Source: Aliidiomarina sedimenti
GTDB lineage: Bacteria; Pseudomonadota; Gammaproteobacteria; Enterobacterales; Alteromonadaceae
NCBI RefSeq assembly: GCF_003986955.1
Contig: NZ_PIPN01000002.1
Coordinates: 1-64,000 of the forward strand
Length of the DNA stretch: 64,000 nucleotides
Direction: 5' to 3'
Shown: piece by piece, positions 1-64,000 of the stretch
Numbering within the stretch: position 1 is the stretch's first letter
How the letters are laid out: each line of letters starts with the position of its first letter
Position numbers and translations under genes: made by a program
The notes under the pieces: model-generated
The model's database searches: none
The model's input: only the letters and a program-made list of their open reading frames with translations
Told to the model about the DNA's origin: nothing

Positions 1-127
1 GCGTCATTACAACGAGGAAAGACCTCACAGTTCACTGAATTATTTACCGCCAGCTGAGTACGCAAAACAGGTGGCATAAAAACTGAAATCTCATTGAAAA
101 TGTGGTGTTATTTCAGGGGAAAGGTCA
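1..127 (+). mobile_element. Right end of an IS3-family insertion sequence (partial)
   Basis: The window opens inside an IS3-type element. The last 26 codons of its transposase are readable up to a TAA at about 77-79. About 25 nt after the stop a terminal-repeat-like sequence ends in TCA near 127 (TGA when read inward), which is the usual IS3-family tip. Only the right end is present, so group, completeness and target duplication cannot be judged. It lies against an integron attC site, so the element probably inserted into a cassette array. The family call rests on the transposase tail; the exact tip is inferred. Confidence 0.65.
2..79 (+). CDS. IS3-family transposase OrfB, C-terminal fragment
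   Basis: Frame 2 from the first base reads RHYNEERPHSSLNYLPPAE and ends shortly afterwards at TAA. The Y-N-x-x-R-P-H-S-S-L-x-Y-x-x-P-x-E pattern is the well-known C-terminal end of the rve/DDE integrase domain of IS3-family OrfB proteins. The catalytic DDE residues lie outside the window, so activity cannot be assessed. The gene is cut by the window edge, not necessarily truncated in the genome. Confidence 0.75.
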   Translation, partial: RHYNEERPHSSLNYLPPAEYAKQVA

Positions 128-156
128 GCTCGCGTCAAATTCACTCTCCCCCTGAA

Positions 157-236
157 ACATAACGCCCGCCTAAACGCGAGCAACTTGTTGCGAGTCCAGC
201 GGACAAAGGCCGCGTTGTTTAAGGCGTTTGTTATGC
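157..236 (-). other. attC site (integron 59-base element), VCR-like
   Basis: On the minus strand the site starts with GCATAAC followed by AAACGCC and ends with GGCGGGC followed by GTTATGT. These pair as outer arms R''/R'. Inner arms with CGCG cores also pair, and two small inner hairpins (GTCC..GGAC and GCAAC..GTTGC) fill the middle. This layout, about 80 nt with imperfect palindromic arms and GTT at the crossover, is that of integron attC sites, and the ends resemble Vibrio cholerae repeats. It directly follows the TAA of the metallopeptidase-like gene in that gene's orientation, as expected for a gene cassette. Confidence 0.75.
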
Positions 237-875
237 TTATTTTTTAACTATTTGCTCTGCCGGAGTTGAAGCCAGCGATGCAGCACAACCACCATGCATA
301 TTTATATATTGTGAAACTAAATTGAAGCCTACCCAATAGGCTGCGTGATTAGGGAATTTTGACTCGTCCTCACCGCCAAAATATACCGGGTAGCTAAATT
401 TTGTGCTGTTTAGTTCCGGTCGCATTTTCTCATAGAGCGTCACCCAATCTTGATTCTGAATACCATTGAACAGAGAAGGAAGTTTACTACCGTTAAACTT
501 GGTCTCAAAATGACAAGCTAAGCCCTCTGCCACAATATTCTGTAGTAGTGTTTTACACTCTACACCGGACGAAGCCCTAACCACATGGTGGATTTCATGC
601 GCTATCACAGCAGGCAACTGAACATTAATTATATCGATAAGGTCTTCTCGGTCTGTATCTAGCATTAGATCAATAAGATATGGCGTAGTAACACACCCCA
701 AGATACCGCTCTTAGTTCTATATTCTTCGGAGCAAGGGCTTATGACGATATCTAGGTTTGGTAACTTAAGGTAATTCTGGATCTCGCTTAGGGCACTAAG
801 TGCTTTAGACTCTAAAGCCTCAATAACATGGTTGAATTTTTCACTGGCATTTAAAATGTTTATTTTGATACTCAT
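237..875 (-). CDS. Cassette-borne DUF2268-like putative zinc metallopeptidase
   Basis: A 212-residue soluble protein without an obvious signal peptide. It contains HEIHH at residues 93-97 and a Glu in VAEGLACHFE (about residue 117). This HExxH plus downstream Glu spacing is that of gluzincin metallopeptidases and closely resembles the C-terminal motif of DUF2268 (predicted Zn-dependent protease). The frame stays open further upstream, to 977, but that part is translated attC sequence, so the start at 875 (MSIKIN) is preferred; an ATG a few codons earlier (MFSWKN) is possible. The gene sits between two attC sites and its stop touches the downstream one. Base composition is visibly AT-richer than the core genes. 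Substrate and role are unknown. Confidence 0.7.
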   Translation of the reverse strand: MSIKINILNASEKFNHVIEALESKALSALSEIQNYLKLPNLDIVISPCSEEYRTKSGILGCVTTPYLIDLMLDTDREDLIDIINVQLPAVIAHEIHHVVRASSGVECKTLLQNIVAEGLACHFETKFNGSKLPSLFNGIQNQDWVTLYEKMRPELNSTKFSYPVYFGGEDESKFPNHAAYWVGFNLVSQYINMHGGCAASLASTPAEQIVKK

Positions 876-905
876 ATTCTTCCATGAAAACATAACTATT
901 GATAA

Positions 906-963
906 GCATAACGCCCCCCAATGTGCACCGCTTGCGGCATCGCTTTTGAGCGGTTTGTTAGTC
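906..963 (-). other. Second attC-like site, upstream of the metallopeptidase cassette
   Basis: On the minus strand this 58-nt stretch begins GACTAACAAACCGCTCAA and ends GGGGGGCGTTATGC, with an internal GCCGC-AA-GCGGT hairpin. The R''-like (TAACAA) and R'-like (GTTATGC) boxes and the length match classic 59-base elements, but the arms pair less perfectly than those of the site at 157-236. It separates the small ORF at 1018-1200 from the metallopeptidase gene, which is where an attC should be. The start of the metallopeptidase gene follows about 30 nt downstream. Confidence 0.55.
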
Positions 964-1017
964 GCTTCATCTCGCAAATACCGTGCTGATGCGCTTCGTA
1001 ATGAAGCTATCTTAAAT

Positions 1018-1200
1018 TCAACCTAATGAAGCCTTGGTTTCCTCAAAGCCATTTTGAAACCCATCAGAGAAGCCCGGAAGCGCAACAGCGACAACTAAAC
1101 ACAGAGACGCGGCGAGCATCGTGTTTCGATTGTTTTTCTTATACCCAACGACCATTAATACAACGAATGAAATCAATAAGATAACTTCTAAATAGAACAT
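1018..1200 (-). CDS. Small hydrophobic membrane protein (possible cassette ORF)
   Basis: A 60-residue ORF with two hydrophobic stretches (about residues 2-19 and 29-43) separated by a basic YKKNNRN turn, consistent with a helical-hairpin membrane peptide. An AGGAAT ribosome-binding-like sequence lies a suitable distance before the ATG. It is followed in the same orientation, about 55 nt later, by an attC-like site, so it may be the gene of the first cassette. I do not recognise a family. No attC was found between it and the hydrolase upstream. Confidence 0.5.
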   Translation of the reverse strand: MFYLEVILLISFVVLMVVGYKKNNRNTMLAASLCLVVAVALPGFSDGFQNGFEETKASLG

Positions 1201-1261
1201 TTTCAGATTCCTAAGTTAAGGTATTACAGCAATTCGGTTTTCCAGATAACCATTGCCCCAC

Positions 1262-2260
1262 TCACCGCTCAAGCACCTCACCCAGCCACTCAAATATATC
1301 GTCCTCTGAGACTCGCATAAGTGAGTGGCCCTGGCCGGGGTAGATCTTAAGCTCGTACTCGTGTCCGCTTTCGTCCAGCGCGGCGGCCAGCAGGTGGGCC
1401 TGTTCTACGTCCACTTTGTCGTCCTGGTCGCCATGTAGTATCAGTACTGGCACCTGAGGCAGCTCGTCGGCCCAGTAGACGACTGAGCGGTCTATCATCG
1501 CTTGCTCGCGGTTTTCAGCAAAGTTGGGGACCCGGTTTTGGTAGACCTGGAGCATTTCCGGGCGGGTTACCAGGGATTGTTCGTGGTCGGCTGCGCCCAT
1601 CTCGAAAATCAACGCATGGATGTCGTCGCGCCCGCGTGCAACCTGCATCATTTGGCTGGCGCCCCGACTTGAGCCCCACAGTGCAATGCGGTTCTGGTCG
1701 ACGTGGTCCATGCCCTTGACGATAGACAGAATGGTTCGTGCGTCTTCAACATCGACGCCACCAAATTCGTCGTCCGCACGCAGGTTGCTGCCGATAATGG
1801 TATAGCCCCGGTCCATCATTCCCATGTACCGGGCATACAGGTTCAAAAAGGTAATCGCACCGAATCCGCCGTTACCGCCGCGGTGATAAACCAGCACCGG
1901 CGTGTCTTCGCTATCACTGCTACCTGCATTAGGGGGGCGCACCATAAAGCCGGGTACTTCGACACCGTCTACCTCGTAGGTGAAACGTATGCATTCAGCC
2001 TGACGTTGCCGCATTGCAAACACCTGGTCACTAAAAAGGCGATCCACAGCCTCTCTGGACATGCCACTGAGTTCCCGCGCCATAGTGCGCAAACGCTCCG
2101 CGTCATCAAACGGTGGAGCGAAGCAGTCATGCTGGCTGGTCATGCCTTCATAGCTGCTGAAAGACTGCTGCAACTCCCCTGAATCAGCAACAGCCGACGT
2201 TGCAGTCGCCAAAAAAGTGAGAGAAATAAGTGGTACCGCAAGCAGTGACGTTTTGAACAT
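1262..2260 (-). CDS. Secreted alpha/beta hydrolase (prolyl-oligopeptidase/S9-like)
   Basis: 332 residues. A Sec signal peptide (MFKTSLLAVPLISLTFLATA, cleavage probably after the AVA near residue 25) indicates periplasmic or external location. The catalytic triad of an alpha/beta hydrolase is visible: nucleophile Ser198 in GSSRG (residues 196-200), an Asp in HGDQDD (278-281) and His312 in GQGHS. An HRGGNGG oxyanion-type loop lies near residue 126. Its arrangement is closest to S9 peptidase/acyl-aminoacyl-peptidase or dienelactone-hydrolase-like proteins. Substrate cannot be told from sequence. It stands alone behind a long leader, between the cassette remnant and lpdA. Confidence 0.75.
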   Translation of the reverse strand: MFKTSLLAVPLISLTFLATATSAVADSGELQQSFSSYEGMTSQHDCFAPPFDDAERLRTMARELSGMSREAVDRLFSDQVFAMRQRQAECIRFTYEVDGVEVPGFMVRPPNAGSSDSEDTPVLVYHRGGNGGFGAITFLNLYARYMGMMDRGYTIIGSNLRADDEFGGVDVEDARTILSIVKGMDHVDQNRIALWGSSRGASQMMQVARGRDDIHALIFEMGAADHEQSLVTRPEMLQVYQNRVPNFAENREQAMIDRSVVYWADELPQVPVLILHGDQDDKVDVEQAHLLAAALDESGHEYELKIYPGQGHSLMRVSEDDIFEWLGEVLER

Positions 2261-2458
2261 GGTGATTTTCCCTTACCCTGGTTTGTAGCCGTATGCAGGT
2301 TATAGCGCCCACGCTACCGCCCCTGCTAAGAGCTGCGCAGATTCGATCATGCGGGTGCTGAAATTGAACAGAGGTCGATGGGGCTGTACGCTCTAATCCG
2401 TTAAAGCAGGCTGCACGTGGAGGGCAATTGTAATTATTTCGTTAAGTTGAAAATCCAG
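2261..2458 (-). other. Untranslated stretch upstream of the hydrolase gene
   Basis: Together with the promoter and terminator described separately, this belongs to the only gap above 300 bases (2261-2575). If the promoter at about 2459-2485 is right, this is a leader of roughly 190 nt. I see no ORF with a convincing start, no RNA gene and no recognisable riboswitch in it. Confidence 0.3.
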
Positions 2459-2485
2459 ATTATAAGGTTCACTTTGCGATTGCAA
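2459..2485 (-). promoter_or_regulatory. Candidate sigma70 promoter for the hydrolase gene
   Basis: Minus-strand TTGCAA, a 15-nt spacer, then a perfect TATAAT. The spacer is shorter than the ideal 17, and the predicted start lies about 190 nt before the hydrolase ATG. Confidence 0.4.
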
Positions 2486-2512
2486 CCCTGACACTTGCCG
2501 GGCCGCGGGCAT

Positions 2513-2542
2513 AAAAAAACCCAACCGATTGGTTGGGTTTTT
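2513..2542 (-). terminator. Rho-independent terminator after lpdA
   Basis: Stem CCCAACC / GGTTGGG with a 4-nt loop (GATT), flanked by an A-run on the left and a T-run on the right. It works in the leftward direction after lpdA, whose stop is about 35 nt away, and could act in both directions. Confidence 0.9.
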
Positions 2543-2575
2543 AGGTTCATACCTAAACTGAAAGTAAGCTAAAGG

Positions 2576-4000
2576 TTACTTCTTCTTCGCCTTTTTGTTC
2601 GGCAAGTCAGTGATTGAACCTTCGTACATTTCAGCGGCAAGGCCAACTGATTCATGCAGCGTTGGGTGAGCATGAACGGTCAGCGCGATGTCTTCGGCGT
2701 CGCTGCCCATTTCGATGGCCAGGCAGATTTCGCCCATCAGTTCGCCAGCGTGTGAGCCAACAACTGCGCCACCAATCAAGCGGTCGTTTTCTTTATCGAA
2801 AATCAGCTTGGTGAAGCCATTGGTTGAGTTAGACGCAATGGCACGGCCCGATGCTGACCATGGGAAGGTTACAGCTTCGTACTTAACGCCCTGCTCTTTG
2901 GCTTCTTTCTCAGTCAAACCTGCCCAGCACACTTCCGGGTCGGTGTACGCAATAGAAGGAATCACCTTAGGTTCGAAGAAGTGCTTCTTGCCTGCGATGT
3001 TCTCAGCCGCTACGTGGCCTTCGTGAGTCGCTTTGTGCGCCAGCATTGGCTGACCAATGATGTCACCAATGGCGAAGATGTTGTCAGCGCTGGTGCGCAG
3101 CTGGTTATCGGTTTTGATAAAGCCTTTGTCGTCAACTTCAATGCCGGCTTTGTCGGCACCAATTTTCTTACCGTTTGGAGTACGGCCAACCGCGACCAGA
3201 ACCGCGTCGTACTTAACTGGCTTGTCTGGTGCGTTTTTGCCTTCAAAGGTAACGTGGATGCCGTCTTTCTTGGCTTCAACTTTAGTTACTTTGGTTTCAA
3301 GCATGATGTTTTCATACTTGGTTTTCATTTCTTTGGTGAAGACTTTGATCAGGTCTTTGTCGGCCGCTGGGATCAGCTGGTCCATGAACTCAACCACGTC
3401 CAGTTTCGAGCCCAGTGCGCTGTAGACACAGCCCATTTCCAGACCGATGATACCACCACCAAGAATCAGCATTTTCTCTGGTACGAATGGCAACTCAAGT
3501 GCGCTGGTTGAGTCCCAGATACGCTCGTCTTCATGTGGAATGAACGGCAGTTCGACTGGCTGTGAGCCGGCTGCGATAATGGCGTTGTCAAACTTGATAG
3601 TGGTCTCTTTGTCGCCAGACACTTTCAGTTCGTTGGCGCCGGTGAATTCACCTTTACCGGTAACTACTTTCACTTTACGCATTTTCGACATCTGGTCGAG
3701 GCCGCCGGTTAACTGGCCGACTACTTTTTCTTTGTGCGCGCGAATTTTGTCCAGGTCGATCTTAGGTTCGCCGAAGGTTACACCATGGTCGCCCATGTGC
3801 TTGGAATCTTCGATGTGCTTAGCTAAGTGCAGTAGTGCTTTTGAAGGAATACAGCCAACGTTCAAGCAAACACCGCCTAAGGTGCTGTAACGTTCAACCA
3901 ATACCACGTCGAGGCCTAAATCGGCCGCGCGGAATGCTGCTGAATACCCGCCAGGTCCTGCGCCTAGCACTACAACCTGAGTTTTAATCTCGTTACTCAT
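2576..4000 (-). CDS. lpdA: Dihydrolipoyl dehydrogenase (E3)
   Basis: 474 residues, the normal length for E3. It reoxidises the dihydrolipoyl groups of the pyruvate and 2-oxoglutarate dehydrogenase complexes and reduces NAD+. Visible are the FAD-binding GAGPGG (13-18), the redox disulfide C45-LNVG-C50, a second nucleotide-binding GGGIIG, and the C-terminal HAHPTLHE (443-450) that supplies the catalytic His445/Glu450 pair. The protein ends in a lysine tail. It is the last gene of the pdhR-aceEF-lpdA region, but a terminator at 4197-4224 separates it from aceF, so it probably also has its own promoter in 4001-4196, as E. coli lpd does. Confidence 0.98.
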   Translation of the reverse strand: MSNEIKTQVVVLGAGPGGYSAAFRAADLGLDVVLVERYSTLGGVCLNVGCIPSKALLHLAKHIEDSKHMGDHGVTFGEPKIDLDKIRAHKEKVVGQLTGGLDQMSKMRKVKVVTGKGEFTGANELKVSGDKETTIKFDNAIIAAGSQPVELPFIPHEDERIWDSTSALELPFVPEKMLILGGGIIGLEMGCVYSALGSKLDVVEFMDQLIPAADKDLIKVFTKEMKTKYENIMLETKVTKVEAKKDGIHVTFEGKNAPDKPVKYDAVLVAVGRTPNGKKIGADKAGIEVDDKGFIKTDNQLRTSADNIFAIGDIIGQPMLAHKATHEGHVAAENIAGKKHFFEPKVIPSIAYTDPEVCWAGLTEKEAKEQGVKYEAVTFPWSASGRAIASNSTNGFTKLIFDKENDRLIGGAVVGSHAGELMGEICLAIEMGSDAEDIALTVHAHPTLHESVGLAAEMYEGSITDLPNKKAKKK

Positions 4001-4196
4001 GATGACCCCTATAGTTAACCGTTTAACTTACCCGGGTACTTAATTGACCCGCTCATCCGGTAAGCAACCTGTTAGTCCAAAATTTTGTACATATAGATAC
4101 AAATTGCGCGAAATGGGCAATATTGTACCGAGAATTTCATCCAACGTCTTGTCCATTCGCCGCCTAATTCGCTCGAATGACGGCAGCGAACGGACA

Positions 4197-4224
4197 AAAG
4201 CCGCCTCAATCACAGGCGGCTTTT
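4197..4224 (-). terminator. Rho-independent terminator after aceF
   Basis: AAAAGCCGCC and GGCGGCTTTT form a 10-bp stem around a 9-nt loop, only a few bases past the aceF stop. It implies at least partial uncoupling of lpdA from aceEF transcription. Confidence 0.85.
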
Positions 4225-4230
4225 CAATCA

Positions 4231-6030
4231 CTACAGCAGTAGCTTGCGAATATCAGACAGCGCGTGGTTCAGATACGTAGTGAACCGCGCGGCGACTGCG
4301 CCGTCAATGACACGATGGTCGTAGGACAGGCTCAGTGGCAGTTTCAGCCGCGGCACAAACTCGCTGCCGTTCCACACTGGCTTCATCTCGCTTTTCGACA
4401 CGCCTAAGATAGCCACGTCCGGTGCATTCACGATTGGTGTGAATGCGGTACCGCCGATACCACCTAAGCTTGAAATCGAGAAGCATCCGCCCTGCATGTC
4501 AGCCGCTTTCAGCTTGCCGTCACGCGCCTTGACGCTGATCTCTGATAACTCTTCGGTCAGCTGCTTGATGCCTTTCTTGTCGACATCACGCACCACCGGC
4601 ACGACCAGACCATTTGGCGTGTCTACGGCAATACCGATGTTGACGTATTTTTTCATGATCAGGTGTTCGCCGTCTTCATGCAGCGACGAGTTGAACACCG
4701 GATATTCGCGCAGTGCCTGAGCACAGGCTTTCATGATAAACACCAGCGGGGTGAACTTCATGCCAGACTTAATTTTCGCCTGGTATTCGTTCTCCGACTT
4801 CCGGAAGTTCTCAAGCTCAGTAATGTCCGCTTCGTCAAACTGCGTCACGTGTGGAATAGTGACCCAGTTGCGGTGCAGGTTCGGTCCGGAAATACGCTGA
4901 ATGCGTGACATCTGGACTTTCTCGACCTCACCGAACTTTTCAAAGTCGACTTTCGGCTGCGCGATGACCTGCAGGCCACCTTCACCACCGGTACCCGGTG
5001 CTGCTGAGGCTTTCGGCCGTGACAATTCGTATTTCACAAACTGCTGCACGTCTTCTTTCAGGATGCGGTCTTTCGGTCCGCTGCCTTTCACCTGGCTTAA
5101 GTCGACACCGAATTCACGGGCCACACGGCGCACGGACGGTGACGCGTGGACAATGCCATCGCTCTGCCCTTTGCGCCCAAGCGGGTGATCCGGTACTGGT
5201 GGCTTGCGTGAACGCGAGCTGTGCGTTTCACTCTTACCTTCACTTTCGCCACTGTCTTTATCTTCGTTTGAAGATTTTTTATCGTCGCTTGAATCTTCAG
5301 TTGACGACTTGCTTGAGCTGCTGGCACTGCTGCTGTCGCTTTTCGCTTTCGAGTCAGCTGAACCTGAGTCTGACGACGCGGAGCTTTTGACTTCCAGCTT
5401 AATCACCAGCGAGCCCTGTTTAACCTTGTCACCTTCTTTCACCATCACTTCTTTGACCGTACCGCCTTGTGGGCAAGGCACGTCCATGGTGGCTTTGTCG
5501 GTTTCCAGGGTGATCAGACCGTCTTCTGCTTCAACGGTATCGCCTTCTTTAACCAACACTTCAATCACTTCAACTTCGCCGTCTTCACCGATATCCGGTA
5601 CTTCAACGTCGATAATTTCAGAACCACCGGACTCGTCGCCGGAGGCTTTTTCGTCTTCTGAATCTTCGTCGTCCGACGCTGTATCTTCAGCTGAATCGTC
5701 GTCATCAGATGATTCATTTTCGTTTGAAGATTTTTTATCTTCTGATTCATCTTCATCTGAAGACTCCTCAGAATCATCCTCATCCGAACCACCCGCCTCG
5801 GCGATCATCGCCAGCAGGTCGCCCTCTTTAATTTTATCGCCCACCTGGACTTTAAGGTCCTCGATGGTGCCACCAAAAGGTGCCGGGATATCCATTGACG
5901 CTTTATCGCTTTCAACAGTAATCAGCGAGTCTTCAGCGTCAATGCTGTCGCCTTTGCTGACCAGTACCTCAATGACTTCGACTTCTTCGCCACCGACGTC
6001 GGGGACTTTAACTTCTTTTGCATCTGCCAT
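4231..6030 (-). CDS. aceF: Pyruvate dehydrogenase E2, dihydrolipoyl acetyltransferase
   Basis: 599 residues. It transfers acetyl from lipoyl arms to CoA and forms the core of the pyruvate dehydrogenase complex. Domains in order: lipoyl domain 1 (about 6-78, lipoyl Lys43 in ESDKAS), acidic linker (about 80-137), lipoyl domain 2 (about 138-213, Lys179 in ETDKAT), a second Ser/Lys/Asp linker (about 214-285), peripheral-subunit-binding domain (around 290-330) and the catalytic domain with DHRVIDG near the C-terminus. There are two lipoyl domains, against three in E. coli. The linkers are rich in Ser, Asp and Glu instead of the Ala/Pro linkers familiar from E. coli, which is unusual (see findings). 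Start: ATG with GGAGG 5 nt upstream, 11 nt after aceE. Confidence 0.97.
5263..5283 (-). repeat. 21-nt direct repeat inside aceF (copy in the second linker)
   Basis: An exact copy of 5719-5739, in the same orientation. Read on the minus strand both copies encode the DKKSSNE segment of the AceF linkers. Identity over 21 nt including synonymous positions suggests recent duplication or gene conversion between the two linkers. Confidence 0.8.
5719..5739 (-). repeat. 21-nt direct repeat inside aceF (copy in the first linker)
   Basis: Partner of the copy at 5263-5283. It lies in the strongly acidic linker between the two lipoyl domains. Confidence 0.8.
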
Positions 6031-6041
6031 AGTAGCCTCCG

Positions 6042-8714
6042 TTACGCGTGCAGTGGGTTGATCTTGTCAGCGTCGATACCGAAGTCTTTGATAGCTTTCG
6101 CTACCACTTTCTTATCGATATCACCCGCTTGAGCCAGTTCAGCTAACGCTGCCACAACAATGTAGTCTGCGTTCACTTCAAAGTGACGGCGCAGATTCGC
6201 GCGGCTGTCTGAGCGGCCAAAGCCGTCAGTTCCCAACACCCGGTAAGGTCCTGGCACCCAGGCGCGAACCTGGTCAGCGTACAGCTTCATGTAGTCGGTT
6301 GCGGCAATCACCGGCCCTTTACCGTTCTTCTCTAAGACGTCGGTAATGTAGGCAGTTTTTGCTTTCTTGGTTGGGTTAAGCATGTTGTAACGCTCAACGT
6401 CCAGACCATCACGCGCCAGCTCGTTCAGTGAGGTGGCACTGAAAATGGTGCTGCTGACGTTGAAGTCTTTTTCCAGAACCGCGGCGGCTTCACGAACCTG
6501 CTGCAGGATGGTGCCAGAACCCAGCAGGCGCACATGGCCTTCGGCTTTCTTGGCTTTTTTCTCATCCAGCTTGTAGATACCGCGCAGAATGCCTTCTTCT
6601 GAGCCTTCCGGCATTTCTGGTTGCTGATAGTTTTCGTTCATCACCGTGATGTAGTAGAAAACGTTTTCGTTCTCATCATACATCCGACGCAGACCGTCCT
6701 GGGTAATCACTGCCACTTCGTAGCCGTAAGTCGGGTCGTAGCTGATGCAGTTCGGTACAGTGTTGAACAGAATCAAGCTGTGGCCGTCCTGGTGCTGCAA
6801 GCCTTCGCCGTTCAGCGTGGTGCGACCGGCAGTACCACCGATTAAGAAACCACGGGTCTGACTGTCACCGGCTGCCCAGACCAAGTCCCCCACACGTTGC
6901 GGACCGAACATCGAATAATAGATGTAGACCGGGATCATCGGTTCGTTGTTGGTTGAGTAGCTGGTACCGGCAGCAACCCATGAGGCTAATGCACCCAGCT
7001 CGTTGATACCTTCCTGCAGTACCTGACCTTTCTTGTCTTCACGGTAGTAAGCGACCTGATCGGCATCCTGCGGGGTGTATTTCTGACCCTGGTGGGCATA
7101 AATACCAACCTGGCGGAACAGACCTTCCATACCAAAGGTACGGGCTTCATCCGGAATAATTGGGACCACGCGCTGGCCGATTTTCTTGTCTTTCAGCATC
7201 GCGGTTAAGACACGAACGAAGGCCATGGTGGTCGAAATTTCACGATCCCCTGAACCTTTTAAGACTGAATCAAAAGCTTTCAGTGAGGGTACTTCCAGCT
7301 CTTTATCGCTGTTTCTGCTGCGCACTGGCATGAAGCCACCGAGTTTTTCACGGCGCGCCTTCATGTATTTGTACTCTTCGCTGTCCTCAGGGAAGCTGTA
7401 GTACGGGATATCTGCCAGATCTTCGTCTTTAATTGGAATATTGAAACGATCACGGAAGTGCTTAATCGCATCAATGTCCATTTTCTTGACCTGGTGAGCC
7501 ACGTTTTTACCTTCACCAGCTGAACCCATGCCATAGCCTTTAACGGTTTTAGCTAAGATCACCTGTGGACGACCTTTGGTGTTCACGGCTTTGTTGTAAG
7601 CGGAGTACACTTTTACAGGGTCATGGCCACCACGGTTGAGGCGCCAGATATCTTCGTCTGACAGGTTGGCCACCATTTCTTTGGTTTCCGGGTACTTACC
7701 GAAGAAGTGCTCACGGGTGTAAGCGCCGCCTTTGGCTTTGTAGTTCTGGTATTCACCGTCCACGCTCTCTTCCATGACCTGGGCCAGTTTGCCTTCGGTG
7801 TCACGGTACAGAAGCGGATCCCAGTAGCGACCCCAGACCACTTTAATCACTTCCCAGCCTGCGCCGCGGAAGGTGCCTTCCAGTTCCTGAATAATCTTGC
7901 CGTTACCACGTACCGGGCCATCCAGGCGCTGCAGGTTACAGTTCACGACGAAGGTCAGGTTATCCAGCCCTTCGCGGGTGGCCAGGCCGATAGCACCCAA
8001 GCTTTCTGGCTCATCCACTTCACCATCACCTAAGAAGCAATAAACGCGCTGCTTGGAGCAGTCTTTAATGCCACGGTCCGTAAGGTATTTTAAGAAACGT
8101 GCCTGATAAATCGCCTGAATAGGACCAAGGCCCATCGACACAGTCGGGAACTGCCAGAAGTCTGGCATCAGTTTCGGGTGCGGGTAGCTTGGTAAGCCAT
8201 CGCCATCAACTTCCTGACGGAACTTGTCCAGCTGCGCTTCGGTGATACGGCCTTCAAGGAAAGCACGGGCATAAATACCTGGCGAGACGTGACCCTGAAT
8301 AAAAAGGAAGTCACCGCCGTCTTCGTCCGTTGGTGCACGGAAGAAGTGGTTGAAGCCGACATCGTAGAGCATCGCTGATGAGGCAAAACTGGAAATATGA
8401 CCGCCCAGCTCGAGTTCTTTTTTCGATGCGCGCAGTACCATCGCCAGTGCGTTCCAGCGGATAGCGGCACGGATCCGTGATTCCAGCGTGTGGTCGCCTG
8501 GCATCACTGGTTCCTGACTCACCGGAATAGTATTCAGGTACGCCGTGGTCGGCTTGTACGGTAAATACGCACCGCTGCGGCGCGCTTTATCAATCAGTTC
8601 TTCAAGCAGGAAGTGGGCGCGCTTTGGCCCCTCAGCTTCCAGCACACCTTCTAAGGCCTCAAGCCATTCCAGCGTTTCCTGTTGATCGATATCGTTCTTT
8701 TCTTGTTCAGCCAT
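6042..8714 (-). CDS. aceE: Pyruvate dehydrogenase E1 component, homodimeric type
   Basis: 890 residues (E. coli 887). ThDP-dependent decarboxylation of pyruvate and reductive acetylation of the AceF lipoyl groups. The ThDP/Mg motif [10 protein letters not shown] lies near residue 230. The opening (about residues 10-60) resembles the part of E. coli E1 that binds E2. It follows pdhR after about 64 nt, a spacer rich in TCACCG/CGGTGA inverted repeats, and is followed by aceF after 11 nt, so aceE and aceF are surely cotranscribed. Start: ATG with AAGGA upstream. Confidence 0.98.
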
Positions 8715-8778
8715 AATGATTCCTTAACTCTTTCACCGACTCTTATCACCGGTGACGGTGATTCATCTTACGATGCTT

Positions 8779-9534
8779 CTACTGTTCACTGCGCCGGCTT
8801 GCTCGCTGCTGACGCTGGTGATCACGATTTAATTGCAGCAGAGTAGCCTCAATATAGGTCAGATGCTGATGACATGCATCGCGTGCCTGCTCGGGCTGCC
8901 CTGCTAAAATAGCCTCAACAATAGAGGCCCTGTGCTGTTGTAATTGGGTTCGTATTTCACTGCGGCGGGTCAGGACGTCCAGGTTTTGCCGCATGTTCTC
9001 CATTAAAATATCCTGCATGCCACGCACCAGATGAAGCAATACCACATTGTGGGAAGCTTCAGTGATGGCGACATAGAATGTCATTAAGGCTTTGGCTTGT
9101 TCGGCCACCCCTTGTTCCGCTGCCTGAGTCGCCGCATCAAAGCTTTCTTCAATGCGGCGATGGTCGTCATCGGTGCCACGTAGCGCAGCATAATAAGAGG
9201 ACACCCCTTCCAGGGCGTGACGAAACTCGAGCAGGTCATAATGGGCTTCCGGATTTTGCGCCAGCAAAGCAAACAGAGGGTCAGTGACTTTCTGATGCAA
9301 CGCACCGGAAATATAGGTACCGCCACCCTGACGCCGGGTTACCAGACCTTTTGCTTCGAGTTTCTGAATGGCTTCCCGCAATGAAGGACGCGACACATCC
9401 AGTTGACGTGCCAGCTCGCGCTCAGACGGCAAACGTTCGCCGGCCGCATAGGTGCCGTCGACGATTAAGCCTTCCAGTTTTTCCATGATCACGTCGGACA
9501 ATTTGAATGCCTGTACGCGCGATAAACCTGTCAT
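8779..9534 (-). CDS. pdhR: Pyruvate-responsive repressor PdhR (GntR/FadR family)
   Basis: 251 residues. An N-terminal winged helix-turn-helix (about 10-75, with LPSERELARQLDVSRPSLRE) is followed by an all-helical FCD effector domain. In E. coli PdhR represses pdhR-aceEF-lpdA and other genes, and pyruvate releases it. Here it is the first gene of the aceEF region and a perfect PdhR-type operator lies 20 nt before its start, so autoregulation is expected. The C-terminus ends in a basic, Gln/Arg-rich tail. Confidence 0.93.
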   Translation of the reverse strand: MTGLSRVQAFKLSDVIMEKLEGLIVDGTYAAGERLPSERELARQLDVSRPSLREAIQKLEAKGLVTRRQGGGTYISGALHQKVTDPLFALLAQNPEAHYDLLEFRHALEGVSSYYAALRGTDDDHRRIEESFDAATQAAEQGVAEQAKALMTFYVAITEASHNVVLLHLVRGMQDILMENMRQNLDVLTRRSEIRTQLQQHRASIVEAILAGQPEQARDACHQHLTYIEATLLQLNRDHQRQQRASRRSEQ

Positions 9535-9549
9535 CCTGATGTCGCTTCC

Positions 9550-9678
9550 TTAAATTGGTCTTACCAATAGACCTATTTTAAATCGTTCGACTATAAAACC
9601 CAAGTAAATCATGCCGCAGATTGGTATGACCAGCGCAACCGAGGCGGCAATCCAGAGTTTGTAAACCTTCCACCCCAC
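9550..9678 (-). CDS. Candidate 42-residue membrane peptide between ampE and pdhR
   Basis: A GTG codon immediately follows the ampE TGA, and the frame runs for 42 codons to a TAA near 9550. The peptide has one strongly hydrophobic segment (IAASVALVIPICGMIYLGF) preceded by GWKVYKLW and followed by basic residues, a plausible single-pass membrane protein. Against it: no clear ribosome-binding site, a non-ATG start, and the last third is made of the pdhR promoter and operator, so its codons are explained by regulation. It is either a translationally coupled small protein or chance. Confidence 0.3.
   Translation of the reverse strand: MGWKVYKLWIAASVALVIPICGMIYLGFIVERFKIGLLVRPI
9554..9603 (-). promoter_or_regulatory. 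pdhR promoter with PdhR operator
   Basis: The 15-nt palindrome ATTGGTCTTACCAAT (9554-9568) matches the E. coli PdhR box ATTGGTnnnACCAAT at all 12 fixed positions. On the minus strand a -35-like TTGGGT (9598-9603), 17-nt spacer and -10 TAAAAT (9575-9580) place the transcription start inside or just before the operator, the geometry of a simple repressor block. A weaker second box, ATTGGTATGACCAGC, lies at about 9620-9634. Confidence 0.85.
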
Positions 9679-10569
9679 TCAGGACAGCCAGCCGAGTAAG
9701 GTTGCCACCGCCGTGGCTGCCAATAAAAAGGTCATTGTCCGCTTAGCGAGCTTAAGCATCGCACAAGGCTCGTCGGTCAGGTCTTCGTGTTCTGCCTGGT
9801 CCTCGGCGCGCTCGGCGATGGTCTGTAAATACCCTGCATTTAGTTCGGCATCTTTGCCGAAACCTTTCAGCCAGACAGGCAAGGCCCGGTTGAAATGGCC
9901 TACCAACAAATAGGCAAAACCTGCGACCCGCACCGGCACCCACTCCAGCCAATGCAGAATACGGATAAAGTGGCTGTTCTGTTCAATGGTAGCGGTTTCT
10001 GCTTCAATTGCCTTGTCTGCGGAGGCATTCTTCGTTTGTGCCTGCGCCTGGGCATGCCGCGAATCACGCACTAACGCATAGAGTAGAGCCCCTGGCGCAC
10101 CAAAAACAATAAACCAGCAGCACACCGCAAAATAGTAGCGAAAATTCAGCCACACCAGGTGCCCACCAAGGGTGGTGGCTTCCGCGTCCGGGTTCGCCGC
10201 GTCCAGCTCTGCTTTTAACTGCTGACAACCTGCATCGTTGTTGCGATGTGCCTTATGCAGGTAATCGCGGACCAGCAAGCGCTGCGGCGAACACCCTAAG
10301 GTCACCACCAGTACCAGAATATTCACTAACAATAGCAATAAAGCGCTGTCCTGCAGCCATAACAGAACTCCCAGGATCACTGCCGGTGCTACCCACAGCA
10401 GCACACTTCCGGCGGGGTCGCTGATTGCTCTTTGCAGTGGAGCGTGGTTGCGTGCCTGTTTGTGCAAAAAACGGCCCCAGCTAACTGCCAGCATCCGTGA
10501 TTGCCAGCGTTGGCGCTGGCGTAAACTGCGATCAATCAAAATGGCGATGAGCAGTGAGAGAATAACCAT
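9679..10569 (-). CDS. ampE: AmpE-family integral membrane protein
   Basis: 296 residues with several transmembrane segments: the N-terminus (about 1-11), about 60-95, about 150-170, about 215-230 and the C-terminal end. Length and position directly behind ampD match AmpE, a membrane protein linked to beta-lactamase induction and peptidoglycan recycling whose biochemical role is unclear. Similarity within this family is low; the call rests on topology, size and the ampD-ampE arrangement (2-nt gap). Confidence 0.85.
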   Translation of the reverse strand: MVILSLLIAILIDRSLRQRQRWQSRMLAVSWGRFLHKQARNHAPLQRAISDPAGSVLLWVAPAVILGVLLWLQDSALLLLLVNILVLVVTLGCSPQRLLVRDYLHKAHRNNDAGCQQLKAELDAANPDAEATTLGGHLVWLNFRYYFAVCCWFIVFGAPGALLYALVRDSRHAQAQAQTKNASADKAIEAETATIEQNSHFIRILHWLEWVPVRVAGFAYLLVGHFNRALPVWLKGFGKDAELNAGYLQTIAERAEDQAEHEDLTDEPCAMLKLAKRTMTFLLAATAVATLLGWLS

Positions 10570-10571
10570 GG

Positions 10572-11186
10572 CTAGCTGTTGTCCTTGTTGTTATTTGTTT
10601 TGAAGCTCGCCTGCAAAGCCGCAGCGCAGGGTTCCGGTTGAGCCTGGCACTGTGCTGCTAATGCCTGCCAGTCAAACCCGGGACCGGGGTCTGTTTTACG
10701 CCCCGGCGCGATGTGTTCATGGCCGGTCACGGCATGCCCGGCTATCTGCGGATAGGCAGTACGGAGGGCATCAATCAACTGACCCAACACCCGGTACTGT
10801 GCTTCGGTATACGGAATGTCGTCGGTGCCTTCCAGCTCGATTCCTATCGAAAAGTCATTGCAACGTTCGCGCCCGTGCCAGCTTGAAACCCCGGCATGCC
10901 AGGCTCGTTTGTCAAAAGGCACGTACTGAATAAGCTCGCCGTCACGGCGGATCAGGCAATGCGCTGACACTTTTAGCCCGTCCAGAATGGCGAAGTCAGG
11001 CTTTTCAGTGCAGTCCAGCGTGCCCAAAAACAGCTGATCGATATAAGGCAAGTCAAACTGCCCTGCAGGCAGGCTTATGCCATGCACCACAACCAGCTCA
11101 ATGTCGCTGCCTGGGGGCCGCTCGTCGCAATGGGGCGAAGCACGAAAGCTCGCCGTTTCTACTTTATGCTGTGATACTCTAAGCAC
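10572..11186 (-). CDS. ampD: 1,6-anhydro-N-acetylmuramyl-L-alanine amidase
   Basis: 204 residues (E. coli 183, with a longer C-terminus here). A cytoplasmic zinc amidase that cleaves anhydro-muropeptides during cell-wall recycling and so keeps AmpR-type signalling low. Zinc-ligand positions are visible: His in VVVHGIS and His and Asp in GHEHIAP...KTDPGP. The catalytic Glu region IGIELEGTD and the substrate motif SAHCLIRRDG are intact. There is no signal peptide, which favours AmpD over periplasmic AmiD-type amidases. It is divergent from the protease gene at 11270. Confidence 0.95.
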   Translation of the reverse strand: MLRVSQHKVETASFRASPHCDERPPGSDIELVVVHGISLPAGQFDLPYIDQLFLGTLDCTEKPDFAILDGLKVSAHCLIRRDGELIQYVPFDKRAWHAGVSSWHGRERCNDFSIGIELEGTDDIPYTEAQYRVLGQLIDALRTAYPQIAGHAVTGHEHIAPGRKTDPGPGFDWQALAAQCQAQPEPCAAALQASFKTNNNKDNS

Positions 11187-11269
11187 GAATACCCTAGAAT
11201 GTTGATTTTATAGACCAGTATCAAGTATCCAAGGTCTTAGTGTAAAGGTAAAGCGAAGGTGGTTGTGGT

Positions 11270-11782
11270 ATGAGCAGCTCGGACTCAAGTGCGCGTATCG
11301 GTAAATGGTTTGCCGGGTTAGCCTGGATTTTCCTCCTGGTGGTGTTGTACCTGTGGTTTGGCGACCTGCTGCAGAAGCAGGAAAACCCCAATCAGTCAGT
11401 CGCCAGTTACCAGCAGGACGGCCGTGCCGTGGTTGAATTAAAGCAGAATCGTTCCGGCCATTATGTCGCCAACGGCGCCATCAACGGTCAACAGGTGACC
11501 TTCATGCTCGATACCGGTGCGACCCAGGTTGCTATCCCGCAAACCCTGGCTGCAGAGCTTGGCCTTGCCCGGGGCAACCCGGTCATTGTACGCACTGCCA
11601 ATGGCACCGCACGCGCGTATACCACCACCATTAATGAACTTCGGTTAGGCGATATCCGGCTTCACGATATCGCCGGGACCATTGTTCCCGGCTATCAGTC
11701 GGAGCAAATATTGTTGGGCATGAGCGCGCTGAAAACGTTAGAATTCACCCAACAGAATCGTGTTTTAACGATTTATCAGTAA
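11270..11782 (+). CDS. Membrane-anchored retropepsin-like aspartic protease (TIGR02281 type)
   Basis: 170 residues. One N-terminal transmembrane helix (about 17-37) is followed by a single aspartic-protease domain with the active-site motif MLDTGATQVAIP (Asp in DTGA) and a second hydrophobic LLGMSAL loop. A single catalytic motif means it must dimerise, like retropepsins and clan-AA bacterial proteases. The domain would face the periplasm. Substrate unknown. It is 33 nt upstream of nadC on the same strand and may share its transcript. Confidence 0.85.
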   Translation: MSSSDSSARIGKWFAGLAWIFLLVVLYLWFGDLLQKQENPNQSVASYQQDGRAVVELKQNRSGHYVANGAINGQQVTFMLDTGATQVAIPQTLAAELGLARGNPVIVRTANGTARAYTTTINELRLGDIRLHDIAGTIVPGYQSEQILLGMSALKTLEFTQQNRVLTIYQ

Positions 11783-11802
11783 CTCATTACCCGTTAAGTT
11801 AA

Positions 11803-12684
<882 letters not shown>

Positions 12685-12711
12685 GCCCTGCACTGACCTC
12701 GAGTTAATAAG

Positions 12712-12738
12712 AAAAGGCTGCCTTCGGGCAGCCTTTTT
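12712..12738 (+). terminator. Rho-independent terminator after nadC
   Basis: GGCTGCC-TTCG-GGCAGCC stem with a stable UUCG tetraloop, followed by five T and preceded by four A. Confidence 0.95.
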
Positions 12739-12867
12739 GCGTTAAGGCGTACAAGGTCCGGCTGGCCGCTTTGGGCTTACAGGCTATTACTTAAGCATAG
12801 GGGTCTTTTGTGTCGATCTGCTCGTCCACAGGACCCGGATTAACGTCACTTTGCTAAGGATAGCGCT

Positions 12868-13329
12868 ATGAACTTCATTACCTTTGGCCGCCAACGCGGC
12901 TTTAACCTGATTGAACTGATGATTGTGGTCGCCATTATTGGCATTTTAAGTTCGGTCGCCATACCTGCCTACACCGATTACACCCAGCGGGCACGGGTCA
13001 GCTCCGCACTGGCGGGGGTCGCCCCCTGGCTAACCTCAGTCGCGCTGTGCTGGCAAATGGAGAGTCAGCTCAGCAGCTGCCATTATGGGGGGAGCCACGT
13101 TGCCATGCCGGGCGACTTACCCCGCGGTATTACCAATGCGACCACCACCGGCAGTACACTCACGGTCACCCTGGATGCCAATGACCGCAGCTCGCAACCG
13201 ATTCTGGTCCGCTATACACCAGATACCTCAAGTGCCGGCTATCTCAACTGGACCATCGGGTGTTCCGACTACGATGACACCGCGCGTCCGGTATCCCGGG
13301 TGACCGAATGCACTGAGGCAATACTGTGA
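12868..13329 (+). CDS. Type IV pilin precursor, PilA-like
   Basis: 153 residues. A class III signal (leader [11 protein letters not shown], cut by prepilin peptidase before Phe12) with Glu at mature position 5 (FNLIE) and the hydrophobic spine [19 protein letters not shown]. The globular part has four Cys (61, 71, 132, 148), which can form two disulfides including the C-terminal D-loop. It is the first gene of a pilin-pilB-pilC-pilD operon, so it is probably the major pilin, although the pilin here is not very similar to textbook PilA. Confidence 0.85.
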
Positions 13330-14351
13330 CCCCGCTCCCGGCCGACTCGGCGGCTGAGCGGCTGGTCAGCCAACTGGTCCAGCGCTGTGTTCAGTCTGCG
13401 GCTTCTGACTTACACCTTGAGCCTACGTCCACCGGCTACCGGGCGCGGTTGCGCAGCATGGGTCAGCTTAAGGTGATAGAGAGCATTGATGCTCAGTTAG
13501 CGCCGCGTGTAGTCGCGCATATTAAAGTCCTGGCGCAGCTTGATATCACCGAACGCCGGTTACCGCAGGATGGGCGTTGCCGCTTTCAGTTACCGGGCCA
13601 GTTGGTCGATTGTCGGGTTAATACCTTACCCACCTTAGGCGGCGAAAAGCTGGTATTACGGTTACTTGGTGTCGGCAATGCCAACCGCTGCCTGAGTGAG
13701 GCGGGTTTATTACCCAGCCAGCGCAAAACTGTCGACGGCATTCTAAATCACCGTGAAGGGCTCATTCTGACCACTGGGCCAACCGGCAGTGGTAAAACGC
13801 AGACTTTATATACGCTGCTGCAAATGCTCAACCGCGAAACCACCAATATCAGTACTGTAGAAGACCCGGTTGAAGTGGACCTTCCCGCCGTCAATCAGGT
13901 CAGCGTGCAACCGTCACTGGGCCTTACCTTCGCCCAGGTACTGCGCGCGTTAATGCGTCAGGACCCGGATATTCTGATGGTCGGTGAGATCCGCGACGCC
14001 GAAACCGCCAGTATGGCCTGTCAGGCTGCGCAAACCGGCCATTTGGTGTTGGCAACCTTGCATGCGGCAAGCCCATTAAGTGCCCTGATCCGATTGCAGC
14101 AACTGGGGGTTGATGGCTATCAGCTTGCTGCAAGCCTGTTACTGCTGATGAACCAGCGGTTGGTCAGCCTGACTGAGAGCAAGCGTATTGGCGTCTTTGA
14201 GCTGGTGCCAATGACCGACAGATTGCGCATGGCGCTGCTGGCTAATCCGAACCAGACCCATTACTGGCAAACGCTGGCCAATGCCTGTGTGGCTGATATC
14301 GACCTTAAGCAGGCCCAGCAGCAACACCTGGCGGAGCTGGTCGGTGTTTAG
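13326..14351 (+). CDS. PilB-like pilus-assembly ATPase, short form
   Basis: 341 residues from a GTG that overlaps the pilin stop. It is a complete GspE/PulE-type ATPase core: Walker A GPTGSGKT (151-158), Asp box EDPVEV, Walker B ILMVGE (216-221) and His box [10 protein letters not shown] (238-246). PilB is usually about 560-570 residues. Here the N-terminal MshEN/T2SSE-N domain is missing, with no in-frame extension upstream, and so is the tetracysteine zinc module that normally precedes the C-terminal end. Position between pilin and pilC argues for the extension ATPase and not PilT, but the reduced architecture is notable. Confidence 0.75.
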
Positions 14352-15549
14352 GAAAACCCTGCGCGCCTGGCACTGGCAGGGTCGTAACCGGCATGGGCTT
14401 AAGTTGCGAGGTATTGCCTTTATCCCGCCACAATTACTGCGCCTGCAACTGTGGCAGCAGGGTGTGCAACTGGTCTCGACCCGGCTGGTGCGTCAACGCC
14501 CCTTGCGCGGCAAACGGCTGCGTAGCTGGCAACTTGATTTCACCGCCGCCTGGGCCAGTTTACTTAATTCGGGGTTGAGCCAACTGGATGCTTTTCGGCT
14601 TTTAATGGAGCAGGCTCAGCATGCGGAAGTCAGTCAGTGGTTACACAGCCTGCTGGCAGCACTCCACAGTGGCAGTAGTTTGCACCATAGCCTGCAACGC
14701 AGTGCGGCTGGGTTCTCTGCGCAATACTGCCGGCTGGTCGAAGTGGGTGAACAAAGCGGCCAGTTGCCACAGGTACTAAGCCGGCTGCAGCAGCAAATGG
14801 AACAGTCCGCGGCGCAAGGCAAGGCGGTTCGTAAAGCCCTGACCTACCCCCTGATAGTGCTCACGGTGGCTGTTATGGTGGTATTTGCAATGCTTTACTT
14901 TGTGGTACCTCAGTTCGCCCAATTGTATCTGCAAATGGATGTGGCTATTCCGCCTTCCACGGCCTCGCTGCTGGCTTTAGCAGATGCGCTGCGCGAGCCA
15001 GCCAGTTGGTTACTCCTGCTTCCGCTCGCTGCGCTGTGGCCGCTTAAACGCGTCTTCCAGCACAGCATGGGACGTTCCCCGCTATTTGTACGCTGGCTCT
15101 ATCAGCTTCCGGGTATCGGCAGTCTGCTGCTGCGTCAGCATTTAACCGCTGACTTTGCGACTCTGCAACTTGCCTATGCCAGTCATTTACCGCTGACCGA
15201 CGCGTGCCAGCTCACCGCGCGCAGCTGCGAGTCGGCGTATCTGCGTCAGCACTGGCAACGCTGCACCCAATTACTGGCCGGCGGTAGTAGCCTGTATGAG
15301 ATTCTGCAGCAAAACCCCTGCCTGAATCAGGAACAGCTGCGCATCATTGACCTTGGCGAACGCAGTGGCCGGCTAAGCGAACAGCTGGAGCGCTTGACCC
15401 AGCAACTGGCGGATCAGGTTGAACAGGTCCAGCAGCGTATTCTTAAAGCCCTTGAACCGGCATTTCTTGCTATTACTGGTGTTATTACCGGCGCTATTTT
15501 AATGGCGTTGTACATACCGCTCTTTCAGCTTGGCCAGTTGGTGGGGTAA
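14344..15549 (+). CDS. pilC: Type IV pilus inner-membrane platform protein PilC
   Basis: 401 residues from GTG 14344, chosen because GGAG lies 7 nt upstream and because it overlaps the pilB stop by 8 nt; the longer frame from 14281 is largely pilB sequence. Two T2SSF repeats are visible (about 60-190 and 270-385), each followed by hydrophobic membrane segments (about 165-195, 215-245 and 365-395). PilC anchors the pilus-assembly ATPase at the membrane. Confidence 0.9.
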   Translation: MFRKTLRAWHWQGRNRHGLKLRGIAFIPPQLLRLQLWQQGVQLVSTRLVRQRPLRGKRLRSWQLDFTAAWASLLNSGLSQLDAFRLLMEQAQHAEVSQWLHSLLAALHSGSSLHHSLQRSAAGFSAQYCRLVEVGEQSGQLPQVLSRLQQQMEQSAAQGKAVRKALTYPLIVLTVAVMVVFAMLYFVVPQFAQLYLQMDVAIPPSTASLLALADALREPASWLLLLPLAALWPLKRVFQHSMGRSPLFVRWLYQLPGIGSLLLRQHLTADFATLQLAYASHLPLTDACQLTARSCESAYLRQHWQRCTQLLAGGSSLYEILQQNPCLNQEQLRIIDLGERSGRLSEQLERLTQQLADQVEQVQQRILKALEPAFLAITGVITGAILMALYIPLFQLGQLVG

Positions 15550-15577
15550 ACTGGCCTCATTGTGCAAGGAGCCAACT

Positions 15578-16405
15578 GTGACTGAACTTATTTTCGCTGC
15601 ACTGCTCGGCCTGTTGCTGGGGAGTTTTTTTAATGTGGTAATTGTCCGCCTGCCGCGGATGATGGAGCTGCAATGGCAACTCGACTGTGGCCAACCGAAG
15701 CCGCCTCAGGGGAAACCCTATAACCTGGCCTGGCCGGGCTCGCACTGCCCTGCCTGCAAAACCCCCATTAAAGCCTACGACAATATCCCCTTGCTCAGTT
15801 ACCTGCTCCTGCGCGGCCGGTGCCGCCATTGCCAGGCCCGAATCCACTGGCAGTATCCGACGGTTGAACTGATCAGCGCCCTGGTCCCGGTGTTGTGCAT
15901 TCTCCAGTTTGGCCCGACCCCGCTCGCAGCGGCCTATAGCGTGCTGCTATGGGGGCTGCTGATATTAAGCGCAATCGATTTACGCCACTTACTGCTGCCT
16001 GACCAACTCAGTTACCCGCTACTCTGGCTCGGCTTACTCGCTTCGGTTAGCGTGCTGCCAGTGGAGCCGGTTGACGCTATGTATGGTGCTGCCGCAGGTT
16101 ACCTTTCGTTATGGCTGGTTTACTGGGTGTTTAAACTATTGACCGGTAAAGAAGGACTTGGCTATGGCGATTTTAAGCTCCTGGCGGTACTTGGGGCATG
16201 GTTCGGCTGGTCCATGTTGCCGCTGATCATTTTAAGTGCCTCCTTCGCTGGGGCCTTGATGGGGATTGGTCTGCTGGCAGTGCAACGGCACCAACGGGGA
16301 TCACCGTTGCCATTTGCGCCTTTCCTCGCCATGGGTGCGGTCATCGCGCTGTTCTTTGGTGACCCTATTTACAGCTGGTACTGGCAGTGGGCGGGGTTTG
16401 CATGA
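15578..16405 (+). CDS. pilD: Prepilin peptidase / N-methyltransferase PilD
   Basis: 275 residues. It cleaves prepilin leaders and methylates the new N-terminus in the inner membrane. It has the full type: zinc-type cysteines CPAC and CRHC in the first cytoplasmic loop, and the two catalytic aspartates in AIDLRHLLLPD and GYGDFKLL, with about eight hydrophobic segments. Start GTG 15578 (AAGGA upstream) is preferred over the longer frame from 15530 that overlaps pilC. coaE begins within its stop codon (ATGA). Confidence 0.93.
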   Translation: MTELIFAALLGLLLGSFFNVVIVRLPRMMELQWQLDCGQPKPPQGKPYNLAWPGSHCPACKTPIKAYDNIPLLSYLLLRGRCRHCQARIHWQYPTVELISALVPVLCILQFGPTPLAAAYSVLLWGLLILSAIDLRHLLLPDQLSYPLLWLGLLASVSVLPVEPVDAMYGAAAGYLSLWLVYWVFKLLTGKEGLGYGDFKLLAVLGAWFGWSMLPLIILSASFAGALMGIGLLAVQRHQRGSPLPFAPFLAMGAVIALFFGDPIYSWYWQWAGFA

Positions 16406-17016
16406 GTAATTTCGTGGTGGGCGTCACCGGCGGTATCGGCAGTGGTAAAACCACCGTCACCGATGCCTTCGCCGCCAAAGGTATTCCGGTTATTGATGCC
16501 GACGTCATTGCACGCGAAATGGTTGCTGCCGGCAGCGACTCGCTCAGCGACATTGCCCGCCATTTCGGGCCGGACATACTCACCGCACAAGGCGAACTGG
16601 ACCGGGCTCAACTGCGGCAGCGTATATTCGCCGACGAGACCGAAAAAGAATGGCTCAATCAGTTACTTCACCCCCGTATTCGCCACGCCATCGAAACCCG
16701 GCTCAACGACGCAGATGCAACGTATTGCATCCTCTCAGCCCCTTTATTGCTGGAGAATAAACTCACCTACCTGACGGACCGGGTACTGGTTGTAGACGTG
16801 CCTGAGAGTCTCCAGATCGAGCGCACCATGGCCCGTGACAATAACAGCGAGGCTCAGGTCGAGGCGATTATTGCGGCGCAGATGCCACGCCAGCAGCGGC
16901 TGGCCCAGGCTGATGATGTGTTGAGCAATGACGGCACCGTCGCGGACGTGTATGATCAGGTTGAAGTACTTCATCAACAGTATCTTCAGGCTGCTGCTAG
17001 CAAGCGTCAGCAATAA
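16402..17016 (+). CDS. coaE: Dephospho-CoA kinase
   Basis: 204 residues from the ATG that overlaps the pilD stop by four bases. Final step of CoA synthesis. P-loop [10 protein letters not shown] at residues 10-19, followed by the conserved DADVIAREM substrate loop. The pilD-coaE-yacG order is a standard gammaproteobacterial arrangement. Confidence 0.96.
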
Positions 17017-17054
17017 ACCTATTTTTAGATTCAGACAGGCAGGATTATCAGTGT

Positions 17055-17267
17055 ATGAGTAAGCAATCGGCTCCCCTCATTGTGCAATGCCCAACGTGCG
17101 ACAAGCCAGTGGTATGGCAGCCAAGTTCAGAGTTTCGTCCGTTTTGCAGCGAGCGCTGCCGACTGATTGATTTAGGTGAATGGGCGAACGGGGAAAAAGC
17201 AATTGCCGGGGATCCACTGCCGCAGGCCGTGAACCCGGATGCTGATAAAGAGGACGATGGGTGGTAA
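17055..17267 (+). CDS. yacG: Zinc-binding gyrase inhibitor YacG
   Basis: 70 residues. Four zinc-ligand cysteines as CPTC and CSERC, then the family signature RLIDLGEW, and an acidic C-terminus. E. coli YacG (65 residues) binds GyrB and inhibits gyrase. Last gene of the pil-coaE-yacG run, converging on mutT. Confidence 0.93.
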
Positions 17268-17292
17268 TTGCTTACCGCTGGCAGTCGCTAAC

Positions 17293-17694
17293 CTAGTCTT
17301 CCGCCAGCAGGCGTTCGATGATCGGCTCATTGGCTTGCGGAAACGGATAGGCTTCCAGTTGATGGCGCGGGACCCAGCGCCACTCCTGCCCTTCGAGCCC
17401 TTCAACCTGGCCGCTAAAACGAGTCACTGTCCATACATCCAGGCGCACTCGTTTGTCACTGTAAGCATGTTCGACCACGGTTAATGGCGCGGACTCTTCC
17501 ACCACCAAATTCATTTCTTCACGCAATTCACGCGCCAGTGCATCCTGCACCGTTTCCCCGGCTTCCACTTTACCGCCAGGGAACTCCCACAGGTTGCCCT
17601 GATGCTGGTGCGCCGCGCGGCGACTTAGTAAAAACTCACCGCGCGTATTCTCAACCACACCTACCGCGACGTGGACAACGGGCTGCGATGCCAT
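17293..17694 (-). CDS. mutT: 8-oxo-dGTP diphosphatase MutT
   Basis: 133 residues. A complete Nudix box starts at GGKVEAGE and ends RELREEMNL. It sits directly behind secA (3-nt gap), as in many gammaproteobacteria, which favours MutT over other Nudix hydrolases. It sanitises oxidised guanine nucleotides. Confidence 0.93.
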   Translation of the reverse strand: MASQPVVHVAVGVVENTRGEFLLSRRAAHQHQGNLWEFPGGKVEAGETVQDALARELREEMNLVVEESAPLTVVEHAYSDKRVRLDVWTVTRFSGQVEGLEGQEWRWVPRHQLEAYPFPQANEPIIERLLAED

Positions 17695-17697
17695 CGG

Positions 17698-20436
17698 TTA
17701 GCTCAGCTTACCGTGGCATTGCTTGTATTTCTTCCCTGAGCCACAAGGGCAAGGGTCATTACGCCCTACTTTTTCGCCTTCGCGAACCTGCGGCTGGCCT
17801 GTTGGCGCCCCCACCGGTAATGGTTTATCTGCAGCATCGTTGTTCGCACCGCTGGTTGCGGCACTCTCGTGCTGGAAGCTACGTTGTCCGGCGTCTGCTT
17901 TACGACGTTGCGCTTCGACCGCTTCCACGTCTTCTTCAGCCCGTACCTGAACTTTACTTAAGATACCGACCACATCAACTTTCAGTGCTTCCAGCATTTC
18001 CATAAACAGGGTATAAGCCTCACGCTTGTACTCCTGCTTTGGATTTTTCTGGGCATAACCACGCAGGTGAATACCCTGACGCAAATGGTCCATGGCTGCC
18101 AGATGCTCTTTCCAGTGCTGATCCAGGCTCTGCAACATGACCGCTTTCTCAAACTGACGCAGCACTTTTTCACCGACACGCTCTTCTTTCAGCTTGTAGG
18201 CTTTATTCGCTTCTTCAATAATCCGCTCGCGCAGAACTTCTTCAAACAGTTTGTCATCGTTGTCGAGCCATTGCTGCACTGGCAGCGGCAGGTCAAAGTC
18301 AGCACGTAAACGCTCTTCCAGACCACTGATGTTCCACATTTCGTCCAGTGAACCCGGCGCAATGTACTCGCTGATCACATCATTTAGCACGTCGTCGCGA
18401 ATACGTTCGATGGTTTCCGCCACGTCGCCTTCGTCGAGCAATTCGTTGCGCTGCTCATAGACCACTTTACGCTGGTCGTTGGCGACGTCATCGAACTCAA
18501 GCAGTTGCTTACGAATATCAAAGTTGCGCGCTTCGACCTTACGCTGAGCATTTTCAATCGCTTTAGTCACCCACGGGTGTTCGATCGCTTCGCCGTCTTT
18601 CATGCCCATCCGCTTCATCATTGAAGCCATCCGTTCAGAGGCGAAAATACGCATCAGTGGATCTTCAAGGGACAGGTAGAAACGTGATGAACCCGGGTCA
18701 CCCTGACGACCGGCACGGCCACGCAGCTGGTTATCAATGCGGCGTGATTCATGGCGTTCGGTGCCGACAATATGCAGACCGCCCGCTTCAAGTACCGCGT
18801 CATGGCGCTTTTGCCATTCCTGCTGTGCTTTTTCGATAGCGTCTTCGCTGGCATCGCCCATGCCTTCGAGCTCGGCCTGCCAGTTACCACCCAGCACGAT
18901 ATCGGTACCACGACCAGCCATGTTGGTAGCGATGGTTACAGCGCCCGCCTGACCTGCCTGGGCAATGATTTCAGCTTCCTGAGCATGGAACTTGGCGTTC
19001 AGAACCTGGTGCTTAATTTTTGCCTGTTTCAGCAACCGTGAAACCAGCTCTGAACTTTCAATTGAGCTGGTACCCACCAGTACCGGACGACCTTGCTCGC
19101 GGCATTCCCGAACATCTTCGACAATGGCTTTGTACTTGTCTTCAGCAGCGAGGAAAATCAGATCAGGACGGTCATCACGAACCATAGGTTTATTGGTTGG
19201 AACGACTACGGTTTCCAGACCATAAATTGACTGGAACTCAAAGGCCTCAGTGTCAGCAGTACCGGTCATACCGGCCAGCTTTTCATAAAGACGGAAGAAA
19301 TTCTGGAAGGTAATCGACGCCAGCGTCTGGTTCTCGTTCTGGATCTTGACCCCTTCTTTGGCTTCAACTGCCTGATGCAGGCCTTCAGACCAGCGACGCC
19401 CTTCCATGGTACGCCCGGTGTGTTCGTCAACGATCACCACCTGGTCTTCTTTTACAATGTAATCGACGTCACGCTGATACAGGTGGCGCGCGCGCAGCGC
19501 CGCATTGACATGGTGCAACAGGGTAATGTTCGCCGCTGAATACAGCGACTGACTGTCGTCCAGCAACCCTTCTTCACGCAGGATATCTTCAATATGTTCC
19601 TGACCATGCTCGGTCAAATGCAACTGGCGGGCTTTTTCGTCGATAGTAAAGTCACCGACCTCGCCCACTTCGTTGCCATCTTCCATCAGCTGCCGGGTCA
19701 GCTGCGGCACTATGGTGTTCATTCGCTTATACAGCTCTGAGCTGTCTTCGGCGGCACCGGAAATAACCAGTGGGGTCCGCGCCTCATCGATTAAGATCGA
19801 GTCGACCTCATCCACAATCGCGTAATGCAGTGGGCGTTGTACGCGGTCTTGCGGGCTAAATGCCATGTTGTCGCGCAGGTAGTCAAAACCAAATTCATTG
19901 TTGGTGCCATAGAGCACGTCACAGGTATAGGCATGCTTCTTCTCGTGCGGCGCCATACCAGCGACGTTACAGGCCACAGTCATGCCCAGAAACTCAAACA
20001 ACGGGCGGTTCCAGTCCGCATCACGACGTGCCAGGTAATCGTTCACTGTAACGATATGGACACCTTTGTCGGTCAGCGCATTCAGATACGCCGACAACGT
20101 TGCGGTCAGGGTTTTACCTTCACCGGTACGCATCTCGGCAATCCGGTTATTATTCAGGATCATGCCGCCAATTAACTGCACATCGAAATGACGCATTCCA
20201 AAAACGCGTTTACTCGCTTCGCGCACAGTTGCAAACGCTTCGGGGATTAGATCATCCAGTTTAGTGCCATCACTCAGGCGTTGCTTAAACTCGTCTGTCT
20301 TTGACCGTAACGCGTCATCGCTTAATTGCTCGTATTCACTTTCCAGCTGATTGACCTGGATAGCCACTTTGCGTAACTGGCGAATAATGCGGTCATTACG
20401 GCTACCAAACATGCGTTTAAATAAACTGCTGATCAT
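17698..20436 (-). CDS. secA: Preprotein translocase ATPase SecA
   Basis: 912 residues. Motor of Sec export at the inner membrane. Walker A MRTGEGKT near residue 105, [15 protein letters not shown], helicase motif [10 protein letters not shown], and the C-terminal zinc module [13 protein letters not shown] that binds SecB and phospholipid. I see no SecM-like arrest peptide upstream; the upstream gene is the M23 peptidase instead. Confidence 0.98.
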
Positions 20437-20483
20437 GAGTTCTTATCTGTCCTAAATCCGTTATAAGTAGTGTCTGTTTGCTT

Positions 20484-21413
20484 CTACTGTGAAGCCAGAC
20501 GGCGTTGCACATGGCTACTGGGGTTTACGTGGCGCCCGTTTTCTATTACTTCATAATGTACGTGCGGCCCCGTTGAGCGGCCTGTATTACCAACCGCGGC
20601 AATCGACTGACCACGGGTGACGACGTCGCCCACCTTAACATCAATCCGGCTCATGTGGGCGTAACGAGTTCGCAGTCCACCACCGTGGTCAACTTCGATC
20701 AGATTCCCGTATCCAGCACGACGACCCGCAAAGGTAACAATGCCTGCGCCGGTGACCACCACGGGTGCGCCTTCTGAACTGGCAAAATCAACTCCCCGGT
20801 GCATCCGCGGATTCCCATTAAAAGGGTCTTTACGAATACCGTAGGGTGAAGACAACCAACCAGTCGTAATCGGGCGCCCTGCAATTTGTCTCTCATCATT
20901 CATATGGTGATTAACCATCACAGACTCAAGTAGGCGAAGCTGTTTTTGTCGTTCTTCCAGCTGCCCCAGCATCGCATCGATGTCATTTAACACCGAATGC
21001 TCAGTGTCACTCGGCCATTCGGCAACGGTAACTTCAGGACCACCGACCGGCATTGGTTGTGAGAAATTGAATTCACCAGGTTCGAGCTGAGCTACTTCTG
21101 TTAACCGTTGGCCCAAGGCTTCCAGGCGCAGCAGTTGTGACTGCATCTCACCAACCCGCATGGTCATCGCCATCAGTTCCTGCTCAGCGTGACGACGCAC
21201 TTCGCGTACAGCTTCACTTTGTAAAGCCAGTTGCTGCTTCTCGTCGCTAATGCGATGCTGCGCATAGGTGGCATCCAAACCGTCGCTGGCCCATGGCTGA
21301 TAATAACTAACAACCAGAAATGCACTCAGACCGGCTAGCGACAACAAACGTCGACGCGAGAACCGTAGTCCGAACTTCACTTTCCTGCCACGATAAATAA
21401 TTGATAAACTCAT
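20484..21413 (-). CDS. M23 (LytM) family peptidoglycan metallopeptidase
   Basis: 309 residues from ATG 21413; the longer frame would overlap dciA. One N-terminal membrane anchor (about 18-36), then a periplasmic coiled coil (about 45-185), then a LytM domain with zinc motifs HRGVDF and HVHYEV. The full set of His/Asp ligands seems present, so it may be a genuine endopeptidase and not a degenerate EnvC/NlpD-type activator. It lies between dciA (divergent, 30 nt) and secA (same strand). Confidence 0.88.
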   Translation of the reverse strand: MSLSIIYRGRKVKFGLRFSRRRLLSLAGLSAFLVVSYYQPWASDGLDATYAQHRISDEKQQLALQSEAVREVRRHAEQELMAMTMRVGEMQSQLLRLEALGQRLTEVAQLEPGEFNFSQPMPVGGPEVTVAEWPSDTEHSVLNDIDAMLGQLEERQKQLRLLESVMVNHHMNDERQIAGRPITTGWLSSPYGIRKDPFNGNPRMHRGVDFASSEGAPVVVTGAGIVTFAGRRAGYGNLIEVDHGGGLRTRYAHMSRIDVKVGDVVTRGQSIAAVGNTGRSTGPHVHYEVIENGRHVNPSSHVQRRLASQ

Positions 21414-21443
21414 GCTAATACTCTTTTCTGTGCCGAGAACAAA

Positions 21444-21758
21444 ATGATCCGCAAGCGAGCGCGAGACATTCGCCAAATTATGCAACAAAGCCGCCTGAGC
21501 TCGGTGCAGCAACGCACGGAGCAGTTTCAGCTATGGCAACGCGTCTGGCAGGAGTCTCTGCCTGCGGACTTAGCGCCTTTTTGTCGTTGTACCGCGGTAT
21601 CTCAGGGCGTTATTAAAATCGCTGTCGCCAGCGCGGCCTGGATTCCACGGCTTCGCATGTTAGAGCCCCATCTTATTGATTATTTCAATCAATTTCTAGA
21701 ACAACCTGTCCATGCGACCGAAATCAAAGTGGACCCTGGGTTTAGCCAGCGCCGCTAA
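21444..21758 (+). CDS. dciA: DUF721 protein, probable helicase loader DciA
   Basis: 104 residues covering a DUF721 KH-like domain (RQIMQQSRLSSVQQRTEQF..LWQRVW.. with a hydrophobic SAAWIPRLRMLEP stretch). DciA is the ancestral loader of DnaB and is commonly found near secA/lpxC in gammaproteobacteria that lack DnaC. The start is only 30 nt from that of the divergent M23 gene. The C-terminal extension of some DciA proteins is absent. Confidence 0.8.
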   Translation: MIRKRARDIRQIMQQSRLSSVQQRTEQFQLWQRVWQESLPADLAPFCRCTAVSQGVIKIAVASAAWIPRLRMLEPHLIDYFNQFLEQPVHATEIKVDPGFSQRR

Positions 21759-21780
21759 TTTCGCCTGCCTTAAAATGCGA

Positions 21781-21813
21781 AAAGCGGTGTCCTTTAGGGA
21801 CACCGCTTTTTTT
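21781..21813. terminator. Bidirectional terminator between dciA and lpxC
   Basis: AAAGCGGTGTCC-TTTA-GGGACACCGC with an A-run before and seven T after. It serves both converging genes. Confidence 0.92.
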
Positions 21814-21829
21814 AATACTATTCAAGACC

Positions 21830-22744
21830 TTAAGCAAGTACGGGTTGCAGGTAACTAATTGGAGACTCGACCCGCTCTTCCTCGAAGGTTGTAAATTCCC
21901 AGGCCTGCTGATTTTCCAGCAAGGCAACCAGTAATTGATTGTTCAACGCATGACCTGATTTGTAGGCACGTAAATGGCCCAGGATACTGTGACCGCTCAT
22001 GTACAGGTCACCCACCGCATCAAGGATTTTATGCTTCACAAACTCATCGTCATACCGCAGGCCGTCGCTGTTTAATACGCGGAACTCGTCGAGCACCACC
22101 GCATTTTCAAAGCCACCGCCCAGCGCCAGGTTATTTGCGCGCAGGGTTTCAATGTCTTTCATAAAACCGAACGTGCGGGCACGACTGATATCTTTAATGA
22201 AGTTCTGGCTACTAAAGTCCATCGATACCATCTGATTGGTATCGGCAATTGCAGGGTGCTCGAAGTCGATCGCAAAGTCGATGCGGAACCCGTTATGGGG
22301 TAACAGTTCCGCCCACTTGTCGCCATCTTCCACGCGCACCTTCTCTTTCACCCGGACAAATTTCTTCGGTAGCATCTGTTCCTGCACACCCGCAGACTGC
22401 AGCAGGTAAATAAACGGGTGCGAGCTACCGTCCATGATTGGAATTTCATGGGAGTCCACTTCAATGATCAGATTATCAATACCCATCCCTGAAATTGCGG
22501 CCAGCAAGTGTTCAACCGTCGACACGCGAACGTTGTCGTCGTTGATTAAACAGGTACACATACGGGTATCGCGTACCAGTTCAGGTGATGCTTTAATTTC
22601 CACCACCGGGTTGAGGTCGACACGACGGAACAACAGGCCCGAGTTTGCCGCTGCGGGACGCAACGTCAAATTGACCTTATTGCCTTTATGCAAGCCAACA
22701 CCTGTAGTGCTGATCGCTTGCTGTATCGTACGTTGTCTAATCAT
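21830..22744 (-). CDS. lpxC: UDP-3-O-acyl-N-acetylglucosamine deacetylase LpxC
   Basis: 304 residues (E. coli 305). Committed step of lipid A synthesis. Start MIRQRTIQQ at 22744 matches the family N-terminus; the upstream extension is leader sequence. Zinc ligands lie in TVEHLLAA (first His) and [12 protein letters not shown] (second His and Asp). A GHSILGH-type catalytic loop follows. The C-terminus [18 protein letters not shown] resembles the degradation tail that FtsH recognises in E. coli LpxC. Confidence 0.97.
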
Positions 22745-22843
22745 AAAAACCTCACTTTCACTTGCTGCATGCCCCAACTTTATTTTGCGCATTACTTGCG
22801 CTTGGGGAAAGTGTACTAACCGCTCCAGTAAGGGCGGCCGAGC

Positions 22844-22872
22844 ACTATAACAAATAACACAGCAATGGTCAA
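22844..22872 (-). promoter_or_regulatory. lpxC promoter
   Basis: Minus-strand TTGACC, 17-nt spacer, TATAGT (5 of 6 to the -10 consensus), about 100 nt before the lpxC start and just past the ftsZ stop. It makes lpxC independent of the dcw transcript. Confidence 0.75.
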
Positions 22873-22888
22873 TCAATAACCATTCGTA

Positions 22889-24088
22889 TCAGTCTGCTTG
22901 TCGACGTAAAAACGCTGGGATATCAAGAAAGTCAGCATCCGTTGACGGCTTTGACTTCGCAGCTGGTTTTTCCAGTGACTCCTGAGTCTCGCTTTGCTCT
23001 TTATAAGCGCGCGCGGTGGCTTCTTTACTGCTCGCGTAGCTGCCAGTGCTTGCACTGCTGCTGGTACGGCTGCCGCTGCCTTCAGGTTTCTGTGTGTTAA
23101 CCAGTGAAATATCCGGCTTGCGCTCTGCGCCAATACCCGTCGCAACCACGGTGACCCGTAATTCATCTGACATTTCCAGGTCAATCACGGTTCCCACGAT
23201 CACGGTCGCGTTATCAGAAGCGAACGACTTGACCGTATTACCGACCGTTTCGAACTCTTCAATACTCATATCCATGCCCGCAGTGACGTTTACTAATACG
23301 CCACGCGCGCCAGACAGATCAATATCTTCCAGCAACGGACTGTTGATCGCCATTTCCGCGGCTTCCTGCGCACGGTCTTCACCTGAAGCGACGCCGGTAC
23401 CCATCATCGCGGTACCCATCTCACGCATAACTGCCTGCACGTCAGCAAAGTCGACGTTGATTAAGCCCGGACGAGTAATCAATTCAGCAATACCCTGCAC
23501 CGCGCCTAACAAAACGTTGTTCGCTGCGCTAAAGGCATCCAGCAAGCTGGTTCCGCGGCCCAGTACTTTAAGCAGTTTTTCGTTTGGAATGGTAATCAGT
23601 GAATCGACGTGCTCAGCCAGTGCAGCAATACCTGCATCGGCAGACGCCATCCGCTTCTTCCCTTCAAACGGAAACGGCTTGGTCACTACTGCAACGGTCA
23701 GAATGCCTAATTCTTTAGCAACTTCTGCTACCACAGGTGCTGCACCAGTTCCGGTACCACCGCCCATGCCTGCGGCGATAAACACCATATCGGCCCCTTG
23801 CAGTTGGCGCGCCAGCTCTTCGCGGTTTTCTTCCGCAGCCAGACGACCAATTTCAGGGTTAGCGCCTGCACCCAGGCCTTTAGTGACATCCACACCCAGC
23901 TGGATAGTGACATCTGCTTCATGTCGACGCAGCGCCTGCGCATCGGTATTGGCGGCAATAAACTGCACGCCTTCAATCGATTCGCTGACCATGTGTTGAA
24001 CGGCGTTACCACCGCCACCACCGACACCGATCACCTTAATGACCGCATCGGACTCGTAATTGTCCATTAACTCAAACATGCTACTCAT
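22889..24088 (-). CDS. ftsZ: Cell division GTPase FtsZ
   Basis: 399 residues. Tubulin-like GTPase forming the Z ring. N-terminal [15 protein letters not shown], tubulin signature [11 protein letters not shown] near 110, T7-loop region [11 protein letters not shown], a variable Ser-rich linker (about 320-385) and the conserved C-terminal peptide [13 protein letters not shown] that binds FtsA and ZipA. The ATG at 24088 has GGAGA at good spacing; MFELM three codons later is an alternative. Confidence 0.98.
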
Positions 24089-24148
24089 TGTTTTTCTCCA
24101 CTTACCTGCTAGTTGTTGTTACCCCATTACGATCTTTTTCTAAGGCGC

Positions 24149-25384
24149 TTAGAACTCGCCTTTAAACCAGCTCTGGATTCGTTTCCACCATTTGCTGGTT
24201 TCCTTGCGTTCTTTTTCTTTTAACTGTTCATTCAATTTCAGCTGCCCGAAGCGTAGCAGGCCAATGCTGGTTGCATAGGCTGCATCGCTGACATAGTCGG
24301 TCAGCCCTTTGATATTCAGCGGGGTGCCTAAACGCACCGGCATCTGAAAGATTTCTTCGGCGAATTCCAGCGCGCCTTCCATCTTCGCGGTCCCTCCGGT
24401 CAACACAACACCGGCCGCTATCTGCTCATCCAATCCACTTTTCTGAATTTCGTCACGCACCAGTTCGAACAGTTCCTGGTAACGAGGTTCAACCACCTCG
24501 GCCAAAATATGACGTGACATGGTCCGCGACGGACGTCCGCCCACCGACGGTACTTCAATATTATCTTCCTGGCTAACCATCTGGCGCAGTGCACAGGCGT
24601 ACTGCACCTTGATGTCTTCTGCGTGGCTCAGCGGCGTACGAAATATTTTCGCTATATCATTGGTGACCTGGTTGCCGGCCACCGGAATGACCGCGGTATG
24701 GCGCAACACGCCGCCTGAGAACAGGCAGATATCAATGGTGCCGCCGCCCATGTCGACCAGGGCACAGCCAAGCTCTTTCTCATCATCGGTTAAAACCGCA
24801 TGACTTGAGGCCACCGCCGAGAAAATCAAGGACTCAACTTTCAAATCACAACGTTCGACCGCTTTCTGAATATTTTTCGCCATGTCGTTGGCACAGGTAA
24901 TAATATGTACCCGCGCTTCCATCCGTACCCCGGACATACCGATCGGGCTTTTGATACTTTCTTGCGAATCAATCACATATTCTTGCGGCAGCACGTGCAG
25001 AATGCGCCGCTCCTGGGCGATTGGGACTGACTTGGCTGCGTGAATCACACTCTCCACGTCGTCCTGAGTTACTTCCGTTTCGTTGATCGGCACCATCCCG
25101 TTTTCGTTCTGGCAACCCACATGACGCCCTGAAATATTCAGGTACACCGAAGACACCCGGCAATCCGCCATCAGTTCGGCTTCATCAACCGCACGCTGAA
25201 TTGACTGCACTACCAGGTTGAGGTCGTTGACGCCGCCTTTGTCCATGCCGCGGGCAGCGGTTACACCCACACCGACCACACTCAGTTCACCGTCGGGTAA
25301 CATCTCACCGATCAGCGCGACCACTTTGCTAGTCCCGACGTCCAGGCTGACAATCATTTTGTCTTCTTCTGTTTTCACGATCAC
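24149..25384 (-). CDS. ftsA: Cell division protein FtsA
   Basis: 411 residues from GTG 25384; the frame also allows GTG at 25411 (overlapping ftsQ), GTG 25378 or a later ATG. I chose a start that gives a length like E. coli FtsA (420). Actin-like ATPase with phosphate-1 motif SLDVGTSKVVALIGE, the 1C domain, VDMGGGTIDICLF, and VLTGGTAKMEGALEFAEE. It ends in the amphipathic membrane-targeting helix KWWKRIQSWFKGEF. It tethers FtsZ to the membrane. Confidence 0.95.
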   Translation of the reverse strand: MIVKTEEDKMIVSLDVGTSKVVALIGEMLPDGELSVVGVGVTAARGMDKGGVNDLNLVVQSIQRAVDEAELMADCRVSSVYLNISGRHVGCQNENGMVPINETEVTQDDVESVIHAAKSVPIAQERRILHVLPQEYVIDSQESIKSPIGMSGVRMEARVHIITCANDMAKNIQKAVERCDLKVESLIFSAVASSHAVLTDDEKELGCALVDMGGGTIDICLFSGGVLRHTAVIPVAGNQVTNDIAKIFRTPLSHAEDIKVQYACALRQMVSQEDNIEVPSVGGRPSRTMSRHILAEVVEPRYQELFELVRDEIQKSGLDEQIAAGVVLTGGTAKMEGALEFAEEIFQMPVRLGTPLNIKGLTDYVSDAAYATSIGLLRFGQLKLNEQLKEKERKETSKWWKRIQSWFKGEF

Positions 25385-25400
25385 GGTTAACTCACTTCTC

Positions 25401-26135
25401 TCATTCTTCACGCCAACCTACGGCGACACCTGTGTCATACCGTAAATCGACATAGTCAATGTCTCTGTCATCGGCCCGCTGCAAACGTTCATGTAAATCA
25501 ATAAAGCGTTGAATGCGTTGCAGCCGCGCTTCACGCCCTAAGTGAAGGGTAATTCCCCCTTCTAGTCCGACACTGACCGAGAATCGCTCGGTCACGCTCA
25601 GTTCATCAATCCGGTAGCCGTTCAACTGCAACAGCTCATCGATTCTCAGGTACTGACGCATTACTTCGTCAATATCTGCTGGCGGTCCGTACAAATGAGG
25701 AAGCCAGTCCTCAACTTGTTCAACCCGCCCGGAAAATACTTCGCCGTCTCGGTTTACCAGCGCATCGTCGTTCCAAATTGCCAGCGGCACCTGCTCGACC
25801 AGGAAAATCCGTAACCGTCCTGGCCATTCCTTGCGCACCGCCGCACTATATATCCACGGCAGAGCTTCAACCCGCGCCTTCAGGGTCGTCATATCGGCGC
25901 CAAAAAAGCTACCTACCTCGCCTGCCACCAGCGCATCGCGAACTTCATCGGAACTGGTATAGACCAGCTCACCCTGCAGCACTATCGCGTCCAGCGGGAC
26001 CTGTTGCTCGTCCATCAGCACCCGGTAAACCCAGTTCCCGGCCAGATAGATCCCAACCAGCAACAGCACCAGACTGAGCAGGCCGAACCAAAAGTCCCAT
26101 CGAACTTCGCGCCAGTCGACTGCCATCAGTCTCAC
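25401..26135 (-). CDS. ftsQ: Cell division protein FtsQ
   Basis: 244 residues. Short cytoplasmic N-terminus, one transmembrane helix (about 17-38), then the POTRA domain (PLDAIVLQGEL.. VRDALV) and beta domain. The GTG start overlaps the ddlB stop as GTGA; ATG three codons later (MAVDWREV) is possible. It forms the FtsQLB subcomplex of the divisome. Confidence 0.95.
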   Translation of the reverse strand: MRLMAVDWREVRWDFWFGLLSLVLLLVGIYLAGNWVYRVLMDEQQVPLDAIVLQGELVYTSSDEVRDALVAGEVGSFFGADMTTLKARVEALPWIYSAAVRKEWPGRLRIFLVEQVPLAIWNDDALVNRDGEVFSGRVEQVEDWLPHLYGPPADIDEVMRQYLRIDELLQLNGYRIDELSVTERFSVSVGLEGGITLHLGREARLQRIQRFIDLHERLQRADDRDIDYVDLRYDTGVAVGWREE

Positions 26136-27058
26136 TCCTGGCTGCTACGTAAAATCCGCACAACCAGGTCGCTAAAGCTCATTCCCTGCTGACGAGCGGC
26201 CATCGGTACCAGGCTCTTCTCTGTCATCCCCGGGACCATGTTCACTTCCAGCAATTGCAGGTCGCCCTGCGTATCGGTTTTAAAGTCAACCCGACCCCAG
26301 CCTTTGCCGCCGACGGCAGCAAACGCCTTGACCGCGACACGACGCAACTCATCTTCAAGTGCGGCGCTGATCGGAGCAGGACAAATGTACTCGGTGGTAT
26401 TGTCCTGATACTTGGCTGCATAATCGTAAAACTCATGCGGTGTCCGCACTTCAATTGCCGGCAATGCGTCGCCATTCAATACCGCGACCGTGTATTCCGG
26501 CCCATCCAGCCACTGTTCCACCAGCACTTCCTGGTCATATTGCAACGCTTGCTGCAATGCATGCTGAAGCTGCTCCGCGTTTTCCGCCTTCGCCATGCCA
26601 ACACTCGACCCTTCCTGGCTCGGCTTGACCATGACTTTGCCGCCCAGTTCAGCCAGCACGTTGGCCAGGTTCTCGTTCAGATCGATTTTTGTCAGTACTC
26701 TCGACGCCGCAGTCGGTAAGCCGATGCCACGCCATAAATATTTGGTTCGCGCTTTATCCATTGCCAGCGCACAAGCCATCACACCGCTACCGGTGTAAGG
26801 CAAATCAATCGCCTCCAATACCGCCTGGGTATGCCCGTCTTCGCCGCCACGACCATGCAAGGCAATAAACGCACATTGGTAGCCGACGTTTTTCAACGTC
26901 AGTACGTCGGTCTCTGCGGTGTCAACGAAGTGAGCGTCCACTCCTGCTTGCTGCAGACCTTTACAGACAGCCGCCGCCGAGCGCAGGGAGACTTCCCGCT
27001 CTGCCGAATTGCCGCCGCCAAGCACTGCTACTTTGCCAAAGGAAAGCGATTCACTCAT
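26132..27058 (-). CDS. ddlB: D-alanine--D-alanine ligase DdlB
   Basis: 308 residues. ATP-grasp enzyme making the D-Ala-D-Ala dipeptide. [14 protein letters not shown] at the N-terminus, [24 protein letters not shown], and [16 protein letters not shown] at the C-terminus. ATGA overlap with murC. Confidence 0.97.
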
Positions 27059-28536
27059 TGCTTGCCTCCCGACTGCTGACGCAATTGTTCCGGGTTCAAC
27101 GACTGGGCATCCAGTACTTTCGCCAGACCACCAACATTGCCGGCGCCCTGCGTTAAGACGATATCGCCGGGCTGGACGATGTCCGCCAGGCGACTGGCCA
27201 GTTCATCAACCTGTTTCACATAGACTGGTTCCAGACCCGCCTGCTGTCGTAACGAACGGCACAGTGAACGGCTGTCAGCGCCTGCAACCGGCTCTTCGCC
27301 CGCGCCATAAACTTCCAGCAACAGCAATGCGTCAGTTCGTCCAAGCACTTCAACAAAGTCTTCATACAAGTCGCGGGTGCGGCTGTAACGGTGTGGCTGG
27401 AAACACATCACCAGGCGACGTTCAGGCCAGCCCGAACGAACCGCTGCAATGGTGGCTGCCACTTCACTCGGGTGGTGGCCATAGTCATCAACCAGCATCA
27501 CGTCACCATCGCCAAGCGGGTACGTGCCATAGTGCTGAAAGCGCCGGCCAATACCTTCAAAGTTAAGTAGCGCCTGCTCAATCGCACTGTTTTCGATCCC
27601 TTCGTCCGTTGCCACCGCAATCGCCGCCAACGCATTCAGAACATTGTGCCGACCCGGCAGGTTGAGCACCACCGACAATGGTGACTGCCCTTTACGCTGC
27701 ACGGTAAAGCGACTTTCGTTGCCGGTTTGGGTGTAATCCAGTGCCCGCACATCGGCGTCTTCGCTAAAACCATACGAAACAATCTGACGGCCCACCTGCG
27801 GCAGCAATTTACGAATAACCGGGTCGTCAATACACATCACCGAGAGGCCGTAAAATGGCAGGTTATGCAGGAATTCTAAAAACGTATCCTGGACCCGGCT
27901 GAAGTCACCTTCATAGGTGTCCATGTGGTCCGCTTCAATATTGGTCACCACGGAAACCATTGGCTGCAGATGCAAAAACGAGGCATCACTTTCATCCGCT
28001 TCCGCGATTAGGTACTTGCTGCTACCCAGCCGTGCGTTACTGCCGGCGCTATTCAGCAAACCGCCAATAACAAAGGTCGGGTCACGTTCAGCCGCCGCAA
28101 AAATACTTGCAATCAGGCTGGTCGTGGTAGTTTTGCCGTGCGTGCCGGCAATCGCAATACCATGTCGGAAACGCATCAGTTCGGCCAGCATCTCGGCGCG
28201 ACGCACAACCGGAATCAACTGCTCACTGGCGGCCGTTAATTCCGGGTTATCCGCTTTAATGGCGGAAGAGACCACTACCACACTGGCGGTTTTAACATGC
28301 TCAGCATCGTGGCCCATTTTAATACAGGCGCCTAACTGACGGAGTCGCTGCGTATTGGCGTTCTCAGCAATATCGGAGCCGGAAATCTGGTAGCCCTGAT
28401 TGAGCAGCACTTCGGCAATCCCGGCCATGCCCGCGCCACCAATGCCAACGAAATGGATCCGCTTAACGCGGCGCATTTCAGGCACACTGATCACGGTAAA
28501 TGGCTGGCGGTCGGTGCCGCTTCTGATCTCACTCAT
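27055..28536 (-). CDS. murC: UDP-N-acetylmuramate--L-alanine ligase MurC
   Basis: 493 residues from the ATG that overlaps the murG stop (ATGA); the frame extends further but into mur[17 protein letters not shown] nucleotide fold, ATP loop GTHGKTTTT, and [13 protein letters not shown]. First amino-acid addition to the UDP-MurNAc stem. Confidence 0.97.
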
Positions 28537-29618
28537 ACTACTACCTGCTCTTTCATTAACTGCTGACAATGGCGCACAATCAGTGACGTCGCCTCAGGTT
28601 GCGCGACTTTGCGTGCATTTTCGCCCATTTGACGAAGCTTATCCGGCACCGCTGTCAGTTCTTCCAGGGTGGCAAGCAGATGCTCCGCCGTCATTTTCGT
28701 CTGTGGCATCAGTACCGCAGCGTGCTGCATGACCAGCACTTCGGCATTGCGCGTCTGATGGTCATCCACTGCATGCGGAAAAGGCACCAGCACACTGGCA
28801 ATGCCTGCCGCTGCCACTTCCGCCACGGTTAACGCCCCGGAGCGACAAACAATTAAATCATGGCTGGCGTATGCCGCCGCCATGTCCTCAATAAATTCAA
28901 GCACTTCCACCTCAACCGTTGGCGGGCACTGCTGATAGGCCTGCAGGGTCTGGTCACGGTTGCCCTGTCCTGCCTGATGGGTAACGCGGATGGCATCACC
29001 CCGCCACTGACTCAGTGTTTGCGGTACGCGCTCATTCAGCACCCGGGCGCCTAAACTACCGCCAACAACCAGGATACGAATGGCCTGGTGAGCGCGTTCA
29101 ACGCCCCGGTTGAGGGTGAAAACCTCCTCGCGTACCGGATTACCAACCCACTCTGCTGAGGGCAGGGTTTTACGCGCAATTTCAAATCCAAGCAAGCTCC
29201 GATTAGCGATCTTTGCTAATAATTTATTGGTCAGCCCGGGTACCGCGTTCTGCTCATGAATTAACAACGGCACGCCGATCAGTTTCGCTGCCACCCCACC
29301 TGGCCCTGCAGTATAACCGCCAAAACCAAGCACCAGCTCGGCACGCAACCGTTTTAACAGCCGGGCTGCCTGCCACACCGCGCGACTTAACACGAAAGGG
29401 GCTTTCAGGTAACCGACTACACCACGCCCGCGCAACCCCTGCTGCGACATCGCGTGAAACTCAAAACCTGCTGCCGGGACCACTCGCGCTTCAATTTTCT
29501 GCTCGGTGCCAACCCAGCTAATCTGATACCCCGCATCACGTAACTGGCGGGCCACGGCTAACGCCGGAAACACATGCCCGCCGGTGCCGCCAGCAAAGAT
29601 CACCACTTGCTTACTCAT
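28533..29618 (-). CDS. murG: Lipid II synthase MurG
   Basis: 361 residues. GT28 glycosyltransferase, peripheral on the inner membrane. [14 protein letters not shown] donor-side loop, [31 protein letters not shown], and the UDP-GlcNAc site [26 protein letters not shown]. Confidence 0.97.
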
Positions 29619-30862
29619 GAGTGCACCACCTTACGCCGCCGCGGTGCGCTTTTTTTCTTCGCCGGGCTGGCTCGGTAGCCAACCCGAAGCTCGTAATCAA
29701 TACGCAACAAAATGGCCAGTGCGATGGTCATCGCCAACAGACTGCTACCACCGTAACTGATAAACGGAATGGTTAAACCTTTGGTAGGAATAATACCGGC
29801 GGCGGCACCCACGTTGACCATGGTCTGAAAGCCAAACCAGATGCCAATTCCATGCGCCAGATAGCCGCTGAATGCCCGTTTTTGACGCAACGCACGTTGC
29901 CCCAGAAACAGCGCCTTTATCACCAGCGCAAAGAGCAATGTTACCGTAATCAACACACCGATAAAACCTAACTCCTCGGCCATCACCGAGACAATAAAGT
30001 CGGTATGGGCTTCCGGCAGATACTGTAACTTCTGCACACTATTGCCCAAACCCTGACCAAGCCAGTCGCCGCGACCAAATGCCATCAGCGACTGGGTTAA
30101 CTGGTAGCCACTGCCAAAAGGATCTTCCCACGGGTTCCAGAAAGAGGTCACCCGGCGCATCCGGTAGGGTTCGAAAATAATCAGCGCCAGCAGCGCAATA
30201 AGCAGGGTCAGCACCACGCCAAAGAACTGGGTAATGCGGGCACCGGCCAGAAACAACATGCCCATGCTGGTCATTGCCACTACCACCACGGTCCCCAGGT
30301 CGGGCTGCGCCAGCAGCAGCATACTAATCAGGCCTAACAGCGCCAGCGCTTTAAGAAAGCCCTTAATATTTTTTCGCACTTCGTCATGCCGACGGTGCAG
30401 GTAACTGGCCAGAAAGATAAAGAAGAACAACTTGGCGAACTCAGCGACTTGCAGGGTCATTGGACCAATCCGGATCCAGCGGGTCGCAGCATTCACCGTA
30501 TGGCCGACGAAGAGCACGGCGACCAGCATGACGATAGCAGCCAGACACAGCCAGCCATTGATCGCCTCCCAGCGTGACATCGGCTGAGTTAGCACGGCCA
30601 TGGCCACTGCCATGCTGAATGCAAGGTAAAACCCATGGCGAATCACAAAATAGAATGGGTTACCGGTCAGCCGCTCGCCCACGGGCATCGATGCACTGCT
30701 CACCATAACAAGACCAATCGCCGCCAGAGCGAGCATAATGAGCAGTAACTGCCGGTCATATAACAGCACCGACTGTTGTTGATGATACCAGTGGCGAACG
30801 CGCGTCATCACACCATCGCGAACCGGCATCTGCAGTTCCAGTTGTTGCTCACGCGTCGCCAT
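29615..30862 (-). CDS. ftsW: Septal peptidoglycan glycosyltransferase FtsW
   Basis: 415 residues from ATG 30862, which overlaps the murD stop by 14 nt; E. coli FtsW has 414. SEDS family with about ten transmembrane helices. Typical stretches: the NPWEDPFGSGYQL extracellular loop, GNSVQKLQYLPEAHTDFI with the catalytic Asp region, and ISYGGSSLLAM. It ends in a basic cytoplasmic tail. It works with FtsI. Confidence 0.96.
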   Translation of the reverse strand: MATREQQLELQMPVRDGVMTRVRHWYHQQQSVLLYDRQLLLIMLALAAIGLVMVSSASMPVGERLTGNPFYFVIRHGFYLAFSMAVAMAVLTQPMSRWEAINGWLCLAAIVMLVAVLFVGHTVNAATRWIRIGPMTLQVAEFAKLFFFIFLASYLHRRHDEVRKNIKGFLKALALLGLISMLLLAQPDLGTVVVVAMTSMGMLFLAGARITQFFGVVLTLLIALLALIIFEPYRMRRVTSFWNPWEDPFGSGYQLTQSLMAFGRGDWLGQGLGNSVQKLQYLPEAHTDFIVSVMAEELGFIGVLITVTLLFALVIKALFLGQRALRQKRAFSGYLAHGIGIWFGFQTMVNVGAAAGIIPTKGLTIPFISYGGSSLLAMTIALAILLRIDYELRVGYRASPAKKKSAPRRRKVVHS

Positions 30863-32201
30863 ACAGCCCCTCCACCGCGGCAGTAAATACATCACCACGT
30901 TGTTGGTAGTCGCGGAACATATCGAGACTGGCGCACGCTGGCGATAACAAAACCAGACTATCTTTGCTGGTATGTCTGGCCGCTTCACGCACCGCTTCTT
31001 CGATGCCTTCGACCTCGATCGCACCGCGTTTCAGTGCTGCGATCTTGCTGCCGTCACGGCCAAGGGTAATAAGCACATCTACCTGTTGCAAAGGCGTTTT
31101 CAATACATTCAGATCAGCCCCTTTACCGTCACCGCCAGCTATCAGAATCAGCTTGCCGCTGACATCGCCGCGCAACCCTTCGATAGCCGCAATACAAGCC
31201 CCTGCATTGGTTGCCTTGGAGTCATTGACCCAACGCACACCGTCCACATTGGCTACCTGCTGGCAGCGATGCGGAAGCGGTTCAAAGCTGGCCACCGCAT
31301 CTGCAGCACACTCAAGATCTGTGCCCAAAGCCGCTACCAGAGCCAGCGCTGCCTGTACGTTGAGCTTGTTGTAATCACCCGGCATTGGCATGCTCGACAC
31401 CGCCAGCAGAGGCTGTCCGGCAAAAACGATGAATTCCTCACCGTCGACCATCTCAACTGTCAGGTTATGCTCGTCTGCGTGTAAACCAACACTGATAAAA
31501 TGCTGCAGTTGACGACGACGTAACGGCACGCTGAGCGCATCATCACGGTTGTAAATGCACATATCGGCTTTACGGTAGATCCGGTTTTTAACCCGGGCGT
31601 AGCTTTCCAGATCCGCATAACGGTCCATGTGGTCAGCGCTGACATTAAGGACGCAGGCCGCTGCCGGGCGTAAGCTGTAAGTCTGCTCTAACTGAAAACT
31701 TGATAACTCGAGAACAATGCAGTCATGGCCCTGATCGAGTAACTCCAGCGCCGGGATACCTATATTGCCACCGAGACCGACATTGCGCCCGCACTGGCGC
31801 AGAATATGGGTGGTCAGGCTGACCACGGTCGATTTACCGTTCGAGCCGGTCACCGCTAACACGGGAACATCAACCAGCCGTGCAAACAATTCAATATCGG
31901 AAATAAACTCGACCCCGGCATCGCGTGCCATCAGCAGCGCTGGGGCAGTAAATGCCAGACCCGGACTGACAATGACCAGATCCAGGCCAAGCAGGTCTTC
32001 AAGTTTAAGCTCACCCAAATAGCATTCGTAGTGCGCTAAATCGGTTGCCTGCTGATACTGCTCAGAACCTTGTGGACGGGTATCAAACAATACAGGTGCG
32101 ACGTCGTGCGCCGCTAAAAAGCGCGCAGCCGACATCCCGGTCATGCCAAGACCGATAACGCCGATGCGTTCATACCCCTGTAAAGCCGCCTTCACGTCCA
32201 T
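30849..32201 (-). CDS. murD: UDP-N-acetylmuramoyl-L-alanine--D-glutamate ligase MurD
   Basis: 450 residues. GLGMTGMSAARFL at the N-terminus, ATP loop GSNGKSTVVSL, NVSADHMDRY, and VNDSKATNAGACIAA. Three nt separate it from mraY. Confidence 0.97.
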   Translation of the reverse strand: MDVKAALQGYERIGVIGLGMTGMSAARFLAAHDVAPVLFDTRPQGSEQYQQATDLAHYECYLGELKLEDLLGLDLVIVSPGLAFTAPALLMARDAGVEFISDIELFARLVDVPVLAVTGSNGKSTVVSLTTHILRQCGRNVGLGGNIGIPALELLDQGHDCIVLELSSFQLEQTYSLRPAAACVLNVSADHMDRYADLESYARVKNRIYRKADMCIYNRDDALSVPLRRRQLQHFISVGLHADEHNLTVEMVDGEEFIVFAGQPLLAVSSMPMPGDYNKLNVQAALALVAALGTDLECAADAVASFEPLPHRCQQVANVDGVRWVNDSKATNAGACIAAIEGLRGDVSGKLILIAGGDGKGADLNVLKTPLQQVDVLITLGRDGSKIAALKRGAIEVEGIEEAVREAARHTSKDSLVLLSPACASLDMFRDYQQRGDVFTAAVEGLYGDA

Positions 32202-32204
32202 AAC

Positions 32205-33287
32205 TTACCTTAGTTTGAGTGTGGCCAGGCCGATTAACACCAGTACCAATGACAGGATCCAGAAACGCACAATAACCCGTGGTTCCGGCCAGCCTTTTAA
32301 TTCATAGTGATGGTGAATAGGCGCCATCCGGAAAACCCGTTTGCCGCGCATTTTATACGAGCCCACCTGCAGCATGACCGACAGCGTTTCGATAACGAAC
32401 ACGCCGCCCATAATGAAGAGAACCAGTTCCTGCCGAACCAGAATGGCGATAATGCCAAGTGCTGCGCCCAGTGCCAGCGACCCAACGTCGCCCATAAACA
32501 CTTGTGCCGGATAGGTGTTAAACCACAGAAAGCCCAACCCGGCACCGCAAATTGCAGCGCAGACGACGGTTAGTTCCGCGGTTTCCGGAATATAGGGAAT
32601 CTGCAAATAGGTGGAAAAATTGGTGTTGCCGGTCACGTAGGCAAACACGCCCAGCGCACCCGCGACCATGACCGTCGGCATAATAGCCAGACCATCAAGG
32701 CCATCGGTGAGGTTGACCGCGTTGCTGGTGCCGACAATGACAAAATAAGCGAGTAGCATGTAAAAGGCACCCAGCTGCGGCATCACGTCTTTGACGAAGG
32801 GGATTAGTAGCGCCGTTTCCGCACTTTGCCCTGCGCTCCAGAAAAGGTACACCGCAACAGTTCCGGCAATCACCGACTGCCAGAAGTATTTCCAGCGTGC
32901 AATCAATCCGGCCGGGTCTTTGCGTACCACTTTGCGATAATCGTCAATAAAACCGACAAGGCCAAAGCCGCCGATAATAAATAAGGTTACCCACACATAC
33001 CGGTTGCTTAGGTCAGCCCACAGTAATACTGAGACAAAGACTGAAATCAGGATCAGCAGGCCACCCATGGTCGGTGTGCCGGTTTTACTTAAATGACTTT
33101 GCGGGCCGTCGTCGCGAACGGTTTGGCCGACCTGCAAGCGACGCAATGCCCGAATCACTTTCGGACCCAGCCACAGCGACAGCATTAAGGCGGTTAAGAT
33201 ACCCAGAATGACACGCATGGTCAGATACTGAACAACGTTGAACCCGGTATAAAAGAACTGCAAATAATCCGCTAACCAAACTAGCAT
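32205..33287 (-). CDS. mraY: Phospho-N-acetylmuramoyl-pentapeptide transferase MraY
   Basis: 360 residues (same as E. coli), about ten transmembrane helices. Catalytic motifs [19 protein letters not shown] and PIHHHYEL. Makes lipid I from UDP-MurNAc-pentapeptide and undecaprenyl phosphate. It overlaps murF by 7 nt. Confidence 0.97.
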
Positions 33288-34672
33288 GTGGAGTACCCCA
33301 CTTTTGCTTTAGCAGTGTAGTCACGGATCGATTCAACGATCCTTTCCATGCGCGCGCTGCGCGACCCTTTTACTAAAATAGTGACGTCGTTTTTCTGCTT
33401 CATAATTGTTATTAGTGCATCCACTAGTGCGTCGTTATTATCAAAGTGCTGGCCACCATGGCCGTTGAACATCTGGCTGGCACTCTGGCTGAGGCCTCCC
33501 AGAGTAAACAGACTATCAATCCCTGAATCGATAGCATAGGTTCCTACTTCTTCATGGTATCCCCGCGCATGCGCACCGAGTTCACCCATATCACCGAGGA
33601 CCATCACCCGATAGCCAGTAAAGCTTGCCAATACATCCAGTGCCGCCTTAGCTGATGCTACGTTGGCGTTGTAGGTATCATCAATTACTCGTAAACCCGG
33701 GCGTAAATTGTATACATTCATTCGCCCCGGTACTGGTTTCAGGCTGGCAATCCCGCTGGCGACATCCTTCAGAGTGCTTCCGAGTTCCATACACAATCCA
33801 GCCGCAGCCAGCGCATTGGCGACGTTATGGGCCCCGGGCAACGGCACCGAAATGGCCTGCTGCTGGTTTTTACAGGTCAGGGTGAAATGCGCACAGCCCT
33901 GCTCATCAAGTTCAACGTCGCTGGCTTTGACATCCGCGGCTGGATTCTGCACGGCGAATGTTTTGTGCACCCGGTTGGCATATTCGCGTTGCCAGAACTG
34001 GTCAAATTCCGAGTCGGCATTGGTGTAGATCACACCATCCTGCGCCAGCCCCTTAACAATTTCTGATTTTGCCCGGGCGACACCCCAGATATCCCCGAAC
34101 CCTTCAACGTGTGCCGGCTGAACATTGTTGATCAGGGCTACATCAGGTCTGACTAATGCACTGGTATACCCAATTTCACCACGATGATTGGCGCCCAGTT
34201 CTATCACTGCAAATTCATGCTCGTGAGTTAAATTAAGTAAGGTTAGAGGCACCCCAATGTCGTTATTGAAATTGCCCTGAGTCGCCAGCACGTTGCCGCG
34301 TTGACGCAGGATCGCCGCGCACATTTCTCTGACTGTGGTTTTTCCGCTGCTGCCAGTCATTGCCACCGTTTTAACATCGACCTCGGCTTTAACCGCGGCG
34401 GCTAAACGGCCTAACGCATAACGGGTGTCTTCGACCACCACCTGAGGCACATCCAGCGCCAGTTGCTGGCTGGTCATGATCGCCACGGCGCCGTCCGCAA
34501 TAGCTTGCTGCGCATAGTCATGGCCGTCAAAACGCGGCCCTTTGATAGCAATAAAAAGGTCGCCTCTGCGCACGTCGCGGCTGTCAATAGTGACCCGGCT
34601 GATGTCTGCATTGCCACCATGTAAGTGACCATTCACCTTGCTTGCAACCCAATTAATATCAACGTCTATCAT
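33281..34672 (-). CDS. murF: UDP-MurNAc-tripeptide--D-Ala-D-Ala ligase MurF
   Basis: 463 residues. ATP loop [42 protein letters not shown]. It starts at the ATGA that ends murE. Confidence 0.96.
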
Positions 34673-36144
34673 AGGGCGACCTCGTTCATACAGGCTGCTA
34701 CCACAGCGCGTTCGTTGTAATCCAATGTTTGTGTACCTACGATCTGGTAGTCTTCATGACCTTTTCCGGCCATCACCACCACATCATCGGGCTGCGCATG
34801 TTGCAGGCTGTAGCGCACTGCTGCCTCCCGTCCGGGATGCTGAATTATCTGTGCGCTTCCGGTCACGCCGCTGACCACATCGGCGATAATTGCCTCAGCC
34901 GACTCGGTACGCGGATTGTCATCGGTGACCACCACGATATCGGCATGCTGGCTTGCTACATTGCCCATTTGAGGGCGTTTGCCGCGATCACGGTCGCCAC
35001 CACAACCGAACACACACCATAACTGTCCCTTGCAATGACGACGCGCGGCTTTAAGAACCTGTTCCAGCGCATCCGGGGTATGGGCATAGTCGACAATGGC
35101 GAGCGCACGCTGCGGCGCGCTGAAGGTTTCCATGCGGCCGGCGACCGGTTGTAAGGTCGATAACAGCGGCACCACATCGAGTAAGGTGTAGCCTTCACTC
35201 AACAGCACCAATAACGCGGCTAAGGCGTTACTGACATTAAATTCACCCAGCAACGACAGGCGTGCCGCCACCTGCTGACCCTGCCAGTGCAAGGTAAACT
35301 GTGCACCCTCATGGTCAAACTCCAGACCCGTTGCGCGCAGAACACCTTCGCCGTTGTAGCCGTCAGCGGGGGCTTCAAGACTGTAACCATAGGCTGGTCG
35401 CGCCGACTGCTGATACCAGCCACAAACGATCGGGTCATCAAGGTTATAGATCCGCGCACGAGCCGGATAATGGTCGAATAAATCCTGCTTTGCAGCGGCG
35501 TAGGATTCCATCGAACCGTGGTAGTCGAGGTGGTCACGGCTCACATTCGTCGCCACCACGGCGGCAAAGCGTAAATCGTTAACCCGCCCCTGAACCAGCG
35601 CGTGGGAGGAGACTTCCATCGCCACCACATCCGCCCCTTCATTGGCGAGACCGGCTAACCGTGACTGCACGGTCAGCGCGTCGGGGGTGGTATTTTTTTC
35701 TGCCAGCAGCGCATCGATAAAGCCGCTTCCCAGCGTACCAAGCACCGCAGCTTTTTCAGCCAGCCCCTGGTATAACTGAGCCACCAGGTGAGTCACCGTC
35801 GTTTTACCATTGGTACCGGTCACTCCGATTAACTTAAGACGCTCACTTGGCTGATTATAAAAACGACCACCAATGGCTGATAGTTGCTCGTTTAACTGCG
35901 GTACCGAAATGATCGCAGCACCGTCCCGCTGCTCAATCGAAAAGTTGTCTGCTTGCTGTAACACAGCGCTGGCGCCCGCTTGCAACGCAGCGTTAATAAA
36001 GTGTCGTCCATCCACCTGATAGCCAGGTACAGCAACAAAACAGTCGCCGTGTGTAACCTGGCGACTGTCAAGTTTAAGTCCGCTCACCTCAATATCGGGC
36101 AGCGTTTCAGGTGCGTCCGGGAGTAACTGGATGAGTTTAATCAC
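34669..36144 (-). CDS. murE: UDP-MurNAc-L-Ala-D-Glu--meso-DAP ligase MurE
   Basis: 491 residues from GTG 36144, which overlaps the end of ftsI by 8 nt; E. coli MurE has 495. ATP loop GVTGTNGKTTVTHL. The DNPRTE motif predicts meso-diaminopimelate, not lysine, at position 3 of the stem, as expected in Gram-negatives. Confidence 0.96.
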   Translation of the reverse strand: MIKLIQLLPDAPETLPDIEVSGLKLDSRQVTHGDCFVAVPGYQVDGRHFINAALQAGASAVLQQADNFSIEQRDGAAIISVPQLNEQLSAIGGRFYNQPSERLKLIGVTGTNGKTTVTHLVAQLYQGLAEKAAVLGTLGSGFIDALLAEKNTTPDALTVQSRLAGLANEGADVVAMEVSSHALVQGRVNDLRFAAVVATNVSRDHLDYHGSMESYAAAKQDLFDHYPARARIYNLDDPIVCGWYQQSARPAYGYSLEAPADGYNGEGVLRATGLEFDHEGAQFTLHWQGQQVAARLSLLGEFNVSNALAALLVLLSEGYTLLDVVPLLSTLQPVAGRMETFSAPQRALAIVDYAHTPDALEQVLKAARRHCKGQLWCVFGCGGDRDRGKRPQMGNVASQHADIVVVTDDNPRTESAEAIIADVVSGVTGSAQIIQHPGREAAVRYSLQHAQPDDVVVMAGKGHEDYQIVGTQTLDYNERAVVAACMNEVAL

Positions 36145-37873
36145 GTTGCCCCCCAAATCCTGCTGAGCGTAAAGTAGCTGGCGAGATGTCATCCGGTGCC
36201 ACATTCAGGATCCGCATACTGCCTTCCGCTACCGTAGAAAAGAGCGGCGCAGCCACGCTACCGCCATGATAGGCATCACCTTCTGGTTCATTGATCATCA
36301 CTGCAATCGCAATGCGTGGGTTCGAGGCGGGAATAACGCCGGCAAACAAGCCCACATATTCATCGCCGTAACCACCCGGCACCGCTTTTCTTGTGGTTCC
36401 GGTTTTACCGGCAACCCGGTAGCCGCGGACCCGAGCCTGACGCCCTGTGCCCTCGCTGCTCACCACTGATTCCATCATCCGCAATACGTCTTCAGTTAAC
36501 TCGGGGTCAAAAACCTGCCGTCCCTCATGCGGGTTTTCCAGCGCCAGCACGCTAAGTGGACGCTGCACCCCACCGTTCCCCAGAATCGCATACATCTGAG
36601 CAAGTTGCATGGTCGTCGTTCCCAGGCCATAGCCATAGGATAACGTCGCCACTTCAAAGTCAGACCAACTGGTGCGGTGGCGGATTAAGCCCATGCTTTC
36701 GCCAATCAGGTTTATCCCGGTATCACTGCCAAAACCTGCCCCAGCGTAGGTATGCAGCAGGTCGTCAATGTCAATCGACAGCGCCAGTTTACTGATCGCT
36801 ACGTTGCTCGAATGCTGCAAAATTTCCGCTAGGCTGAGTTCACCGTAATTGCGTGCGTCCTGAACCCGGCGCCCGCCGAGTCTCATCCAGCCAGGGCTGG
36901 TATCTATAGTGCTGTCCAGATCAACCACGCCCTGCCGCAGCGCCTCTAACATAACCAGCGGCTTCACCGTCGAACCCGGCTCAAAGGTGTCAGTAATGGC
37001 ACGGTTGCGCATCAGGTGGGGCAGCATTTCCTGGCGGTTATTCGGGTTATAGGACGGGCTGTTCACCATCGCCAGGACTTCCCCGGTGTGCACGTCAACC
37101 GCAACCAGCGACCCCGAGGTCGCGCCGTGATAACTCACTGCTTTTTTCAATTCGCGATAGGCCATTGCCTGAATTCGCTGGTCGATGGAAAGACGCACAT
37201 TCTGCGGGTATTCAGCCTGGCGAACTTCGAGCTCTTCGATAACCCGGCCCTGGCCGTCTTTGCGATACTGGCGCTGACCGGGCGTTCCGGTTAGCATGCC
37301 ATCATACACCGCTTCGATACCGTCGAGGCCTTCACCGTCAATATTGGTAACGCCAATAATGTGCGAGTTGATTTCCCCGGTAGGGTAAAAGCGACGTGAT
37401 TCGTTTTGCAGATAAACACCAGGAATATCCAGCTGCCGCACGTACTCAGCCACTGCCGGCGTAACCATGCGTTTGAGATACACAAAGCGCCGCTGCGGGT
37501 TATCAACCCGCGCTAATAAGTCATCCACCGGGGTTTGAAATACATCAGCCAGCGCCTGCCAGCGCCGCATATCTTCCAGTCCGCTTTGCTCATGCATGCG
37601 CAGTGGATCCGCCCATACGGTCTGCACTGGCACGCTGACTGCCAGCTCAACGCCGTTGCGATCGGTAATATTGCCACGCTGAACTTCACTGTGGGATACC
37701 CGCAGCGAACGAAGATCACCTTCATGGCGCAGCCGATCCGGTTCCACCACCTGAATAAAGGCCGCTCGCCCAACCAGACTGAAAAACACCAGTCCGATCA
37801 TGGCCAGCATCACCTGAAAGCGCCATTGAATAGGTTCAGGTCGCAGGATGCGTTGGTTACGTTTTACCGCCAT
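36137..37873 (-). CDS. ftsI: Penicillin-binding protein 3 / FtsI
   Basis: 578 residues. Septal transpeptidase. Cytoplasmic N-terminus and one transmembrane helix (about 20-42), non-catalytic pedestal domain, then the transpeptidase with SxxK at Ser301 (EPGSTVKP), SSN (HSSNVAIS) and KTGTTRK. It overlaps ftsL by 10 nt. Confidence 0.97.
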   Translation of the reverse strand: MAVKRNQRILRPEPIQWRFQVMLAMIGLVFFSLVGRAAFIQVVEPDRLRHEGDLRSLRVSHSEVQRGNITDRNGVELAVSVPVQTVWADPLRMHEQSGLEDMRRWQALADVFQTPVDDLLARVDNPQRRFVYLKRMVTPAVAEYVRQLDIPGVYLQNESRRFYPTGEINSHIIGVTNIDGEGLDGIEAVYDGMLTGTPGQRQYRKDGQGRVIEELEVRQAEYPQNVRLSIDQRIQAMAYRELKKAVSYHGATSGSLVAVDVHTGEVLAMVNSPSYNPNNRQEMLPHLMRNRAITDTFEPGSTVKPLVMLEALRQGVVDLDSTIDTSPGWMRLGGRRVQDARNYGELSLAEILQHSSNVAISKLALSIDIDDLLHTYAGAGFGSDTGINLIGESMGLIRHRTSWSDFEVATLSYGYGLGTTTMQLAQMYAILGNGGVQRPLSVLALENPHEGRQVFDPELTEDVLRMMESVVSSEGTGRQARVRGYRVAGKTGTTRKAVPGGYGDEYVGLFAGVIPASNPRIAIAVMINEPEGDAYHGGSVAAPLFSTVAEGSMRILNVAPDDISPATLRSAGFGGQRD

Positions 37874-38181
37874 GGTACCAGCACCTCCTGATCTTCCTGC
37901 GGCCGCTGCATCGATAGATTGCGCGTAGCCAGCTGTTCAATACGGCTGTGCTCGGCCAATGCGGTTTGCTCAATCACCAGGTGACGCCACTCTACATCCA
38001 GCGCATCGCGCTGCTGCAGAAGCTCTTCGCGGTCTGCCACCAGTTCACGATTGAGGTGGGTCAGATAAATCACCCCAAGACTGGTGGCAACAGTCAGTGC
38101 CGTCAGCGTGAGCAACCCTAAATGGCGCCCCAGATCCTGACGGATCACGTGCAATAACGTGGACTGTTGTAGCCGGCTCAT
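37864..38181 (-). CDS. ftsL: Cell division protein FtsL
   Basis: 105 residues, bitopic: one transmembrane helix (about 22-42), then a periplasmic coiled coil with Leu/Glu/Arg heptads ([19 protein letters not shown]). Starts at the ATGA ending rsmH. Confidence 0.92.
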
Positions 38182-39116
38182 GCTAAACGCTCCGCAATCC
38201 GAAGAACGGAGCTGCGCGCTCGCGGGTTCGTCTGTACTTCAGCCGCTCCAGGTTTTATCGCACGGCTCAAGGGCTTTAAAGTACAGTCTTTCAGTCGTTC
38301 AGCTTCCGTCACCGGTAACCCGGCAGGCAACTGTGCGCCATCACTTTGTTGTTTGATAAAGCGCTTGACCAAACGATCTTCCAGGCTGTGGAAGCTAATA
38401 ACTGCCAGCCGGCCACCCGGTGCAAGCACCTGAATAGCGGCATGCAGAGCCGTTTCGGCTTCTTCCAGCTCCTGATTTACATGAATGCGGATCGCCTGAA
38501 ACACACGTGTAGCCGGATGTTTATGTTTTTCTTTCACCGGACTTACCCGTGCGATCAGCCCCGCAAGCTGCGCAGTAGAGAGAAAAGGGGTGGTTTTACG
38601 GTCATGTTCTATGGCCCGCGCGATACGGCGCGCATAGCGTTCCTCGCCATAGTGTTTAAATACATATACCAGGTCATCGATCGAGGCCGTGTTAATCCAC
38701 TCTGCCGCAGACTGACCCTGTTCCGGGTCCATGCGCATGTCCAGAGGACCGTCACGCATGAAACTGAAACCACGTTCGGCGTCATCAAGTTGTGGGGACG
38801 AGACACCTAAGTCAAATAAAATGCCATCAACCTGGCCGCTGATTTGCTCGCGTTGCGCGGCTTCAGCCAGAGTGGAGAAAGGAGCTTGGATGAAGTGAAA
38901 CTGGGGGTGTCCGGCGAGTTCAGCGGCGGCGTCTGCAGCACGCGGATCGCGGTCAAACGAATAAAGACGACCTTCTTCGCCCAATTCGTCAAGAATTGCA
39001 CGACTATGCCCGCCACGACCAAAGGTCATGTCGATGTAGGTTCCATCCGGGCGAATCGCAAGTGCTTCAATGGCTTCATTGAGCAGTACCGGAACATGTT
39101 TGGCTGGCATCGTCAT
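38178..39116 (-). CDS. rsmH: 16S rRNA (cytosine-1402-N4) methyltransferase
   Basis: 312 residues. SAM-binding motif [14 protein letters not shown], then [19 protein letters not shown] and the [11 protein letters not shown] segment of the MraW family. Second gene of the dcw cluster; its ATG overlaps the mraZ stop by one base (TAATG). Confidence 0.97.
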
Positions 39117-39574
39117 TATAATGTGAAATCTTTTAGTCGGTCTGGAACTTCAAAGTCGCCACGCTGCTCAATTTCAATGTCACGTTTAATTTGTTCGTTC
39201 CAGGCGTCTTCTGACCAAATTTCAAATTTGTTCAGTTGACCAACCAACATGACTTTCTTATCAAGCGCAGCATGGCTGCGTAGAATGGGAGCTATCAATA
39301 AGCGGCCATTTTTATCCATGTCACAGTCGTGGGCATGCCCGAGAACCAGGCGTTTAACCCGGCGTTCAGCAGGCTCAAAATTGGAAAGCCCCGCCAAATA
39401 CTGCTCTACCACCTTCCATTCCGGCATGGCATAGAGCAACAGACAGGGTTGCAGAGTATCAATCGTGCAGACCATCTTACCTTCAGCCTGCGACAATACC
39501 TGGCTACGATACTTACTAGGTATCGCCAGTCGGCCTTTGTCATCAATGCTTACAGCAGTTGCTCCACGAAACAT
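39116..39574 (-). CDS. mraZ: Transcriptional regulator MraZ
   Basis: 152 residues from MFRGATA (39574), the conserved family start. Two AbrB/SpoVT-like repeats: [13 protein letters not shown] and [13 protein letters not shown]. In E. coli MraZ forms a ring and binds GTGGG-type repeats after the mra promoter, repressing the cluster; matching repeats are present just upstream. Confidence 0.96.
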
Positions 39575-39599
39575 GATCGTCTCCGGGATCGCAGCGCGA

Positions 39600-39625
39600 T
39601 CCACTTTTCTCCACTATTCCCCACA
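39600..39625 (-). promoter_or_regulatory. MraZ operator: three GTGG repeats at 10-bp spacing
   Basis: On the minus strand GTGGGGAATA, GTGGAGAAAA and GTGGATC follow one another exactly 10 bp apart, between the promoter and the mraZ start. This is the arrangement of MraZ-binding repeats described upstream of E. coli mraZ. Confidence 0.85.
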
Positions 39626-39632
39626 ATAGTAC

Positions 39633-39662
39633 AGTCTAGGCGTCATAAAAGCACCCTGTCAA
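39633..39662 (-). promoter_or_regulatory. mra promoter of the dcw cluster
   Basis: A perfect -35 TTGACA, 18-nt spacer, and -10 TAGACT on the minus strand. Transcription would start a few bases before the MraZ repeats, giving a leader of about 55 nt to mraZ. Confidence 0.75.
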
Positions 39663-39734
39663 GCAAAAACAGGGGCTTAAGAAGCATTGCTTTACCTTAT
39701 TTTTACTGGGCTTTGAGCAAGTTCATGAAACTGG

Positions 39735-39750
39735 GTGGGAAATTGTGGGA
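39735..39750 (+). promoter_or_regulatory. Second MraZ-like GTGGG pair, facing the c-di-GMP gene
   Basis: GTGGGAAATT and GTGGGAGAAA on the plus strand, 10 bp apart, the same spacing as the operator at 39600-39625 but in the opposite orientation. It lies upstream of the gene at 39848. Two repeats only, so this could be chance. Confidence 0.4.
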
Positions 39751-39795
39751 GAAAATGAATGAGCCAACCTACTAATACTTTATATTGATCTAATT

Positions 39796-39822
39796 TTGAC
39801 CATACTGGACTATGTATACATA
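39796..39822 (+). promoter_or_regulatory. Possible promoter of the CHASE-GGDEF-EAL gene
   Basis: TTGACC followed by TACATA (15-nt spacer) or CATATT (17-nt spacer), about 25 nt before the start codon. The -35 box is good; the -10 is weak and the leader would be short. Confidence 0.35.
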
Positions 39823-39847
39823 TTACCAGAATAATTAGGTTGTCCCT

Positions 39848-42016
39848 ATGGTTGCGATGCGTCGCTGGTTCATTCTTTTTCTTGTCGTTAGCTTCGCTGT
39901 GCTACAAGGGATCCTGATCGCGTTACTCAATAGTTATCAGACACAACAGGCAAACAACGAACGTATCGCTGCATTTCAGCAGCTTGCCACCCTGCGCGCT
40001 CAGTTTGACGGCCTCCTCAATGCGAACCTCGCCAGCATGCGTGGCTTGCGTGCCGAATTCATGGCCAACCCAGCGATCGACGAACAACGTTTTGCGACGC
40101 TCAACCAATACCTGCTGGCTGATGATCTGCATACCCGCCATGTCGCCGTAGCGCCGGATCTGGTGATCCGCTATGTCTATCCACGCAATGGCAACGAGCA
40201 GGTCCTGGGTACTGACTACCGCGAGCTCCCCACACAAATGGAGTCAGTTCGTCAGGCCATTGAAAGCGGCGATATCGTATTTCAGGGGCCAGTCCCCTTA
40301 CTGCAGGGAGGGGAGGCCCTAATCGCCCGGGTTCCCTTAGTCCATGACGACAATAACTGGGGTATTATCTCACAGGTTCTGGATCATCAGCGGCTGTTCG
40401 CTGATGCCGGGATTGGCCACGGCGACTCATTGAATACTGCATTGCGCGCTGGTGACGACCATCTCGCCGGTGATGAGCAGATCTGGAATCACGACGTGGT
40501 TGAACTACCCATTCAGTTGGGTGTGTTGCAGTGGTCCCTCGCCGGCTATCCAACATACGGCTACTGGGCACCGCCCTGGTGGCATTACTGGCCCTTGCTA
40601 CTGGCTGGGAACCTGGTCATTGCCGCCATACTGGCGTTGTTTATTGTGGTCTTCATTAACCACCGTCGACTCCAGCACGCGTTCTCGCAGATTACCGAAC
40701 AAGCGCAGCGTGACCCGTTAACCGGGCTTGTTAACCGTGTCTATTTGCGCCAGCTGCTGGGCCGCTATATCGACTATTGCGAGACGCACCAGGTAAAATT
40801 CTGTGTCCTTTTCATCGACCTCGACCATTTCAAACAAGTGAATGACAGTCTGGGCCATGATCTCGGCGACCAATTGTTGATTACCATCGCGGAGCGGCTC
40901 AGTAACCGTCTCCGTGAACGCGATATTGTTGCGCGCATCGGTGGCGATGAATTCATTCTGGTGCTCAAAGACGTCGACGATCTGGAAACCTGCATGAACC
41001 TGGCCAACCAGCTGCAGCAAACACTAACCCAGCCGGTCGAGCTGGACGGTCATCATATCCACATGCATGCCAGTATTGGCATCGCCATGTATCCGGAGGA
41101 TGGCGAAGACGTCATGACGCTGATTAAACATGCAGATGTGGCAATGTATTCAGCGAAAAGTGCAGGCCGCAACACCAGTGCCTTCTTCGACGCCAGTATG
41201 CAGCGTTCCGCCGAAAGCCAGCTCAAACTATCCGAGGAGATGCGTACAGGCCTCAACAGCGGCCAGTTCGTGATTTACTATCAGCCGATCGTCACCCCCG
41301 TCGGCGCGATAACTCACCTCGAAGCCCTGGTCCGCTGGCAACATCCCGCGTTGGGGCTGCTCAGCCCCGCTCAGTTTATACCCTGTGCCGAACGCAATGG
41401 GATTATTGCACTTATTGGTGATTTTGTACTGACCCGGGTGTGCAGCGATTTGGCTTCGTTGCGGGCCTTGATCCCCGACGTCAAAGTCAGCATTAACCGC
41501 TCGCCGGCAGAATTCAATGACCCGCAGGTAGCATCGCGCTGGCTGGCGATCATGACCGAATATCAGGTCGCCAGTCGCGATGTGATTTTCGAAATTACTG
41601 AGTCCATGTTGATGCCGGATCAGCCTCGCCAGCATGCGCTGATCAATCAGCTTGACGAAGCAGGTATTCAATTAGCAATTGATGATTTTGGCACCGGCTA
41701 CTCGTCGGTCAACTATGTCCGTCGCTTTCCAATCCGACTGATTAAAGTAGATCGCAGCTTTACTCAGCACCTGGCAGAGGACCGCCGGGTGGTGGCAATG
41801 GTCGGTGCGCTGGTGCAAATGGCGAAAGCGCTGGACGTACAAGTGGTTGCCGAAGGCGTCGAAACCCAGGCTCAGGCGCAGATGCTTGAGACCCTTGGGG
41901 TCGATTATTTGCAGGGGTATCTTTACACCGAGCCGTTACCGCGTAACCAGCTGGCTAAATGGTATCCAGACTATGCCGCCAGGCTTTCAGCCCGCGGCAT
42001 AGCACAGATAAAATAA
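39848..42016 (+). CDS. CHASE-domain diguanylate cyclase/phosphodiesterase (GGDEF-EAL)
   Basis: 722 residues. Transmembrane helix 1 (about 7-27), periplasmic CHASE-type sensor (about 40-215, with the LGTDYRELP and QGPVPLLQGGEALIARVPL signatures), helix 2 (about 240-270), GGDEF domain with GGDEF at 365-369 and an RERD inhibitory site just before it, then an EAL domain with EAL at 492-494. EAL metal and catalytic residues look present (EITES, DDFGTGYSS, KVDRSF, AEGVE, LQGYLYTEP). Both c-di-GMP synthesis and breakdown are therefore possible; which one dominates cannot be told. It is divergent from the dcw cluster and its stop meets the rnpB 3' end. Confidence 0.93.
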   Translation: MVAMRRWFILFLVVSFAVLQGILIALLNSYQTQQANNERIAAFQQLATLRAQFDGLLNANLASMRGLRAEFMANPAIDEQRFATLNQYLLADDLHTRHVAVAPDLVIRYVYPRNGNEQVLGTDYRELPTQMESVRQAIESGDIVFQGPVPLLQGGEALIARVPLVHDDNNWGIISQVLDHQRLFADAGIGHGDSLNTALRAGDDHLAGDEQIWNHDVVELPIQLGVLQWSLAGYPTYGYWAPPWWHYWPLLLAGNLVIAAILALFIVVFINHRRLQHAFSQITEQAQRDPLTGLVNRVYLRQLLGRYIDYCETHQVKFCVLFIDLDHFKQVNDSLGHDLGDQLLITIAERLSNRLRERDIVARIGGDEFILVLKDVDDLETCMNLANQLQQTLTQPVELDGHHIHMHASIGIAMYPEDGEDVMTLIKHADVAMYSAKSAGRNTSAFFDASMQRSAESQLKLSEEMRTGLNSGQFVIYYQPIVTPVGAITHLEALVRWQHPALGLLSPAQFIPCAERNGIIALIGDFVLTRVCSDLASLRALIPDVKVSINRSPAEFNDPQVASRWLAIMTEYQVASRDVIFEITESMLMPDQPRQHALINQLDEAGIQLAIDDFGTGYSSVNYVRRFPIRLIKVDRSFTQHLAEDRRVVAMVGALVQMAKALDVQVVAEGVETQAQAQMLETLGVDYLQGYLYTEPLPRNQLAKWYPDYAARLSARGIAQIK

Positions 42017-42017
42017 G

Positions 42018-42386
<369 letters not shown>

Positions 42387-42391
42387 CGGAC

Positions 42392-42419
42392 ATTGTACGC
42401 GCCCAGGGGGGCAGGTCAA
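42392..42419 (-). promoter_or_regulatory. rnpB promoter
   Basis: TTGACC, 16-nt spacer, TACAAT, with the predicted start 7 nt further at the 5' end of P1. It lies directly against the rsmI stop codon. Confidence 0.8.
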
Positions 42420-42420
42420 T

Positions 42421-43281
42421 CTATTCTTGTCCACCCTCCTGCTGCTCGAGGCCCCATTGGTAGAGCTGGTTTTTGCGTACCCCATAATGCTCAGCGACCA
42501 CCGCAGCGGCTTTTTTCAATGCCATGTGGGGTAACAGTTGCAGCAACAGTCGGGTCGCGTCTGCTGGCAGTGCATCGGCTGCCCGTCGTGCACCGTGTAC
42601 CATGATTACAATCTCACCACGTTGCTGATTGCTGTCCGCCGCGACCTGTTCAATCAACGACGAGAGGCTACCAGCAAGGAAGGTCTCAAATTGCTTGGTC
42701 ACTTCACGTGCCACGACCGCCTGACGGTCAGCACCATAGACGTCCTGCATATCCCGTAAGGTGCTCAGAATGCGACGTGGGGATTCATAAAACACCAGGG
42801 TTCCGCTCTCCTCGCTGACCGCAGTGAGCTGGCTGACCCGGGCGGCGGATTTAGCCGCAAGGAAGCCAACAAACAAAAAGCGATCTGTGGGAAGCCCGGC
42901 GGCACTTAACGCAGCGATCGCCGCACAGGGTCCCGGAATAGGCACCACCTGAACGCCCGCTTCACGACAGGCATGAACCAGCGGATACCCCGGGTCACTG
43001 ATCAACGGGGTCCCTGCATCACTGATTAACGCAATATTTTCACCTGCCAACAAGCGCTTAACCAGGTACTCACTACGCTGGCGTTCGTTGTGCTCATGCA
43101 CCGTAGAAAGCGGTCCTTCGACCCCATAATGATCAAGCAGCGGCCTGCTGTGGCGGGTGTCTTCAGCCATAATCAGGTCCGCCTGCTGCAATACCTGAAC
43201 CGCGCGGTAGGTCATATCGCTAAGGTTCCCTATCGGCGTGGCAACAATATAAAGTATCCCGCTGGGTGACTCAGACCGCAT
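42421..43281 (-). CDS. rsmI: 16S rRNA (cytidine-1402-2'-O) methyltransferase
   Basis: 286 residues. N-terminal LYIVATPIGNLSDMT and the SDAGTPLISDPGY and PGPCAAIAALSAAGL motifs are those of RsmI (YraL). It modifies the same base, C1402, as RsmH in this window. Divergent from lpoA. Confidence 0.96.
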   Translation of the reverse strand: MRSESPSGILYIVATPIGNLSDMTYRAVQVLQQADLIMAEDTRHSRPLLDHYGVEGPLSTVHEHNERQRSEYLVKRLLAGENIALISDAGTPLISDPGYPLVHACREAGVQVVPIPGPCAAIAALSAAGLPTDRFLFVGFLAAKSAARVSQLTAVSEESGTLVFYESPRRILSTLRDMQDVYGADRQAVVAREVTKQFETFLAGSLSSLIEQVAADSNQQRGEIVIMVHGARRAADALPADATRLLLQLLPHMALKKAAAVVAEHYGVRKNQLYQWGLEQQEGGQE

Positions 43282-43358
43282 ATCCTATAGCCCTTTGATT
43301 GTGTCCTCGCCGTTGGGCGTTTATAGTATGGACATGTGAATTACCAAGAGCGTTTATT

Positions 43359-45212
43359 GTGCCAAAGAAGTTACTTGCCTGCATCGCTATTTTCGCCCTC
43401 GCGGGTTGCGCGGGTCAGCCATCTGCACCGGTTACAGACCGATCTGCTATAGAGGATGAGCCGTTAGCGGACACCACGACGCTGATCGATGCCAGCCCGG
43501 AGGACTTCCTTGAACGCGCAGCGTTCGCTGAGAACCGCGCCCAGACCTATCAGTTCCTGCTCCAGGCCAGCGAAGCTTTCTTTGCCCGCGGAGAATGGCA
43601 ACAGGGTGCATCGGTGTTGAGCCAAATGGAAGATGTCGCCCTGCCCGGCCGACTGCGCACTGAATACCTGATGCAGCGTGCCGCCTTGTTGCTTTACTTC
43701 GAGCAGTGGCAGACAGCGCAACAGATTCTTGATGATATTGAGCGAACCAGCTCCCGCGAGCAACGGGTTGCCCTTTTACGCCTGTATTATCAGTCCTACG
43801 CGGGGCAGCAGCGCCACCTCAGTGCCGCCCGTCAACTGGTCGAATTGTCGACCTACGATGAGCAGGACCATAATCCAAGGATTTGGCACCATTTAAGTCA
43901 GGTGCCCGCCGGGTACTGGCGCAATGCCGCCCGCGAAAGTAGCGAGCGGATGCGCGGCTGGACCAGCTTATTTACCCGTCTGACTCAGGCACTAGACTAC
44001 CGGGAACCCGTCGCGCCAACATTAGAACGCTGGCTGCAACAGTTCTCCGGCCACCCCGCCCGACAACAAGTTGAAGAGGTGCTCGCCGACCAGCCATGGC
44101 TCCACGAGCAACCTCGCCGGATAGCCGTTTTGTTACCGTTGAGTGGTCAATTCGGACAACAAGGCCTGGCGGTTCGTGATGGCGTGCTCGCCGCGCTAAG
44201 CAATGAACGAAATGAAGACGTACTGTTTATCGACACCACTGCCTACAATGCCGACGAAGTACTAGAACGTCTGCAACGGGAAAATATCGAAGCGGTCATA
44301 GGTCCATTGTCCCGCGATTACGTTAACCGGTTCGCCGCGACGCTGAACGCACAGGACGAGCCGATGCCCTGGATTCAGTTGTGGCTAAACCGAACACCGG
44401 ATGATTATGAGCCGGGGCTGGACAATTTCTTTGCCCTCGATATCGATACTGAAGTTGAATCCGCGGTTGACTATCTTAGCCAGCGCGACCACGAAAATGT
44501 CCTGGTACTAGGCGCTGATACCCAACGCGGACGGCAGCTCGCCAGCCAGTTTGAAAGTCAGTGGGTGGCTAAACACGGCGCCACCAGCGTCCATGTTGGT
44601 CGTTACAGTTCGAGCAATGACATGCCTGACCGGGTGGCTGAAAGCCTTCACGTGCGCGATTCCAACAACCGTATCGAGCTAGTCGAACGCGCCGCCGGCA
44701 CCACTACGATTGAATCTGAACCGCGCAGTCGACGAGACGTTAGCGCTATCTACCTGCTCGGTGATGCAGCCCAGGCGCGACTGTTAAAACCCTTTATCGA
44801 AACGAATATCAGCCCGTTTGCCCGCCGCCTGCCGGTCTTTGCCTCATCCTCAGTTCACGAAAGCTCAGACAGCCGAGGCAGCAGTGACCTTGACGGCATT
44901 GTCTTTTCAGAAGCGCCGTGGCTGTTACCAGAGCATTCTGAGCGCGCTTTATTTGAACGCTTTCAGCAACTGCGTCCGAATCAGTCACCATCGTCGCAAC
45001 GGCTTATCGGGATGGGCTATGATGCAATGGAACTGTTACCCCGCCTGAGCGTAATGAACTGGCTGCCCGGATATGACCATCCGGGCCTGACCGGGCAATT
45101 GCGTATTTCTGAGCATGCCATCAGCCGTCAGCTACACTGGGCCGTATTCGACAACGGCCGTATTGTGGAGCAACGCGGAAATGAGCAGTCGTTCAGTGGG
45201 GACACACTTTGA
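43359..45212 (+). CDS. lpoA: Outer-membrane lipoprotein LpoA, activator of PBP1a
   Basis: 617 residues from GTG 43359. Lipoprotein signal MPKKLLACIAIFALAGC with lipobox LAGC. The N-terminal half (about 50-260) is helical and TPR-like; the C-terminal half (from about RRIAVLLPLSGQFGQQG) has the periplasmic-binding-protein fold of the LppC family. Length is close to E. coli LpoA (678) but shorter. Overlaps yraN. Confidence 0.93.
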   Translation: MPKKLLACIAIFALAGCAGQPSAPVTDRSAIEDEPLADTTTLIDASPEDFLERAAFAENRAQTYQFLLQASEAFFARGEWQQGASVLSQMEDVALPGRLRTEYLMQRAALLLYFEQWQTAQQILDDIERTSSREQRVALLRLYYQSYAGQQRHLSAARQLVELSTYDEQDHNPRIWHHLSQVPAGYWRNAARESSERMRGWTSLFTRLTQALDYREPVAPTLERWLQQFSGHPARQQVEEVLADQPWLHEQPRRIAVLLPLSGQFGQQGLAVRDGVLAALSNERNEDVLFIDTTAYNADEVLERLQRENIEAVIGPLSRDYVNRFAATLNAQDEPMPWIQLWLNRTPDDYEPGLDNFFALDIDTEVESAVDYLSQRDHENVLVLGADTQRGRQLASQFESQWVAKHGATSVHVGRYSSSNDMPDRVAESLHVRDSNNRIELVERAAGTTTIESEPRSRRDVSAIYLLGDAAQARLLKPFIETNISPFARRLPVFASSSVHESSDSRGSSDLDGIVFSEAPWLLPEHSERALFERFQQLRPNQSPSSQRLIGMGYDAMELLPRLSVMNWLPGYDHPGLTGQLRISEHAISRQLHWAVFDNGRIVEQRGNEQSFSGDTL

Positions 45213-45531
45213 GTACCAGGCAGAAGCGTATTTGAAGCAGCAGGGGCTGACCCTGGTGGAGCGTAATTTTCGCCTGCATGGCGGTGAAATTGATTTGATT
45301 ATGCGCGACCAGGACTATTGGGTCTTTGTCGAAGTTAAGTTTCGCTATAATGCGACCGTCGAGCATCCGCTGGGGCAGATCCGCCAGGGTCAGCTACAAC
45401 GGATCCGTCACTGTGCAAAAGTTTATCTTTATTCCAATGATTTGTCCGAGTATCTTACCCCCTGTCGGTTTGACGTCGTCGCCATTACGGCCGACCCGGC
45501 GGAGTTACTCTGGGTCAAAGACGCTTTTTAA
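45181..45531 (+). CDS. yraN: UPF0102 family endonuclease-like protein YraN
   Basis: 116 residues from ATG 45181, inside the end of lpoA. G-x-x-x-E-x-x-A-x-x-x-L start (GTHFEYQAEAYLKQQG), RNFRLHGGEIDLI and WVFVEVKFR: the E..D..ExK pattern of a restriction-endonuclease-like fold. Function not established in the family. Confidence 0.92.
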   Translation: MSSRSVGTHFEYQAEAYLKQQGLTLVERNFRLHGGEIDLIMRDQDYWVFVEVKFRYNATVEHPLGQIRQGQLQRIRHCAKVYLYSNDLSEYLTPCRFDVVAITADPAELLWVKDAF

Positions 45532-45548
45532 AAAACCTAAGGTTTTCC

Positions 45549-46118
45549 ATGCGCGAGTTTCTCAAAAACTATTACAACGAGAGTATACAAATTCAGGTTG
45601 CCGCTTCTGAAACATTAGCCGATGTTTTAGTCGACGCTGCCGACCTGCTGGTCTCCAGCCTGCTGGCTGGCCAACGGGTATTCAGCTGCGGCGACGGACA
45701 GAGTTTGTTTGTTGCCAATCACTTCGCTGACCTCTTACTGCAGGGCTCAGAACTTGAACGCCCGCCCTTTCCCGCGCTGGCGTTGGGGCTCAGTTCAAGC
45801 CAGACCTCTGAGCTGGAGTCTATTGCGCGCCAGGTGCAGGCGATTGGGAGCCAGGGTGATATTCTGGTTGCCTTCATTAGTGAACAGCATTCCGAGCGGG
45901 TCCATCAGGCGATGGAAGCAGCGCTGTCCCGTGAGATGACCATTATCGCTATTATTGGCACCGAATCCGGCGACGCAACCGGTCTGCTCGGTCCGGCTGA
46001 TATCGAAATACAAATCCCAGCCGCCAACCCGGCACGTATCACTGAACAGCAATTGTTTATCAGCCATCTGCTATGTAGTCTGATTGAACAACAGATTTTT
46101 CAGGGGGGGACGTCCTAA
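45549..46118 (+). CDS. diaA: DnaA initiator-associating protein DiaA
   Basis: 189 residues. SIS-domain protein of the GmhA-like group. NYYNESIQIQVAASETL and the C-terminal TGLLGPADIEIQIP closely follow E. coli DiaA, which stimulates assembly of DnaA on oriC as a tetramer. The position yraN-diaA-dolP agrees and excludes GmhA. Confidence 0.92.
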   Translation: MREFLKNYYNESIQIQVAASETLADVLVDAADLLVSSLLAGQRVFSCGDGQSLFVANHFADLLLQGSELERPPFPALALGLSSSQTSELESIARQVQAIGSQGDILVAFISEQHSERVHQAMEAALSREMTIIAIIGTESGDATGLLGPADIEIQIPAANPARITEQQLFISHLLCSLIEQQIFQGGTS

Positions 46119-46684
46119 TGAAACGCATGGTTATGCTGCTATGTTTACCGTTGCTGGTTAACCTTTCCGGTTGTGCCCTGGTCGTTGCTGGGGGTGCCGT
46201 CGGTGCTACTGTAGTGGCCATGGACGGGCGTGATGTCGGCACTCAGGTGGACGACAACAGTTTGCGCTTGCGGGTAGAGAGCCATCTTAATGATGACCAG
46301 ACGCTTCGTGAGCAACGCATCCAGATCGTGGCTTACAATGGCAATGTATTAATTTTTGGGCAAGCTGAAAGCGACCGCATTCGCGATCAGGCAGTGCGGG
46401 TTACCCGTGATGTGAATGGCGTTAACCGTGTCTATGACCAGCTCCGTGTCGGTCCTAAAGCGACCTTAAGCGAACGCTCGCGAGACACCTTTCTCACCTC
46501 AAGGGTGAAAGCAGCCTTGATCACCGACAGCGAGTTTGACCATAGCAATATCAAAGTATATAGCGAAAAAGGTGAAGTGTTTCTGGTAGGAGTGACCACT
46601 GCTGATGCCGCCGCCGATGCCATTGAACAAGTTCGTCACATGAATGGTGTGGAACGGGTTATCGATGTACTGGAGCGCCGTTAA
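46118..46684 (+). CDS. dolP: Outer-membrane lipoprotein with two BON domains (DolP/YraP)
   Basis: 188 residues. Lipoprotein signal with lipobox LSGC near residue 17, a glycine/valine stretch, then two BON domains (about 45-110 and 125-188). DolP supports outer-membrane integrity and BAM activity. Its ATG overlaps the diaA stop by one base. An inverted repeat CTGGAGCGC / GCGCTCCAG spans the stop (about 46670-46696), without a T-run. Confidence 0.92.
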   Translation: MKRMVMLLCLPLLVNLSGCALVVAGGAVGATVVAMDGRDVGTQVDDNSLRLRVESHLNDDQTLREQRIQIVAYNGNVLIFGQAESDRIRDQAVRVTRDVNGVNRVYDQLRVGPKATLSERSRDTFLTSRVKAALITDSEFDHSNIKVYSEKGEVFLVGVTTADAAADAIEQVRHMNGVERVIDVLERR

Positions 46685-46708
46685 CGCGCGCTCCAGCTTA
46701 GTCGTTAC

Positions 46709-47125
46709 TTACTTGACTACTTTCAGTGAAGGTTTACCCTTCGCTGGTTTCTCAGCTGCGGGCTCAGAAGCAGACTCAGGATCACCCTGATAGTCATCCA
46801 GCCCCGGTTCCTGTTCGAAGATAGTGCCTGCACCATTCTCCCGCGCATAAATTGCGGTCACCGCCGTCATAGGGACCCAGATACGCCGTGCAGCACCACC
46901 AAAGCGGGCTTCAAAGCTGACGTGATTGAGATCCATGGTGAAGCGAGTCACTGCATCAGGATGCACGTTGAGCACGATCTGGCCGTCCTGCACGTGTTCC
47001 TGTGGCACATCAACAAACTCCAATGTCGCATCCACAATAAGATGCGGTGTACATTGGTTATCAACAAGCCAGTCATACATGGCTCGCAATAAATAAGGAC
47101 GCTGTGGAGACATCTTTAAATCCAT
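46709..47125 (-). CDS. sspB: ClpXP adaptor SspB
   Basis: 138 residues. SsrA-tag-binding fold at the N-terminus (RPYLLRAMYDWLVDNQ.. TPHLIVDA), an acidic flexible linker (about 110-127) and the C-terminal KPSLKVVK, which corresponds to the ClpX-binding tail of E. coli SspB. Behind sspA, as usual. Confidence 0.95.
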   Translation of the reverse strand: MDLKMSPQRPYLLRAMYDWLVDNQCTPHLIVDATLEFVDVPQEHVQDGQIVLNVHPDAVTRFTMDLNHVSFEARFGGAARRIWVPMTAVTAIYARENGAGTIFEQEPGLDDYQGDPESASEPAAEKPAKGKPSLKVVK

Positions 47126-47149
47126 AACCCCTCTTGGCGCAGCTCAGGA

Positions 47150-47785
47150 TTACCCCTGAGCTAATTCGCGCTCTGCTTCGGTCAGTGACTTCTGGAATGA
47201 TGGACGCTCAAACAGGCGTACCATATACCGCTTAATCTCTTTCGCTGTGGAACCTTCTAACTCAATCTTGTACTGCGGCAAACGCCATAACAACGGCGCC
47301 AGATAGCAATCCACCAGGCTGAACTCTTCGCTCATGAAGTAATCACTGTCAGCAAACATCGGCGCCAGTGCCAGCAAGCCTTCACGCAGCTCCTGTCGGG
47401 CCTGGTTGGCTTCTTTGTTGCTGCCTTTCAGAATCGTCGATGCCAATGCATACCAGTCACGTTCAATGCGATACATCATTAAACGGCTGTTGCCACGGGC
47501 GACCGGATAAACTGGCATCAATGGAGGATGCGGAAAACGCTCATCAAGGTATTCCATGATAATTTTTGAGTTGTACAGAACCAGCTCGCGGTCGACTAAG
47601 GTCGGTACTGCGTCCGGATACGGATTCAACTGAATCAGATCTTCCGGTTTTTCATCACCTTCGACAAAGCTGATCTCAACACCCACCCCTTTCTCAGCCA
47701 GCACGATGCGGGCCTGATGACTGAACAAATCGTCTTTGCCAGAATAAAGGGTCATTACCGAACGTTTATTGGCAGCTACAGCCAT
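47150..47785 (-). CDS. sspA: Stringent starvation protein A (RNA polymerase-associated)
   Basis: 211 residues from ATG 47785 with GGAG upstream. GST fold: thioredoxin-like N-terminus (VMTLYSGKDDLFSHQARIVLAEKGV) and helical C-terminal domain. SspA binds RNA polymerase in stationary phase and has no glutathione activity in E. coli. Confidence 0.95.
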   Translation of the reverse strand: MAVAANKRSVMTLYSGKDDLFSHQARIVLAEKGVGVEISFVEGDEKPEDLIQLNPYPDAVPTLVDRELVLYNSKIIMEYLDERFPHPPLMPVYPVARGNSRLMMYRIERDWYALASTILKGSNKEANQARQELREGLLALAPMFADSDYFMSEEFSLVDCYLAPLLWRLPQYKIELEGSTAKEIKRYMVRLFERPSFQKSLTEAERELAQG

Positions 47786-47860
47786 GATTTTCTCCAGTTT
47801 ATGCAAACAGCAAAGGGGGCGAACTTCGCCCCCAATGTTTTATGGTTTATCCTGCGGCGA

Positions 47861-48595
47861 TTACTTAATATCGCGCCAGTACTCTTTCTTCAGCAATATT
47901 GTCAGAATTAAGAAAACAATCAGGAAACCAATAACGAAATAACCCATGCGCTGACGCTCAAGGATCATAGGCTCGCCGGTGTACACCAGGAAGTTAGTCA
48001 GATCGAGCATCGCCTGATCAAACTCTTCCGGGCTCATTGTGCCGTTACCATCGGCGCGAATACCGACGTACACGTCTTTCATTTCACCATCAACCATACG
48101 CTGTTCTTCAACGCGGCGAGGTGTGCCCTGCAGCTCTTCGAGTACGTGAGGCATACCGACGTTTTCAAATACGTCGTTGTTAACACCAAACGGACGCGAG
48201 TCGTCAGCATAGAAAGAACGTAAGTAAGTGTAGATGAAATCTGCACCACGGACACGCGCAACCATGGTTAAGTCAGGCGGCGTCAGGCCAAACCACTCAG
48301 CAGCAGCATCGCCGTCAATAGCAGAGGTTTTATGTCCGCCCGGCTCGTTGGTGAATTGCAGCAACTCTTCGCCCAGTTCCTGAGGAATATCCAGGTCATC
48401 AAAGGTACGCGAGTAGCGCTGATACTGCATTGAGTGACACGCCAGGCAGTAGTTCATATAAAGTTGGGCCCCACGCTGCAGTGACGCCTTGTCACTCAGG
48501 TCGTGGTCCGCGCGATCAAGCGGTCCGCTGTAGCCGGCCGCAAATGCGACCGACGGAAGAAGCAGAGCCAAGGCTAGAAGAAAACGCTTAATCAT
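47861..48595 (-). CDS. petC: Cytochrome c1 of the bc1 complex
   Basis: 244 residues. Signal peptide (about 1-19), haem-binding CLACH near residue 54, periplasmic domain, and a C-terminal membrane anchor (MGYFVIGFLIVFLILTILL). Third gene of petABC, its start overlapping the petB stop (ATGA). Confidence 0.97.
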   Translation of the reverse strand: MIKRFLLALALLLPSVAFAAGYSGPLDRADHDLSDKASLQRGAQLYMNYCLACHSMQYQRYSRTFDDLDIPQELGEELLQFTNEPGGHKTSAIDGDAAAEWFGLTPPDLTMVARVRGADFIYTYLRSFYADDSRPFGVNNDVFENVGMPHVLEELQGTPRRVEEQRMVDGEMKDVYVGIRADGNGTMSPEEFDQAMLDLTNFLVYTGEPMILERQRMGYFVIGFLIVFLILTILLKKEYWRDIK

Positions 48596-49854
48596 TTCGT
48601 AACCCTCTCTGGCAGTGGCTTAGTGCGCTCGTTTTTGCTGTAGAACCACATCACAATAAAGAACGCGAAGTACAGGAACGTAAAGATACGCGCCATAATA
48701 GTGTACACATCGGTTGCTGGCTTGACGCCCAGATACCCTAGCGCAATGAAGCTGATAACAAACACGGTCAGGTTCACCTTGTGCAAGGTACTGCGATAGC
48801 GGACCGAACGTACTTTACAGCGGTCCCACCAAGGCATCAGGAACAGGAACACGATGGCCAGGAACATTGCGATAACGCCGAATAATTTATCCGGGATAGC
48901 ACGCAAAATTGCATAGAATGGCGTGAAGTACCAGACAGGTGCAATGTGCTCCGGTGTTTTCATTGGGTCGGCAGCCTGGAAGTTAGGCGGCTCAAGGAAG
49001 AAACCTCCCATCGTCGGCGCAAAGAAAATCACCCAGGCAAACAGAATCAGGAACCCTGCCAGACCTACCAGATCCTTAACCGTGTAGTACGGATGGAACG
49101 GGATAGCATCGACAATGTCTTTCTTCGCTGTGTAACGCTCGTGGAATTCAAACGGCGCTTTCTCGTCGTCTGGCACAGACCCTTTTGGTTTCTTAATGTC
49201 GATACCGTCTGGGTTGTTCGAACCTACTTCGTGCAATGCAATCAGGTGCAGGAACACCAGAATTACCAATACCAGCGGTAAGGCAATTACATGCAAGGCA
49301 AAGAAACGGTTCAGTGTGGCACCGGAAATAACGAAGTCGCCGCGGATCCAGGTCGTCAGTTCTTCGCCGACGAACGGAATTGCACCGAACAGCGAAATAA
49401 TAACCTGCGCCCCCCAGAACGACATTTGTCCCCAGGGTAACAAGTAGCCCATAAAGGCTTCTGCCATTAGCACAAGGAAGATGAGCATGCCGAAGATCCA
49501 CAGCAATTCACGTGGACGCTGGTATGAGCCATACATCAGACCACGGAACATATGCAGATAAACCACCACGAAAAACGCGGAGGCCCCGGTTGAGTGCATA
49601 TAGCGCAGCAGCCAGCCGTAATCGACATCACGCATGATGTATTCGATTGAGGCAAAGGCGCCGTCGGCACTCGGGTTATAGTTCATGGTTAGCCAGATAC
49701 CGGTCACGATCTGGTTTACCAGCACAACCAGGGCCAGTGAGCCCATGATGTACCAGAAGTTAAAATTCTTTGGTGCCGGATATTGCGTCACGTGCAGCTT
49801 CAGCGAGTTGCTGAAAGGTATACGTTCGTCTATCCAGTTCATAATACGTGACAT
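48592..49854 (-). CDS. petB: Cytochrome b of the bc1 complex
   Basis: 420 residues with eight membrane helices. Haem-b histidines lie in helices B and D (RYMHSTGASAFF, LHMFRG; FFALHVIALP, LVFLHLIALHEVG). The quinol-site PEW-type loop appears as APVWYFTPFYAILRAIP. Its start overlaps the petA stop by one base. Confidence 0.97.
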   Translation of the reverse strand: MSRIMNWIDERIPFSNSLKLHVTQYPAPKNFNFWYIMGSLALVVLVNQIVTGIWLTMNYNPSADGAFASIEYIMRDVDYGWLLRYMHSTGASAFFVVVYLHMFRGLMYGSYQRPRELLWIFGMLIFLVLMAEAFMGYLLPWGQMSFWGAQVIISLFGAIPFVGEELTTWIRGDFVISGATLNRFFALHVIALPLVLVILVFLHLIALHEVGSNNPDGIDIKKPKGSVPDDEKAPFEFHERYTAKKDIVDAIPFHPYYTVKDLVGLAGFLILFAWVIFFAPTMGGFFLEPPNFQAADPMKTPEHIAPVWYFTPFYAILRAIPDKLFGVIAMFLAIVFLFLMPWWDRCKVRSVRYRSTLHKVNLTVFVISFIALGYLGVKPATDVYTIMARIFTFLYFAFFIVMWFYSKNERTKPLPERVTK

Positions 49855-50441
49855 TATGCAGCCCCCTCGTCTTCACCAATCAAAATGGTGGCGTCGTCGA
49901 TAAAGTAATATGGCGGTACGACAAGGTTGGTTGGTGCGGGAACGCCCTGGAAAACACGCCCGGCGATGTCAAACCGCGAACCATGGCAAGGGCAGAAAAA
50001 GCCAGAGTCAACGCCGTCCATATCACCGAAATTACGCGGCAGAAACTGTGGAGAGCAGCCTAGATGAGTACACACACCGACCGCGACAAACCACTCAGGG
50101 TCAATCGAACGATGTTTATTCTTAGCGTATTCAGGTTGCTGCGGTTGTTCCGACTCGGGGTCGCGGACTTCGTCATCAGTCAGGCTTAACGATTCCAGCA
50201 TTTCCGGGGTCCGACGAATAACCCAAACAGGGCTTCCCCGCCATTCAGTTCTGACCAGCTGGCCCGGCTCTATCTTGTCGATCTTCATTTCAACAGGAGC
50301 CCCGGCGATACGCGCGCGCGCACTCGGGTTCCATGAAGCAATGAAAGGCACGGCAGCAGCGACAGCTCCTGCTCCACCTACAACAGAGGTAGCAACAGTC
50401 AGGAACCGACGGCGGCCTTTATCTACAGGCGCATTGCTCAT
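49854..50441 (-). CDS. petA: Rieske iron-sulfur subunit of the bc1 complex
   Basis: 195 residues. Twin-arginine signal ([10 protein letters not shown]) with membrane anchor (about 12-33), then the 2Fe-2S cluster motifs CTHLGC and CPCHGSRFD. First gene of petABC. The complex passes electrons from ubiquinol to cytochrome c. Confidence 0.97.
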
Positions 50442-50523
50442 CCATTTATCTCCAGTTTTGGACGCTTGACGGAGGCATCCGCAGCGAAAAACTAATTTTA
50501 TTGTGACAAATTTATCAAGCGTG

Positions 50524-50552
50524 ATGATAAAGAAAAGCCCTACCTTTTACAA
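50524..50552 (-). promoter_or_regulatory. Probable petABC promoter
   Basis: TTGTAA, 17-nt spacer, TATCAT (5 of 6), about 80 nt before the petA start. Nothing else recognisable lies in the 220-nt gap 50442-50662. Confidence 0.5.
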
Positions 50553-50662
50553 GGCTAGGCACCTCTTTATACGTGCTTAATCCGTTTTCTTCTTGGTGAT
50601 TATCAGGTCTCCACAAGAATTGGGGAACCGGTGGTACTGGTCAATGTCGTTGCGCGCACCCT

Positions 50663-51697
50663 TTACTCTGAGGCAGGCTCCACGGTAAACCGGGTCAGGC
50701 CTATTAGCTGCCCCGAGTCGGTAACCACCCGTACCTGCCAGTTGCCTTCCGCGTTCACCGGGAAATTAAGCTTATGAGTCCAGGCGCGGTAGCCCTGGTC
50801 GCGGCCGCCGACGATATCCACAGTAATACGGTCAACCTCGTTGCCATTTAGTAACCACAGGTGGTGAATGCGTTCGTTGAGACCTCGTGGGGCCCGTACC
50901 GCTGTCCAGGCAAAGAGCCCATCGCGGTGAAGACTGGCCACGTCGATGTTTCGAATACTGTCCCCGGGAACCCGTTGTTCACGATCCATTTGCTGCGACA
51001 ACGTGATTTCTGTCATGCGCAACGACGCCGGCGGGATCCAGCTGCGTATCTGCCAGGCGCCCGTCGCCATCACAACCAGCATCAAAGATATCAGCGGCAA
51101 GCGCCACCAACGGCCGCTGGGTATGAATCCCTTAAGACTGGGTAGACTGAACAACAAGGCTAAAACCAGCGCGAGTATCAGACTCTGGCCCGTATCCAGA
51201 TTGAGTAACAGAGGGTTAACCACCAGCAGCACGGCAAAAAGAGTGAGCGCATGAAAGGCAACAAACAGTCCGCGCTTGGGAGCCAGCCAGTTGTAATAGA
51301 TAGGATCTATAAGGGAGATAAGCGCGCAGGTAATAAGTAACAGCGTAAATACCAGCTGACCGTGATTCCAGGTGGTTGCCGCCAGAAAAAATGGAAGGGT
51401 AAAAAAGAGACTTTCCTGGTGCACCATCTGGGTCGCAAACCGCATCACTGCAGGGGGCATTTTGAAGCCAAAACGCTTGATAATACCCAGTCGCAACCAG
51501 CGCTCCAGAATAAGCCATGCCCAGCTAAGCAGCATCAGCAACGCTATGACCTGTGCCAGTGATTCATTGCGCTCAACCAGAAAAAAACTGGCCAGCCCGG
51601 AGGCAAAACCGAACGCTGCCATTAAGCCGGGATGGTCCTGAACCAATGTTGCCAGACGGGTAAGCAGGTTTAGCAAGGCAGCTTTAACTGATTTCAT
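50663..51697 (-). CDS. Membrane protein with C-terminal DUF2914-like domain (DUF5924 type)
   Basis: 344 residues. Seven or so hydrophobic helices in the first 235 residues, then a soluble, probably periplasmic domain (about 240-344) whose pattern (HHLWLLNGNEVDRITVDI.., GYRAWTHKLNFP, GNWQVRVVTDSGQLIG) is that of DUF2914. Function unknown. It lies downstream of rpsI behind a terminator. Confidence 0.7.
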   Translation of the reverse strand: MKSVKAALLNLLTRLATLVQDHPGLMAAFGFASGLASFFLVERNESLAQVIALLMLLSWAWLILERWLRLGIIKRFGFKMPPAVMRFATQMVHQESLFFTLPFFLAATTWNHGQLVFTLLLITCALISLIDPIYYNWLAPKRGLFVAFHALTLFAVLLVVNPLLLNLDTGQSLILALVLALLFSLPSLKGFIPSGRWWRLPLISLMLVVMATGAWQIRSWIPPASLRMTEITLSQQMDREQRVPGDSIRNIDVASLHRDGLFAWTAVRAPRGLNERIHHLWLLNGNEVDRITVDIVGGRDQGYRAWTHKLNFPVNAEGNWQVRVVTDSGQLIGLTRFTVEPASE

Positions 51698-51780
51698 TTA
51701 AATTTTCCGGATGCGGTCACTTACTTGGTACTCCTGATGTTGCAATATACCACCTGCAAGCGGTGAGCAAAACGGGCACA

Positions 51781-51807
51781 AAAAAACCGCGCCGAAGCGC
51801 GGTTTTT
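51781..51807 (-). terminator. Rho-independent terminator after rpsI
   Basis: CCGCGC-CGAA-GCGCGG stem, A-run on the left and T-run on the right, about 25 nt past the rpsI stop in its direction. Confidence 0.92.
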
Positions 51808-51833
51808 GTAGAAGGTCCAGAAACCCGGGCGAC

Positions 51834-52232
51834 TTAACGCTTCGAGAACTGTGGACGCTTACGTGCTTTATGCAAGCCGACTTTCTTACGCTCAACCTGA
51901 CGCGCGTCACGAGTAACATAACCCGCTTTACGCAGTTCAGGGCGTAGTGATTCGTCGTACTGCATCAGTGCACGAGTAATACCGTGACGGATTGCGCCCG
52001 CCTGACCAGTCGTACCGCCACCTGTTACAGTGACGTAGAGGTCGAATTTCTCAGTCATTTCTAACAGCTCTAGCGGCTGACGAACAACCATGCGAGCCGT
52101 TTCGCGACCGAAGTATTCTTCCAGAGTACGCTGGTTAATTTTGATGTCACCGCTACCTGGACGCAGGAAAACACGTGCAGTCGAGTTTTTGCGACGACCG
52201 GTACCGTAGTATTGATTATCTGCCATTTTCAT
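51834..52232 (-). CDS. rpsI: 30S ribosomal protein S9
   Basis: 132 residues. [21 protein letters not shown] at the N-terminus and the C-terminal [17 protein letters not shown] tail that reaches into the P site. Eleven nt behind rplM. Confidence 0.99.
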
Positions 52233-52243
52233 CTGCTCCGTAA

Positions 52244-52672
52244 TTAAATATCAAGGGTTTGAGGCTGTTGAGCAATATGGTTATGCTCAGCACCTGCATA
52301 CACTTTCAGCTTACGGAACATGGCACGACCCAACGGACCACGTGGCAACATGCCTTTTACCGCGCTTTCGATAATCATTTCAGGTTTTTTAGCCTGCAAC
52401 TTATCGAAGCTGATCTCTTTAATACCACCCGGGAAACCGGTGTGTGAGTAGTACATTTTGTCAGTGGTTTTATTACCAGTAACAACAACTTTCTCAGCGT
52501 TTACAACGATGATGTAATCACCAGTGTCAACGTGCGGCGTGTATTCAGCCTTGTGCTTGCCACGCAGACGGCGAGCGATTTCAGTGGCCAGACGACCAAG
52601 TGTTTTATCAGTGGCGTCTACCACGAACCAGTCGCGTTTTACGCTTTCTGGCTTAGCTACAAAAGTTTTCAT
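52244..52672 (-). CDS. rplM: 50S ribosomal protein L13
   Basis: 142 residues (same as E. coli). [23 protein letters not shown] and [10 protein letters not shown] family signatures. First gene of rplM-rpsI. Confidence 0.99.
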
Positions 52673-52806
52673 GACTTTTAATTACCCAGTTTAATAAGTT
52701 CCACAACATGACATATTCCGGGCTTCCCCGCGAAATGCCAACATATATAACGGCTTGCGACGCCCCTTTCGGGTTTTATCGCTACCGGTAACGTGGGCTG
52801 GCGCGG
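52673..52806 (-). promoter_or_regulatory. rplM leader
   Basis: If the promoter at 52807-52836 is right, rplM has a 5' leader of about 125 nt with GC-rich potential hairpins (around ACCCGAAAGGGGCGT and GCGGGGAAGCCCGG). L13 regulates its own operon through the leader in E. coli; a similar role here is inference. I could not fold it reliably by eye. Confidence 0.35.
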
Positions 52807-52836
52807 ATTATACACGCACCAAGGCTAGTTTTTCAA
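52807..52836 (-). promoter_or_regulatory. rplM-rpsI promoter
   Basis: TTGAAA, 18-nt spacer, perfect TATAAT on the minus strand, in the gap between zapE and rplM. Confidence 0.8.
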
Positions 52837-52887
52837 CAACGATCGCACGTCAAATTCAAGATTCAGGCGCGGGGCTTGAATGTTGAA

Positions 52888-53994
52888 TTACGCAAGGTGC
52901 TCGCGAGCGAGGTATTCGTGCGACTGCATCTCCTGCAGACGGCTGATACAGCGTTTAAATTCAAAGCTGAGGCGGCCGCCGCTATACAACTCTTCCAGCA
53001 CAACTTCGGCTGACATAATCAGCTTGACGTGGCGCTCATAGAACTCGTCGACCAGGGCAATAAAACGGCGGCTGATATCATCATTCTTTTCGCCCATCTG
53101 GCGCACATTGGCCAGCAACACCGCATGGTAAATACGGGACAGTTCCATGTAATCATTCTGGCTACGCGGCCCACCACACAACACGTCAAACTCAAACATA
53201 GCGACGTCATCGGCTTCCATGCGGGTCGCAATTTCACGTCCATTCACCACAATCGGTTTGCCGGTAGAATGCGCCTGATGGTCTGGTGCCAGTTGCTTAA
53301 AGTAGGTGACCAGGTTCTCATCGGCGTCATCATCCAGTGGCGAATGGAAAATTTCGGCCTGGGTCAGGGTACGCATTCGGTAGTCAATCCCGCCATCCAC
53401 GTTGACCACCTCACAGTGAGCGTTAATCAGCTCAATGGCCGGCACAAAGCGTTGCCGTTGCAATCCGTTCTTATAAAGATCGTCCGGCACTATGTTTGAC
53501 GTGGCGACCAGCACTACGCCGCGCTTAAATAGCTCCTGCATCAGGGTGCCCAGAATCATCGCATCGGTAATATCCTGCACAAAAAACTCATCGAAACAGA
53601 GCACCCGTGCTTCCTCAGCAAACTTGTCTGCTATTAGCGGCAACGGGTCAGAGCGTCCTTTAAGTTGCTTCAGTTCATCGTGTACACGATGCATAAAGCG
53701 ATGGAAATGGATGCGCATTTTACGTTCAAACGGCAATGCATTGTAAAAGGTATCAACCAGATAGGTCTTGCCGCGTCCGACGCCGCCCCAGAAGTACAGG
53801 CCCTTCACTTTCTCCGCCTGACCGCCACCGAAAACATTCTTTAACTTACCCAACAAGCCATGTCGTTGAGGCTGTTCGGTGGCCAGCAGGTCATCGTAAA
53901 GACGTTGTAAATGGTTGACTGCGTTTTGCTGTGCCGGATCATGGCTAAAACCATGACTACTAAGGTCTCTTTGATATAATTCTTTGGGTGTCAT
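52888..53994 (-). CDS. zapE: Cell division ATPase ZapE
   Basis: 368 residues from MTPKELY. AFG1-like AAA ATPase: Walker A WGGVGRGKTYLV, Walker B LCFDEFFVQDITDAM, sensor ATSNIVPDDLY. ZapE acts on the Z ring in E. coli. Divergent from zapG, a usual pairing. Confidence 0.95.
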   Translation of the reverse strand: MTPKELYQRDLSSHGFSHDPAQQNAVNHLQRLYDDLLATEQPQRHGLLGKLKNVFGGGQAEKVKGLYFWGGVGRGKTYLVDTFYNALPFERKMRIHFHRFMHRVHDELKQLKGRSDPLPLIADKFAEEARVLCFDEFFVQDITDAMILGTLMQELFKRGVVLVATSNIVPDDLYKNGLQRQRFVPAIELINAHCEVVNVDGGIDYRMRTLTQAEIFHSPLDDDADENLVTYFKQLAPDHQAHSTGKPIVVNGREIATRMEADDVAMFEFDVLCGGPRSQNDYMELSRIYHAVLLANVRQMGEKNDDISRRFIALVDEFYERHVKLIMSAEVVLEELYSGGRLSFEFKRCISRLQEMQSHEYLAREHLA

Positions 53995-54096
53995 CACTGC
54001 GCTTACCACTGCCAGATTGAGAAAAACCCACTATCGTGTCGGGCAAAGCATGGTATCATAATCCAATATAAATTAGCATTTTCGGGAGATGTCATT

Positions 54097-54549
54097 ATGG
54101 ATTGGCTCATTGGTTTGCTGCTGGTTGTCGTCGGCGCTGTCATCGGCTTTTTCGCAGCTCGGTACTATCTTTCTTCTCATTCTGACTCTGCCCAGCTTGA
54201 AGCTCAGGTAGCGGCAAATAAAGAACAGTTTGACGCCTACCGCAAAGATGTCTTCGAACATTTTGAAACGGCGCGGCAATTAGCTGAAGACCTGAATGAC
54301 ACTCAGACTAAGCTCAATGCGTTTCTGAGTGACAGCCAGCAACTGCTGCAACAGGAAAAAGAATGGCAGCAGCCATTGCCATTTTTCTCTGCCGACACTA
54401 TCCGTCAATTGCGGGCTGCCAAGGCGCTCGACAACGACCAGGCGCATCCTGATCGTCCGGGTGATGCAGCACCCCGTGATTATTCTGAAGGTGGCAGCAG
54501 CGGACTGTTTCGTAATGACGAAGACTACTCGTCCCGCGATCGTAACTAA
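54097..54549 (+). CDS. zapG: Inner-membrane protein ZapG (DUF1043/YhcB)
   Basis: 150 residues. One N-terminal transmembrane helix (MDWLIGLLLVVVGAVIGFFA), then a coiled coil (about 30-85) with FDAYRKDVFEHFETARQLAEDL, and a disordered, charged C-terminus. YhcB/ZapG is linked to cell division and envelope synthesis. GGGAG ribosome site 7 nt before the ATG. Confidence 0.93.
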   Translation: MDWLIGLLLVVVGAVIGFFAARYYLSSHSDSAQLEAQVAANKEQFDAYRKDVFEHFETARQLAEDLNDTQTKLNAFLSDSQQLLQQEKEWQQPLPFFSADTIRQLRAAKALDNDQAHPDRPGDAAPRDYSEGGSSGLFRNDEDYSSRDRN

Positions 54550-54644
54550 TTTCACCTCTTGAATTAAAAAAATCCGAACTTATTAATAGCTTCAGCAGTC
54601 TCTAACTTCGATTCCCTTGTTGTTAATGCTGGAGCTATAAAACC

Positions 54645-55985
54645 ATGAAAAAGCTTGTGCTTTTATTTCTTGCAGCAAGTGCGCTGGTACTTACCCCTGC
54701 GCATGCGCAAATTCCGTTCTCTACCAATTCAAAAGAAGTTCCTACCCTTGCCCCCATGCTGGAGCAGGTTACACCCGCGGTGGTTAACATCTCCGTCGAA
54801 GGAACCCGCGTCACGCAGCAGCGCCTGCCTGATGCCTTTCAGTTTTTCTTTGGCCCTAATGCGCCGCAAAATGGCACCCGCGAACAGCCGTTCCGCGGCC
54901 TGGGTTCGGGGGTTATTATCGACGCCGAGGCCGGCTATGTGGTGACCAACAACCATGTTATCGATGAAGCCACCGATATCACTGTAACGCTTAAAGACGG
55001 CCGCCAGTTTGCTGCCCAGGTATTGGGTCGCGACGAGCAAAGCGATATTGCCTTATTAAAAATAGACGATCCCGATAACCTCACCGCGATCGCGATTGGC
55101 GATTCCGATGACATGCGGGTTGGCGATTTCGTGGTCGCCATTGGCAACCCATTCGGACTCGGTCAGACCGTCACCTCGGGCATTGTGTCAGCGCTCGGTC
55201 GCGGTGGTTTCGGCTCCGATCGGCTGGAAAACTTTATTCAAACCGATGCTGCAATTAACAGCGGCAACTCGGGCGGTGCCCTGGTCGACCTGCGCGGCAA
55301 CCTGATTGGTATTAACACCGCCATTCTTGGTCGTGCCGGCAACATAGGGATCGGCTTTGCCATCCCCTCAAGCATGATGAACGACCTGGTCGCCCAGATA
55401 ATCGAGCATGGAGAAGTGCGCCGCGGCATACTGGGAGTCCGGGGCGGCAACCTGACTCAGGAGCTGGCAGATGCTCTCAACATTTCCCGCACCCGTGGGG
55501 CCTGGGTCAGCGAAGTCGTTGAAGACGGTGCCGCTGCCAAAGCCGGCATCGAAGCAGGTGATGTGATTGTCAGTCTCGACGGCCGGCCATTGCATTCGTT
55601 CGCTGAGTTAGCGGCCAAAGTTGGCAGTATGGGAGCGGGTCGCTCGGTAACCCTTGGACTACTGCGTGACGGCGACGAACTGGAGGTAACGGTGGAACTG
55701 GAAGAGCACAGCGTCGAAGCCGTCGCCGCCTCGATGCATGCGGCATTGCAAGGCGCGCAACTGAGCACCCTCGACAACGACCAGGGAGTTCGTATCAGCG
55801 CCGTTGAGGACAACACCCCGGCCCACCAAATTGGCTTGCGCGAGGATGACATTATTATCGCGGTCAATCGCCAGCGGGTTACCAGCGTCGGCGAACTTCG
55901 ACGCCTGTTGGACAATGCACAAGGTGTTATCGCTATGCATGTCCGCCGGGGGTCCAGTACCCTGTATCTGGTCTTACCCAATTAA
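54645..55985 (+). CDS. degQ: Periplasmic serine protease DegQ (HtrA family)
   Basis: 446 residues. Signal peptide ending near AHA|Q (residue 22), trypsin-like domain with His in NNHVID, Asp in SDIALLKID and Ser in GNSGGALV, then two PDZ domains (about 250-340 and 360-446). Two PDZ domains and a cleavable signal distinguish it from DegS. It could equally be called DegP/DegQ; length and pairing with degS favour DegQ. Confidence 0.93.
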   Translation: MKKLVLLFLAASALVLTPAHAQIPFSTNSKEVPTLAPMLEQVTPAVVNISVEGTRVTQQRLPDAFQFFFGPNAPQNGTREQPFRGLGSGVIIDAEAGYVVTNNHVIDEATDITVTLKDGRQFAAQVLGRDEQSDIALLKIDDPDNLTAIAIGDSDDMRVGDFVVAIGNPFGLGQTVTSGIVSALGRGGFGSDRLENFIQTDAAINSGNSGGALVDLRGNLIGINTAILGRAGNIGIGFAIPSSMMNDLVAQIIEHGEVRRGILGVRGGNLTQELADALNISRTRGAWVSEVVEDGAAAKAGIEAGDVIVSLDGRPLHSFAELAAKVGSMGAGRSVTLGLLRDGDELEVTVELEEHSVEAVAASMHAALQGAQLSTLDNDQGVRISAVEDNTPAHQIGLREDDIIIAVNRQRVTSVGELRRLLDNAQGVIAMHVRRGSSTLYLVLPN

Positions 55986-56002
55986 GCCCACAACGGGTGA
56001 TG

Positions 56003-56033
56003 AAGAGGCGGCATTTTAGCCGCCTCTTGCTTT
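56003..56033 (+). terminator. Terminator between degQ and degS
   Basis: AAGAGGCGGC / GCCGCCTCTT stem around ATTTTA, ending TTGCTTT. The T-run is interrupted, so termination may be partial. Confidence 0.75.
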
Positions 56034-56111
56034 ACTTCACCTGTTCGAAATTGCTCAGGAATGCTAGTATGTTCAATTATCTAGCGACTAGCCGATTGAG
56101 ACCACAACCGC

Positions 56112-57188
56112 ATGAGTAAAGCAGGTGCCAACGTACTCCAACTTTTTATTAAGCCAGCCCTGATGGGCTTGCTTGTCGCTGCTGTTGTGCTCGCTGTACT
56201 GTCTTACCTGAATTCCGATCCCCAGCCGCGGATGACCCCATCAAGCTCCGTTGCTTCGTATGCAGATGCGGTGACAAAAGCATCTCCGGCGGTGGTTAAC
56301 ATCTACACCCAGTCTCTTCGCCAGGGCCCCTATGACCCGCGGCCGCGTAATTCAGTGCGGCTTGGATCAGGGGTAATAATGGATGATCGTGGTTTTATTC
56401 TGACCGCCAACCATGTCGTCTCGGAAGTGGATGAAATCCGGGTTGCGCTGCAGGACGGACGTCTGCTGGCCGCACAAATGGTTGGCAGTGATCGGCTGAC
56501 CGATCTGGCTGTACTTCGAATCGAAGCCGATAATTTACCGGTCATACCGCAGAATACAGACCTTCAGCCACGAGTCGGTGATGTAGTTCTCGCCATTGGT
56601 AACCCCTACAACCTGGGCCAGACGGTGACCCAGGGGATTGTGTCTGCAACCGGGCGAATTGGTCTTGCTGAGCGGTCCCAGGGGCTGGGTAGTGGTTACT
56701 CCGACTTTATTCAGATGGATGCCGCCATTAATGAAGGCAATTCCGGTGGTGCTTTGGTCAACTCCGCAGGCGACCTGGTCGGTATCAATAATGCCTCCTA
56801 TCAGTCGCAGTTGACTGATCAGGGCACCAGCGGGATATATTTCGCGGTTCCCTATCAACTGGCTTATCGCATCATGCAGCAGATTATTAGCGAAGGCCGT
56901 GTGGTTCGTGGCTACATCGGGATTACTGCTGAACAGCATTATAACTCGATCCAGGAAGCTCGCGGCTTGCTGGTCAGCGCCATTGACCCTGAAGGCCCCG
57001 CTGCGGAGGCAGGCATTGCTATCGGTGACTTTATATACGCAATTGGTGGCGAGCCCATTCAGTCGGTGAATCAAGGTTTAGACTTAGTCGCCGAGACCCG
57101 CCCCGGTGAGCTGCTGGAAGTTCAGTTTTACCGCGACGTACGCCCAATGGTCGCGCAAGTACAGATTGAGCGCCTGCAACATCAGTAA
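56112..57188 (+). CDS. degS: Inner-membrane stress-sensor protease DegS
   Basis: 358 residues. Uncleaved N-terminal anchor (about 12-32), protease domain with His in TANHVVSE, Asp in TDLAVLRIE and Ser in NEGNSGGALVN, and a single PDZ domain (about 255-350). In E. coli DegS senses misfolded porins through PDZ and starts RseA cleavage, releasing sigma E. Confidence 0.95.
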   Translation: MSKAGANVLQLFIKPALMGLLVAAVVLAVLSYLNSDPQPRMTPSSSVASYADAVTKASPAVVNIYTQSLRQGPYDPRPRNSVRLGSGVIMDDRGFILTANHVVSEVDEIRVALQDGRLLAAQMVGSDRLTDLAVLRIEADNLPVIPQNTDLQPRVGDVVLAIGNPYNLGQTVTQGIVSATGRIGLAERSQGLGSGYSDFIQMDAAINEGNSGGALVNSAGDLVGINNASYQSQLTDQGTSGIYFAVPYQLAYRIMQQIISEGRVVRGYIGITAEQHYNSIQEARGLLVSAIDPEGPAAEAGIAIGDFIYAIGGEPIQSVNQGLDLVAETRPGELLEVQFYRDVRPMVAQVQIERLQHQ

Positions 57189-57205
57189 AACCCCAGGCGA
57201 CCAAT

Positions 57206-57234
57206 AAAAAAAGGGCCTAATGGCCCCTTTTTTT
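57206..57234. terminator. Bidirectional terminator between degS and murA
   Basis: GGGCC-TAAT-GGCCCC hairpin with seven A before and seven T after, between two converging genes. Confidence 0.92.
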
Positions 57235-57245
57235 GCGCGCTGACG

Positions 57246-58806
<1,561 letters not shown>

Positions 58807-58844
58807 GACTGCAGCCTCAATATACTGACGTTAACAAATAACGC

Positions 58845-59144
58845 TTAGCTTATCGAAAGCAGCTCCTGAACGCCACTGACCTCAGCGAATTGTTGCAGTT
58901 GTTTGTTTACATGGCGTAAAGAAAGGGTCTGTTTTTTCATCTCCAGTTCGGAACGCAGACGAATCAACAACGCCAGTCCGGCTGAGTCAGCGTGGGCCAC
59001 ACCTGAGAGGTCAAGAACCACGTCTGTGCCTGTCGGTACCCAGTTTTTACGGTCTGCCCAGGCTTTAGGAACCGAGCCGCGGTCGAGATCGCCACTAACG
59101 GCGACCTCATTATCCCGGCGCTTAAATGAAAGCTCTTGTGTCAT
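58845..59144 (-). CDS. mlaB: STAS-domain protein MlaB
   Basis: 99 residues. Single STAS domain with the signature VVLDLSGVAHADSAGLALL; a Ser stands where E. coli MlaB has its key Thr. Cytoplasmic partner of the MlaFE ABC transporter. It follows mlaD directly (11 nt); mlaC, which normally lies between, is missing. Confidence 0.9.
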   Translation of the reverse strand: MTQELSFKRRDNEVAVSGDLDRGSVPKAWADRKNWVPTGTDVVLDLSGVAHADSAGLALLIRLRSELEMKKQTLSLRHVNKQLQQFAEVSGVQELLSIS

Positions 59145-59155
59145 CAGCTTTACCC

Positions 59156-59623
59156 TTAATTTTCGCGCTGGCTAAACAGGAATTGGCCGATTAACTCTTC
59201 CAGTACCATCGCTGAGTTGGTGTTCATGAAGCTATCACCGTCTTCCAGCATCATAATGCCGTCGTCAATAAAGCCTGGTTCCACACCAAGATACTGCTCG
59301 CCTAGCAGACCAGAGGTTAGCACGGAGACCGTCGAGGTTTCCGGCAGCGCGTCATAGTCAGTACTAATCTGCACTTCGACCACAGGAACATAGTACTCAC
59401 CTTCAAGGTAAATACGGCTGACCCGCCCTACAGTGACACCACCTATTTTAACCGGCGAACGTACTTTCAGACCGCCAATGTTGTCAAAGGTCGCACTCAG
59501 CGTATAGGTAGAACCGCGGGTAATATCGGTGTTACTTGCCACACGCAAGGCCAGGAATACCAGCGCCACAATGGTAGCGGCGACAAATACACCGACCAGA
59601 ATTTCAGTTTTTCTCGTTTCCAT
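59156..59623 (-). CDS. mlaD: MCE-domain protein MlaD
   Basis: 155 residues. N-terminal transmembrane helix (about 9-27), then one MCE domain (about 38-118: YTLSATFDNIGGLKVRSPVKIGGV.. VGRVSRI) and a hydrophobic-loop region. Shorter at the C-terminus than E. coli MlaD (183). It forms the hexameric lipid channel on MlaFE. Confidence 0.93.
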   Translation of the reverse strand: METRKTEILVGVFVAATIVALVFLALRVASNTDITRGSTYTLSATFDNIGGLKVRSPVKIGGVTVGRVSRIYLEGEYYVPVVEVQISTDYDALPETSTVSVLTSGLLGEQYLGVEPGFIDDGIMMLEDGDSFMNTNSAMVLEELIGQFLFSQREN

Positions 59624-59642
59624 TACTCACAATCCACTTTAG

Positions 59643-60416
59643 TTAACTAAACATAATCGCAGTCAGGACAAAGTCGAGTCCTAAAACCGCCAATGACCCG
59701 GTCACCACCGTTGAAGTCGTCGCTGCGCTAATGCCAGCGGACGTAGGTTCAGCGGTATACCCTTTATAAAGCGCTATCCAGGTTACTACGAAGGCAAATA
59801 CCAGACTTTTTATAACGCCATTCATCACGTCGGCACGCCAGTCTACAGACGCCTGCATAACCGACCAGAACGCACCGTCGTCTACGCCAAGCCATTGCAC
59901 ACCAACCCAGTACCCGCCGATAATACCAACCGCCGTAAACATCAGCGCCAGCATCGGCATGCTGACAAACCCCGCCCAAAAACGCGGAGCGACCACACGT
60001 CGCAGCGGGTCCACAGCCATCATCTCAAGGCTGGAAAGCTGTTCGGTGGCACGCATCAGACCAATTTCGGCGGTCAATGCAGAGCCAGCGCGTCCTGCAA
60101 ACAACAGTGCAGTCACCACAGGCCCCAGTTCACGCAGTAAGGATAGTGCCACCATCGGCCCCAGCGCCTGCTCTGCGCCAAAGTCGACTAAAATGGTATA
60201 TCCCTGAAGCCCAAGCACCATGCCGATAAACATGCCCGAAATAATGATAATGAGCATCGACTGGACACCCACCACATACATCTGGCGCAGGAAAAGCGGG
60301 AACGACTTAGCCGGTTGCGGTTTACCGATGATCGACTGCAGTAGCATGATCAACGCAGCGCCCATACCACTGAAAATATCCAGGCTAGAACGCCCGAGTT
60401 TCGCCAATTTATCCAT
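59643..60416 (-). CDS. mlaE: Phospholipid ABC transporter permease MlaE
   Basis: 257 residues, five or so membrane helices. Family signatures [27 protein letters not shown] and [19 protein letters not shown] begins right after the mlaF stop. Confidence 0.96.
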
Positions 60417-61217
60417 CTATGCTTTCCTCGCCATCAAATCATCCAAATAATCAGGCGCCTGATAATGAAACGGCACCGGCCCGTCCGGTTCCCCTTTGAG
60501 GAACTGTTGGACCAGCGCAGAATCATGATTCATCAATTCTTCTGGCGAGCCTTCCGCGACCACCTGCATGTTAGCGACAATCACTACGTGATCAGCAATT
60601 CCCATGGTTTCATGAATATCATGCGACACCACGATACTGGTTAAGCCCAGTGTTTCATTCAGCGACCGGATTAATTTCACAATCATTCCCATCGAAATCG
60701 GATCCTGCCCGGTAAATGGTTCGTCGTACATAATCAGTTCAGGGTCGAGGGCAATAGCCCGCGCCAGCGCAGCGCGTCTGGCCATACCGCCGGACAGTTC
60801 ACTCGGCATCAATTGACCAGCACCACGCAAACCAACCGCCTGCAATTTCATTTTGACGATGGTATCGATGAGTTCCTGCGACAGCTTAGTGTGTTCCTGG
60901 ATAGGAAACGCGACGTTCTCAGCCACCGTCATATCGGTAAACAAGGCACCGCTTTGAAACAGCATGCTCATGCGTTTACGCACGTCATACAGACGCTGAC
61001 GGCTTAATCCCGGGATCTCTTCACCGGCAAACTGGACACTGCCGCTGCGCGGCTTCAACTGACCACCAATTAAACGCAGCATGGTTGTTTTACCACAGCC
61101 GCTCGGCCCCATGACCGCGGTAATTTTACCTTTGGGCACCCGCAGGTTAACCCCTTTATATATTGGCGTAGCACCCCGGTAGAAGTGTACATCCTTAATT
61201 TCGACTAAATTTTCCAC
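60417..61217 (-). CDS. mlaF: Phospholipid ABC transporter ATPase MlaF
   Basis: 266 residues. Walker A GPSGCGKTTML (about 36-46), ABC signature LSGGMARRAALARAI, Walker B LIMYDEPF, and switch His in VVSHD. First gene of mlaFEDB, 55 nt behind the TetR gene. Confidence 0.96.
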   Translation of the reverse strand: MENLVEIKDVHFYRGATPIYKGVNLRVPKGKITAVMGPSGCGKTTMLRLIGGQLKPRSGSVQFAGEEIPGLSRQRLYDVRKRMSMLFQSGALFTDMTVAENVAFPIQEHTKLSQELIDTIVKMKLQAVGLRGAGQLMPSELSGGMARRAALARAIALDPELIMYDEPFTGQDPISMGMIVKLIRSLNETLGLTSIVVSHDIHETMGIADHVVIVANMQVVAEGSPEELMNHDSALVQQFLKGEPDGPVPFHYQAPDYLDDLMARKA

Positions 61218-61272
61218 GTTGCAACCCTTTTGCAGAGGGGGAATCCAATGAGACGCCCGTCAGGCCATTCAC

Positions 61273-61842
61273 TTAATCGACATACGCCCGAATCGCGTTA
61301 ACAAAGCGTTCACGGTCGGCCGGTGAGCTGTCAACCATACCCAGTTGCTGCATAAGGCGTTCGCCCAAGACCGCAAAAAAAGCGATCCGTGCTTTATCAC
61401 CGCCCATTTCACTCTGATCAAACTTCAGCAACAGATCATTGAATCGGCCGCGCATCGGAGACAAAAGATCACGATTATTCGATGCTGCACAAAGCACGGC
61501 ACTATCCAGTGCCAGCTCATCCTCGCCATCAGCGTTTGCGCCTGCGCGCACGTTGGCCTGAGCCATGATAAGCGCCTTTATTTCAGCGTCAGTGCCACTG
61601 AACTCGGGCTGGATTGTTTCCCGCAGTTTCTCGCGACTATCGAGCAAACGCTCCATCATCGCCAGCACCAGTTCGTCTTTACTGGCAAAATGGTATAGCA
61701 AACCACCCTTACTAATACCAGTTTCCTCGCTTAACCGGTCAAAAGTCAGCTGGGCAGGTCCCTGCTTTTTCACCAGTTGCTCGGCTGCCACCAGAATAAA
61801 GCTACGCTTGCTCGGGCGACCGCCACGCGGTTTGTCATTCAT
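61273..61842 (-). CDS. TetR/AcrR family transcriptional regulator
   Basis: 189 residues. Basic N-terminus (GGRPSKRSFILVAAEQLVKK) and helix-turn-helix ISKGGLLYHFASKDELV (about 47-65), then a helical ligand domain with a C-terminal TetR_C pattern (LLSPMRGRFNDLL). Same strand as mla and 55 nt upstream, divergent from kdsD. It may control one or both; this is inference from position. Confidence 0.85.
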   Translation of the reverse strand: MNDKPRGGRPSKRSFILVAAEQLVKKQGPAQLTFDRLSEETGISKGGLLYHFASKDELVLAMMERLLDSREKLRETIQPEFSGTDAEIKALIMAQANVRAGANADGEDELALDSAVLCAASNNRDLLSPMRGRFNDLLLKFDQSEMGGDKARIAFFAVLGERLMQQLGMVDSSPADRERFVNAIRAYVD

Positions 61843-61931
61843 AGTTGTTTCTCCTCAAGATTAGCCCGAGTGTAACAAATACCGTCTGCATGGTACATAA
61901 ATAAGTTGTAACAAGATGCTGCCGTTGAAAA

Positions 61932-61959
61932 GTGACTTCAGAAGCAGCAGTGATATACT
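61932..61959 (+). promoter_or_regulatory. Probable kdsD promoter (extended -10)
   Basis: Extended -10 TGATATACT at about 61951-61959 with a weak -35 GTGACT 16 nt upstream. It would start the kdsD-kdsC-lpt transcript about 40 nt before the start codon. Two direct copies of TGTAACAA (about 61871-61878 and 61907-61914) lie upstream, in the divergent tetR leader. Confidence 0.55.
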
Positions 61960-62006
61960 GTCGGCAAGAGCTAAACCCGTATTATGGTTACAACATCAGG
62001 AAGCTT

Positions 62007-62984
62007 ATGACTGAGCAAGCGGATGAATTTATTCGTCAGGGATTGCGTGTTCTCGATATCGAGCGCGAAGCGATCAATGACATTACCCCCTCCATCGACC
62101 AGAATTTTGTTCATGCATGTCAGGCCATGCTCGGCTGCAAGGGTCGGGTCGTGGTAACTGGCATGGGTAAGTCTGGCCATATCGGCAGTAAAATAGCCGC
62201 CACCCTGGCCAGTACTGGGACCCCCGCCTTTTTTGTCCACCCCGGCGAAGCCAGCCACGGCGACCTCGGTATGATCACCGCTCAGGACGTGGTTCTGGCA
62301 ATGTCCAATTCCGGCGAAACGCAGGAAGTGGTGAGTATCATTCCGGTCATTAAACGCCTGGGCCTGACCCTGATTTCGATGACCGGCAATCCCCAGTCCA
62401 CGCTTGCACGCTCTTCGAACGTGCACATTAACGTGGCGGTGCAAAATGAAGCCTGCCCACTTGGGCTGGCACCGACGGCCAGCACGACAGCCGCCCTGGT
62501 GATGGGCGATGCGCTGGCTGTAGCGTTACTGAATGCCCGCGGTTTTACCGCTGACGACTTCGCTCTGTCGCACCCGGGTGGTAGTCTGGGCCGCCGTCTG
62601 TTATTACGGGTCAGTGACCTTATGCATGCTGGCGAGCGCTTGCCTAAAGTTGAGCAAAAAGCGTCGATTAAAGATGCATTGCTGGAAATTTCACGCAAAG
62701 GGCTTGGCATGACCAGTATTGTCGATGAGCAGGATGTTTTGCTGGGGGTGTTTACGGATGGTGATTTACGCCGCATTCTGGATCTTCAGGTCGACTTGCA
62801 CGAGACCAGCATTGCCAGTGTGATGACCGCGCGTTGTATTACAGTAACCGCCGACACGCTCGCCGCCGAAGCACTTAAATTAATGGAAGATAAAAAAATA
62901 AATGGTCTGATTGTGGTCAACCCGCAGCAGTGCCCAATTGGAGCCTTTAACATGCATGATTTATTACGCGCAGGAGTGCTTTGA
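62007..62984 (+). CDS. kdsD: D-arabinose-5-phosphate isomerase KdsD
   Basis: 325 residues from ATG 62007 (AGGAAG upstream). SIS domain (VVVTGMGKSGHIGSKIAATLASTG, AMSNSGETQEV, ASTTAALVMGDALAV) followed by two CBS domains (about 205-265 and 270-325). First step of Kdo synthesis for LPS. The next gene, kdsC, confirms KdsD over GutQ. Confidence 0.97.
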   Translation: MTEQADEFIRQGLRVLDIEREAINDITPSIDQNFVHACQAMLGCKGRVVVTGMGKSGHIGSKIAATLASTGTPAFFVHPGEASHGDLGMITAQDVVLAMSNSGETQEVVSIIPVIKRLGLTLISMTGNPQSTLARSSNVHINVAVQNEACPLGLAPTASTTAALVMGDALAVALLNARGFTADDFALSHPGGSLGRRLLLRVSDLMHAGERLPKVEQKASIKDALLEISRKGLGMTSIVDEQDVLLGVFTDGDLRRILDLQVDLHETSIASVMTARCITVTADTLAAEALKLMEDKKINGLIVVNPQQCPIGAFNMHDLLRAGVL

Positions 62985-63532
62985 TGGTCAGTACCTGGTA
63001 CGGCGATATTTCAGAGACCCTGTGGCAGCGCTTTGCATCCGTGCGCCTGCTGATTTGCGATATTGACGGCGTCTTTTCAGACGGACGCATATACCTTGGT
63101 AACCAGGGGGAAGAGCTGAAAGCTTTCCATACCCGCGATGGTTTTGGCGTGAAAGCGCTGTTACAGAACCAGGTCGAGGTTGCCGTCATGACGGGCCGTC
63201 AGTCCACAATTGTGGAATCGCGCATGCAGGCACTTGGTGTCCGGCATATTTATCAGGGGCTCAGCGACAAGACAGTGGCCTACCAAGAATTAATCCAGCA
63301 ACTCTCACTAAACGATGCTGACGTAGCTTATATTGGCGACGATGTGCCCGACCTGGCGCTCATTCAACAGGTTGGACTTGGTATCGCCGTGCGCGATGCC
63401 CACGCCAGCGTGCAACAGTCTGCTAACTACGTTACCGCGCTCCCCGGTGGGTTTGGTGCGGTGCGCGAGGTCAGCGATCTGATTCTGTCGAGTCTCGGCC
63501 GGCTTAATCAATACATGGGTAGCAGCGAGTGA
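62984..63532 (+). CDS. kdsC: Kdo-8-phosphate phosphatase KdsC
   Basis: 182 residues from ATG 62984, overlapping the kdsD stop by one base. HAD fold without a cap: motif I LLICDIDGVFSDG, motif II MTGRQS, motif IV YIGDDVPDL. It releases Kdo for activation. Confidence 0.97.
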   Translation: MVSTWYGDISETLWQRFASVRLLICDIDGVFSDGRIYLGNQGEELKAFHTRDGFGVKALLQNQVEVAVMTGRQSTIVESRMQALGVRHIYQGLSDKTVAYQELIQQLSLNDADVAYIGDDVPDLALIQQVGLGIAVRDAHASVQQSANYVTALPGGFGAVREVSDLILSSLGRLNQYMGSSE

Positions 63533-64000
63533 ACTGGCGCGTCAGCTTTATTCTGGTCAGCATTGCTATTGCTCTGCTGTTTTTATTCTGGCGCCCATTT
63601 TCTGAGCCTGAGGAGACCCTGCCGCAGCTTGATCCCGCTGAATTGCAGCCTGACTTCGTGGCAGAAGGCTTGTTTACCCGTATATTCAACCCGGACGGTG
63701 AGCTACAGCATCGGATTGAGTCGACGCGAATGGCGCATTTCAGCGTTATCGGCCTGACTGAACTCAGCAATCCTGTGTATATCACAACTATCCAGCGTGA
63801 CGATGGCGTGACCGAATTATGGCAACTTCGCGCCGATCGAGGGAACTATTACGATGACGAACGCCTAATCCTGGAAGATAACGTTCGCATTACCAACGAA
63901 GATGAAACATCGTTTATCCGGGCCATAGAAACCGAGTATCTGACTATCAATACAAGCACCCAGGTGATCAGCACCGACCACCCCGTGCGTATTTATGGTC
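63529..64000 (+). CDS. lptC: LPS export protein LptC (cut by the window end)
   Basis: 157 codons are visible from a GTG that overlaps the kdsC stop (GTGA). One N-terminal transmembrane helix (FILVSIAIALLFLFW, about 7-21) is followed by a periplasmic beta-jellyroll. AEGLFTRIFNPDGELQHRIES, LRADRGNYYDDERLILEDNV and ISTDHPVRIYG match the LptC pattern. It bridges the LptBFG transporter to LptA. The full protein would be about 185-190 residues. Confidence 0.93.
   Translation, partial: MNWRVSFILVSIAIALLFLFWRPFSEPEETLPQLDPAELQPDFVAEGLFTRIFNPDGELQHRIESTRMAHFSVIGLTELSNPVYITTIQRDDGVTELWQLRADRGNYYDDERLILEDNVRITNEDETSFIRAIETEYLTINTSTQVISTDHPVRIYG

Follow-up and report, generated by a model that had tools for sequence, protein, structure and literature searches.

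A cluster of attC sites that lacks an integrase is known as a CALIN, for which the published definition sets a threshold of two attC sites (PMC9024848). In a laboratory study on Vibrio cholerae, array inversion results in rapid inactivation of the integrase and in the array inverting again through IS3 copies (PMC11023631). DUF2268 (PF10026) is a family of predicted Zn-dependent proteases. Judged by their titles, the papers found on this family include none about integrons, and a literature search joining integron, Idiomarina and attC returned no paper.

Here, we describe a locus at the start of a 64,000-nucleotide stretch of the Aliidiomarina sedimenti genome (contig NZ_PIPN01000002.1, positions 1 to 64,000), referred to below as the window. 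The locus resembles a CALIN (PMC9024848) in having at least two attC sites in one orientation and single-gene cassettes, with no integrase found in the genome. It differs from CALINs in general in that the clade still shows the likely source, an integrase gene (intI) at the same locus in a congener (G011), which is frameshifted in the draft sequence. The cassette protein shares with DUF2268 a near full-length profile match, the HExxH motif and a downstream Glu, and this member of the family travels as an integron cassette. The best overall explanation, in which we have high confidence, is that the locus is integron cassette 2 in the edge of a CALIN and carries the gene of a putative gluzincin-like peptidase. 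A cassette at the edge of an integrase-less array is a well-known kind of system, and its cargo is a little-studied conserved enzyme. The locus offers a cleanly delimited cassette with an uncharacterised, conserved and selected putative enzyme.

Organization of the Locus

The first base of the window is also that of contig C3 in a draft genome (10 contigs, 2.85 Mb) that has a completeness rating of 99.94% and in which some short stretches read N. Read on the minus strand from lpd, the order is an alpha/beta hydrolase gene, a 60-aa ORF, an attC site, a 212-aa ORF, a second attC site and a stub of 35 bp (162-128), after which the right end of an IS3-family element extends to the contig edge. The features are as follows, with L011 denoting the Alkalimonas amylolytica locus and G008, G010 and G011 three congeners.

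1-127, plus strand: 3' end of an IS3-family element; bases 2-79 are the transposase C-terminus (rve_3 match, 2e-6), and this 127-bp end also lies on two further contigs of the genome.
128-162, minus strand: start of a third cassette, interrupted by the IS; positions 128-131, presumably the 4-bp target duplication, match the flank at the start of contig C4 but not those of C6 or C8; the part on C4 matches Imm26 (PF15428, 46.5 bits).
157-236, minus strand: attC_down, the attC site of the DUF2268 cassette, with R'' GCATAAC and R' GTTATGT; a similar attC lies behind the same gene in L011 and in G010.
163-911, minus strand: complete gene cassette 2, 749 bp, with cut points G|TTATGC and G|TTATGT; its counterpart in L011 has equal length and 85.3% identity.
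237-875, minus strand: gene of a DUF2268 putative zinc metallopeptidase of 212 aa, ATG at 875 and TAA at 239-237; PF10026, 105 bits.
906-963, minus strand: attC_up, the upstream boundary, GACTAAC...GTTATGC; its left part comes from cassette 1 and its R' from cassette 2.
912-1250, minus strand: probable cassette 1, whose 5' boundary (about 1250) is uncertain; in genome G063 (locus L120), a gene homologous to its own makes up a clean cassette.
1018-1200, minus strand: 60-aa protein of cassette 1; of 295 genomes of the family, 15, the own one among them, encode a homolog.
1262-2260, minus strand: alpha/beta hydrolase (Peptidase_S9-like; PF00326, 63.9 bits) on the chromosomal side of the array, with homologs elsewhere in G008 (76%) and in G011 (70%).
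2576-4000, minus strand: lpd, dihydrolipoamide dehydrogenase (named by eye), the conserved flank, found in all 17 genomes of the genus, counting the own one.

Boundaries of the Cassette

The initial annotation, made from the sequence without database searches, placed two attC sites of the same orientation around a single gene at 157-963. These coordinates are exact, on the minus strand, and the stop codon does abut the downstream site as described, TAA (239-237) being followed directly by R'' GCATAAC. Both the R'' and R' cores of attC_down are present, in the same orientation as the DUF2268 gene. The stretch from 157 to 963 is confirmed as a real integron cassette layout, that of cassette 2 of the array.

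In the topology of integron cassettes, the 5' end of a cassette should complement the R'' box of its own attC. The 5' end of cassette 2, GTTATGC, is the exact complement of R'' (GCATAAC) in attC_down. Of the 32 cassettes that were scored from five other arrays or parts of arrays, this rule is followed at all three variable bases in 23 and not fully in nine, a group that includes the first L011 cassette, listed with a wrong cut base, and some cassettes that span an unlisted attC. The GC content of cassette 2 is 0.411 versus 0.536 in window positions 3001-64000.

The cut points are also delimited by comparison. A protein scan of genome contigs finds four relatives of the DUF2268 protein, in Alkalimonas amylolytica (83% aa identity), Arsukibacterium sp. 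MJ3 (72%) and two Thalassotalea (57-58%). The Alkalimonas gene lies within an array in which pattern searches, inspection by eye and an arm scan together locate eight attC sites. Its cassette, 749 bp long like that of the window, is 85.3% identical over 750 columns, and outside the cassette forced global alignments give 44-45% upstream, with 44% over 200 bp, and 54% over 28 columns downstream. At the Arsukibacterium locus (L012), for which only the 5' ends were compared, identity is 90% over the initial 80 bp of the cassette and 45% over the preceding 60 bp. The start of homology is G|TTATGC in the window, Alkalimonas and Arsukibacterium alike. Since both limits of the homology with the Alkalimonas cassette coincide with recombination points, the flanks have more than a chance resemblance to attC. 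Comparison with these arrays shows that an integron integrase inserted the cassette, which carries one gene, by acting at G|TTATGC.

The DUF2268 Protein

A profile search places the protein firmly in the family that the initial annotation had proposed for it, with a PF10026 score of 105.1 bits against a cut-off of 23.6. The match extends from residue 27 to 210, corresponding to profile positions 7-194 of 195, and covers nearly the whole protein. The motif read earlier as HEIHH plus a downstream Glu is also well founded, in that an alignment of 14 sequences shows no variation at H93, E94, H97 or E117, and neither does a second set of nine, which adds the Vibrio and Klebsiella plasmid copies and has seven sequences in common with the first. 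The HExxH motif is followed by a Glu 20 residues after the second His, and this is the thermolysin-like spacing. Against Alkalimonas L011, dN/dS is 0.125 (dS 0.67), and against Arsukibacterium it is 0.142, a rough value at a dS of 1.24. These ratios indicate that the gene is kept as a protein under purifying selection.

An AlphaFold2 model built from five sequences has a mean pLDDT of 78.7 and a pTM of 0.79, the five models ranging from 78.7 to 44.8. Foldseek gives no match in the PDB at E <= 0.001, the best being an M61 aminopeptidase at 2.8e-3, and a sequence search of the PDB gives nothing below E 0.4. The chains that VIA-align 2 aligns with the model belong mostly to gluzincins, among them M1 aminopeptidases, leukotriene A4 hydrolase and enzymes of the M30, M61 and thermolysin types; their Z values are 8.2-9.3, with about 175-190 residues aligned at 3.5-4.5 A. 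The top row is a TFIID chain at Z 9.6. In this method, Z values of 7-8 are often reached by models without a clear match, and families may be missing from its list. The model favours a gluzincin fold for the DUF2268 protein. The predicted fold and the spacing of HExxH and Glu are what the protein would share with the gluzincins (M1, M30, M61 and the thermolysin group). It differs from them in being only 212 residues long, with no room for their extra domains, and no signal peptide is evident by eye.

Conserved residues, selection and predicted fold agree with the earlier reading of the product as a zinc protease, and its activity, which that reading called probable, is putative. From conservation and fold, H93, H97 and E117 would hold one zinc ion and Glu94 would activate a water molecule for cleavage of a peptide bond in the manner of gluzincins. 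The protein is most likely a selected accessory peptidase, predicted to be intracellular.

DUF2268 Genes in Other Arrays

Seventeen DUF2268 loci were examined (the window, L011-L014, L041-L049 and L106-L108). An attC lies on both sides of the gene in three of them, namely the window, L011 and L107, and L012 has one attC upstream and a downstream one that is apparently degenerate, by eye. The remaining 13 show no attC pair in the scans made, and several are short or truncated loci. These 13 include the Thalassotalea loci, with one attC each at about 1 kb and 5.5 kb upstream, and a Klebsiella plasmid locus with one loose scan match 91 bp upstream of the gene.

Relatives of the protein are sparse at the E-values applied. 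At E <= 0.001, 10 genomes among 394 from the order contain one, and at E <= 1e-10 two of 369 from the class do; both counts include the own genome. On plasmids, 81 records contain DUF2268, all under 60% identity, and two were inspected. In the Klebsiella variicola plasmid, the inspected locus holds no attC array. In the Vibrio campbellii plasmid (NZ_CP050482.1), a DUF2268 gene lies between two attC sites, which we label VCR-type. The Vibrio cassette shares this layout with the window and differs from it in its 27% identical protein, longer attC sites, plasmid location and adjoining GNAT genes. Given the V. campbellii gene, the family has been cassette cargo more than once, and given the relatives that occur without an attC pair, it is not cassette-specific. 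These distributions indicate that the family has entered integrons more than once, yet is not confined to them. The initial annotation called proteases uncommon as cassette cargo; DUF2268 for its part is found as a cassette in further lineages. DUF2268 cargo is present in attC arrays of three named genera besides the own genome: Alkalimonas, Arsukibacterium and Vibrio.

Continuation of the Array and Its Cargo

Across the genome, the IS of the window has three right ends, all at contig ends, plus an 89% relative inside C1. Its left ends are confined to C4, C6 and C8, each of which starts with one; the remaining readable contig ends carry neither. By their 4-bp flanks, the window end (GCTC) pairs with C4 and the C1 end (TATG) with C6. 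The reading frame of the Imm26-type cassette is continuous across the junction of the window and C4. Because the target duplications match and the reading frame is continuous, we infer that the array probably continues on C4 behind an IS3-type insertion. Within 6.5 kb, C4 carries six attC-like sites on the plus strand and a weaker seventh. Its products include an Imm26 protein, a DUF2971 protein that matches the candidate-defence model PDC-S31 in PADLOC (1.9e-15) and, further on, an HTH protein.

Contig C8 of the same genome (L102 / L075) has a second cluster of attC-like sites at 357-2101, read as minus-strand, which adjoins a further copy of the IS left end described above; one of its products matches PADLOC TIR-TM at 6.7e-78. 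The IS flanks at the end of C7 and the start of C8 are one base apart (GCTA vs GCCA), and their pairing is less certain than that of the window and C4.

Integron arrays carry phage-defence genes, and the DUF2268 protein could likewise be an anti-phage or anti-competitor effector, with the array as a defence store. The Imm26, DUF2971 (PDC-S31) and TIR-TM proteins encoded in the other attC-bearing regions of the genome speak for this reading, which we consider unlikely, as the DUF2268 protein itself has no PADLOC match (0 families at E <= 0.01), its cassette has no partner gene and no homolog appears at E <= 1e-5 in 50,697 phage records. Quite unlikely, too, is a wider proposal of a line of stand-alone cassette-borne intracellular DUF2268 zinc peptidases that would cut a phage or competitor protein and, for that reason, would have been taken up repeatedly by unrelated integrons in several genera of Gammaproteobacteria. 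If it were true, one small partnerless gene would confer immunity. An accessory intracellular peptidase is the function that we retain as most likely for the protein.

Integrase and CALIN Status

In the own genome, a search with TIGR02249 gives nothing over its 265-bit cut-off. It gives four pieces at two tyrosine-recombinase genes, the best at 81 bits, and these genes are taken for Xer genes. Matches below the cut-off occur in all 14 control genomes, and therefore only matches over 265 bits count. No integrase ORF lies at 965-4000, and none was found in the rest of the window, as the initial annotation had noted for the vicinity of the cassette. An intI beside the array, as in a complete integron, was found neither in the window nor in the genome, whose draft state includes stretches of N, and at least two attC sites are present, which corresponds to a CALIN.

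Within the genus, six of 17 genomes have an intI over the cut-off, and G002 has a partial, stop-bearing match below it. The G011 gene scores 348 bits against the 265-bit cut-off, its last part being in another frame in the draft sequence. It adjoins lpd with two ORFs between and is divergent from minus-strand attC sites. In the other five, intI is on a different contig from lpd or more than 500 kb away (G012), so the site near lpd is not common to the genus. In G010, with lpd listed at 100% identity on the protein level, no intI passes the cut-off. The corresponding position downstream of lpd is taken by a long array, in which the DUF2268 gene survives as a remnant together with its attC, 87% identical over 166 bp. 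This G010 array (L078 4809-13828) has 14 listed attC sites, and its products match the GFA, RelA/SpoT-like and GNAT families.

Since no integron integrase is found in the draft genome, the array is read as a CALIN whose lpd-proximal edge lies in the window, and it is probably now static. The simplest account is that an integron was present near lpd in this subclade, its integrase decayed or was deleted, and the array was then reshaped partly by IS. What the subclade holds looks like one chromosomal integron in several states: in G011 an integrase, frameshifted in the draft, stands beside the array; in G010 a long array has no detected integrase; and in the own genome the array is cut by an IS and none was found. 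The two readings first offered for the locus, a CALIN-type remnant or the edge of a chromosomal array, both fit, as the array goes on to C4 and no intI passes the cut-off.

An intact chromosomal integron edge whose integrase is merely unassembled is very unlikely. The assembly is broken at the IS and at repeats, short stretches of the genome read N and over-cut-off intI genes exist in those six congeneric genomes, which leaves such a gene some room; against this, the lpd-side edge is contiguous and without intI, nothing exceeds the cut-off in a genome rated 99.94% complete, and the close congener G010 is also without intI.

Specificity of the attC Sites

As a bare DNA hairpin, attC_down has a z of -2.24, with 8 of 300 shuffles as low in energy; attC_up, at z -1.1 with 45 of 300 shuffles as low, is no better than shuffles. 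In a MAFFT alignment of attC sites, the L boxes do not fall into register, and RNAalifold gives no base pairs. Scans by arm energy are unspecific, the first version giving 42 matches in window positions 3001-64000 and a stricter version 12. A core pattern for attC, defined post hoc, occurs twice in the 2.85-Mb genome, both times at this cassette, and once in the backwards control.

The initial annotation would have been overturned by the lack of attC at the two sites or by conservation of the gene and both flanks as ordinary chromosome. Both sites behave as attC. A conserved chromosomal locus is ruled out, since in the 1.5 kb downstream of lpd, sequence of cassette 2 occurs in only one of 16 congeners, G010, where it is a remnant. 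That an ordinary chromosomal gene is flanked by chance attC-like sequences has a negligible probability: 13 of 17 DUF2268 loci lack an attC pair or one-sided array context at the gene and the loose arm scan gives its 12 matches in 61 kb of control sequence, but homology to two other arrays breaks at the cut points, which rules this out, the locus is not conserved among congeners and the R''/5' complementarity is exact.

Cassette 1 and the Chromosomal Side

The upstream neighbour, cassette 1, fails the R''/5'-end rule, and its expected 5' end, GTTAGTC, is not found within one mismatch in window positions 1-4100. In L120 (genome G063), the homolog of the 60-aa ORF (1018-1200) forms a clean cassette among several attC sites. 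The stretch from 912 to about 1250 is therefore read, despite the missing 5' end, as a probable cassette with a damaged or fused 5' edge.

A scan of the window with Rfam gives RNase P at 42015-42384 and one sub-threshold leader, and no match relevant to the cassette. By consensus scans of positions 1-2600, promoter-like sites number two versus 3.3 expected, and no promoter is claimed; terminator-like sites number six versus 2.9 expected.

Downstream of lpd, an intergenic element of about 100 bp (window 2306-2407) recurs in G008 and G011. G008 carries two equally oriented copies of it, separated by about 41 kb; one lies near lpd, the other near the hydrolase homolog. Recombination between copies of this element could be a route by which lpd was brought beside the hydrolase. 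The ORF that adjoins the hydrolase homolog in G008 (L021 385-1251) resembles, by eye, a class D beta-lactamase.
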